Shown: positions 1-39,493 of the stretch, in pieces
Layout: every line of letters starts with the position of its first letter
How positions within the stretch are numbered: position 1 is the first letter of the stretch
DNA from: an uncultured Thiotrichaceae bacterium
Lineage (GTDB): Bacteria; Pseudomonadota; Gammaproteobacteria; Thiotrichales; Thiotrichaceae
Length of the DNA stretch: 39,493 nt
Reading direction: 5' to 3'
Assembly: GCA_902727985.1 (NCBI GenBank)
Contig: CACVAY010000084.1
Location: forward strand, 4,093-43,585
Translations under genes and position numbers: made by a program
The notes under the pieces: model-generated
The model's database searches: none
What the model saw: only the letters and a program-made list of their open reading frames with translations
What the model was told of the DNA's origin: nothing

Positions 1-730
1 CCGTCAGACTCGGAATCGCACTCACTGAAAAGCTCGGCGGTGCTAGCAATGATGCACTATCACTTGCCTGAGGCGCTGGCGTTCCATCACCTGTTAACGA
101 TGGAATCGCACTCACTGAAAAGCTCGGCGGTGCTAGCAATGATGCACTATCACTTGCCTGAGGCGCTGGCGCTCCATCACCTGTTAACGACGGAATCGCA
201 CTCACTGAAAAGCTCGGTGGTGCTAGCAATGATGCACTATCATCTGCTTGAGGCGCTGGCGCTCCATCACCTGTTAACGACGGAATCGCACTCACTGAAA
301 AGCTCGGTGGTGCTAGCAATGATGCACTATCATCTGCTTGAGGCGCTGGCTCTCCATCACCTAATAGCGACGGAATTGGAGCAGGAGAAAGAGGTGGTGG
401 CGCTAATAACGAAGCACTCGTTGATGATGCCCCCGCTGATGGCAAACCTTGTGATGCTGCCGTCAAGTCTGAGGAATCATCCGTGCTAGCTGCTCCCAAA
501 GAGTTAGCTGCATTCGCGGCTGCTGGACTGGTGCCTGCTGACGCATTACTTTCCTGTGAAGAACCTTGTAACTGGTCAACCAATTGTTGAATTATTTGCG
601 TCAGTAAACTTGTCAACGCTAATAAACTGGATGAATCATTTGAGGGTAAAGACGCTTCCCTGGTAGTCGCTGGTTGATTCACTATGATATTCGATGCTTG
701 CGCAGATGGTGCAGAAAGATTGAGATCCAT
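1..730 (-). CDS. Repeat-rich Ala/Ser/Pro protein, 3' end beyond window
   Basis: I do not recognise this protein. The minus frame from the ATG at 730 stays open for 243 codons to the window edge, and AGGAAT lies about 6 bases before the ATG. There is no signal peptide. Residues about 35-58 form a short amphipathic segment (LLALTSLLTQIIQQLVDQLQ), followed by an Ala/Ser/Gly-rich linker and then 30-residue repeats containing SAIPSLTGDG, PAPQA and SLLAPPSFSV. The repeats are nearly identical at DNA level, which points to recent expansion. The amphipathic segment resembles one near the N-terminus of the haem peroxidase at 4156. The repeats look like a disordered, possibly secreted or surface-exposed spacer before an unseen C-terminal domain. 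The plus-strand ORF over the same bases is a shadow of the repeats. The reading frame is well supported; the function is unknown. Confidence 0.75.
   Translation of the reverse strand, partial: MDLNLSAPSAQASNIIVNQPATTREASLPSNDSSSLLALTSLLTQIIQQLVDQLQGSSQESNASAGTSPAAANAANSLGAASTDDSSDLTAASQGLPSAGASSTSASLLAPPPLSPAPIPSLLGDGEPAPQADDSASLLAPPSFSVSAIPSLTGDGAPAPQADDSASLLAPPSFSVSAIPSLTGDGAPAPQASDSASLLAPPSFSVSAIPSLTGDGTPAPQASDSASLLAPPSFSVSAIPSLT
11..370. repeat. 90-bp tandem repeat, four copies
   Basis: Four consecutive 90-bp units begin at 11, 101, 191 and 281, each opening with GGAATCGCACTC one base in. They differ by only a few substitutions; the sequence becomes diverged after 370. The unit is 30 codons, so copy-number change keeps the minus-strand frame. 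It may continue past the left window edge. Confidence 0.95.
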
Positions 731-933
731 TTCTTATTCCTGATAGCTAACGTTGATAATCAAATAATTAGATCACAGTGATTTTGCTGATTCATGCTAA
801 GCCTCATTATTCAGGACAAGTGGAACAAAATTTTATGCTAACGGTCAACACGGAAAGGTAAAATCAGTCAATAATATTAGTCGTTTCAAATAACACGCAT
901 GATCCCTCATTCTAATAAACACACAATACTATT
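731..933. promoter_or_regulatory. Divergent intergenic region with palindromes
   Basis: This gap separates two divergent genes and must hold both promoters. Two short perfect palindromes are visible: TTGATAATCAA (753-763) and ATCACAGTGAT (772-782). Both lie 20-55 bases upstream of the minus-strand start and could be operator sites. The first is not an FNR box because its half-sites are one base apart instead of four. No confident -10/-35 pair was assigned. Confidence 0.35.
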
Positions 934-1644
934 ATGTTGACTCCCCCCTTTCTTCAGAAAAAAATACTTTTAAAAACACTTATCTTAAGTTTTACGCTGG
1001 CTTTTCCGCCATTGAACCATGCTAGAGATAATGGTGTTTGTAGTGCGCAAGTTTTGGCAGAGAAAACCTCTACAGGATACACCTGGACACTGGCTTCGCG
1101 ATTGGGAGCGTTGATGGTAGAGGCTCAAAAGCAGTTTGGCGTAAGAGACAAAAATTGGACACTATTAGGCGTGGATTTCACGAAAGATCAGGCACCATCT
1201 ATTTGGTATCCTTTTTCTGGGGATGATCAAAAAATGATTGGAATTTTGATTACGCAACAAGCCGCGAGCAATGAAAAGGAGGCTATTTTCCAACTCGCAC
1301 ATGAAGTGGTTCATACGCTATCACCAACAGGCCCACATAATTCGTCACTGGTTTTTGAAGAGGGTCTTGCGAGCCATTTTTCTATCCATGCACCCCGCAA
1401 ATTAGGCATTGACATCAGCCCCGATTACTTTGCTTCGGGTAAATACCGTAGGGCCTATCAAGAGCTTGAGAAACTCTATGCTATCTATCCAGACGCAAGC
1501 GAACGTATTAAAAAGCTTCGTCTGGATATCTATTCCTTTTCCGACCTTGATGAAGTTACTTTTAGAAAACAATTTCCGCAACTCTCATCAAGCCATGTTA
1601 AAACGCTTTTAACGCGCTTCGATCAATGGAATCCCGCTTCTTAA
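934..1644 (+). CDS. Secreted HExxH putative metallopeptidase-like protein
   Basis: The 236-residue protein has an N-terminal hydrophobic stretch (about residues 11-30, ending NHA) that looks like a signal peptide, so it probably acts in the periplasm or outside the cell. The central motif is H123-E-V-V-H127, followed by E142-E143-G-L-A. This is the pattern of zinc-dependent gluzincin-type peptidases, in which the two His and a later Glu bind zinc and the first Glu is the catalytic base. The spacing from HExxH to the downstream Glu (15 residues) is slightly short. I do not recognise a named family and the substrate is unknown. It is convergent with parC, and the two stop codons share the palindrome TTAA at 1641-1644. 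No intervening terminator is present. Confidence 0.7.
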
Positions 1645-3887
1645 CGCACCTCCAAGAAGCTGACATTGCGATAACCTTGTGGGAGCAATTTTCCTCGGCG
1701 CCCACGTTCACCCATGTATGCTTCCAAATCAGCCCCCTGCATGGTTTTGAATTTCTTCCCGACATGTATGACCAGTTGCTGACCAGAATGCACCACAACA
1801 ATATCTAACAAGGTTTCATCACCCGATTTCAGTTTTGCTGCGGGTATATTAATGATTTTATTACCCTTGCCTTTGCCTAGCTGTGGAAGCTCAGAAAGTG
1901 CCACTAAGAGTAAATAACCTTCAGAAGTTACTGCTGCTACATAACTCTTATCAAGCTCTTCGATGAGTTGCGGCTGCATAATTTTTGAACCCTTAGGCAC
2001 GGTCAGGGTTGCCTTACCTGTTTTGGTTCTGGATTGCATATCTTGGAATTTGCAAATAAAGCCATACCCAAAATCACTGGCCATGAGGAATTTCTCCTCA
2101 TTCTTACCCATGATCAAGGACCGATATTTTGCATTCGCAGGCGCAGAGAATCGCCCGGAAACGGGCTCACCCTGTCCACGAGCAGAGGGTAAAGTATGTG
2201 CCATCAAGCTGTACGTTCTTCCTGTGCTATCGAGCAAGATGATAGGTTGGTTCGAACGCCCTCGTGCCGAAACCTGGAAAGCATCACCTTGTTTGTAATT
2301 TAAACTGGAAGGGTCAATTTCATGACCTTTTGCGGCACGAATCCAACCCATTTTAGAGAGCACAACAGTTACTGGCTCTGAAGGTAGAATGGCCGTTTCA
2401 TCGAGTATTTGAGCTGCATCACGCTGCACAATCGGCGAACGACGATCATCACCGTATTTCTCAGCATCGGCTTTTAATTCGTCTTTGATCAGTTTGGTCA
2501 GTTTCTTAGGTGAATTTAACAAAGCCTGCAAGTGATCACGTTCCGCAGCTAAATCTTCCTGCTCTCCACGGATTTTCATTTCTTCAAGACGAGCTAGATG
2601 GCGTAATTTTAGCTCAAGAATAGCTTCGGCTTGAATATCACTAAGGCTAAATCGCTTCATCAAAATAGGTTTTGGTTCATCATTGTTGCGGATGATTTCA
2701 ATCACTTCGTCGATATTCAAGAAAGCAATTAACAGACCTTCAAGAACATGCAAACGACTGAGTACTTTTTCTAAACGCCACTCAAGACGACGCGTTACGG
2801 TTTGACGTCTAAACGCCAACCACTCCGTCAAAATCGTTTGTAGATTTTTAACCCTTGGGCGACCATCTGTCCCAATCATATTGAGATTGACACGATACGA
2901 CCGCTCAAGATCCGTGCTAGCAAATAAATGCGACATTAACTGCTCAACATCAACACGGTTTGAGCGTGGTGTAATCACTAAACGTGTTGGATATTCATGA
3001 TCTGACTCATCTCTTAGATCTTCAACCATCGGCAGTTTCTTAGCGCGCATTTGCTGGGCAATTTGATCTAAGATCTTGCTACCTGAAACCTGATAGGGCA
3101 GTGCAGTAATAATGACGTCACCATCATCACGATCCCACTTCGCACGCATTTTTAAGGAACCTGTCCCCTTTTCATACATTGCTCGTATATCAGCTCGCGG
3201 AGTAACAATTTCAGCTTCTGTTGGGTAATCGGGGCCTTGAATATGTTTGCAGATTTCTTCAAGCGTGGTTGAGGGCTTATCTAAAAGCGCAAGACAAGCT
3301 TTTACCACCTCGCGCATATTATGAGGAGGAATGTCCGTAGCCATACCAACAGCAATACCCATGCCACCATTTAGAATAATATTAGGCAAACGCGCGGGTA
3401 ATAAAGTCGGTTCTTGTAAGGTTCCGTCAAAATTAGGCATCCAATCGACTGTACCCTGCCCTAATTCTGCCAGCATCACTTTGGCATAAGGCGTTAAACG
3501 TGATTCCGTATAACGCATAGCAGCAAAGGATTTTGGGTCATCTTGTGACCCCCAGTTCCCCTGACCATCCACCAAGGTATAGCGGTAGGAAAACGATTGC
3601 GCCATCAAAACCATGGCTTCATAACAGGCCGAATCGCCATGTGGATGGAATTTACCGAGCACGTCTCCAACGGTACGTGCCGATTTTTTGTGTTTTGATG
3701 CGGCTGATAAGCCCAATTCCGACATCGCATAAACAATACGGCGCTGTACCGGTTTTAGCCCATCTCCGATATGTGGCAACGCACGATCCAAAATGACATA
3801 CATTGAGTAATCAAGGTACGCCTTTTCAGCGTATGTTTGTAATGGGAGTTGTTCGACTCCTTCATAATTCATAAGTGTGTCCATCAT
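1641..3887 (-). CDS. parC: DNA topoisomerase IV subunit A
   Basis: ParC is the DNA-breaking subunit of topoisomerase IV, which with ParE decatenates sister chromosomes and relaxes supercoils. The protein has 748 residues (E. coli ParC has 752) and starts with the typical [20 protein letters not shown] region. The catalytic tyrosine is Y126 in MRYTE. The quinolone-resistance-determining region reads [10 protein letters not shown], with S86 and E90 at the positions of E. coli S80 and E84, so it is the unmutated form. The C-terminal part is the DNA-wrapping beta-pinwheel region. ParC is preferred over GyrA because of the length and the lack of a GyrA-type box (QRRGGKG) and long acidic tail. parE is not adjacent in this window. 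No strong ribosome-binding site precedes the two consecutive ATG codons; the second would shorten it by one residue. Confidence 0.95.
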
Positions 3888-4014
3888 TATCGGTTATGAG
3901 GCGGCATTATATAGGAACATTCTGAGATTTCGCTCAGATTTTCTTGATCGAAGGTTTTCTACACTTGATGCGAAAAACTTAACCACCTATCCAGTTACTG
4001 ATCAGTTTTATCCC

Positions 4015-4052
4015 GATCATCCTTTGACGATGCATCAAAAAAGTAGATGATC
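4015..4052. promoter_or_regulatory. Nested inverted repeat between parC and peroxidase
   Basis: GATCATC (4015-4021) and GATGATC (4046-4052) form an outer inverted repeat around TTTGA (4023-4027) and TCAAA (4034-4038). It lies in the 268-base divergent gap, about 130 bases from either start. It could be an operator or a cruciform; no known binding site is matched. Confidence 0.3.
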
Positions 4053-4101
4053 AGGCTCAAGAACTTGTACACGTTTGGGCCATTCCACAAAGATGTGTAA
4101 C

Positions 4102-4131
4102 TCGTCAAAAAGAGGCATGTCCTCATATAAT
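4102..4131 (+). promoter_or_regulatory. Candidate sigma-70 promoter of peroxidase gene
   Basis: A perfect TATAAT lies at 4126-4131, with a weak -35 candidate TCGTCA at 4102-4107 (18-base spacer). Transcription would start near 4138, giving a very short leader before the ATG at 4156. No clear ribosome-binding site is visible there. Confidence 0.4.
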
Positions 4132-4155
4132 AATCTTACTAGCGGCTAACATCTA

Positions 4156-6042
4156 ATGAACAATAACTTTAATCTTCATGCGAACTCTCAGTTTGTAGCG
4201 CCTGAATCGAAAAGGCGTGACCATTCCCATCAACAGAGTCATACACAACGAAGAAATTTTTCAGGTTTTGAAACGCAAAATCAACAATCTGGACAGCATC
4301 AATCTTGCCAAAGTGCTTTTCCATCCCAGCTTAATTTGATGCAACACGTATTGAATGCCGTCATTCAACTGATTACCCACTTGATTAGCCAGCTATCGAA
4401 TTCTCAAACTCAGCAGCCTGAACCACAGCCTGAGCCTCAAGCACATGATTTTCGTACGATGGACGGCTCTGGCAACAATTTAACGAATCACCTTATGGGC
4501 TCATCTGGCTCGGCAATGATGTCTATTCTCGAAACCGATGAAAGCCGCACTCTAGGTAGTATTGAAGCAGCAGAACTTGCCAATGTGCGCGACATCAGTA
4601 ACGCGGTTGCTGCGCAAAATGGTGAAGAAACTCAGAACAAAAAAGGCTTAAGCGATATGTTTTGGTTATGGGGACAGTTCCTTGACCATGACATCACGCT
4701 AACCCCTGACAATAAAGAAGATCGTGCCGACATTGATATCCCTGAAGGGGATGCCTTCTATGATCCATTCTCTACAGGCTCGGAGAGTATGCATTTCGAA
4801 CGCTCACAAACCATTACGGATGATAATGGAAACGTCGTTCATATTAATAAAATCACACCTTATATTGATGGCTCAAACATTTATGGCTCTGATGAAGAAA
4901 CCATGAATACGCTTCGTAGTTTTGAAGGTGGCAAACTCATTAGCAGTGAAGACAATTTACTACCACAAAATGAAAAAGGCCATTTTCTCGCTGGCGATGT
5001 ACGTGTTAACGAGAATGCAGGACTAACTTCCATGCATACTTTATGGATGCGTGAGCATAACCGAGTTGCTGATAATTTTTCTCAACAATACCCTGACTGG
5101 GATGATGAGCGCATATTCCAGGAGTCACGTCGTGTGGTCATTGGTGAGCTACAAGCTATCACTTATAACGAGTTCCTTCCTAACTTACTGGGCAATGACA
5201 ATCTTTCTGCTTATGACGGTTATGATAGCGAAGTTTCTCCGCAAATGAGTCATGCTTTTTCGGTTGCTGCATTTCGCCTTGGGCATACCATGATTTCCCC
5301 AACCTTGTATCGTTTAGATGAAAATGGAGACGAGATTGCAGAAGGAAATTTATCGCTACGCGATGCTTTCTTCCAACCTGATAATGTGCGTGCAGCAGGT
5401 ATTGACCCGATTCTGCGCGGTATGGCCTCTCATACTGCTCAAGCTGTTGACCCTTTGGTAATTGATGATTTGAGAAACTTCTTGTTTGGCCCTCCCGGTG
5501 CTGGTGGTCATGACCTTGCTGCCCTCAATACACAACGCGGACGCGATCACGGATTACCTAGTTTAAATGATGCACGCGAGCAACTTGGCTTAGCAAAAAT
5601 AGAATCGTTTGATGATCCAGCCTGGAAAGGCGATTACGGGCAGAAACTGGCACAAGTTTATGATAGCCCAGATGATGTCGATCTTTGGATTGGTGGCCTA
5701 GCTGAAACAGCTAGTGGGGATTCATTGGTCGGCGATACCTTCACCCTTATTCTACAAGATCAGTTTGAACGTTTGCGGGATGCAGACCGCTTCTGGTATG
5801 AAAAAGAGTTTTCAAGCACGGAAGTTTCTCAACTCAACACCTTGAAATTATCTGATGTCATTAGCCGCAATACTGACATTAAGAACATTCAAGAAAATGC
5901 CATGGTCGCTAGACCTTATTCTGCAAGCACCGACCCTGTAAAAAGCACGACCAATACTGTTAACACTATTGAGAATACACCAGTTATTATTAACGAACCC
6001 GGTATTAATAGCATCATCAGATCATTGGATAATATTCGATAA
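4156..6042 (+). CDS. Animal-type haem peroxidase (myeloperoxidase/LPO superfamily)
   Basis: The 628-residue protein is a member of the An_peroxidase family, which oxidises halides, thiocyanate or organic donors with hydrogen peroxide. Visible landmarks, compared with human myeloperoxidase from memory: WGQFLDHD gives D177 (haem ester), distal H178 and calcium-binding D179. GDVRVNEN gives catalytic R283 and E286 (second haem ester), while the residue matching the MPO sulfonium Met is N287. TSMHTLWMREHNR and AFRLGHT with proximal H377 follow, then LNTQRGRDHG. Two ester residues without the Met suggest lactoperoxidase-like haem linkage. Residues 1-95 are a Gln/His/Ser-rich extension with one amphipathic helix (about 60-82) and no classical signal peptide. 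That segment resembles the one in the protein at 1-730. The C-terminal 40 residues are Asn/Ile/Thr-rich. Export route and substrate cannot be read from sequence. Confidence 0.92.
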   Translation: MNNNFNLHANSQFVAPESKRRDHSHQQSHTQRRNFSGFETQNQQSGQHQSCQSAFPSQLNLMQHVLNAVIQLITHLISQLSNSQTQQPEPQPEPQAHDFRTMDGSGNNLTNHLMGSSGSAMMSILETDESRTLGSIEAAELANVRDISNAVAAQNGEETQNKKGLSDMFWLWGQFLDHDITLTPDNKEDRADIDIPEGDAFYDPFSTGSESMHFERSQTITDDNGNVVHINKITPYIDGSNIYGSDEETMNTLRSFEGGKLISSEDNLLPQNEKGHFLAGDVRVNENAGLTSMHTLWMREHNRVADNFSQQYPDWDDERIFQESRRVVIGELQAITYNEFLPNLLGNDNLSAYDGYDSEVSPQMSHAFSVAAFRLGHTMISPTLYRLDENGDEIAEGNLSLRDAFFQPDNVRAAGIDPILRGMASHTAQAVDPLVIDDLRNFLFGPPGAGGHDLAALNTQRGRDHGLPSLNDAREQLGLAKIESFDDPAWKGDYGQKLAQVYDSPDDVDLWIGGLAETASGDSLVGDTFTLILQDQFERLRDADRFWYEKEFSSTEVSQLNTLKLSDVISRNTDIKNIQENAMVARPYSASTDPVKSTTNTVNTIENTPVIINEPGINSIIRSLDNIR

Positions 6043-6085
6043 CCAAAAAGCGCTAAGTGGCTTATCACTTTCGATCATGCACACT

Positions 6086-6119
6086 CCCCAAGTGAGTAAC
6101 TTCACACTCGCTTGAGGGG
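6086..6119 (+). terminator. Hairpin after peroxidase gene
   Basis: CCCCAAGTGAGT (6086-6097) pairs imperfectly with ACTCGCTTGAGGGG (6106-6119), leaving an 8-base loop. It lies 43 bases past the peroxidase stop. There is no good T-run, so it may be a weak terminator or an mRNA 3'-end stabiliser. Confidence 0.5.
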
Positions 6120-6291
6120 TTATAAAACCATTATCTCAAGACAGTATCTACATCAAAACCAGTTGTCTGTTTTTTTACCCTCCATACTCCATTCGTCGGT
6201 TATAGTGAACCTACTGCGAACTACCACAAACCTTAGCAGTCAATAAAAACAATAAGAATAAGGCATCATAAAAGATGCACCAGGGGAGAGA

Positions 6292-8718
6292 ATGAAAATA
6301 ATAAGAGTGCTAGGTTGCAGCGTAATTTTAGCTGCTATTTTTTTATCGACGAGCCACGCGAACAATCTCAATTTTGCATCACCATTGGGTATGAATACCA
6401 ATGAAACAATGGATATGAATTCAAGTGTTCCATTCGTTAACTTATTCAAATTATCAGGGCACTTCAACTCCGAAGAAAATAGACGCTGGCTGACGAAGGG
6501 ACACATTCAGTATGATCAGTTTGGTTGGCCTAGCAAACTCAATAGAGGTCAAGCTGGCACACGATTCATTAGCAACCTTCCAGCTGGAACCATTCCCAGT
6601 GGCCACTACACTGTCAAATACGATGGTAAAGGTAAAATGAAATACGGTGGTAATGCCAAATTGGTTAAAAGCCTTCCTGGAAAAGATATTATCTCTATAA
6701 CACCAGGAAAAGAGGGGCGTATTACTGGAACCTTAATCATCACAGAATCTGATCCTAGAAACTACGTTCGTAATATTAGCGTTTTATTCCCAGGCGGCAT
6801 TTGTATGGGGGATTCATTTAAGCGCGTCAGATCACAAAGACAATGTGGTTCACGAAAGTATTTATCTTTTGAGGATCATCACCAGCGTATTCTTTTCAAT
6901 CCTGATTATCTCAACTTCATGAAGGACTTTAAAATCATTCGATTTATGAATATGTCTGGCATTACCCGCAATGACCTTAGCCAGTGGGCTAAACGTCCCA
7001 ACATCGCTCAGGCCTCATGGGGTGGTAAAGAAGGTGTTCGTGGTGTACCTCTGGAAATCATGGTCGAACTTGCCAATCAACTCAATGCTGACGCCTGGTT
7101 CAATTTACCCCATAAAGCGGATAACATCTTTGTACAAAACTATGCCCGTTACGTAAAAGATAATTTGAATCCAAAGCTGAAAGCCTATGTCGAATATACC
7201 AACGAAGCATGGAATGGCATCTTTACACAAGCTCATTACATGAAGAAGCAGGGCCTTGCCATGAAACTAGATCGTAACAGGGATCAAGCAGGCTACAAGT
7301 TCTACTCAAAACGTAGTGTTGAAATCTTCAAAATTTGGGAACGGGTATTTAACAATCCAAATCGCCTAGTAAGGGTCATGGGTGGCTTCACCACTAACAA
7401 GCGTGTTACCAGTACTCTTTTAGACTTCGAAGATGCTTACAAGCACACGGATGCATTTGCCATCGCTCCTTATTTCTATATCGGACAAAAGCGCATTAAA
7501 CAAATTCGTGATGTAAATGTAGTGTTTAGAGAGCTAAACTCCCCTAAAAACCCCTACTCTATTCCTCGTATTTTGAGTATCGTCAAAGAACAAGCTGATT
7601 TAGCAAAGCAATACGGCGTTGACTTAGTCGCTTACGAGGGTGGTCAACACCTAGTTGCTTACAAAACTCGAACCCTTCGTGAAGGACCAAACCCAACTCT
7701 TATAAGAGCAAACAAAGACCCTCGCATGAGAAAGTTGTACTACGATTTTTTAATGGGATGGAAAAAAGCTGGAGGGAAAACCTTCATAGCGTTCTCTGCT
7801 CCTCGCATTTACACGTGGCATGGCAGCTGGGGCATCAAGGAGCATATTAATCAGCACGCCTCCAAGGCACCTAAATATCAAGGATTACTAGCCTTTAACA
7901 AAAACCAGCCTTGTTGGTGGGAAGGATGTCGTACGAACGCTAGAACCGTAAAAAAGCACACTCCTTTAAATATGGCAAAAGTGGATACATCAGCCTCTTT
8001 ACCTCCGCCAAGTAGAGTAAATTATTCAATGAAAGCAACGCCTTCAAAAGTAATGTTTAGTGAACCCACGGATGTTTTCGCGACATCTAGTGCTGCTATT
8101 CAACGACATTTTGGAAACAAGCACGTTGACGTTGTATCAGGCCATACTATTGGTCGTGTAAAAAACCCACGACAGGTTTTTAGCAACCACTGGCCTTTCA
8201 AACTACGCAATATTGTCTCTGGTAATATCATGGGTGAGAATGACTTGGGCGCAGTATGGCAAGCCACTTGGGACAGTCAGTATCTCCATCTAAAAATTGA
8301 GGTGCGAGATGACACTGTCGTGAAAGACTCTTATGCACCTTGGAGCGATGATTCCATTGAGATTTTTATTGATGCTGATGGATCAAGACTCAGCTCATAC
8401 GATAAAACCAATGATTTCCAGCTCATGTATCGTCTTAATGATAAGACAATTGGCGTTAGTAAAAACTCACCGGTTCGAAATACCGCAGGTATTAAAAGAA
8501 ACATGCAGAAAACACAACATGGATACGTCTTAGAGACTGGTATTCCATGGCGTCTTCTCGGTGTGAAACCTGTAATTGGACGTAATATCGGGATCGATAT
8601 CCAAATCAACGACGATGATAACGGCCACAAACGTGACGGTAAATTAAGCTGGAATGCACAGGAAGATAATGCCTGGAGCAACCCTTCTCTCTTCGGTAAC
8701 CTCACATTAAGTAACTAA
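6292..8718 (+). CDS. Secreted glycoside-hydrolase-like protein with C-terminal CBM9-like domain
   Basis: The 808-residue protein begins with a clear signal peptide (residues 1-23, cut after SHA) and is preceded by GGGGAGAG. Residues 200-530 look like a TIM-barrel glycosidase of the clan A type. VEYTNEAWN (N304-E305) matches the Asn-Glu acid/base pattern, and VAYEGGQH (E449) is placed as the nucleophile. The linker about 540-640 contains paired Cys (C541, C546) and a Pro-rich stretch. Residues about 640-805 contain WQATWDSQYLHLKIEVRDD and DDSIEIFIDADGS, typical of CBM9/DOMON-like carbohydrate-binding domains. It probably cleaves or modifies an extracellular polysaccharide. I cannot name the GH family. 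It is a single gene, convergent with ppc and ending at a strong terminator. The fold call is firmer than the activity. Confidence 0.75.
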   Translation: MKIIRVLGCSVILAAIFLSTSHANNLNFASPLGMNTNETMDMNSSVPFVNLFKLSGHFNSEENRRWLTKGHIQYDQFGWPSKLNRGQAGTRFISNLPAGTIPSGHYTVKYDGKGKMKYGGNAKLVKSLPGKDIISITPGKEGRITGTLIITESDPRNYVRNISVLFPGGICMGDSFKRVRSQRQCGSRKYLSFEDHHQRILFNPDYLNFMKDFKIIRFMNMSGITRNDLSQWAKRPNIAQASWGGKEGVRGVPLEIMVELANQLNADAWFNLPHKADNIFVQNYARYVKDNLNPKLKAYVEYTNEAWNGIFTQAHYMKKQGLAMKLDRNRDQAGYKFYSKRSVEIFKIWERVFNNPNRLVRVMGGFTTNKRVTSTLLDFEDAYKHTDAFAIAPYFYIGQKRIKQIRDVNVVFRELNSPKNPYSIPRILSIVKEQADLAKQYGVDLVAYEGGQHLVAYKTRTLREGPNPTLIRANKDPRMRKLYYDFLMGWKKAGGKTFIAFSAPRIYTWHGSWGIKEHINQHASKAPKYQGLLAFNKNQPCWWEGCRTNARTVKKHTPLNMAKVDTSASLPPPSRVNYSMKATPSKVMFSEPTDVFATSSAAIQRHFGNKHVDVVSGHTIGRVKNPRQVFSNHWPFKLRNIVSGNIMGENDLGAVWQATWDSQYLHLKIEVRDDTVVKDSYAPWSDDSIEIFIDADGSRLSSYDKTNDFQLMYRLNDKTIGVSKNSPVRNTAGIKRNMQKTQHGYVLETGIPWRLLGVKPVIGRNIGIDIQINDDDNGHKRDGKLSWNAQEDNAWSNPSLFGNLTLSN

Positions 8719-8783
8719 TAACGTAAAACCTGAAGGAGACATCTCGGTCAATCCCCAATAGGGTGTACAATGATGCACCCACT

Positions 8784-8811
8784 AAAAAGCCAACCTGTCG
8801 GTTGGCTTTTT
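8784..8811. terminator. Bidirectional terminator between glycosidase and ppc
   Basis: A perfect 12-bp stem AAAAAGCCAACC / GGTTGGCTTTTT closes a TGTC loop. T-runs occur in both directions, so it serves the convergent genes ending at 8718 and 8834. A smaller hairpin GGGTG/CACCC lies just upstream (8761-8780). Confidence 0.93.
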
Positions 8812-8833
8812 CTTTTTCGACAATCCAGAAAAA

Positions 8834-11650
8834 CTACCCCGTATTACGCATACCTGCCGCAATGGCGTTAATCGTCCTTAACAAACCATGCAAATGCGGA
8901 GACTCTACCTTATCTGTACCTTCGATATATTTTCGATGACGCTCCAAGAAGGTAATCTGGATATGATTTAGAGGATCAAGATTGGGGTCACGGCGAGCAA
9001 GCGAATACTGTAAGAATGGCGTTTCTTCCATCAACGTATCTAACTCGGTGACATTTAACACTTCACTCACCGTCAATTCATACTCAACACGAATTTTCTC
9101 GTAAATCGACATGGCTTGTTCGAGGTTCGGTGATTTCGCCGCATATTCTTTTGCAATATCCATTTGCGCTTTAAACAAAGCCATCTGCACATTACTCATT
9201 AAGGCATTGAAAAACGGCCATTGCTTATTCATCGTTTTCAGCAAGACATCCCCGTTCTCTTCGCGATAGGCCCTCAGCGCCGAACCAATACCATACCAAG
9301 CAGGAAGTGTGTGACGAGCTTGCGCCCATCCAAAAACCCATGGAATCGCACGAATAGAATATTTAGATCGATCTGCCTGCTTACGATGCGAAGGACGAGA
9401 ACCAATATTCAATAAACCAATTTCCTGAACAGGCGTGACATCATAGAAATAATCAAGGAAACCTTCCGTAAATTCCGTTAACTGACGATAGCTGTCTTCA
9501 CCTGTTTTCGTTAATACTGCCATTGCCTCACGGAACTCTGCCTTTGAATGGCCTTTTTTCTTCACGACCCCTGTACTCGCTTTCATGAGGCCAGTCATGC
9601 CTACGGCTAATTCATAGGTAGCAGTTTCTAAGTTACTGTATTTGTATGAAAGCACTTCACCCTGTTCAGTGAACTTGATTTGACCTTGTACCGTATCAGC
9701 AGGTTGCGAAAGAATCGCACGATGTGTAGGACCACCACCTCGACCGACCGTACCACCACGACCATGGAATAAGCGACACTTAACACCAAATTTATCGGTT
9801 AATTCAATGACTTCATTTTGTGCTTGGTAAAGGCTCCATTGAGAAGCCAAGGTTCCCCCATCTTTACAAGAATCAGAATATCCCAACATCACTTCTTGCA
9901 GATTACCGGCTGCTTCTAGAAGCCCCTTATAAACCGGGTTCTCTAACAAATGATTTAGCACTTGAGAGATATGTTGTAAATCTTCGATCGTCTCGAAAAG
10001 GGGTGAGATTTTGATATGACAAAAGTATTTACCTTCTGCATCTCTACCCGCCAGCCCTGCCAGTCTCGCTAAGAACATCACTTCAAGAATATGACTCGCC
10101 TGATGCGTCATAGAAATAACGTAAGTACCGAACACTGAGGTATCCGCTTCTTTACGCATTTCCACCATCACATCAAACACCTCCATGATTTCCACGGCAC
10201 GCTCTGTTAGGTACGCAGTATTTGGATTGGGTAATTTTTCTTTCGTAATAAACTGCGTTAACAGCTCAACACGCTCACTTTCTTCAAGTCCATGGTAATC
10301 CACTTCAGGTGCTAGCTGTTCAAAGACTTCAGACACTGTATTTGTATGTTCTGTTGATTCTTGGCGAATATCTAACTGATATAAACCAAAACCCAACGTT
10401 TCAAGCAAACGCATCAAATCTTTCAATTTTCTATCAGCAATAAGCTGATCATTGTGAGAGATCAGTGATTCACGGATCAACAACAAATCCCCCATAAACT
10501 CACTAACATCGGTATAGGCAGCGGGATCTCTGATCACAGACTTGCCTGATAAACGCTTTGTGACTTCTTTCTGTAGTTGCCCCAAACGATAACGCATAAT
10601 CGCTAACATTCTACGATATGGCTCGGTTTCATATAAAAACTGACGACTTTTGAAAACTCGAACGGCAAATCGTTCGTTATAGCTATCCAAACGTGTCGAT
10701 AGATTATCGTGAATAGTAACCAAATCATGATGATGACAGATAGAGGCCGTTAAACTTTTAACACGACGAGAATACTCGCCAAGCACCTCACGCATGTGTA
10801 AACGAATCGCACGACGTGTCACATCAGAGGTTACAAAAGGGTTTCCATCGCGATCGCCACCGATCCATGAGCCAAAGCGTAAGCTGCTTGGCATAATGAT
10901 TTCATCGTCCGGGTAAACTTTGCGTAACGCTCTCTCAGCATAACGATATAGCAATGGGATAGCTTGAAATAGACTTGCACGAAAATAGTACAGGCCATAG
11001 CTAACCTCATCTTCAACACTTGGCTTCGCATTTCTGACTTCGTTAGTACGCCATAAAAGCTGTATTTCTGACTTAACACGACGCCAAAGAGCCTGTTCCT
11101 CTTCACCGATTAAGCCCTCATCGTAAAAGCCATCTAACAATAAAAAGATACGACGCTGAAGATCCATGATGGTACGGCGACGTGCTTCGGTGGGATGGGC
11201 GGTAAATACTGGTTCATACATCATCTCATTGACAATGTCTTGCACGTCTTTAGCCGAATAGCCTTCTTCTTTTAATTCCTGCACCGTGCGCAAGAACGAG
11301 CCCTCCCAAAGACTATCACCATTGCTTTGTCGATATGCAAAACGACGTTGGCGATGTAGGAAGTCTTCCTCAACAAGATTCGTAATGACATAAAATACAT
11401 TAAACGCCCGAATCACTTTCTCAAGGGTAGCATCATCCAAAGTATCGATAGTGCTCATTAATTCACTGCGTGTAGCATCGTCGTTCTCACGACGTAGGCC
11501 GACATAGCCTTTTCGTAACTTTTCTACAATTTGATAAAGCTTTTCGCCTTCTTGCTCGCGAAGCACTTCCCCTAACAGACCACCAACCCCACGAACTTTT
11601 TCTTGAAGAGTATCGATATCAAATATATTTTTTTCTGATTTATCAGACAT
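8834..11650 (-). CDS. ppc: Phosphoenolpyruvate carboxylase
   Basis: This cytoplasmic enzyme adds bicarbonate to phosphoenolpyruvate to make oxaloacetate and replenishes the TCA cycle. The 938-residue protein is somewhat longer than E. coli Ppc (883), mainly through a longer N-terminal region. Signature sequences: FTAHPTEARRRTI with the catalytic His (H152), GSWIGGDRDGNPFVT, GYSDSCKDGG with its conserved Lys, FHGRGGTVGRGGGPTHR, and the conserved C-terminal end AAGMRNTG, which closes the active and inhibitor sites. No ribosome-binding site is obvious before the ATG at 11650. Upstream at 11713-11732 lies a perfect tandem repeat of ACGGTATTTT. The gene stands alone. In a methylotroph such an enzyme would also serve one-carbon assimilation, but that is inference. 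Confidence 0.97.
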   Translation of the reverse strand: MSDKSEKNIFDIDTLQEKVRGVGGLLGEVLREQEGEKLYQIVEKLRKGYVGLRRENDDATRSELMSTIDTLDDATLEKVIRAFNVFYVITNLVEEDFLHRQRRFAYRQSNGDSLWEGSFLRTVQELKEEGYSAKDVQDIVNEMMYEPVFTAHPTEARRRTIMDLQRRIFLLLDGFYDEGLIGEEEQALWRRVKSEIQLLWRTNEVRNAKPSVEDEVSYGLYYFRASLFQAIPLLYRYAERALRKVYPDDEIIMPSSLRFGSWIGGDRDGNPFVTSDVTRRAIRLHMREVLGEYSRRVKSLTASICHHHDLVTIHDNLSTRLDSYNERFAVRVFKSRQFLYETEPYRRMLAIMRYRLGQLQKEVTKRLSGKSVIRDPAAYTDVSEFMGDLLLIRESLISHNDQLIADRKLKDLMRLLETLGFGLYQLDIRQESTEHTNTVSEVFEQLAPEVDYHGLEESERVELLTQFITKEKLPNPNTAYLTERAVEIMEVFDVMVEMRKEADTSVFGTYVISMTHQASHILEVMFLARLAGLAGRDAEGKYFCHIKISPLFETIEDLQHISQVLNHLLENPVYKGLLEAAGNLQEVMLGYSDSCKDGGTLASQWSLYQAQNEVIELTDKFGVKCRLFHGRGGTVGRGGGPTHRAILSQPADTVQGQIKFTEQGEVLSYKYSNLETATYELAVGMTGLMKASTGVVKKKGHSKAEFREAMAVLTKTGEDSYRQLTEFTEGFLDYFYDVTPVQEIGLLNIGSRPSHRKQADRSKYSIRAIPWVFGWAQARHTLPAWYGIGSALRAYREENGDVLLKTMNKQWPFFNALMSNVQMALFKAQMDIAKEYAAKSPNLEQAMSIYEKIRVEYELTVSEVLNVTELDTLMEETPFLQYSLARRDPNLDPLNHIQITFLERHRKYIEGTDKVESPHLHGLLRTINAIAAGMRNTG

Positions 11651-12081
11651 ATGGCTACAAACTCAGATCATTAGAAAATACCAATACACATTGCATTGTA
11701 TTCATCCCTAAAACGGTATTTTACGGTATTTTCTGGTAAAGGATTGATGGACGGATGGATTTAGAGTTTTCGCTATCAGCTAGCAACCCAAGACTAACCG
11801 GGTTCACCATTTCTTGATTTAAAAAAACATCATATAAGCCAACATAAACTTTGATACTAATAAACCAGTAAGATAAGTCAAGAATAAAGGTTATAAAATC
11901 GCTGCTTGCCCTGTGTGGCAAGCCGCATACTATACATAAACGAACATAAGCATGGTATGTGCCCACACAGGGTAACTGGGAGATGGAAAAATGGCTATGT
12001 TTATATTGATATTGATAAAGCCCTATTTCTCAGAAAAATAAAATCATTCACAAGGCACTATATGAGAATTGTAGCTACTAG
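11651..12081. other. Intergenic region, ppc upstream / fnr downstream
   Basis: No convincing gene is present in these 431 bases. They hold the ppc promoter region, a tandem 10-bp repeat (ACGGTATTTT at 11713-11722 and 11723-11732), and a long inverted repeat at 11909-11972 listed separately. The short ORFs found here have no similarity I can recognise and no ribosome-binding site. Confidence 0.6.
11909..11972. repeat. Long-stem inverted repeat downstream of fnr
   Basis: CCCTGTGTGG (11909-11918) pairs perfectly with CCACACAGGG (11963-11972). Inside, GCATAC pairs with GTATGT/GC after a small bulge. It may end the fnr transcript (minus strand), but no U-tract follows, so it could instead be a structured RNA or a protein-binding site. 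Confidence 0.5.
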
Positions 12082-12831
12082 CTACTCAGCAGCCACACAA
12101 ATATCATGCGCCATGTTAATCAGACCTTCTATACTGAAGATGGTGATTTCACGACGGTTAAATTTGAGAATACTCTGCTTTTCCATTTTTGCAATGGTAC
12201 GGCTAAGTGTTTCAGGCGCCATGCCTAAATAATTAGCTAAATCATTCCTTGGCATCGGTAAGTTGAACTCAGTACTTGAAAACCCACGCGATTTGAAATA
12301 GCAAGACATACGTAAAATATAGGTTGCCAAACGCTCATCTGTCTGCATTTGACCTAGTGTTAATGCCAAAGCCTGACTGCGATTTATCTCAGATCCTACT
12401 TGTTGCATCATGATTTTACGCAAACTCGGCATAATCTGACAAAGCGACTCAAAATTTTCAATGGGCAATTCAAGAAGCAGACTATCTTCCATGGCAACCG
12501 CATCGCTGGTATGACGATCAGTCGCAAAGCCATCAAGGCCCAACAAGTCACCTGCCATGTGAAAACCTAATACCTGAGTTTGTCCTTGTGTACTAGAAAA
12601 AGAGGTTTTGATACTACCCGCTTTAATCGCATATAAAGACGTTAAAGGCTGTGTACGTTGATACAGCTTTTGCTTTCTGGTGACCTTTACCGTCTTATGT
12701 GCTGACTCCTCAAAGCTCTTCATTTCTTCAGCATCCAAACCACGAGGAAAACAAATTTTTTGCAGATTACATTTTTGAGGAGTTTCGCCCATGGATTGGT
12801 TCTCTTGAGATTCTAATAATATTAAACACAC
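12082..12831 (-). CDS. FNR/CRP-family transcriptional regulator with atypical cysteines
   Basis: The 249-residue protein aligns with E. coli FNR along its whole length: a cyclic-nucleotide-like fold (SLYAIKAGSIK, GFHMAGDLLGLD), a dimer helix and a C-terminal helix-turn-helix. The recognition helix contains PETLSR, with E207, S210 and R211 at the FNR positions that read TTGAT half-sites. FNR senses oxygen through a 4Fe-4S cluster on C20, C23, C29 and C122. Here only two have clear counterparts (C21 and C27). C20 becomes P18 and C122 becomes L120. Other cysteines are C2, C131 and C177. The oxygen-sensing mechanism may therefore differ, with C131 a possible substitute ligand. A near-perfect FNR box at 12853-12866 suggests autoregulation, and a perfect one precedes ccoN. 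Met14 is an alternative start. Family call firm; sensing mode uncertain. Confidence 0.9.
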   Translation of the reverse strand: MCLILLESQENQSMGETPQKCNLQKICFPRGLDAEEMKSFEESAHKTVKVTRKQKLYQRTQPLTSLYAIKAGSIKTSFSSTQGQTQVLGFHMAGDLLGLDGFATDRHTSDAVAMEDSLLLELPIENFESLCQIMPSLRKIMMQQVGSEINRSQALALTLGQMQTDERLATYILRMSCYFKSRGFSSTEFNLPMPRNDLANYLGMAPETLSRTIAKMEKQSILKFNRREITIFSIEGLINMAHDICVAAE

Positions 12832-12852
12832 TTTTCAGCATCGCCTAGACTA

Positions 12853-12866
12853 TTGATTTAAATCAT
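12853..12866. promoter_or_regulatory. FNR box upstream of fnr-like gene
   Basis: TTGATTTAAATCAT matches TTGAT-N4-ATCAA at nine of ten positions. It ends 22 bases before the fnr-like start codon, a position that would overlap the core promoter or transcript start and suits autorepression. Confidence 0.65.
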
Positions 12867-13063
12867 AGAAATCAAGAGATAAAATCCAAATATCTTACCT
12901 TTGCAAGCCTATTGATCTAACAGAAACACCTTCTTTAAAACCAAATGCGCATATTCATCCCCTGTTAATTACTTACTCAGCTAGACTTAACTCGCTCATT
13001 TTCAGTTAATTATTTTATTTCAGAGATTAAAGTGAGGTTCAGAACCAGTAGCCTATTATGCAT

Positions 13064-13165
13064 CTCATGACACTCACCGGGCTTGACTTCGGTTACTAGA
13101 TAGCACAACAACAATAACGATTTCTATGAGTGTCAGTTTAAACGGACTTAGGTCCGTTTTTTTTT
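13064..13165 (+). ncRNA. Candidate trans-acting small RNA with own terminator
   Basis: A -10-like TATTAT lies at 13054-13059, about seven bases before the proposed start. TGACACTCA (13068-13076) and TGAGTGTCA (13127-13135) pair over nine bases and enclose an internal small hairpin and an unpaired ACAACAACAATAAC stretch. Immediately after comes a strong rho-independent terminator: AAACGGAC-TTAG-GTCCGTTT plus nine T. No ORF with a ribosome-binding site lies inside. The layout (closing stem, open A/C-rich target-like region, terminator) is typical of an sRNA of about 100 nt. The -35 region is poor, so the promoter may need an activator. I recognise no named sRNA family. Confidence 0.6.
13140..13165 (+). 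terminator. Rho-independent terminator of candidate sRNA
   Basis: An AAACGGAC/GTCCGTTT stem with a TTAG loop is followed by nine consecutive T on the plus strand. The only upstream gene, at 12831, points away, so the terminator must end a transcript starting inside this gap. Confidence 0.9.
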
Positions 13166-13331
13166 ACCCTAAAAATAAGGACATGATAAATATCAAATCG
13201 GATTAATGCCAAACAATATCGACTATTCAGCATAGCAAACCATCAATCAACAGGGTGAAACTTTGGGACATGTCATTTATCCAGTATTCGGGGTAACATT
13301 AAGACTTACAGCAAAACATGAAGAATAAACT

Positions 13332-14084
13332 ATGAGCTCTCGCAAAGGTGTCTATCTCCTTCCCAACCTACTTACCACTGGTGCATTGTTCTGTGGTTTT
13401 TATGCCATCCTCGCAGCCATTAACTCAAATTTTGAGATTTCAGCCATTGCCATTTTTGTAGCAATGATTTTGGATGGTTTAGATGGGCGTGTCGCGCGTA
13501 TGATCAACGCTCAAAGTGAATTCGGGGCAGAATATGATAGCTTATCAGACCTCGTCTCTTTTGGACTCGCACCTGCGTTAATTGTGTATCTTTGGGCATT
13601 AGTCCATATGAAAGAAGTCAGTATTGCTTGGGGCAAGCTGGGCTGGATGGCTGCCTTTATCTATGTAGCTTGTGCAGCGATCCGACTGGCCCGTTTTAAC
13701 GTGCAGTCAGATAGTCTTGATAAACGCTTTTTCATAGGTCTACCTAGCCCAGCCGCTGCTGCGGTGATGGTCGGCATGGTTTGGGTTTTTCATGACCTTG
13801 ATGTACAAGGAAGTATCATACAAATACCAGCACTGATAGCAACCGTCGGCATCGGCCTATTAATGGTCAGTAACATTAAATTCCGCAGCTTCAAAGACTT
13901 TGATATCAAAAACAAGGTACCTCATGCTGCGGTGCTGGTAATGGTATTGATTTTTGCCCTGACTGCGATTGATCCACCTAAAGTATTATTTCTCGTTTTT
14001 GCCGCATACACCCTGTCTGGCCCTATCCATTGGCTCTGGAAAAAAAGCAAACCATCTAAAGTCTTAACTGATGACAATCAATAA
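13332..14084 (+). CDS. pssA: CDP-diacylglycerol--serine O-phosphatidyltransferase
   Basis: This integral membrane enzyme makes phosphatidylserine, the precursor of phosphatidylethanolamine, from CDP-diacylglycerol and serine. The 250-residue protein shows the CDP-alcohol phosphatidyltransferase motif in full: D51-G52-x2-A55-R56-x8-G65-x3-D69-x3-D73. Several hydrophobic membrane segments follow (for example about 15-45, 78-95, 130-160 and 195-235). It starts MSSRKGVYLLPNLLTT, the usual start for the multi-pass type II enzyme. The ribosome-binding site is weak; a five-codon ORF upstream overlaps the start as ATGA. The neighbourhood pssA then leuA is common in proteobacteria, here with a phosphatase gene inserted between them. 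Confidence 0.95.
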   Translation: MSSRKGVYLLPNLLTTGALFCGFYAILAAINSNFEISAIAIFVAMILDGLDGRVARMINAQSEFGAEYDSLSDLVSFGLAPALIVYLWALVHMKEVSIAWGKLGWMAAFIYVACAAIRLARFNVQSDSLDKRFFIGLPSPAAAAVMVGMVWVFHDLDVQGSIIQIPALIATVGIGLLMVSNIKFRSFKDFDIKNKVPHAAVLVMVLIFALTAIDPPKVLFLVFAAYTLSGPIHWLWKKSKPSKVLTDDNQ

Positions 14085-14104
14085 ACAAAAAGAAACAGAG
14101 ATTC

Positions 14105-14134
14105 TTGTGAATAAAACGACAAAGAGAGTATAAT
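14105..14134 (+). promoter_or_regulatory. Sigma-70 promoter of the phosphatase gene
   Basis: TTGTGA (14105-14110) and a perfect TATAAT (14129-14134) are separated by 18 bases. The start would be near 14141, directly ahead of a ten-codon leader ORF (ATG at 14146) whose TGA overlaps the ATG of the phosphatase gene. Confidence 0.65.
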
Positions 14135-14174
14135 TATATCGAAGGATGACTAAATCCAATGGCTTGCAAATAAA

Positions 14175-14951
14175 ATGACCTCCCAAACATCATCGCTGAA
14201 TCACAGCCCTGCAGTCCTGCGACTTGAAGAAAATCAGGTAGGTAGGGACTTCGTAGTGGGTGATATCCACGGCATGTTTAGTACGCTGGATCAATTACTT
14301 AGAGATATCAATTTCGCCCCTGATTCTGATCGACTTATTTCAGTTGGTGACTTGATTGATCGCGGAAACGAATCAACACGCGCCTTAGAGTTTATTGCCA
14401 AACCATGGTTTTACAGCATCATGGGCAACCATGAAAGTATGCTACTTAAATCCTTTGAAGACAGTCTGACCTATAAAAACTGGACAGAGCAAAACGGCGG
14501 AGAATGGTGGCCAGCAGTCGATAAAAGTACAAAACAACAAATGCGCGAAGCTTTTTCTGTTCTTCCCTACGCAATTGAGATAGCCACTGCAAAAGGGAAA
14601 ATCGGGGTTGTACACGCAGGAGTCACAACCCGTACACATTGGGATACTTTTGTGGAAAAACTCGAAACCGACGAGCATGTCCGAGATTATGCATTATGGA
14701 CACGTTCACATTATGATCGTTTTAATGCCGTTGGCAATGCAGAGACTATTGCTGGCGTAAAATATGTCATTGTGGGACACACTCCCACCCAAGAACCCAT
14801 TCAAGCCGGAAACATTCGCTATATTGATACTGGTGCTGTCTACAATCTGAAGAGACTAGGAAACCTTACCGCACTACAAATTCATCCAACCCTTGAGTAT
14901 TTTTCTTGTGCCGCGCATTCCAGGAAAAAGAAACGCTGGCTATTTGGCTAG
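14175..14951 (+). CDS. PphA-like metallophosphatase (Ser/Thr protein phosphatase type)
   Basis: The 258-residue protein belongs to the calcineurin-like phosphoesterase family, close to E. coli PphA/PrpA and lambda phosphatase. Metal-binding motifs appear in order: GDIHG (about residue 29), GDLIDRG (about 58), GNHES (about 84), then VVHAG (about 144) and VGHTP (about 198). NGGEWW and YIDTGAVYN are also PphA-like. It likely removes phosphate from phosphoproteins, using two metal ions such as manganese. A bis(5'-nucleosyl)-tetraphosphatase (ApaH) is the main alternative, but the NGGEWW segment favours PphA. The first 20 residues are an unaligned extension. The start has no free ribosome-binding site; the leader ORF overlapping it (ATGA) could couple translation. 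The last residues are basic (RKKKRWLFG). Confidence 0.85.
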   Translation: MTSQTSSLNHSPAVLRLEENQVGRDFVVGDIHGMFSTLDQLLRDINFAPDSDRLISVGDLIDRGNESTRALEFIAKPWFYSIMGNHESMLLKSFEDSLTYKNWTEQNGGEWWPAVDKSTKQQMREAFSVLPYAIEIATAKGKIGVVHAGVTTRTHWDTFVEKLETDEHVRDYALWTRSHYDRFNAVGNAETIAGVKYVIVGHTPTQEPIQAGNIRYIDTGAVYNLKRLGNLTALQIHPTLEYFSCAAHSRKKKRWLFG

Positions 14952-14985
14952 TCACCCTATCAGATAGATCGTTAGTTAATAGAGG

Positions 14986-15014
14986 TTGTACACTTCTATG
15001 CAAAAGGCTATTAT
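14986..15014 (+). promoter_or_regulatory. Candidate sigma-70 promoter in leuA leader
   Basis: TTGTAC (14986-14991) and TATTAT (15009-15014) are separated by 17 bases. A start near 15021 would put the leader ORF's second ATG (15022) at the very 5' end, making it leaderless. If instead transcription starts further upstream, the first ATG (14998) with AGAGG at 14981-14985 would be used. Confidence 0.45.
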
Positions 15015-15132
15015 CTATGGAATGATTTCTTCTACCTCAACAATTCAGTGCGATTTCTCACACGCAAAATTGCTTGCAGGTTATTTATTGCTCTCATCTT
15101 TATTACTCCTCCTGCCCCTGTGGGCAATATAA
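14998..15132 (+). CDS. leuL: Leucine-rich leader peptide upstream of leuA
   Basis: A 44-codon ORF reads through the leuA upstream region and ends at 15132. Its last 21 residues contain 11 leucines, including a run of five (two TTA, two CTC, one CTG) next to PLW. A Leu-rich short ORF ahead of leuA is the hallmark of transcription attenuation: ribosome stalling at Leu codons when leucine is short lets transcription reach leuA. The ORF may start at 15022 instead (36 codons). Downstream RNA offers competing pairings: CGAGA near 15185 can pair with either of two TCTCG copies, and CCTC/GCC with GGCGAGG. No classical U-run terminator was found, so the attenuation mechanism is not proven. The hydrophobic C-terminus could alternatively mark a small membrane peptide. 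Confidence 0.55.
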   Translation: MQKAIIYGMISSTSTIQCDFSHAKLLAGYLLLSSLLLLLPLWAI

Positions 15133-15305
15133 TTTAACCTGGCGAGGTAACACGCAATCCCATTTAGAACCCTTTATTTTTGCGACGAGACGCTAAAACG
15201 GTTAATCTCGCGCGCATATAAATATATACATACCCGTTTCTCGCTCAATCTAAAGAATCTCTACTTTATAAGCAATAGAAAGAAACATAGTTTGGAGTAA
15301 CAATC
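15133..15305 (+). promoter_or_regulatory. leuA untranslated leader with alternative pairings
   Basis: Between the leader ORF and leuA, CGAGA can pair with TCTCG in two places, and AAACGG with CCGTTT across an AT-rich ATATAAATATATAC loop. These mutually exclusive stems fit an attenuator. GGAG at 15295-15298 is the leuA ribosome-binding site. Confidence 0.4.
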
Positions 15306-16853
15306 ATGTCTAACGACCCATTAATCATTTTTGACACAACCTTGCGTGATGGCGAGCAAAGCCCTGGCGCATCAATGACTTTAGAAGAAAAAGTTCGCAT
15401 TGCGAAAATGCTAGAACAACTTCGTGTCGACGTCATTGAAGCAGGCTTTCCAGTAGCTAGCCCTGGTGATTTTAATGCCGTTAAAGCGGTGGCAGATGTC
15501 ATTAAAGACAGCAGCATTTGTGGCTTATCGCGCGCATTGGACAAAGATATAGAAGCGGCTGGCGAAGCATTGAAGAATGCCGTTGCACCCAGAATTCATA
15601 CCTTTATCGCAACCTCGCCCATTCATATGCGTGAGAAACTGAACATGCAACCTGATGATGTTGTTGAGAATGCGATTAGAGCAGTTAAAAAAGCACGCCA
15701 GTATACTGATGACGTTGAATTCTCAGCAGAAGACGCAGGCCGCTCGGAGCCTGAGTTTTTGTTCCGCATTGTAGAAGCGGCAATCAATGCTGGCGCTACA
15801 ACCATCAACATCCCTGATACTGTTGGCTATACCATGCCCCATCAATTTGGTGACTTGATTCGTCAATTGATCGAACAAGTCCCCAATTCTGACAAGGCTA
15901 TTTTCTCCACCCACTGTCATAATGACCTTGGTTTAGCGGTTGGGAACTCATTGGCTGGTGTTTTAAATGGCGCACGCCAAGTTGAATGTACGATCAATGG
16001 TCTTGGTGAACGCGCAGGTAACGCAGCACTTGAAGAAATCGTTATGGCAGTTCGTACCCGTCAGGATGTTTTCCCTTGTGATACACGTATCGATACCACA
16101 CATATTGTTCCAACCTCCCGTATGCTTTCTCGCATCACCGGCTTCCCTGTACAGCCTAACAAAGCGATTGTTGGTAAGAATGCTTTTGCCCATGAATCAG
16201 GTATTCATCAAGATGGCGTATTGAAATCACGCGAAACATACGAGATTATGCGCGCCCAAGATGTTGGCTGGTCTGACAATCAAATCGTACTTGGCAAACA
16301 TTCAGGTCGTAATGCGGTTAAAACACGCTTGAAAGAATTGGGCTTTGAATTTGAATCAGAAGTCGCGCTAAACTCTGCCTTCAAACGCTTCAAGGCTCTT
16401 GCAGACAAGAAGCACGAAGTCTTTGACGAAGACCTTTTAGTCATTGTTTCTCAAACCAGCGAGAAAGAAAAGAAAGCCATTTATTCACTGGTCTTTTCTG
16501 AGGTGTGTTCCGAAACTGGAGAAACACCAGAGGCACATGTCACAATCGAGGTTGAAGGCAAAGAAATGAATGCCAAGGCTACTGGCGGCGGCCCTGTAGA
16601 TGCCGTTTTTAAGGCGATTGAGTCTGTGGTCAATTCTAATACAGAGCTTAAATTGTATTCGGTTAACAACATCACTAGCGGCACTGACTCTCAAGGTGAA
16701 GTCACGGTGCAACTGGAACATGATGGTAAAATTGTCTATGGGCATGGTGCACATACTGATATCGTCATCGCTTCTGCAAAAGCTTATATTGATGCACTGA
16801 ACAAGCAAGCATCAGTTAATGATCGCTCGCACCCACAACACAATAGCATCTAA
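15306..16853 (+). CDS. leuA: 2-isopropylmalate synthase
   Basis: LeuA condenses acetyl-CoA with 2-oxoisovalerate, the first committed step of leucine synthesis, and is normally inhibited by leucine. The 515-residue protein is full length. The catalytic domain opens with [13 protein letters not shown] (residues 9-21); metal ligands H203 and H205 lie in [28 protein letters not shown] follows. The C-terminal part (about 390-505) is the leucine-binding regulatory domain, ending [20 protein letters not shown] sits eight bases before the ATG. It is preceded by a leucine-rich leader ORF. The other leu genes are not adjacent, and the next gene starts 25 bases after the stop. Confidence 0.97.
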
Positions 16854-16878
16854 AACTCTGGAGACCGTAACAAGCATT

Positions 16879-17754
16879 ATGGATCAGCAACAACGATATT
16901 CTTATCTTAAAGCTCTAAGAATCCCTGTTTGGGTTCATCAGCAGAGTGTTGTTGCTGACCTTAATGTTAACCCTGCCCCTAATAAAGTCTCTGCACAAGC
17001 TGTAGAAAAGCCCATTCAGAGCACAACACCTAGTCAGCCTGAACAACAATATTCACCGACACCTAAGCAAGAGCGTAGCAATAGTAAGATTTCTTCTATG
17101 CTGAAAGAATTGGAAAGAAAACCATCGACAGCAAACTCTTCCTCTGAACAACCAGCATCTGGAATCAGAATCTCTGCGAAGGATGTCTCTCAATTAGATT
17201 GGAAGACCTTACGCCACAATGTGACTGAATGCCGACAGTGCTCACTGGCTGATTATCGAGGACAAACTGTCTTTGGCGCTGGTGATACATCAGCGAACTG
17301 GATGATTATTGGTGAAGCGCCTGGTGCTGATGAAGACCGTCAAGGCCAGCCTTTTGTAGGTCGAGCAGGGCAACTTCTTAACAATATGCTTCGCGCCATC
17401 GATCTGCCAAGACAATCGGTATATATCGCCAACATCCTAAAATGTAGACCCCCCAATAACCGAGACCCAAGACCCGAGGAAGCTGCTCATTGCATGGGGT
17501 ATTTACATCGCCAAATTGCCTTAGTCAATCCCGCTATCATTTTGGTTGTTGGACGTATCGCTGCTCAGAATCTACTACAATCAAAGGAAACATTGGGTCG
17601 CTTGCGGAATACAACTCACTATCTGGCAGACACCAAAACCCCAGTCATCGTGACTTATCACCCTGCTTATCTTTTACGTCAACCACTTGAGAAGCGCAAA
17701 GCCTGGGAAGATCTAAAGCGCGCCAGAAGTATTGCCAACACAATAATTGAATGA
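16879..17754 (+). CDS. Family-4 uracil-DNA glycosylase with psi-like N-terminal extension
   Basis: This enzyme removes uracil from DNA to start base-excision repair. The 291-residue protein carries the family-4 iron-sulfur cysteines C118, C121, C189 and C205, motif GEAPGADEDRQGQPFVG (about 145-161), the NILKCRPPNNRDP loop and HPAYLLR (261-267). The first 105 residues are an extension: a Pro/Gln/Ser-rich linker preceded by LKALRIPVW (10-18). This fits the L-x2-L-x-I-x2-W pattern of the HolD (psi) N-terminus that binds the clamp-loader collar. The gene overlaps rimI by ATGA, the position holD has in E. coli. I chose the ATG at 16879, 25 bases after the leuA stop, rather than the earlier ATG inside leuA. 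The glycosylase call is firm; the psi link is inference. Confidence 0.92.
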   Translation: MDQQQRYSYLKALRIPVWVHQQSVVADLNVNPAPNKVSAQAVEKPIQSTTPSQPEQQYSPTPKQERSNSKISSMLKELERKPSTANSSSEQPASGIRISAKDVSQLDWKTLRHNVTECRQCSLADYRGQTVFGAGDTSANWMIIGEAPGADEDRQGQPFVGRAGQLLNNMLRAIDLPRQSVYIANILKCRPPNNRDPRPEEAAHCMGYLHRQIALVNPAIILVVGRIAAQNLLQSKETLGRLRNTTHYLADTKTPVIVTYHPAYLLRQPLEKRKAWEDLKRARSIANTIIE

Positions 17755-18239
17755 TCACCATCAACCCTGAAAGCCTTTCTCTTCGTGCACTCCAAACATC
17801 CGACATCCCCATTGTCATGGAGATTGAGCTACGCGCCTATCCTCACCCATGGACTGATGGTATTTTTAACGATTGTCTACGTGTAGGCTACTCTTGCTGG
17901 GTTTACGAACACCAAGATACGATTATTGGCTATTTGATCCTTTCTCTCGTGGTTGACGAAATGCATATTCTCAACATTTGTATCGACCCGAAATACCAGG
18001 CACAAGGCTTAGGGAAGCAGCTATTGGAAGAGGCTGAAGCTATCGGACAAGAAAAGACTGCCAAAGAAGTTTTCCTTGAGGTACGTCCGAGCAACACAGC
18101 CGCACTACTACTCTATCAGGATTTTGGATATAACCAGATTGGACTTCGAAAGAATTACTACCCTGCAACGAACGGCAGAGAAGACGCTATTGTGATGGCT
18201 AAGACCTTATTTGAGAATTATTTTTCTGAATCTGAATAA
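17751..18239 (+). CDS. rimI: Ribosomal protein S18 alanine N-acetyltransferase
   Basis: RimI uses acetyl-CoA to acetylate the N-terminal alanine of ribosomal protein S18. The 162-residue protein has the GNAT fold. The acetyl-CoA loop is the YQAQGLGKQLL segment (about residues 83-93), and the end of the domain carries the LEVRPSN and LYQDFGYNQIGLRKNYY features seen in RimI. Its ATG overlaps the stop of the upstream glycosylase gene (ATGA), so the two are co-transcribed and probably translationally coupled. A weak hairpin follows. Confidence 0.9.
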   Translation: MITINPESLSLRALQTSDIPIVMEIELRAYPHPWTDGIFNDCLRVGYSCWVYEHQDTIIGYLILSLVVDEMHILNICIDPKYQAQGLGKQLLEEAEAIGQEKTAKEVFLEVRPSNTAALLLYQDFGYNQIGLRKNYYPATNGREDAIVMAKTLFENYFSESE

Positions 18240-18240
18240 C

Positions 18241-18267
18241 AACAATGGCACCAACAGCACCATTGTT
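18241..18267. terminator. Weak hairpin between rimI and LysR gene
   Basis: AACAATGG pairs with CCATTGTT around an 11-base loop, between two convergent genes. It has no long T-run on the plus strand; on the minus strand TTGTTATT follows. It probably acts as a modest bidirectional terminator. Confidence 0.45.
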
Positions 18268-18290
18268 AGAGCGTTCTACAATATGAAGCC

Positions 18291-19187
18291 TTAAGCTGCT
18301 TTGCAATAACTGCGCGCAAATGCCAATAGCTCTTCCATTGCAGGTGCACGGAATTTGTGACGTTGTCTCACAAAAGAAAAATTACGCGTAATTTTAGGAG
18401 ACAAAGGTACGGCAACCAAGGTCCCTAACTTCACTTCTTTTGCCACGCTGACACTCGATAGAATTGAAACTCCCATACCCGCCTCAACAGCACCTTTCAC
18501 AGCCTCCGGACTACCTAACTCCAAAGTATTTGAAACAGCCTGACGATCTAAACCTGCCGCTTTTAAACTCCCTGAAATAACTTCACGTGTACCTGAACCT
18601 TCTTCACGGCACACAAACGGATAATTCATAACGTCTTCGAGAGATACTTTTTTGCGTTTACATAAGTCATGGTTAGGCGAAACAATCGCAACAAGTTGAT
18701 CTTTGCGACAAACCTCTACCTGCAAATGTTTATTGTTTACTGGTCCTTCAACCACACCAAGATCAATGGTGTTGTTTTCAACCATAGATACAATACCATC
18801 TGTGTTGGAAACCTGTAGGCGCATTTTTACTTCCGGGTTTTGTTGTTTAAAATCACCTAGCAAAGCAGGTAACATATACTCCGCAACCGTGGTACTGGCA
18901 CCAATAACGAGTGTGCCACTAATATTACCGGTGATTTCCCGAATGGCGTTTTCCATCTCTGTGTATTGCTCAAATATATTTTCCGAATATTCAAACACTC
19001 GCCTACCTGCCTCTGTGAGACTCACGCGATTATGCGCCCGATCAAACAAACGGGTATCGAATTGATCTTCTAATTGACGTATTTGAAATGTCACCGCGGG
19101 CTGTGTCATGTGTAGCACATCAGCTGCCTTGGTGAAGCTGAGTAACCTTGCAACAGTATGAAATACCTGTAGTCTTCTATCTGACAT
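18291..19187 (-). CDS. LysR-family transcriptional regulator
   Basis: The 298-residue protein has the N-terminal winged helix-turn-helix of LysR regulators (RLLSFTKAADVLHMTQPAV, about 13-31) and a periplasmic-binding-like effector domain (about 90-295) with GTLVIGAST, EEGSGTRE and GMGVSILSS. These features place it near the CbbR/CysL/YeiE group, which often binds small anionic metabolites and controls carbon- or sulfur-related genes. Its target is not evident: the divergent position is empty and the next gene upstream (ccoS) points the same way. It could act on itself or at a distance. Confidence 0.88.
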   Translation of the reverse strand: MSDRRLQVFHTVARLLSFTKAADVLHMTQPAVTFQIRQLEDQFDTRLFDRAHNRVSLTEAGRRVFEYSENIFEQYTEMENAIREITGNISGTLVIGASTTVAEYMLPALLGDFKQQNPEVKMRLQVSNTDGIVSMVENNTIDLGVVEGPVNNKHLQVEVCRKDQLVAIVSPNHDLCKRKKVSLEDVMNYPFVCREEGSGTREVISGSLKAAGLDRQAVSNTLELGSPEAVKGAVEAGMGVSILSSVSVAKEVKLGTLVAVPLSPKITRNFSFVRQRHKFRAPAMEELLAFARSYCKAA

Positions 19188-19755
19188 TGCCTCTCCTAAT
19201 TCCTTTTATTACTGTTATATTGAGAAACTTTCTTATCATTGTAAAACCTTATCATCCTTGATTTTTTGTTAGTTAAATATTCGTAACTACTTATGCAAAA
19301 AAACACAAACCTTTCGAACCGCTAGAAATGGTATAATAATACGCAGCAAGGAGAATACAAATATTATAAATAAAATCTGCTGCACTCATAAGAATTATAG
19401 ATGGACATGGAACTCTTGGCTACAGCAAACCTTTTGATCGATAATTTTATCTAAAATCATAAAATTCAGATTTAACGTGAATCTTCTAACTACCCACACA
19501 TTCAATTTTTACTGAATTCAGACATTAAAAAACTCAACGAGTTACCTAGGTAAAATTACCGCCACTTCATTTATAGACCAGATAAGTCAAAATGCAAATA
19601 CAAAAGCCTGATTTTTCGTCTATTTAAATAAAATTAACAATTTCTTTATCTGCTAAATAAAATCAACAGATAGAGTTAATGATAGAACCACACTGGTATG
19701 CAGAACTATATACGCTAAGGGATGTATTATATTGACAAATGGTCTATGAAAATCA
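19188..19755. other. AT-rich intergenic region upstream of LysR gene
   Basis: No gene is supported in these 568 bases. TATAAT at 19332-19337 (plus strand) has only a poor -35. A 17-codon ORF starting at 19402 is too short to call. A perfect 12-bp palindrome TTACCTAGGTAA lies at 19542-19553 and could be a binding site. The LysR gene promoter must lie at the left end. Confidence 0.5.
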
Positions 19756-19968
19756 TTAACTTGCTGAATCTTGCTTTTCTTTAGCAGCTTGCCTTTCTAG
19801 TTTCTCAGCATTAGCGGGAATACGTGGATCGTCATCATCCATGAGAATCCTGTGAGCAGGACTATCCAGATCATCGTACTGCCCAGTTTTGACGGTGATA
19901 ATAAAAGCAATAACCACGCCCAGCATCACAAAGCCGCCAACAATAATTTGCATATATAAAGCACTCAT
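19756..19968 (-). CDS. ccoS: cbb3 oxidase assembly protein CcoS
   Basis: CcoS is a small single-span membrane protein needed to load haem and copper into cbb3 oxidase. This 70-residue protein has one membrane helix (about 5-27), then the family signature GQYDDLDSPAHRIL and an acidic stretch DDDDPRIP. The start MSALYMQ is used because it is the conserved CcoS beginning; an upstream in-frame Met would overlap ccoI. Its ATG lies four bases after the ccoI stop, so both belong to the ccoGHIS unit. The DDDDPRIP motif also occurs in CcoQ of the same locus. Confidence 0.92.
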   Translation of the reverse strand: MSALYMQIIVGGFVMLGVVIAFIITVKTGQYDDLDSPAHRILMDDDDPRIPANAEKLERQAAKEKQDSAS

Positions 19969-19972
19969 GAGC

Positions 19973-22405
19973 TTATTGTACCCTCTTTGGGATAAAACCA
20001 CCTTTTAATCTCAGGGAATTCAACACAACCACCAATGAACTTGCAGACATACCTATTGCCGCCATCCATGGCGCGAGAACCCCACTTGCTGCAAACGGTA
20101 TCGCCACAAGATTATAGCCAATTGCCCACATGAAATTCTGATGAATAACGTTTTGCATACGTTTTGCATCATTCACCGACTCGGGAATATGCAATAAATT
20201 TTCTGATAACAACACCATATCCGCGCTGGCCTGAGCTAGCTGGGAGCCTTTTCCCATGGCTATCGACACCTGCGCCTTTGCCAAAACAGGCGCATCATTG
20301 ACACCATCGCCAACCATGGCAACTACCTCTCCCGCATCTTGCCAGAGCTGCAATTGATTAAGCTTATCCTCAGGTAACAAGCCACCATGATAGTCTGTAA
20401 TACCCAAACCAGTCGCAACATGTTCCACATAACTGTGGTGATCGCCGCTTAACAAACTAACTTTTATTCCCTGATCTATTAAGTGCTGAACGGCCTGCTC
20501 AGACTCGTCACGCACCTTGTCGACCAATAAAAAATGCGCCAGTGCTCCATTAGAATTTGCAAGTAGAACTTGTGAGCCCAAAACCTTTTCAGCACAAACC
20601 TCTTCATCCGGATGCCACTCTGCAATAAAAGCAGAATTACCGAGACGGTAACGAACACCATCGATCGTTGCCTCCACACCCTTACCCGTAGTAATTGTGT
20701 AATCATCAACATCTGGAACATCGGTTTTGGCTAAATGTTGAAGCGGCTTGGCTACGGGATGCTCGCTTAAGCGTGATAAAGCAGTTGCGATCTGATCACA
20801 GCGTTGCTCCGATATATCCGCAAGAAGCTTTCGCTCCCCTAGTAACAAATTTCCATGTGTCAAAGTACCCGTTTTATCGAATACCACTCTATCAACCTTC
20901 GCCAAGGTTTCGAGGGCATACCCTTTCGTTGTCAACATCCCTCGCTTAGTTAGTTCTCCAGTCGCGGCCGTAACCGCTACAGGAGTTGCCAAAGAGAGTG
21001 CGCAGGGGCATGACACTACAAGTACCGACAACGTAATCCAGAAGGCATGAGATGTTCCAACTTGCATTGTCCAAAACACAAAAACAGATGCTGCAAGTAG
21101 CAACAAGGCCACAACAAATTTTGCCGCGATATTATCGGCAAACTTGGCAATATGCGGCTTGGCCGTTTGCGCTTGGTCTAAGAGCCGAGAAATCGCTGAT
21201 AGCACCGTACTGTCACCTAATTTAGTGACTTTCATGAGCAAGGGGCTTTCAACATTGACCGTTCCACCAATCAACTCACTCCCCTGCTGTTTAGTGACTG
21301 GCAAGCTCTCTCCCGTTAGCAACGACTCATTGACGCTACTCACGCCTTCCAATACCTCTCCATCAGCAGGAATAACCTCACCTGCTTTAACGCGCACTAG
21401 ATCATCTAAGGCAAGTTCATTCGCAGGAATCGCTTCTTCCACACCATCACGGATACGTGTTGCCACATCAGGCAACAAACGCACCAAAGCTTCAGCGACT
21501 TGACCTGCCTTGTGACGTGCTTCCATTTCCAGAAAACGACCAACAAGCAGAAAGAAGGTAAACATATTGACCGAGTCAAAATATACCTCACCTGATTGGC
21601 TCACCGTTGCCCAAATACTCGCGCTAAATGCCGCAATGATCGCGATAGACACGGGCAGATCCATCCCTAAACGTTTTCGTTTAAGGTCTTTCCATGCAGA
21701 GGTAAAAAAAGCACTCGAAGCAAAGATAACCACTGGCGTGGTAATTACCAAACTCGCCCAACGGAGAAAGTTCTCCATGCCTTCAGACATACCTTCAGCA
21801 TCCCCCAGATACAAGGCAATAGCCAACATCATGACCTGCATCATGCCAACCGCAGCGATACCAATACGCCGTAAAGAACGTACCCGTTCTTTTTTCTGTA
21901 TCGCCTCTAAGCGTCCGGGATCAAAGGGGTGAGCGTGATAACCAATAGCAGAGATTGCCTGTAAAACATCGCTCAGTTTAGTTTGTGAATTATCCCAGCG
22001 CAGACTGGCTCGATGGGTTGTGTAGTTAACACGAAATGAGAGTACACCAGGCAGCTGCCCGACGTGTTTTTCATTTAACCAAACACATGCCGCGCAAACA
22101 ATACCCTCCAGAATCAATGAAGCTTCACGAACGTCAGAATCCTCATCGTAACGGACGAAGGTTTTTTGTAATTGGTCGTTATCGTAGACGAGGAGCTCTT
22201 GAGGGATCAGATCTTCAGGTCTGTCGGAAACGATTGTTCGATGCTGATAGAAGTCGGTCAGTCCATTATCGACGATAGATTGAGCCACTGCCGCACATCC
22301 CGCACAACACATGTCACGAGATTCTCCATCCACGACAACCTGACAATCAAGCCCCTGAGGAACGGGTAAACCACAGTGAAAACACTGGCCTTTTTCTAAC
22401 TGCAT
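19973..22405 (-). CDS. ccoI: Copper-translocating P-type ATPase CcoI
   Basis: CcoI (FixI) pumps copper across the inner membrane for assembly of the CuB centre of cbb3 oxidase. The 810-residue protein begins with a Cys-rich segment (CFHCG, then MCCAGC at 32-37), followed by a heavy-metal-associated domain with C104-x2-C107. Eight membrane spans carry the transport motif CPC at 466-468. The phosphorylated aspartate is D510 in DKTGTLTHG, and the hinge GDGVNDAP is near residue 715. The TGES phosphatase motif is at about 364. The gene is 116 bases after ccoH and directly before ccoS. Position inside the cco cluster separates it from general copper-export CopA. Confidence 0.96.
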   Translation of the reverse strand: MQLEKGQCFHCGLPVPQGLDCQVVVDGESRDMCCAGCAAVAQSIVDNGLTDFYQHRTIVSDRPEDLIPQELLVYDNDQLQKTFVRYDEDSDVREASLILEGIVCAACVWLNEKHVGQLPGVLSFRVNYTTHRASLRWDNSQTKLSDVLQAISAIGYHAHPFDPGRLEAIQKKERVRSLRRIGIAAVGMMQVMMLAIALYLGDAEGMSEGMENFLRWASLVITTPVVIFASSAFFTSAWKDLKRKRLGMDLPVSIAIIAAFSASIWATVSQSGEVYFDSVNMFTFFLLVGRFLEMEARHKAGQVAEALVRLLPDVATRIRDGVEEAIPANELALDDLVRVKAGEVIPADGEVLEGVSSVNESLLTGESLPVTKQQGSELIGGTVNVESPLLMKVTKLGDSTVLSAISRLLDQAQTAKPHIAKFADNIAAKFVVALLLLAASVFVFWTMQVGTSHAFWITLSVLVVSCPCALSLATPVAVTAATGELTKRGMLTTKGYALETLAKVDRVVFDKTGTLTHGNLLLGERKLLADISEQRCDQIATALSRLSEHPVAKPLQHLAKTDVPDVDDYTITTGKGVEATIDGVRYRLGNSAFIAEWHPDEEVCAEKVLGSQVLLANSNGALAHFLLVDKVRDESEQAVQHLIDQGIKVSLLSGDHHSYVEHVATGLGITDYHGGLLPEDKLNQLQLWQDAGEVVAMVGDGVNDAPVLAKAQVSIAMGKGSQLAQASADMVLLSENLLHIPESVNDAKRMQNVIHQNFMWAIGYNLVAIPFAASGVLAPWMAAIGMSASSLVVVLNSLRLKGGFIPKRVQ

Positions 22406-22521
22406 GTACTAACCAATTTTAAGAAGAGACAAATCAGTGAATAGACAAGCTAGCCACTGATGTGCTTATTAACAACTCGCGCTGTCATGTTTATCAATAC
22501 TCTGTCAACGAAAACAGGGCA

Positions 22522-23412
22522 CTAATCCATATCGGGCTCGCCGATTGCACAAGGACGAGGAATAACGTTACCATCCACTAACTGGGCAATTTCAGTATTC
22601 CCTGTTACTTCATGCGTCTCTTCACCTCGCGTAATAACAATACGTAACAACCAACAACCAGGTGCTGAGAGATTAACAAGTGCGCCATAATGACCAGGTT
22701 CGCCTTCTATCAACTCAATTTGTTGATCAGCTTCCATGCCTGATGTACGTAAAAAATCAATCACAACCTTAGCACCTATAATCGGCTCCCCCTCTTTAGA
22801 CAACACTCTTAGATTAAAAGCGCTATCTTGTTGGGCAACAGGCGTCGTCGCCCACCCATCTAATATCTGCCAGCCACGCTCCTTCTGAAAACGCAAGCGC
22901 TCCTGATGCTCATCATATTCCGTTTCCTTCTTTTGGAAGTTATAGGGAACCGTACCAACAAACTTTGACTGACGCCCCTCGCCCGAGTCTTCACTCAAGC
23001 TGTCAGGAAGGACAAGCTGCGCAATTGGCCCTGAAACACCCTTGGTAGCAAAAAGAATAATGATGGAGTCAACCACTGCCAAGAGGATAAAAAACACAAT
23101 GATCAGACCTGGTATCCAATGCATGCCTTTCTCAATCTCTTTTCCTTCACGTATACGGCGCTCTTCATGAACATTAGAAATAATCCCTAAACCATAGGGA
23201 ATCATCATATAAAAAGCAAAGTGAATGGCAAAAGTATCCAAGCCTTGCCAACTGGTAATTGACAAAGGTACCAGCAACAATAACATGATAGCGGCAGTCG
23301 CTAAGGACGCCATTTTCCCTTGCCAATGCAAAACTTTACGAAAAATAAAGAAGGTTGCAAAGGCAATGAGTGAACCACCACCTAAGGTCAGTACTAGGTT
23401 ATATCCATGCAT
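22522..23412 (-). CDS. ccoH: Long FixH/CcoH-type protein with extra N-terminal membrane domain
   Basis: CcoH (FixH) associates with the maturing cbb3 oxidase. The C-terminal half (about 170-285) shows the FixH pattern: RGWQILDGWATTPVA, the strand-rich segment through VVIDFLRTSG, and GHYGALVNLSAPGCWLLRIVI. Typical CcoH proteins have about 150-175 residues and one membrane span, but this one has 296. The first 125 residues form about four hydrophobic segments (about 5-24, 37-52, 62-80, 100-122). Its start lies two bases after the ccoG stop, so they are co-translated. The function of the added membrane region is not evident; it may stabilise the oxidase complex. Family call rests on the C-terminal pattern and gene order. 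Confidence 0.82.
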   Translation of the reverse strand: MHGYNLVLTLGGGSLIAFATFFIFRKVLHWQGKMASLATAAIMLLLLVPLSITSWQGLDTFAIHFAFYMMIPYGLGIISNVHEERRIREGKEIEKGMHWIPGLIIVFFILLAVVDSIIILFATKGVSGPIAQLVLPDSLSEDSGEGRQSKFVGTVPYNFQKKETEYDEHQERLRFQKERGWQILDGWATTPVAQQDSAFNLRVLSKEGEPIIGAKVVIDFLRTSGMEADQQIELIEGEPGHYGALVNLSAPGCWLLRIVITRGEETHEVTGNTEIAQLVDGNVIPRPCAIGEPDMD

Positions 23413-23414
23413 AA

Positions 23415-24824
23415 TTAGGGTGAAATAAATTGAGAAGGTAAATAAACGGGTTCTGTGACTTCGCCTTTAGTGGGTGTCAGTACAAAACGGAAAGGTATAT
23501 CTTTATACTCTCCTGTTAAACGTTCATGTAGAACCTTTATCAAGAGTTTCTGAGACTCATCAGGCTTCAAAGTGAAATTTTTGATTTGCCCCATGTCTAC
23601 AGTGGCATTATTGAGTCCATCAATCGTCACGTCAAATACTGCCAATTTCTGAGTTTTATTTTGTACTTTAACTTCATAACGGTTCTGAATCTGACCATCA
23701 GAAAGCATGATATATAGAGGGCTACGAATTTGCCGTGCCGTACCTTCGATAGGCTTTTTCATCGAAATACTACCAAGCAAGAAGCCGATAGCACCTAACG
23801 TTGCTAGTCCGTAGCCTAATGTTCTGAGTGTGAAGAATTTTGTTTTCTTTCCATCTAACTCATTCTCAGAGGCATAGCGAACCAAACCACGATCCCAACC
23901 ACGCTTATCCATAATGTTATCGCACGCATCTATACATAAACCACATTGGATACACTGCAATTGCAAGCCATCTCGAATATCAATACCTGTAGGACAAACT
24001 TGCACACAGAAGCCGCAATCGACACAGTCGCCCACCCCCTTGGCTGAACGCTCTTCCTGAGTTTTTAAGCCTTTTTTGGGTAAAGCACGACCTGCCGTTC
24101 CTTCACCACGCTTTGGATCATAGGAAACGATTTTGGAATTATGGTCGATCATTACACTCTGGAAACGTGCATAGGGGCAAATATGCATACACACGTTTTC
24201 ACGCATAATACCTGCTGCCAGGTAAGTCGTTGCCATCAGCACAAAGGTTGTAATGTAAGCCGCCGATGGTAAATCTAAGGTAAAGAAACGTTGTATTAGC
24301 TCTGGAGCATACCCCCAATAGAGCACAAAGCTCAGACCTGTCCAGAATGCCAACAGCAACCAAAGTGCATGCGTCGAGCCTTTACGGAATATCTTGTTTG
24401 CATTCCACTTATCTCGATCCAGACGAATTCTCGCAACACGATCACCCTGTATTTTTTGCTCGATCCAGCGAAAAGCATCTGTCCATAAGGTTTGAAAACA
24501 GAAGTAACCACAGAACACACGCCCTGCCAAGGCAGTAGCAAAGAAAAGCACTACTGCGGCAAGAAATAATAACGCCGCTAGCCAAAAAATATCTTGAGCA
24601 TGTATAACCACATGAAATATATAGAACTTCCTAGTTACCAAGTCAAAACTAACAGCCTGATCTGGCCCGACATTCCGCGCAAAAGGAATCCACGGAAAGA
24701 TAAAAAAAGCTGCATATGCCAAAACCATAATCATGGTTTTCATATTTCTAAAACGGCCTTTGACAGAACGCGGATGAATCACTGCGGTCGTTGTATTGGC
24801 TGATTTTTTTTGACATCCACTCAT
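23415..24824 (-). CDS. ccoG: cbb3 oxidase accessory ferredoxin CcoG
   Basis: CcoG (FixG/RdxA) is a membrane iron-sulfur protein that reduces copper(II) for delivery during cbb3 assembly. The 469-residue protein has about five membrane helices (about 30-48, 77-103, 152-170, 189-207, 328-347). Two 4Fe-4S sites lie at C267/C270/C273/C277 (CVDCGFCVQVCPTG) and C291/C294/C297/C301 (CIQCGLCIDAC). The C-terminal periplasmic part is an immunoglobulin-like domain. I chose the ATG at 24824, six bases after AGGTG, over the GTG nine bases upstream. It is the first gene of ccoGHIS, with its own promoter presumably in the 25 kb gap after the ccoP terminator. Confidence 0.95.
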   Translation of the reverse strand: MSGCQKKSANTTTAVIHPRSVKGRFRNMKTMIMVLAYAAFFIFPWIPFARNVGPDQAVSFDLVTRKFYIFHVVIHAQDIFWLAALLFLAAVVLFFATALAGRVFCGYFCFQTLWTDAFRWIEQKIQGDRVARIRLDRDKWNANKIFRKGSTHALWLLLAFWTGLSFVLYWGYAPELIQRFFTLDLPSAAYITTFVLMATTYLAAGIMRENVCMHICPYARFQSVMIDHNSKIVSYDPKRGEGTAGRALPKKGLKTQEERSAKGVGDCVDCGFCVQVCPTGIDIRDGLQLQCIQCGLCIDACDNIMDKRGWDRGLVRYASENELDGKKTKFFTLRTLGYGLATLGAIGFLLGSISMKKPIEGTARQIRSPLYIMLSDGQIQNRYEVKVQNKTQKLAVFDVTIDGLNNATVDMGQIKNFTLKPDESQKLLIKVLHERLTGEYKDIPFRFVLTPTKGEVTEPVYLPSQFISP

Positions 24825-25140
24825 AATATGCACCTGTATACATTCAAAGCATGATAGGAGGCTTGAACCTGAAAGCGGCCTTACCTTTAAAAGTGCACTT
24901 TAATCTATTCGACATACAGAGCACATTTACATACATCAATTCACAGCAACGTTTTGCGTATTTCTATCAACTAATTTCATTCACAGTTTTGATGAAACCA
25001 GCCAGCATAAAAATTATCTTAAGCATTCCTGATAAACGCTCACTCCGGCTAAAACTTCACGAGTAATGCAAATTAGCTTATCACCAGATCGCACAACAAT
25101 ACCCGCATGAAAATAATCAAGGAACTTATTAGTGCAACAA
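24825..25140. other. Intergenic region upstream of ccoG
   Basis: No gene is supported. The region follows the ccoP terminator and must hold a ccoG promoter if ccoGHIS is expressed separately. No FNR box was found here. AGGTG at about 24831-24835 (minus strand) is the ccoG ribosome-binding site. Confidence 0.5.
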
Positions 25141-25170
25141 ACAAAAACGGCCGGCATAAGTCGACCGTTT
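25141..25170 (-). terminator. Rho-independent terminator after ccoP
   Basis: On the minus strand AAACGG-t-CG pairs with CG-g-CCGTTT around a short loop, followed by TTTTGTTTGTTG. It begins 22 bases after the ccoP stop and ends the ccoNOQP transcript. Confidence 0.85.
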
Positions 25171-25191
25171 CCTGAGAAGTGTCGGTAAAGC

Positions 25192-26121
25192 TTACTGAGC
25201 ACTCATCAGTTTTACGTAAGATACAAGAACCTTAATCTCATTCTCTGACAAACGTCCATCGAATGCAGGCATCTGACGCTGGATACCACCAGAGATGACT
25301 CCTGACACAGCTGCCACTTTATCTTCCAGAGTATCTGCACCAGGTACATTAGCCTGTGTCCAGATTTTATCTGTCAAGTTCGCCGCACCTAAGGCCGCCA
25401 TACCCGTACCTGCAGGTGTATGACAGCCTGCGCAACCTTTCGTATCAAATACAAGTTTACCAGCGGTAACAGCTTCTGCATTTGCTGTCTCACCAGAAAG
25501 ACTAAGTACATAGTTTGAAACGTTACCGATCTCTTCTGGAGTAAGTATGTCCTTGTGAGCAGGCATCATGCCATTACGACCACCACGAATCGTTGCCTCA
25601 ATTTGTGCAACATCACTACCCCATAACCATGCATCATCTGCAATGTTAGGATAATGACCGATTACACCTTGACCACCAGCCTGGTGACAACCTGCACAAT
25701 TATCAGCAAATGTATTCTTACCATAAGCTTGAACAAATTGTGCTTTCTGTGGATCTTTCGCAATATCATCGAAAGGCGTTTCAGCAACAACTTTCAACAT
25801 TTCCTGACGCTTTGCTTCCTCGGGGCCTCGATGCATATCGGCCCACAGCAAACTTCGCGTATTCCAGTGACGCGTTACTTCCTCTCCATTCTTCTCATAA
25901 GAAATGGTTTTTATACCCGTTGTATAACCTTTCTCAAGAAATCCAATCGGCCAAGCCGGAAACAAAATCCAATATACAATTGAAAAGATGACTGTCCCGT
26001 AAAACGCCCACACCCACCACAATGGAAGAGGATTATTAAACTCCATCAACGTATCGTCCCAAACGTGCCCTGTTGTTTCAGCACCAGTTATAGGATCTTT
26101 TATAACTTCATGTTCTGCCAT
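25192..26121 (-). CDS. ccoP: cbb3 oxidase dihaem cytochrome c subunit III
   Basis: CcoP carries electrons from cytochrome c to the oxidase core. The 309-residue protein has an N-terminal membrane region (about 34-58, after the cytoplasmic GHVWDDTLMEFNNPLP signature) and two cytochrome c domains. Haem motifs are C142-A-G-C145-H146 and C230-A-G-C233-H234; the likely Met ligands are in GMMPAHKD (about 185) and RQMPAF (about 282). Length is normal for the family. The gene follows ccoQ by two bases and ends at a strong terminator. Confidence 0.97.
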   Translation of the reverse strand: MAEHEVIKDPITGAETTGHVWDDTLMEFNNPLPLWWVWAFYGTVIFSIVYWILFPAWPIGFLEKGYTTGIKTISYEKNGEEVTRHWNTRSLLWADMHRGPEEAKRQEMLKVVAETPFDDIAKDPQKAQFVQAYGKNTFADNCAGCHQAGGQGVIGHYPNIADDAWLWGSDVAQIEATIRGGRNGMMPAHKDILTPEEIGNVSNYVLSLSGETANAEAVTAGKLVFDTKGCAGCHTPAGTGMAALGAANLTDKIWTQANVPGADTLEDKVAAVSGVISGGIQRQMPAFDGRLSENEIKVLVSYVKLMSAQ

Positions 26122-26123
26122 AG

Positions 26124-26339
26124 CTATTTCCCATCTTTTCTAGTGGATGATGTCGGGATTCTTGGATCATCGTCATCATCCATAAAAGGAATATCGCGAT
26201 AAGTCTCGAGACGCGCACTTCGCTTCTTACTACCATAGACATAAAAAACGATGCCCATAAAAGTCGTAAAAAAGATTAGCAAAGCAATAATCTTACTATG
26301 CGCCAAATCATCTAAAAACCATGCAAATATTTCACTCAT
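26124..26339 (-). CDS. ccoQ: cbb3 oxidase small subunit IV CcoQ
   Basis: CcoQ is a small membrane subunit that helps stabilise CcoP in the complex. The 71-residue protein has one membrane helix (about 18-34), then YGSKKRSARLETYRDIPFMDDDDDPRIP. The Y-x-SKKR followed by an acidic IPFxDD stretch fits the family. Placement between ccoO and ccoP is diagnostic. The DDDDPRIP motif is shared with CcoS at 19756. Confidence 0.92.
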   Translation of the reverse strand: MSEIFAWFLDDLAHSKIIALLIFFTTFMGIVFYVYGSKKRSARLETYRDIPFMDDDDDPRIPTSSTRKDGK

Positions 26340-26383
26340 TACCTTTCAACCTGATGGCGCTTAATCGCGCCATCTCTATGTGA

Positions 26384-27139
26384 TTAACGAAACTCAATAA
26401 ACTCAGCTGCGTCATGCTTTTTGAAGTCAATCATTGTTCCTAAGACTTGCAAGTAAGCAACCAAAGCATCCATTTCAGAAAGTTTTGCTGGGTTTCCGTC
26501 ATAGTTAGCTCTTTCAACTTGCTCTGCAATTAACGTTTCTGCATTTGCAATCACAAGTTTCTTAGCAACGTCCTCACCAAAGTTTTTAACATTCGCATCA
26601 TATTCTTGCGTTGTTAATGAGTAAGGAACACCAACCCCTTTCAAGGCAGTCAACTTAGCTTGAACATTCGAGATATCAAGCTCATCCTTTAGTAACCAAG
26701 GATAATTCGGCATGATGGACTCAGGCACAACCGACTTCGGTCTCACCAAATGCTGAACGTGCCATGCATCAGAGTATTTACCTCCTAAACGAGCGAGGTC
26801 AGGACCAGTACGCTTTGACCCCCACTGAAACGGATGATCATACTGAGACTCCGCTGCTAGTGAGTAGTGTCCATAGCGAAGCGCCTCATCACGGAATGGT
26901 CGAACCATTTGAGAGTGACAGTTATAACAACCTTCTCGGGTATAAATATCACGACCTAATTGCTCAAGTGGCGTGTAGGGACGAACTGCTTGTGTACCGT
27001 CTTCTTTACGCACATCTTCTACTGTGCCTTTGATATAGAACAAAGGTACAATCTCAACAAGACCACCGATACTAATCGCTACCAAGGTCAAGACAATCAG
27101 GAGACCTGCATTAGTTTCTATGCTTTCATGTTTCAACAT
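26384..27139 (-). CDS. ccoO: cbb3 oxidase monohaem cytochrome c subunit II
   Basis: CcoO passes electrons from CcoP to CcoN. The 251-residue protein has an N-terminal membrane anchor (about 12-35) and a single haem c motif C71-Y-N-C74-H75 in the family signature [15 protein letters not shown]. The axial Met is probably in SIMPNYPWL. It sits 15 bases after ccoN and 44 bases before ccoQ. Confidence 0.96.
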
Positions 27140-27154
27140 TTTCAGAATCTCCTA

Positions 27155-28600
27155 TTAAGCTGTAGCAGAAGTAGACGCATCAGATGCTTCTACACGCTTT
27201 GCGTTTTTGAGGGTCATGTACACATTATAAGCCATAATTAGCATACCAGACACGAAGAACATACCACCAATAGCACGCGCCATAAGCGGACCATGCATGA
27301 AGACGACTGTTTCAATAAAGCTATACTTCAAGTTACCAAAGTCATCGAACGCACGTAACATCAAGCCTTGACCGATACCTGATACCCACATTGCCGTGAT
27401 ATAAAGCAAAATACCAATAGTTGCAAGGAAGAAGTGAGCATAGATCAAACGAGTGCTATATAACGTTGTATTCCATAAACGAGGAATCATGTGATAGATT
27501 GAACCAATCGATACCATTGCAACCCAGCCTAGTGCCCCTGAATGTACATGTCCAACTGTCCAGTCAGTATAGTGAGATAGCGCATTTACACTCTTAAGCG
27601 CCATCATTGGACCTTCGAAGGTAGACATACCGTAAAATGAAAGTGATGTAATCAAGAACATCATGATCGGATCGCTGCGTAGCTTGTCCCATGCACCAGA
27701 TAGCGTCATGACACCATTGATCATCCCACCCCATGAAGGCATAAGAAGAAGAATCGAGAATGCCGCAGCTAGCGATGAAGTCCAATCAGGAATCGCTGTC
27801 CAATGAAGGTGATGAGTACCCACCCACATATACATAAAGCCTAGTGCCCAGAAGTGAACAATAGATAGACGATATGAATAAACCGGGCGACCTGCTTGCT
27901 TAGGAACAAAGTAGTACATCATTCCAAGGAAAGCCGCTGTCAAGAAGAAACCAACCGCGTTATGACCATACCACCATTGCGTCATTGCATCTTGAGCACC
28001 AGAGAACAAGCTGTAAGACTTCGCACCAAAGAAGCTTACTGGCAATGCCAAGTTATTGAAAATATGAAGAAGAGCAACCGCGAGGATAAACGCCATGTAG
28101 AACCAGTTAGCAACATAAATATGTGGCTGACTTCTACGCATCAAGGTCATGGTGAAGATTAGAAAGTAAACAACCCAAACTACCGCAATGAGAAGATCAA
28201 CATACCACTCTGGCTCTGCATATTCACGTGCCTGAGTAATACCCAGCGTATAACCAATGCCCGCGACAACAAGCGCTATATTCCAGCCCCAGAAACAGAA
28301 TTCAGCAAGACCTGACCCCCATAAGCGAGTCTGACAGGTACGCTGAACCACATAAAATGATGTAGCAAACAGTGCGTTACCACCAAAACCGAAAATAACA
28401 CCACTGGTGTGAACTGGACGCAAACGTCCAAATGTTATCTGTGCGATATCAAAGTTTAAGAACGGCCAAGCCAGTTCTGATGCGATATAGACGCCTGTAG
28501 TCATCCCTGCGATGCCCCAGACGATAGCCATAATCGTAAACTTTTTCACGATATCATAGTTGTATTGCTCCACTGGAGCGGCAGCACTATGAGCCATCAT
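27155..28600 (-). CDS. ccoN: cbb3 oxidase catalytic subunit I
   Basis: CcoN is the haem-copper core that reduces oxygen and pumps protons with high oxygen affinity. The 481-residue protein has about 12 membrane helices. Conserved sequences include [32 protein letters not shown] and VGTHHLHW (CuB ligand region), and [12 protein letters not shown] (haem ligand region). I chose the ATG at 28600, four bases after GAGGA, because the in-frame extension to 28696 is a low-complexity Tyr/Ile run in the untranslated leader. A perfect FNR box lies at 28811-28824, fitting low-oxygen induction. First gene of ccoNOQP. Confidence 0.97.
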
Positions 28601-28644
28601 AAAATCCTCAAAAAAAATAATAAATTTAGCGTACGAAAGGATAC

Positions 28645-28730
28645 AGTAATATAAGGAAATAGAAATAGTAATATACAAATAGTAATATTTTATCAACTCA
28701 TGTTAAGCATAATAAAAAAATACTTAACAT
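28645..28730 (-). promoter_or_regulatory. Structured 5' leader of ccoN
   Basis: The roughly 175-base predicted leader contains a perfect hairpin ATGTTAAG/CTTAACAT (28700-28730) and three copies of AGTAATAT (28645-28652, 28667-28674, 28681-28688). These may affect mRNA stability or translation; no known riboswitch is matched. Confidence 0.35.
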
Positions 28731-28782
28731 TGCCTCAATTGACACTTACCACCACCATTTAGAGTATGCCATCCTACCTGAG

Positions 28783-28824
28783 AGGATAGTGGCTAGCTAT
28801 TCTAAATCCCTTGATTTACATCAA
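28783..28824 (-). promoter_or_regulatory. FNR-dependent class II promoter of ccoNOQP
   Basis: TTGATTTACATCAA at 28811-28824 is a perfect FNR/ANR site. If it is centred at -41.5 as in class II promoters, the -10 element would fall on 28783-28788, where the minus strand reads TATCCT. The box overlaps the stop codon region of dgkA, which is transcribed in the same direction. Confidence 0.75.
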
Positions 28825-29178
28825 TAGCACAGAAATCCAACAAACCAGTGCGTATAACAAAGCCAATGAGACGGCCGCTGACCCCATATCTTTTGCCCGC
28901 CCAGAAAGTTCATGCATCTCACCCCCAAATCGATCAACAACCGCCTCGATTGCCGAATTCAGGATCTCTACAATTAATACCAAAATGATACTTGAAACCA
29001 TCAAACCAATTTCTAAAGCATTATCCCCTAACCATAAAGCCAAAGGCACACTAATCAGTAACAGAAAAAACTCTTGGCGAAAAGCCTCCTCATGCTTGTA
29101 TGCTGCTCTCAAACCCTGCCACGAAAATCGGCTGGCATTGATGATTCGCCGAACACTTTTATTTGGATTATTTGCCAT
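28816..29178 (-). CDS. dgkA: Diacylglycerol kinase
   Basis: DgkA phosphorylates diacylglycerol to phosphatidic acid with ATP in the inner membrane, recycling lipid from osmolyte and lipopolysaccharide modification. The 120-residue protein has three membrane helices (about 35-50, 56-72, 100-118). The active-site block ILNSAIEAVVDR gives E71, N74 and E78, matching E. coli E69, N72 and E76; AKDMGSAAV follows. Its last codons overlap the FNR box of the ccoN promoter. Confidence 0.94.
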   Translation of the reverse strand: MANNPNKSVRRIINASRFSWQGLRAAYKHEEAFRQEFFLLLISVPLALWLGDNALEIGLMVSSIILVLIVEILNSAIEAVVDRFGGEMHELSGRAKDMGSAAVSLALLYALVCWISVLLM

Positions 29179-29487
29179 TTTATGATCACCCGAATTTTAG
29201 TCACAAGTGCGTCCCATCGCTCATTACATTAAAAATATCAAAGCCCCAAAACACATGATAGAAAGGAAGATTCCAACCACACAGACATTAAAAATCAACA
29301 ACAAAAGATAAATGGGTAAAATTTTATTATGTGTTTCTGTCGAGCTAACAGCAAGCTTTTCGTTGCACCCTCAACACCTCGAGAGAGCTAGACTGAAACA
29401 TTTGTGATTACATCCAATGACGATTCTCAAAAGAATTTCTAGTACACTACTCCCCTACCTTCAGAGGCAACACGGACAAAGAAAAAC
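29179..29487. other. Intergenic region between dgkA and moaC
   Basis: No gene, terminator or clear promoter could be supported in these 309 bases between two divergent genes. The last 20 bases before moaC contain no strong ribosome-binding site beyond CAAAGAAAAAC. Confidence 0.4.
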
Positions 29488-29967
29488 ATGGATAAATTGA
29501 CACACTTCAATCAATCAGGTGAAGCACATATGGTTGATGTTGGCAGCAAGCAGGTGACTCAACGTCTTGCCGTAGCCCACGGAACCATCCACATGCAAGC
29601 AACCACCCTTGAAAAAATCTTAGAAGGCACCCATAAAAAAGGGGATGTTTTGGGAATAGCTCGCATCGCTGGCATTATGGCAGCCAAAAAAACCTCAGAC
29701 CTCATCCCTTTATGCCATCCTCTTCCTCTTACGAAAGTAGAAATAACCCTCACTCCAAACACTGACGATAACTCTGTACACTGTACAGCCACAACGGCAA
29801 CCAATCACGTCACCGGTGTTGAAATGGAAGCATTAACCGCCGTGCAAATCTGCCTGTTAACCATCTATGACATGTGTAAAGCCGTTGACAAAAATATGGA
29901 GATTCACAACATTTATCTACATGAAAAGCGTGGAGGAAAGTCTGGAGACTGGATCCGCACTCGGTGA
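29488..29967 (+). CDS. moaC: Cyclic pyranopterin monophosphate synthase
   Basis: MoaC converts the MoaA product, 3',8-cyclo-7,8-dihydro-GTP, to cyclic pyranopterin monophosphate in molybdenum cofactor synthesis. The 159-residue protein shows [15 protein letters not shown] (H77), [10 protein letters not shown] (E112, E114) and [10 protein letters not shown] with D128 and K131. K51 also matches a catalytic Lys of E. coli MoaC. No other moa gene is adjacent, so it is an isolated copy. Confidence 0.97.
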
Positions 29968-30213
29968 TTTTACCGCTTTAGCATGAACAACCCTACTCGC
30001 ATAAATCAAATCGATAGCCTGCGAAAAGATCCTTGAAAAAAACCACCACTTGCCTACAATCATACTGTTAGAATAGCTTTCTCAATTTAGTATTAATAAT
30101 GTAGGCATAATCACAAGATTTAGATAGATAATATAAAGTTTTCGCGAACACTTACCCAATATTTCAAAACAAATTTAGACAATATTTTCACAGGATAGAT
30201 TAGGAGCAACCCC

Positions 30214-30933
30214 ATGCACAGAAAATTCTCCATCGCATTTCTCATCATAGCTTTCGCACTTGTGAGCCCATTCAGCCATGCCGCACCAGCACCTTTAAAA
30301 GTTTACGAAGTGACTGGCATTAAACAAGGCGAGTCTCTGAATATGCGAGCATGGCCCAATCCAAATTCACGCACCCTCGTTGCTCTCCCGCATAACTCAA
30401 AATGGGTAGCAAGCAGTGCTAAACCCGCCAAATATGGAAAATCAACATGGCTAAAGGTTCATTGGAATGGCGATACTGGCTGGGTAAACAGTAAATTCCT
30501 AAAATACGATGATGTAAGAACCAAAAAAGCGATTGAAAGACGCCAGCACCGACTAACTAATAAGACTACAGCCCAAAAAACAGCTACCAACAAAAATACA
30601 ACACCTAAAACTACTGGCAAGCAAATCATTATGGAATGCGGAGGAAACGAACCTTTCTGGAACGTTGATATGAACCTGACAGAAAAGACTCTGAAAGTTA
30701 ACTTACGTAACGGCACAAGCTTCACCTCTCCTCTCTACCACCGTAAATGGACGAAAGGCAATAAGATAATGGTTGTTAACGGAGGAAAAGGCAGAAACGC
30801 AGTTCGCGCTACGCTAACAAAAAATAACTCTTGCACAGATGGCATCACAAATATCCGCTACCCATTCAGCATAGTGGCCAACATCAGTGGAAACCGTAAT
30901 GTTTCAGGCTGTTGCAAAACTATTCAGCGCTAA
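30214..30933 (+). CDS. Secreted SH3b protein with C-terminal GNEPFW domain
   Basis: The 239-residue protein has a signal peptide (1-23, cut after SHA). Residues about 28-98 form a bacterial SH3 domain (LNMRAWPNPNSRTLVALP, WLKVHWNGDTGWVNSKFL), a fold that often binds peptidoglycan or peptides. A basic Thr/Lys/Gln-rich linker (about 100-138) leads to a C-terminal domain beginning MECGGNEPFW; this motif is typical of periplasmic proteins of the COG3650 type. Cysteines at 142, 207, 232 and 233 may form disulfides. It is probably periplasmic or envelope-associated. The exact role is unknown. Confidence 0.75.
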   Translation: MHRKFSIAFLIIAFALVSPFSHAAPAPLKVYEVTGIKQGESLNMRAWPNPNSRTLVALPHNSKWVASSAKPAKYGKSTWLKVHWNGDTGWVNSKFLKYDDVRTKKAIERRQHRLTNKTTAQKTATNKNTTPKTTGKQIIMECGGNEPFWNVDMNLTEKTLKVNLRNGTSFTSPLYHRKWTKGNKIMVVNGGKGRNAVRATLTKNNSCTDGITNIRYPFSIVANISGNRNVSGCCKTIQR

Positions 30934-31107
30934 CTCTTATCGTATTCAGAGGCCCCAAAGCTTCTGAATACCATGCAGAGCCCACAAAAAAGATTTAAAC
31001 TTCGCATCAAAATAACGCATTCGACTCCATCATCATTAGCACACCAATAAAACCCACCACCATTTTGGGCCATACATAATATAACTCTAACTTTCAGCAA
31101 CATCTTT
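30934..31107. other. Intergenic region after SH3b gene
   Basis: No gene is supported here. No strong terminator for the SH3b gene is visible; the MITE-like palindromic element begins just after. Confidence 0.4.
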
Positions 31108-31258
31108 TGCGTTAACAACACTTCGGACAGTTTTCAGTATGAAACATACTGAAAACTTGTAAGCTATTGATATTTAATAAGTTTACGTTTTTGTGTAAAA
31201 ATACAAATATCATTATAAAGCAACAAGTTAAAAAAACTGTCCGAAGTATTGCGTTAAA
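31108..31258. mobile_element. MITE-like element with long terminal inverted repeats
   Basis: ACTTCGGACAGTTTT (31120-31134) is repeated as an exact inverted copy at 31233-31247. Outside, TTAAC-AAC and its partner TTAACGCAAT extend the repeat with a two-base gap; inside, AACTTGT and ACAAGTT extend it again. Within the left arm a perfect 13-bp hairpin (AGTTTTCAGTATG/CATACTGAAAACT, 31129-31157) is inserted. The middle is AT-rich and has no ORF. Size, ends and lack of coding match a non-autonomous transposable element, though a REP-like or transcription-terminating palindrome is possible. No target-site duplication was confirmed. Confidence 0.5.
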
Positions 31259-31267
31259 AAAGATCAC

Positions 31268-31299
31268 CCAAAAAAATGGCCACTGTAAAAAGTGACCAT
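31268..31299 (-). terminator. Rho-independent terminator of FecR-like gene
   Basis: On the minus strand ATGGTCACT pairs with AGTGGCCAT (one G-U pair) around TTTTTAC, followed by a run of seven T. It lies 28 bases past the stop of the gene ending at 31327. Confidence 0.92.
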
Positions 31300-31326
31300 A
31301 TTTTCTAGATTTCCTTAAACATTAAA

Positions 31327-32052
31327 TCAGGGAGGACTAACTGGAACACCACTTGCTCCGCCATTACTACTACCACCACTACCACCATTATTACTACCGC
31401 CGCCGCCACTACCGCCGCCACTACCGCCGCCATTACTGCCATTACTGCCATTACTGCCATTACTGCCATTACTGCCATTACTGCCATTACTACCGCCACT
31501 AGACGCTGTATTGCTAGAACTAGAACTACCTGATGAAGAACTAAGCGCACCTATTATACCAGCAGCTCCTAAAAGACCAGCGGTAACTTTACCTGAAGAA
31601 CCAAATCCAGTGACAGCCGTAGGCACACCACTTGCCAACTGAACTTTACATGTATTACATGCAGCCTCTGCCAAGTTAGGATCAATACGTTGGATTTTGC
31701 TTGTCGAAGCTTTTGGCGCTTTCAAGTTTGACGCATCAGCCACTTTACCTGTAGCACACTGATTAGCGTCTGAGATAGTAACCTGCATCGTTGCAGCAAC
31801 ATCGCTGGAACATGAAGAATACTTAAGATTGACTTTACCCCCCTCAAGAACACGAACAACATCACCTTCTTGAAGCAACATACCTTGTAAAGCTGTATAA
31901 CGATGAGTATTTCTCTCAATAACAGCGACACCAGAAAGTGACATGATTTTAGCCACACGCGGCTCAGTTGATTCGGCATGAAGCGTAGTCACTGCAGACA
32001 GTGATACCGCTGCCGCTATAGACATGCCTAAGCTTAACATTGATTTTTTCAT
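31327..32052 (-). CDS. Secreted FecR-like protein with Ser/Gly/Asn repeat tail
   Basis: The 241-residue protein starts at ATG 32052, preceded by AAGGGGA; the longer frame adds 14 poorly supported residues. A signal peptide covers about 1-26 (cut after LHA). Residues about 33-80 resemble a FecR-type domain: VAKIMSLSGVAVIERN, then LLQEGDVVRVLEGGKVNLKYS. The next part has four to five Cys (SCSSD, QCATG, CNTC) that could pair. The C-terminal 70 residues are low-complexity Ser, Gly and Asn, including an SNG tripeptide run encoded by a 9-bp repeat. It is probably an envelope or surface protein; ligand unknown. Ends at a strong terminator. Confidence 0.7.
   Translation of the reverse strand: MKKSMLSLGMSIAAAVSLSAVTTLHAESTEPRVAKIMSLSGVAVIERNTHRYTALQGMLLQEGDVVRVLEGGKVNLKYSSCSSDVAATMQVTISDANQCATGKVADASNLKAPKASTSKIQRIDPNLAEAACNTCKVQLASGVPTAVTGFGSSGKVTAGLLGAAGIIGALSSSSGSSSSSNTASSGGSNGSNGSNGSNGSNGSNGSNGGGSGGGSGGGGSNNGGSGGSSNGGASGVPVSPP
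31432..31494. repeat. 9-bp tandem repeat, seven copies
   Basis: ATTACTGCC is repeated six times exactly (31432-31485) and once with a single change (31486-31494). Each unit adds three residues (Asn-Gly-Ser register), so copy number can change without breaking the frame. Confidence 0.95.
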
Positions 32053-32278
32053 AGTAAGATTCCCCTTAGAAACCCAAAGTTTGAATATAAACACTCATTT
32101 GTCTATGAGATTACAGACTTCAAATTCCCTGTCAAAGAAAGTACAGACAAAAATTAAATCGTGAAGATAAGTGGATTAAAAATTTTTATTAACACTCGTA
32201 TTACAAGCTATAACTATATAAAGGGATTGAAGAATAATCAAGGATTAATGTTCAATTAATTGAATATGAATTTCAGGG

Positions 32279-32623
32279 CTAACCCGGAGGCCACTGCAAA
32301 GGGCGTCCTGCCAACACGTGCATGTGCACATGAAAAACACTCTGACCAGCTGATGCGCCACAATTTACGACAGTACGATATCCTTCGTCAGCTACACCTT
32401 CAGCCTCCGCAATTTCCTTCGCCGCCAAAAACAGCTTACCCATTAACATAGCATCTTCCTCAACAACATCATTTAGCGTTGCTACATGCTTCTTTGGGAT
32501 GATTAGAATATGAACAGGGGCTTGAGGATTAATATCCCGAAACGCCAACACATCATCATTCTCATAAACCACATCTGCCGGAATATCACCAGCAACCATT
32601 TTACAAAATAGACAATTATCCAT
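32279..32623 (-). CDS. hinT: HIT-family nucleotide hydrolase (HinT-like)
   Basis: HinT proteins hydrolyse purine nucleoside phosphoramidates and aminoacyl-adenylates. The 114-residue protein shows the HIT motif H98-V-H100-M-H102-V, with H100 the likely nucleophile, plus CLFCKMVAGDIPA at the start, RDINPQAPVHILIIPKKH, and the WPPG C-terminus typical of the group. It starts two bases after the recR stop, at the 3' end of the dnaX-ybaB-recR operon. A 14-bp palindrome TTCAATTAATTGAA lies just beyond it (32251-32264). Confidence 0.92.
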   Translation of the reverse strand: MDNCLFCKMVAGDIPADVVYENDDVLAFRDINPQAPVHILIIPKKHVATLNDVVEEDAMLMGKLFLAAKEIAEAEGVADEGYRTVVNCGASAGQSVFHVHMHVLAGRPLQWPPG

Positions 32624-32625
32624 AA

Positions 32626-33225
32626 TCAGTAATCTCTTCGACCTTCAAAGGCATGAGATAATGTTCCACTATCTACATACTCCAACTCGCCGCCAATAGG
32701 CACGCCATGCGCAATTCGTGTGGATTTAATCTGGCGTTTATTTGCCAGCTCACTAATATAGTGGGCAGTCATTTCACCCTCTACCGATGGGTTAGTAGCG
32801 AGAATAAGCTCATCAATTTCTTCATTATCCAGCCGATGTTCCAAAACATCCAAACCAAGATCTTCAGGCCCAATACCGTCTAAAGGCGACAGCTTACCTA
32901 ACAAAACAAAATAACGCCCCTGATAAGAGGCCGTCTGTTCAATCGCAATAACATCAGAAGGATGCTCAACGATACAAAGCTGACGATAATTCCGCGCCTC
33001 ATTAGAACAAATTCGACATCGTGTATTTTCAGTCAAAGTACGACAAGACTCACAATGCCCAATATTTTCGATCGCAAGTTCTAGCGCTTTCGCCAATCGC
33101 ACACCAGATTGACGATCGCTCTCTAAAATGTGAAAAGCCATGCGCTGCGCAGTGCGTGCACCCACACTTGGCAGGCACTTCAGCGCATCAACTAACTCAC
33201 TCAGTAAAGACGTTTCTTGCATCAA
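32626..33225 (-). CDS. recR: Recombination mediator protein RecR
   Basis: RecR, with RecO and RecF, helps load RecA on single-stranded gaps. The 199-residue protein has an N-terminal helix-hairpin-helix ([14 protein letters not shown], 19-32), a zinc finger with C58, C61, C70 and C73, and a TOPRIM domain (about 81-175, with [13 protein letters not shown]). Length is standard (E. coli 201). The second Met may be the true start. It lies three bases after ybaB. Confidence 0.96.
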
Positions 33226-33228
33226 AAC

Positions 33229-33555
33229 CTAGAAAGGCATCTTCATGCCACCAGGTAAATTCATACCTGCTGTCACACCAGACATACGCTCTTCAGATTC
33301 TGATGCCAAACGTTGAGTCGCGTCGTTAATTGCCGCAGCAATCAAATCTTCCAACATTTCTTTATCATCAGCCATCAAACTGTCATCAATCGCAATACGA
33401 CGACACTCATGCGCGCCATTAATAGTAACTGAGACCAAACCACCGCCAGACTGACCTTGCACTTCCATCGCTGCGATTTCAGCTTGTACTTTCTGCATTT
33501 CTTCTTGCATTTTCTGGGCCTGCTTCATTATTCCGCCCAAACCACCTTTCATCAT
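33229..33555 (-). CDS. ybaB: Nucleoid-associated protein YbaB/EbfC
   Basis: YbaB/EbfC is a small dimeric DNA-binding protein associated with the nucleoid. The 108-residue protein has a helical N-terminus rich in Gln and Met ([17 protein letters not shown]), the strand pair [18 protein letters not shown]-like region and [13 protein letters not shown]. Its ATG overlaps the stop of the tau frame of dnaX (ATGA at 33552-33555), so translation may be coupled to ribosomes that read the shifted dnaX frame. Confidence 0.95.
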
Positions 33556-35188
33556 GACTCTTTCCTTTCTTTTTTAGGTTTTATCGAACCTGGGACAACT
33601 TCACCTCCCAGCTGCGATTGTAATTGTCGCACAAACGGATCTTGATAAATTATCTGCTCAAGCCGTTGCTGCGTCTCTTCTTGCACCCGATGATAGCGCA
33701 CCGAGGGCGTTTCCACCGTCACTTTGTTCACATTAATGATTAGGCGCATAGCCTTCCCCGCCCATACATCTAAAGCATTGCTTAAACTTGAGCGTGTTGC
33801 ACCTGTTAACAACTCAGCCCCTTCTTCTTCAAGGGTAAGCACCATCTCATTATCTTTAAATGAGTCCAATACACAGTGACTTGCTAATTGTGAGGCCAAA
33901 CCTGAAACATTCAATACCTCGCAGATTGCATGCCAGCCATTCTCTTCAGCACCTGAAATAGCGTTTGATGCATCAGTCTCTACGCGTTCAGGCTCTTTTA
34001 CCTCTATTTTTTCAAGCGGTGTTTCTTCACAAGGAATACTCTCTAACTGCTCACCCTGAACACGATCAGACTCAGGAATTTTTAGTTTTTTTTTTCAGTA
34101 CTCAAAGGCGCAACATCAAGCGGACGAAATGTCATCATCCGCAATAATAACATCTCAAATCCCGCTCGCGGATCGGGTGACAATGGCAAATCACGACGAC
34201 CATGTAAGGCAATTTGATAATACAACTGCGCATCTTCCATCGTTAAGCGATCAGCAATCTCTTTGATATGAGACTCAGGATTATCCATTGTCGGAATAGC
34301 TTGTAACACCGATACACGATGCAACATTGAAATCATCGCATCAGCAGCCGCTTCAAAATCAGCAACCTGCCCCGACATATCCTCAATGACACGCATCATA
34401 CGCTCGCCATCACCATCAATAGCTGCATTCAAGGTCTCAACCAACCAATCATGCGAAATATTACCCAACATATCACGCACTTCACCATCAGAAACTTTAC
34501 CACCGCCAAATGCAATGGCTTGATCTAACAAACTCAAGGCATCGCGCATACTGCCATCAGCAGCTCTTGCCAACTGTTGCAAGGCAAGCGCATCAAACTC
34601 CACTGATTCTTTAGTCAATAAAGTCACAAGATGCCCCGTAATCAGATCAACGGGCATGCGCTTGAGATTAAATTGCAAACAACGCGACAGAATTGTCACG
34701 GGCAACTTCTGCGGGTCTGTCGTTGCAAAGAGAAACTTTACATGCGGAGGCGGTTCTTCAAAGGTTTTCAACAAGGCATTAAAACTATGCGTAGAGAGCA
34801 TATGCACTTCATCAATCAGATAAACCTTAAAACGCCCACGTGCTGGCGAATAATGCACGTTTTCCAATAAATCACGCGTATCTTCGACTTTAGTTCGTGA
34901 TGCCGCATCCACCTCAATCAAATCGACGAAACGCCCTTCCGCAATCTCTTTGCAGCTAGAACACACACCGCAAGGTTCAGAGGTGATACCCGTTTCACAA
35001 TTTAATGCTTTCACCAAAATACGCGCAATCGTTGTTTTACCGACACCACGCGTTCCGGTAAATAAATAAGCATGATGTAAACGATCATTATCAAGCGCAT
35101 TAATCAGCGCGCGCAACACATGTTGCTGACCAACCATCTCTTTAAAATTCTGGGGGCGCCATTTTCGCGCAAGGACTTGATAACTCAT
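33552..35188 (-). CDS. dnaX: DNA polymerase III tau/gamma, -1 frameshift needed for tau
   Basis: DnaX is the clamp-loader ATPase. From ATG 35188 ([15 protein letters not shown], matching E. coli) the zero frame has the Walker [10 protein letters not shown], a zinc-finger [16 protein letters not shown], the DEVH Walker B region and the SRC arginine finger, and stops at 34082. That gives 368 residues, ending after domain III like a gamma subunit. The codons before the stop are GAA-AAA-AAA-AAC-TAA. A -1 shift in the ten-A run (34086-34095) enters a stop-free frame that continues as LKIPESD... through GWHAICEVL and a tau C-terminal domain ([32 protein letters not shown]) to 33552, about 545 residues in total. 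A TTG at 33914 begins only the C-terminal piece and is not a real gene start. A homopolymer sequencing error is the main alternative. Confidence 0.9.
34082..34096 (-). promoter_or_regulatory. Slippery A10 frameshift site in dnaX
   Basis: Minus-strand G-A10-C-TAA. In zero frame the last codons read A-AAA-AAC before UAA, a classical -1 slippery heptamer, and ten A is also long enough for RNA polymerase slippage. A small stem (CCTGA/TCAGG, about 34073-34077 with 34056-34060) lies just after. No strong upstream Shine-Dalgarno-like stimulator was seen. Confidence 0.75.
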
Positions 35189-35231
35189 AGACAGACGAGA
35201 ATATCCTGTATTGACATCAGGATCAAAAATA

Positions 35232-35346
35232 GGTGGCAATCCGCACTAGCCGCATCCCGGCACCCGAATCCATCACTACCGTTGCTCCCTTCCGGGCCTG
35301 GCGGGGTTCGCAACTTCTCGTCGCGGGAGGACCAATGCAGATCACC
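35232..35346 (-). ncRNA. ffs: Signal recognition particle 4.5S RNA
   Basis: This is the RNA of the bacterial signal recognition particle, which with Ffh targets membrane proteins. The minus strand from 35346 reads GGTGATCTGC and ends with GATTGCCACC, so the ends pair. The conserved tetraloop and symmetric-loop region CCAGGCCCGGAAGGGAGCAACGG-type core (35279-35301) and the opposing GTGCCGGGATGCGGCTAG segment match the E. coli 4.5S RNA core GGUCCGGAAGGAAGCAGCC. The length is about 115 nt. It lies 44 bases before the dnaX start, a frequent arrangement in gammaproteobacteria. Confidence 0.93.
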
Positions 35347-35355
35347 ATAATTACA

Positions 35356-35385
35356 ACATTAAAACACATTACTAATGAGTTTCAA
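35356..35385 (-). promoter_or_regulatory. Candidate ffs promoter
   Basis: On the minus strand TTGAAA (35380-35385) and TAATGT (35356-35361) are separated by 18 bases and lie just ahead of the 4.5S RNA 5' end. This promoter may also drive dnaX-ybaB-recR-hinT. Confidence 0.45.
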
Positions 35386-35511
35386 TGGTGCAGGCCGCGC
35401 ATTATGGCCGAAAGAATCCGAAGCGGCAATAGATAATGATCAAAAGTCCATGCTTGCCGAATAAACAAAAGCGCGTAAAATCCGCGTTCTTGATAAAACG
35501 AAAGCATTCCC

Positions 35512-37233
35512 ATGACCATCAGCAACCTGCTCGATCAAATCATCTCTTCCGCCATGCAGAAAGCAGGCGCCCCAGAAAACGCTCCCGCTGTGATCAAGCC
35601 ATCAGGGCGACCAGAATTTGGCGACTACCAAGCGAATGGCATCATGGGCGCTGCCAAGCAACTAAAAATGAATCCTCGCGAACTAGCCACCAAAGTTGTT
35701 GACGCATTGGAAATCGATGAGATGGCGGAAAAAATCGAAATCGCAGGCCCTGGTTTCATTAATATCCATCTTAAGAACGCATGGCTTGCGAAACAAATCA
35801 TCAGCAATCTTCGCAAAGATAATTGTGGCGTTGAAAAGACAGCGGAACCAGAAACAATCGTGGTGGATTACTCTGGCCCCAACCTTGCCAAAGAAATGCA
35901 CGTTGGACACTTACGCTCCACAATCATTGGTGATGCGACCGCCCGAATTCTAGATTTTCAAGGACACAAGGTTATTCGCCAAAACCATGTTGGTGATTGG
36001 GGCACACAATTTGGCATGTTGATCGCCCATATGGTTAGCCAGAACAATGATGATCTCACCTTAAAGCTTTCAGACCTTGAAACCTTCTACCGTGAAGCCA
36101 AAATCCGTTTCGACGAAGATGCTGACTTTGCCGAAACAGCAAGAAATTATGTCGTAAAACTACAGACTGGTGACGCTGAGTGCCTGGCACTTTGGCAACA
36201 ATTCATCAACACCTCTTTACAACACTGTGAAGAAGTCTATGAGACATTGAACGTTTTGCTAACACGCGACGATGTGAAACCTGAAAGTTCATACAATGAT
36301 GACCTACCGAACGTTATCAGCGACCTTGATAAGGCTGGACTATTAACTGAAGATGCAGGCGCACAATGCGTATTTCTGGATGAGTTCAAAGGCAAGGACG
36401 ATAAACTTCTACCCGCTATCGTGCAAAAATCAGATGGCGGCTACCTATACGCTACAACAGATCTTGCCGCCTTACGCTATCGCGCAAAAGAACTTGATGC
36501 CTCACGCATCATCTACTTTGTGGACGCACGCCAGAACTTACATCTCAACCAAGTCTTCACCATTAGTAAAAAAGCAGGGTTTGTTCCTGAAAGTACAGCA
36601 CTAGAGCATATGCCTTTTGGCACCATGATGGATAAAAGCGGCAAGCCATTCAAAACCCGTGCTGGTGGCACAACAAAGCTTGTTGAACTTCTGCATGAGG
36701 CACAACAACGCGCCTATGAGTTAGTCAGTGAGAAAAACCCCGAGCTTGATAATGACGAACGCCAGAACATCGGTAAAGTCATTGGTATCAGCGCTGTAAA
36801 ATATGCGGACTTATCCAAGAATCGGACTTCAGACTACATCTTCAACTGGGATAATATGCTCAGTTTTGAGGGTAATACCGCTCCTTATATGCTATACGCT
36901 TATGCGCGTATTCAGAGCATTTTCCGTAAAGCGGGAGACGTTGACACCAATGCCACACTCAATATCGAAGAGCCAACTGAACATCAATTAGCCCTTAAGC
37001 TACTACAATTTGCAGACATCATCGATACCGTTGCAGCTGACGGCACACCGAATAGTTTGTGCAATTACCTATATGAATTAGCTGGCAACTTCATGAGCTT
37101 CTACGAAGCCTGCCCGATACTAAAAGGCGATGACGCCACCAAGAACAGTCGCCTGCAACTTGCCCAGATGACAGCTAACACCTTACAGCAAGGCTTAAAC
37201 CTACTCGGTATTGATACGCTGGAGCGCATGTAG
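35512..37233 (+). CDS. argS: Arginyl-tRNA synthetase
   Basis: ArgS charges tRNA-Arg with arginine. The 573-residue class I enzyme has the N-terminal Add-1 tRNA-binding domain (about 1-110), the HIGH-type signature H130-V-G-H133 in AKEMHVGHLRSTIIGD, the degenerate KMSK region DKSGKPFKTRAGG (about 378-390), and a C-terminal helical DALR anticodon-binding domain with APYMLYAYARIQSI and LAGNFMSFYEACPIL. Length equals E. coli ArgS (577). It is divergent from ffs-dnaX. The short intervening overlapping ORFs are shadows. Confidence 0.97.
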   Translation: MTISNLLDQIISSAMQKAGAPENAPAVIKPSGRPEFGDYQANGIMGAAKQLKMNPRELATKVVDALEIDEMAEKIEIAGPGFINIHLKNAWLAKQIISNLRKDNCGVEKTAEPETIVVDYSGPNLAKEMHVGHLRSTIIGDATARILDFQGHKVIRQNHVGDWGTQFGMLIAHMVSQNNDDLTLKLSDLETFYREAKIRFDEDADFAETARNYVVKLQTGDAECLALWQQFINTSLQHCEEVYETLNVLLTRDDVKPESSYNDDLPNVISDLDKAGLLTEDAGAQCVFLDEFKGKDDKLLPAIVQKSDGGYLYATTDLAALRYRAKELDASRIIYFVDARQNLHLNQVFTISKKAGFVPESTALEHMPFGTMMDKSGKPFKTRAGGTTKLVELLHEAQQRAYELVSEKNPELDNDERQNIGKVIGISAVKYADLSKNRTSDYIFNWDNMLSFEGNTAPYMLYAYARIQSIFRKAGDVDTNATLNIEEPTEHQLALKLLQFADIIDTVAADGTPNSLCNYLYELAGNFMSFYEACPILKGDDATKNSRLQLAQMTANTLQQGLNLLGIDTLERM

Positions 37234-37295
37234 CTTCGACCTCGCTCAATATAAGCTACCACGCCTTTTACGCAGCCAGCCATCAGGAACCGATG

Positions 37296-37381
37296 CTTTA
37301 GCCTCGCCCTAAGCTTAAGCTGCGCGACTAAAGTCTCGATTCCACCACAGGTAAAAGTCAGCCTTTCAGTGTGGTGAGAAT
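37296..37381. repeat. Two tandem hairpins after argS
   Basis: The first hairpin pairs CTTTAG (37296-37301) with CTAAAG (37328-37333), with CGC/GCG and an AAGCTTAAGC core. The second pairs ATTC-CACCACA (37339-37349) with TGTGGTG-a-GAAT (37370-37381), with inner AAAG/CTTT. No U-run follows, so they are not clear terminators. They may be part of the argS 3' end or a dispersed repeat. Confidence 0.4.
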
Positions 37382-37505
37382 TAGCACACAAGCAAAATCA
37401 AAGTACGCGCTTGATTAAACCAAACTCTCTTTACCGAAAAGCCATCTTGCATATTTCTGTAAAAGAAGAAATACTTTTCATTCCACTAAACCAAACTTAT
37501 AAAAC

Positions 37506-39161
37506 ATGAAACCTTTTGCCCTGGCACTCTTAATTCTGCTAACTAATACCTTACATGCCGATGAAATTGGCATCGCTACAGCTCATCCCATGGCAACCGA
37601 CGCCGGAATACAAACATTAAAAAAAGGCGGAAATGCATTTGATGCCGCAATAACCGTGAGTGCCGTGCTAGCAGTTGTAGAACCCTATAGTTCTGGCATT
37701 GGAGGCGGTGGCTTTTGGTTATTGCATGATGCACTTCATGACGAAGAAATCATGCTCGATGGCCGCGAAACAGCCCCCGAAAAAGCGACTGCTAATATGT
37801 ACCTCGACAAAGATGGAAATATTATACCAAAGCTTTCTATTGATGGACCTTTAGCAGCTGGCATTCCAGGAGCGCCCGCTGCTTTGGTTTGGCTAGCAAA
37901 AAATAAGGGGGATCTTAAGTTACAACAGTCTCTACAACCCGCTATTGATGCCGCCAGAAAGGGTTTTCCTGTTGATCAGCACTATCGCGACATGCTGAAG
38001 TTTAGACTCAAAGCCATACAACAATCCCCTGAAGCGGCAAAAATCTTTTTACACGACAATCAAATTCCTGAAATAGGAAGCATCATCAAACAACCAGAAT
38101 TAGCTAAAACGCTAGAACGCATTGCTGAAAAAGGCAACGCAGGTTTTTATGAAGGTGAAACTGCCAAAAAACTCGTAGAAGACGTAACAAAGGCCGGCGG
38201 CATCTGGACACTCGACGACCTCAAAAACTACAAAGTCAGACTACGCACACCCATTACCGTTAACTACAAAGACATGCGCATTACCTCAGCCGCCCTTCCC
38301 TCATCTGGCGGCATTGTCATGTCTGAAATTTTCAATATCTTAGCTAGTTACCCACTTAACGACCTTGACCAAGCAACCCGCACCCACCTCATTGTAGAAG
38401 CCATGCGCCGCGCCTATCGAGATCGGGCTGAATACATGGGAGATGAAGACTTCGTCACTGTTCCCAAGAACCTACTGACCAGTAAAGCCTACGCAACAGG
38501 CTTACGCCAATCGATACGTCGAGATAAAGCAACACCTAGCGAATCACTTGCCCCTACGTGGCACGAAACATACAAAGGCACTGACACTACGCACTTTTCT
38601 ATACTCGATGCTGATGGCAACAAGGTATCTGCCACACTCTCTATTAATTACCCCTTTGGCTCTGGCTTTGTCGCAAAAGGAACTGGCGTGCTATTAAACG
38701 ACGAGATGGATGATTTCTCATCGAAACCCGGTGAACCCAATGTATATGGCCTGGTTGGCAACAAAGCCAATGCCATCGAGCCAAACAAACGCATGCTTTC
38801 CAGTATGTCTCCTACCTTCGTTGAAACTGACGATCGAATAGGCATCATTGGCACCCCAGGTGGTAGCCGAATTATTACCATGGTCACGTTGGGTGCACTC
38901 GCTTTTCAGCAAGGAAAGAATGCCGAAGAAATAGTGAACCTACCTCGATTTCATCATCAATACTTACCTGATCAAATCCAATTCGAAACAAAGGCTTTTG
39001 ATAGCAAACTTCAAGAAGCTCTTGAAAAGCGTGGACACAAGCTTGAGGAAAAAACATCTTCCTGGGGCAATATGCATATTGTGATTCTTGATAAAACCAG
39101 TGGAAAAGTGAGTTCCGCATCCGATAGTCGAGGTATCGGAAAAGCCGTAACAAGCCACTAG
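37506..39161 (+). CDS. ggt: Gamma-glutamyltransferase
   Basis: This periplasmic N-terminal nucleophile hydrolase cleaves the gamma-glutamyl bond of glutathione and transfers or hydrolyses it. The 551-residue precursor has a signal peptide (1-18, cut after LHA). The large subunit includes GGNAFDAAI and GGGGFWLLHD near the start. Self-cleavage should occur before T361 in GTDTTHFSILDADG, the catalytic nucleophile. The downstream LINYPFGSG-like segment and NDEMDDFSSKPGEPN lid, and TPGGSRIITMV, are typical. The proenzyme length is close to E. coli Ggt (580). No partner gene is adjacent. Confidence 0.95.
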   Translation: MKPFALALLILLTNTLHADEIGIATAHPMATDAGIQTLKKGGNAFDAAITVSAVLAVVEPYSSGIGGGGFWLLHDALHDEEIMLDGRETAPEKATANMYLDKDGNIIPKLSIDGPLAAGIPGAPAALVWLAKNKGDLKLQQSLQPAIDAARKGFPVDQHYRDMLKFRLKAIQQSPEAAKIFLHDNQIPEIGSIIKQPELAKTLERIAEKGNAGFYEGETAKKLVEDVTKAGGIWTLDDLKNYKVRLRTPITVNYKDMRITSAALPSSGGIVMSEIFNILASYPLNDLDQATRTHLIVEAMRRAYRDRAEYMGDEDFVTVPKNLLTSKAYATGLRQSIRRDKATPSESLAPTWHETYKGTDTTHFSILDADGNKVSATLSINYPFGSGFVAKGTGVLLNDEMDDFSSKPGEPNVYGLVGNKANAIEPNKRMLSSMSPTFVETDDRIGIIGTPGGSRIITMVTLGALAFQQGKNAEEIVNLPRFHHQYLPDQIQFETKAFDSKLQEALEKRGHKLEEKTSSWGNMHIVILDKTSGKVSSASDSRGIGKAVTSH

Positions 39162-39190
39162 AAAGAGCAAATGCCGAGACTCCTTACCAA

Positions 39191-39243
39191 TGCCTCTATG
39201 GCCGCAACTACCTTCCATACGTCAAAATATTCGGCCATAGGCA
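39191..39243. repeat. Inverted repeat downstream of ggt
   Basis: TGCCT-CT-ATGGCCG (39191-39204) pairs with CGGCCATAGGCA (39232-39243), 12 bp with one two-base bulge and a 27-base loop. No T-run follows. It may stabilise the ggt mRNA end or bind a protein. A second weaker stem (GCGATTCC/GGAACCGC) follows. Confidence 0.45.
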
Positions 39244-39305
39244 CTTAGCAACAAACGCGACTGAAGCCGCGATTCCTTTTTCCGCAGATTGGAACCGCAG
39301 AAACG

Positions 39306-39333
39306 AAAAAAGCACCCCGAAGGGTGCTTTTTT
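39306..39333. terminator. Bidirectional terminator between ggt and porin
   Basis: AAAAAAGCACCC pairs perfectly with GGGTGCTTTTTT around a CGAA loop. T-runs occur in both directions, so it ends the porin transcript (minus) and may end ggt. Confidence 0.95.
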
Positions 39334-39359
39334 CTCATTCATAATTTGATTAAATCAAA

Positions 39360-39493
39360 TTAGAAAGTTTGGCGGATACCGATTGAGAAACCATCTGCAT
39401 CACCACCTGCGTCAGCAGCTGTACCGTCTGAACGACCGTATGTACCCATTTGATACAATGTGTTACCAGCTTCACCATCAATAGTTGAATACT
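39360..39493 (-). CDS. Outer-membrane porin, C-terminal end only
   Basis: The minus frame is open from the window edge to the stop at 39360 and gives 43 residues ending DGFSIGIRQTF. A C-terminal strand with alternating hydrophobic residues and a final Phe is the beta-barrel assembly signal of Gram-negative trimeric porins. The Gly/Asp/Ala-rich stretch before it would be an extracellular loop. The 5' part lies outside the window, so the exact porin family is unknown. Confidence 0.8.
   Translation of the reverse strand, partial: YSTIDGEAGNTLYQMGTYGRSDGTAADAGGDADGFSIGIRQTF

Follow-up and report, generated by a model that had tools for sequence, protein, structure and literature searches.

The dnaX gene in the DNA stretch that we analysed (hereafter the window: 39,493 nt from an uncultured Thiotrichaceae bacterium) has reversed polarity: its zero frame gives gamma, and tau lies in the shifted frame. 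This polarity had been proposed in an earlier note on the same DNA and our results support it, the type itself being already published (PMC3711429; PMC5009743). The frames meet in a run of ten A's (A10), and we read the gene as a reversed-polarity dnaX with a transcriptional-slippage run, on which RNA-polymerase slippage would make both products (a probability of roughly three in four).

The border on the minus strand reads GAA-AAA-AAA-AAC-TAA, which confirms the A10 run and the immediate stop described in the earlier note. The zero frame starts at the ATG at 35188, and its 368-aa product, with the C-terminal residues STEKKN, contained Pfam matches to DNA_pol3_delta2, DNAX_ATPase_lid and DNA_pol3_gamma3. 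The last of these corresponds to domain III (residues 232–353), so that translation and Pfam agree with the claim of a 368-residue product ending after domain III. A tau-like −1 frame running into ybaB had likewise been claimed, and we found this frame open for 180 aa, with a PF12170 match (E 1e-15) and a terminal ATGA overlap (33552–33555). Both features of the two-ORF layout are thus present, namely a gamma that ends after domain III and a tau domain in the adjacent −1 frame. Because the final base of the tau-frame TGA is also the run's first A, a switch between the two frames is possible nowhere but within the A10. Adding one A to the run in silico produced a 545-aa tau and removing one A produced a 371-aa gamma-like product; the non-tau frames therefore stop at 368 and 371 aa, compared with 545 aa for tau. 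Beyond the run the tau frame was free of stops, while the other frames had 15 and 17. A profile search of the whole genome returned a single PF12170 match, so no second tau-supplying gene was found and a second dnaX gene was rejected as a source of tau; a plasmid megablast with dnaX gave no match. The long product, tau, is probably essential; by analogy with E. coli, where tau is required, it would be required in this organism as well. The coordinates of all features are given in Table 1.

Table 1. Features of the dnaX locus and its neighbours (window positions).
Feature	Position	Strand	Description and basis
small SRP RNA gene	35241..35337	-	RF00169; directly upstream of dnaX
dnaX zero-frame ORF	34082..35188	-	gamma form, 368 aa, domains I-III; ORF translation and Pfam
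tau-frame (-1) TGA stop	34095..34097	-	its A is the first base of the A10
A10 slippery run	34086..34095	-	T10 on the + strand; sequence read, family conservation
zero-frame TAA stop	34082..34084	-	directly 3' of the run-ending AAC codon
tau-specific -1 frame ORF	33552..34094	-	180 aa; tau frame open from codon 364
tau domain V, PF12170 DNA_pol3_tau_5	33600..33959	-	Pfam match
ybaB	33229..33555	-	ORF list; ATG overlaps the tau stop as ATGA
recR	32626..33225	-	ORF list; next gene

The gene neighbourhood is ordinary, and the two downstream genes are what we take to be ybaB and recR, names that rest on general knowledge and the gene order in an E. coli record. The earlier note had suggested that the reading frame also controls coupling to ybaB, a claim for which the comparison with relatives gave no support. 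The distance from the tau stop to the ybaB start was −4 in 2 out of 54 loci (the window included), −8 in another 2 and +6 to +145 in 35, with the ybaB start pattern not located in the remaining 15. We therefore rejected coupling as a family feature, given an ATGA-type overlap in just 2 of 54 loci and 15 not located.

We surveyed dnaX in 63 Thiotrichaceae-like genomes, and an order-level survey gave the same 63. A dnaX match at E 1e-3 was detected in 62 of them, all except G017. Five genomes (G007, G032, G033, G035 and G040) yielded only fragments or distant relatives, which left 57 loci; three loci without a tau match were cut by contig ends (L105, L107 and L136), leaving 54, and three carried only A7 (L085, L092 and L124), leaving 51 runs. 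L104, whose tau frame is broken downstream, was omitted from the alternative-frame test, which thus comprised 44 standard and 6 reversed genes; the sequences of L137 and L138 begin part-way into dnaX. All these genes are related, and the counts below are not independent. The best-matching named records to the window dnaX included Thiotrichaceae MAGs (up to 75% identity), a Cocleimonas MAG (73%), Thiothrix caldifontis (70%) and Thiolinea disciformis (66%). L128 was identical over 1600 bases to L010 (T. disciformis DSM 14473) and L115 over 1600 bases to L006 (T. caldifontis DSM 21228), which ties the surveyed family to Thiolinea and Thiothrix.

A run of A9–A11 at the domain III border was present in 51 out of the 54 analysable dnaX genes (46 with A10, 4 with A9 and 1 with A11), and the other three have only A7. 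The objection foreseen in the earlier note, that relatives might lack a homopolymer here, is therefore not borne out. The note had also proposed looking in relatives for a conserved A9–A11 run plus a stop: the run is indeed conserved, but no more than 6 of the 54 genes have a zero-frame stop just after it. The run starts in codon phase 0 in 42 genes, in phase 2 in 8 and in phase 1 in the window alone; being kept in all three phases, it is conserved as a nucleotide run and not as one peptide. Elsewhere in the 45 standard-polarity genes lysine is encoded by 881 AAA and 361 AAG codons (71% AAA), from which three AAA in a row would be expected in about one third of cases, and a run that stays uninterrupted and constant in length across almost all genomes is thus hard to blame on codon bias. 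Standard-polarity runs of at least A9 (n = 45) comprised 42 A10, 3 A9 and no A11, in a search that began at A9 and would let an A8 escape. Regarding individual loci, the L124 gene (from G056, a single-contig genome), with its A7 border, is interrupted in frame at codon 417, and its tau domain V follows further along that frame; this is either an assembly error or a broken tau. L104 (G030) has a standard A10 run, and its domain V match is split over two frames further downstream.

In 43 out of the 44 standard-polarity family genes (the exception being L084), each of the two non-tau frames closes no more than 10 codons from the run, compared with a mean of 13.2 and a maximum of 23 of 44 genes in 5000 null draws from the same linkers. 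With one gene per genus, 7.7 of 8 had both close stops versus 2.6 under the null, and none of 3000 null draws reached 8. Taken separately, a stop within 5 codons was found in 41 of 44 genes for the frame reached by inserting one A (−1; null fraction 0.45) and in 42 of 44 for the frame reached by deleting one A (+1; null fraction 0.29). In the six reversed family genes, too, a single frame leads to tau and the other two are short.

Under the preferred reading, RNA polymerase would slip on the ten T's of the template and release mRNAs with 9, 10, 11 or other numbers of A's. The A10 (and A9) mRNAs would meet a stop just after the run and yield gamma of 368 or 371 aa, and mRNAs with one extra A (or two fewer) would join the frames and yield tau, of 545 aa in the case of one extra A. 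The run would then act as an element of conserved length, whatever its codon phase, at the domain III/IV border of almost every family gene analysed; small indels in or beside it would swap the templated product, and slippage would maintain both. For the window dnaX, we infer both slippage at the RNA level and its efficiency.

The six reversed genes out of 54 were those of the window (L082), L117, L128, L131, L132 and L133. Five of them need one extra A for tau and L131 (A11) needs one fewer; without L131, every reversed family gene requires the same −1 direction. In the window, L117, L132 and L133 the reversal is found with a run of the modal length, A10. An A10 in place of the A9 of L128 or the A11 of L131 would restore standard polarity, and these two reversals could be run-length mutations or homopolymer errors. 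L132 and L133 share one reversed A10 arrangement although their genomes are separate, which makes error unlikely there, and for this reason we consider the reversed type genuine in the family. A maximum-likelihood tree was built from the first 350 residues of DnaX (64 rows, 54 of them labelled for polarity, with L104, L124 and the A7 genes scored as standard), and it required a minimum of four changes between standard and reversed polarity. The window DnaX clustered with three genus mates of standard polarity (98/90). The remaining five reversed genes fell elsewhere in the tree, all of them in a single genus (g7). Two separate polarity changes are firm on this tree and four are the best estimate, weak forks inside g7 and several long rows limiting the firm number to two. 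The differences between L132 and L133 after the run numbered 23, 20 and 55 at codon positions 1, 2 and 3, for which reason the reversed tau frame looks to be under selection; the window and L083 differed at 85, 64 and 118 positions, respectively. L117 (G045) stands out by an alanine-rich tau-specific region of 357 aa and by a strong 3' structure (−24.5 kcal/mol, z −4.0) together with the only Shine–Dalgarno (SD)-like site of the family, and it may use ribosomal signals or combine the two kinds of signal.

We lean, by a little, towards a wider reading of this series, in which the A10 would be a frame-agnostic dual-product switch: selection would act on the length of the run and on the non-tau stops and not on which product is templated, and the polarity of dnaX would drift without loss of either subunit. 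On this wider reading, genes that give tau directly and genes that give gamma directly would have drifted into one another several times in the family, by shifts in either direction.

Outside the family, a class-wide draw of 370 genomes matched dnaX at E 1e-80 in 353. The outside-family set comprised 142 loci (140 distinct, 136 of them reaching codon 470) and is an uneven sample, since its members are the loci that matched the query best and many come from Pseudomonas. Among these best matches, 5 out of 136 distinct loci had a run of at least A9 within codons 345–470, and in those five A9/A10 genes the non-tau frames stop about 4 to 13 codons from the first codon of the run. We also found one reversed dnaX outside the family, L171 (G198, codons 335–379), with an A9 and tau in the −1 frame. 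Short open frames (below about 455 aa) among the outside-family matches listed hit contig ends in L152 (G332), L168 (G131) and L170 (G422), combined an in-frame stop at codon 273 with a contig end in L169 (G328), and lay near a contig edge in G353 and G232; another belongs to the reversed L171.

When both strands of the 3.54-Mb window genome were searched for exact A10, six matches turned up, which fall at five separate places including dnaX. At a second place, L208:929-1873 (G000:C2), the A10 lies in the sense of a 314-aa ORF of unassigned function (...ARLKKKSRDE...), which is a candidate for a second case of slippage. The places in L211 (an A11, upstream of what is presumably dnaA) and L213 fall between ORFs, and the A10 in L209 overlaps just a 69-aa ORF.

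The earlier note had left open whether the ribosome or RNA polymerase slips; we considered both, and the family comparison favours RNA polymerase, although both could contribute. In the ribosomal alternative, −1 frameshifting on A_AAA_AAC would make tau from RNA of templated length, and we regard this as rather improbable. The heptamer is correctly framed in the window dnaX, −1 is the shift needed in 5 of the 6 reversed genes, and a proven insertion-sequence shift operates on A_AAA_AAC without an established stimulator (PMC4066793). Reversed dnaX genes have also been discussed as ribosomal frameshifting, with one Chlorobium case having E. coli-like signals (PMC5009743). The only tRNA-Lys seen was tRNA-Lys(UUU), with 30 of the 31 listed tRNA matches scanned; the list is incomplete, some expected tRNAs being absent from it, and the observation is not decisive because there is no AAG in the run. 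In E. coli, however, A_AAA_AAC is far less shift-prone than A_AAA_AAG (PMC5009743), and it is the former that the window dnaX carries at the run. An SD-like site upstream of the run, of which E. coli has one, was found in 1 of the 51 family genes scanned, L117, and in none of the other 50, the window dnaX among them (background 0.065 per site). Structure 3' of the run scored z 0.20 and −0.48 in the window, and over the 51 genes averaged −0.44 compared with −0.03 in a control stretch (z below −2 in 7 versus 3 of 51), but the E. coli stem-loop region also scored just 0.17, so the test is insensitive and does not exclude a stem-loop. A mechanism that shifts only by −1 has no need of +1-frame stops, yet these lie as near as the −1-frame stops (within 5 codons in 42/44 and 41/44 genes, respectively). 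Furthermore, L131, if its A11 is correct, requires the opposite direction, and since it needs one A fewer a −1 ribosomal shift does not provide its tau. Slippage by RNA polymerase is thus favoured because of the three codon phases, the close stops in both frames, the opposite shift of L131 and the missing SD-like sites in 50 of 51 genes.

Homopolymers of this length are error-prone, and the stop in the window dnaX could result from an error in sequencing or assembly; the real run would then be A11 or A8, with tau in the zero frame and gamma made by slippage as in the relatives. The genome of the window is a draft of 152 contigs, and dnaX has standard polarity in each of the four genus mates in which it was matched. 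With the 5' flank of the window run, however, standard polarity would need A11 or A8, and A11 was found in 0 of 45 standard runs (searched from A9), while L132 and L133 show the same reversed A10 in separate genomes; we consider such an error unlikely. Homopolymers also mutate fast, and a replication-slippage mutation might turn tau off in part of the population, in a decaying or phase-variable gene. Run counts alone cannot separate selection against replication slippage from selection against transcription slippage (PMC1088944). Nevertheless, the genome search gave no further tau domain, the tau frame is free of stops (0 versus 15 and 17) and retains its Pfam match, and the same layout recurs in relatives, all of which makes decay or phase variation very improbable.

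The window resembles the two-ORF dnaX genes of the GeneTack study (Antonov et al. 2013) in that adjacent ORFs are joined by a −1 shift at a poly-A junction. That study reported 17 dnaX genes from 12 genera in which recoding is needed for tau; poly-A was present in 12 of the 17, nine had exactly 10 A's, and transcriptional realignment was proposed for those nine (PMC3711429). A 2014 paper mentions the same reversed type (PMC4066793). The Thiotrichaceae-like genes differ from the GeneTack set, as that set is described there, in that close genomes do not all have one polarity and that a shift in the opposite direction is needed in one relative. In the A9 dnaX of Thermus, transcriptional slippage is reported to give mRNA of mixed length, with stops near in both non-tau frames (PMC1088944; PMC5009743). 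Thermus thermophilus and the window (A9 and A10) have in common a run of at least nine A's and these close stops; in Thermus, however, tau is templated in a single ORF, whereas the window templates gamma and most of its relatives are Thermus-like in this respect. The E. coli dnaX is the same gene with the same pair of products, but its signals are A_AAA_AAG, an SD upstream and a stem-loop on the 3' side, and its shift leads to gamma, in contrast to the A10 plus C of the window, which lacks an SD-like site and whose shift leads to tau. For the Blochmannia dnaX, rescue of tau by transcriptional slippage at a poly-A frameshift was also proposed, although that frameshift lies further downstream, in the tau-only region, and was read as an endosymbiont frameshift mutation (PMC3017870). 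Finally, Shigella mxiE also obtains its longer product from two overlapping ORFs by slippage (PMC1088944), but it is a different gene with a U-run.

A dnaX that needs recoding for tau has thus been known since 2013, and the window adds another case. Among the titles listed in a literature search we found no account of a Thiotrichaceae dnaX case; the one paper retrieved for Thiothrix and this gene dealt with molecular markers. What is new is the family series, that is, related genomes with the same A10 run, opposite polarities and more than one swap. Gene callers may label such dnaX genes as truncated or frameshifted. The series offers a natural test of whether slippage is near-balanced, in which case polarity would be irrelevant, and of whether RNA polymerase or the ribosome is responsible. 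Tau organises the replicase, and DNA replication in the organism of the window would therefore rest on an apparent decoding error.
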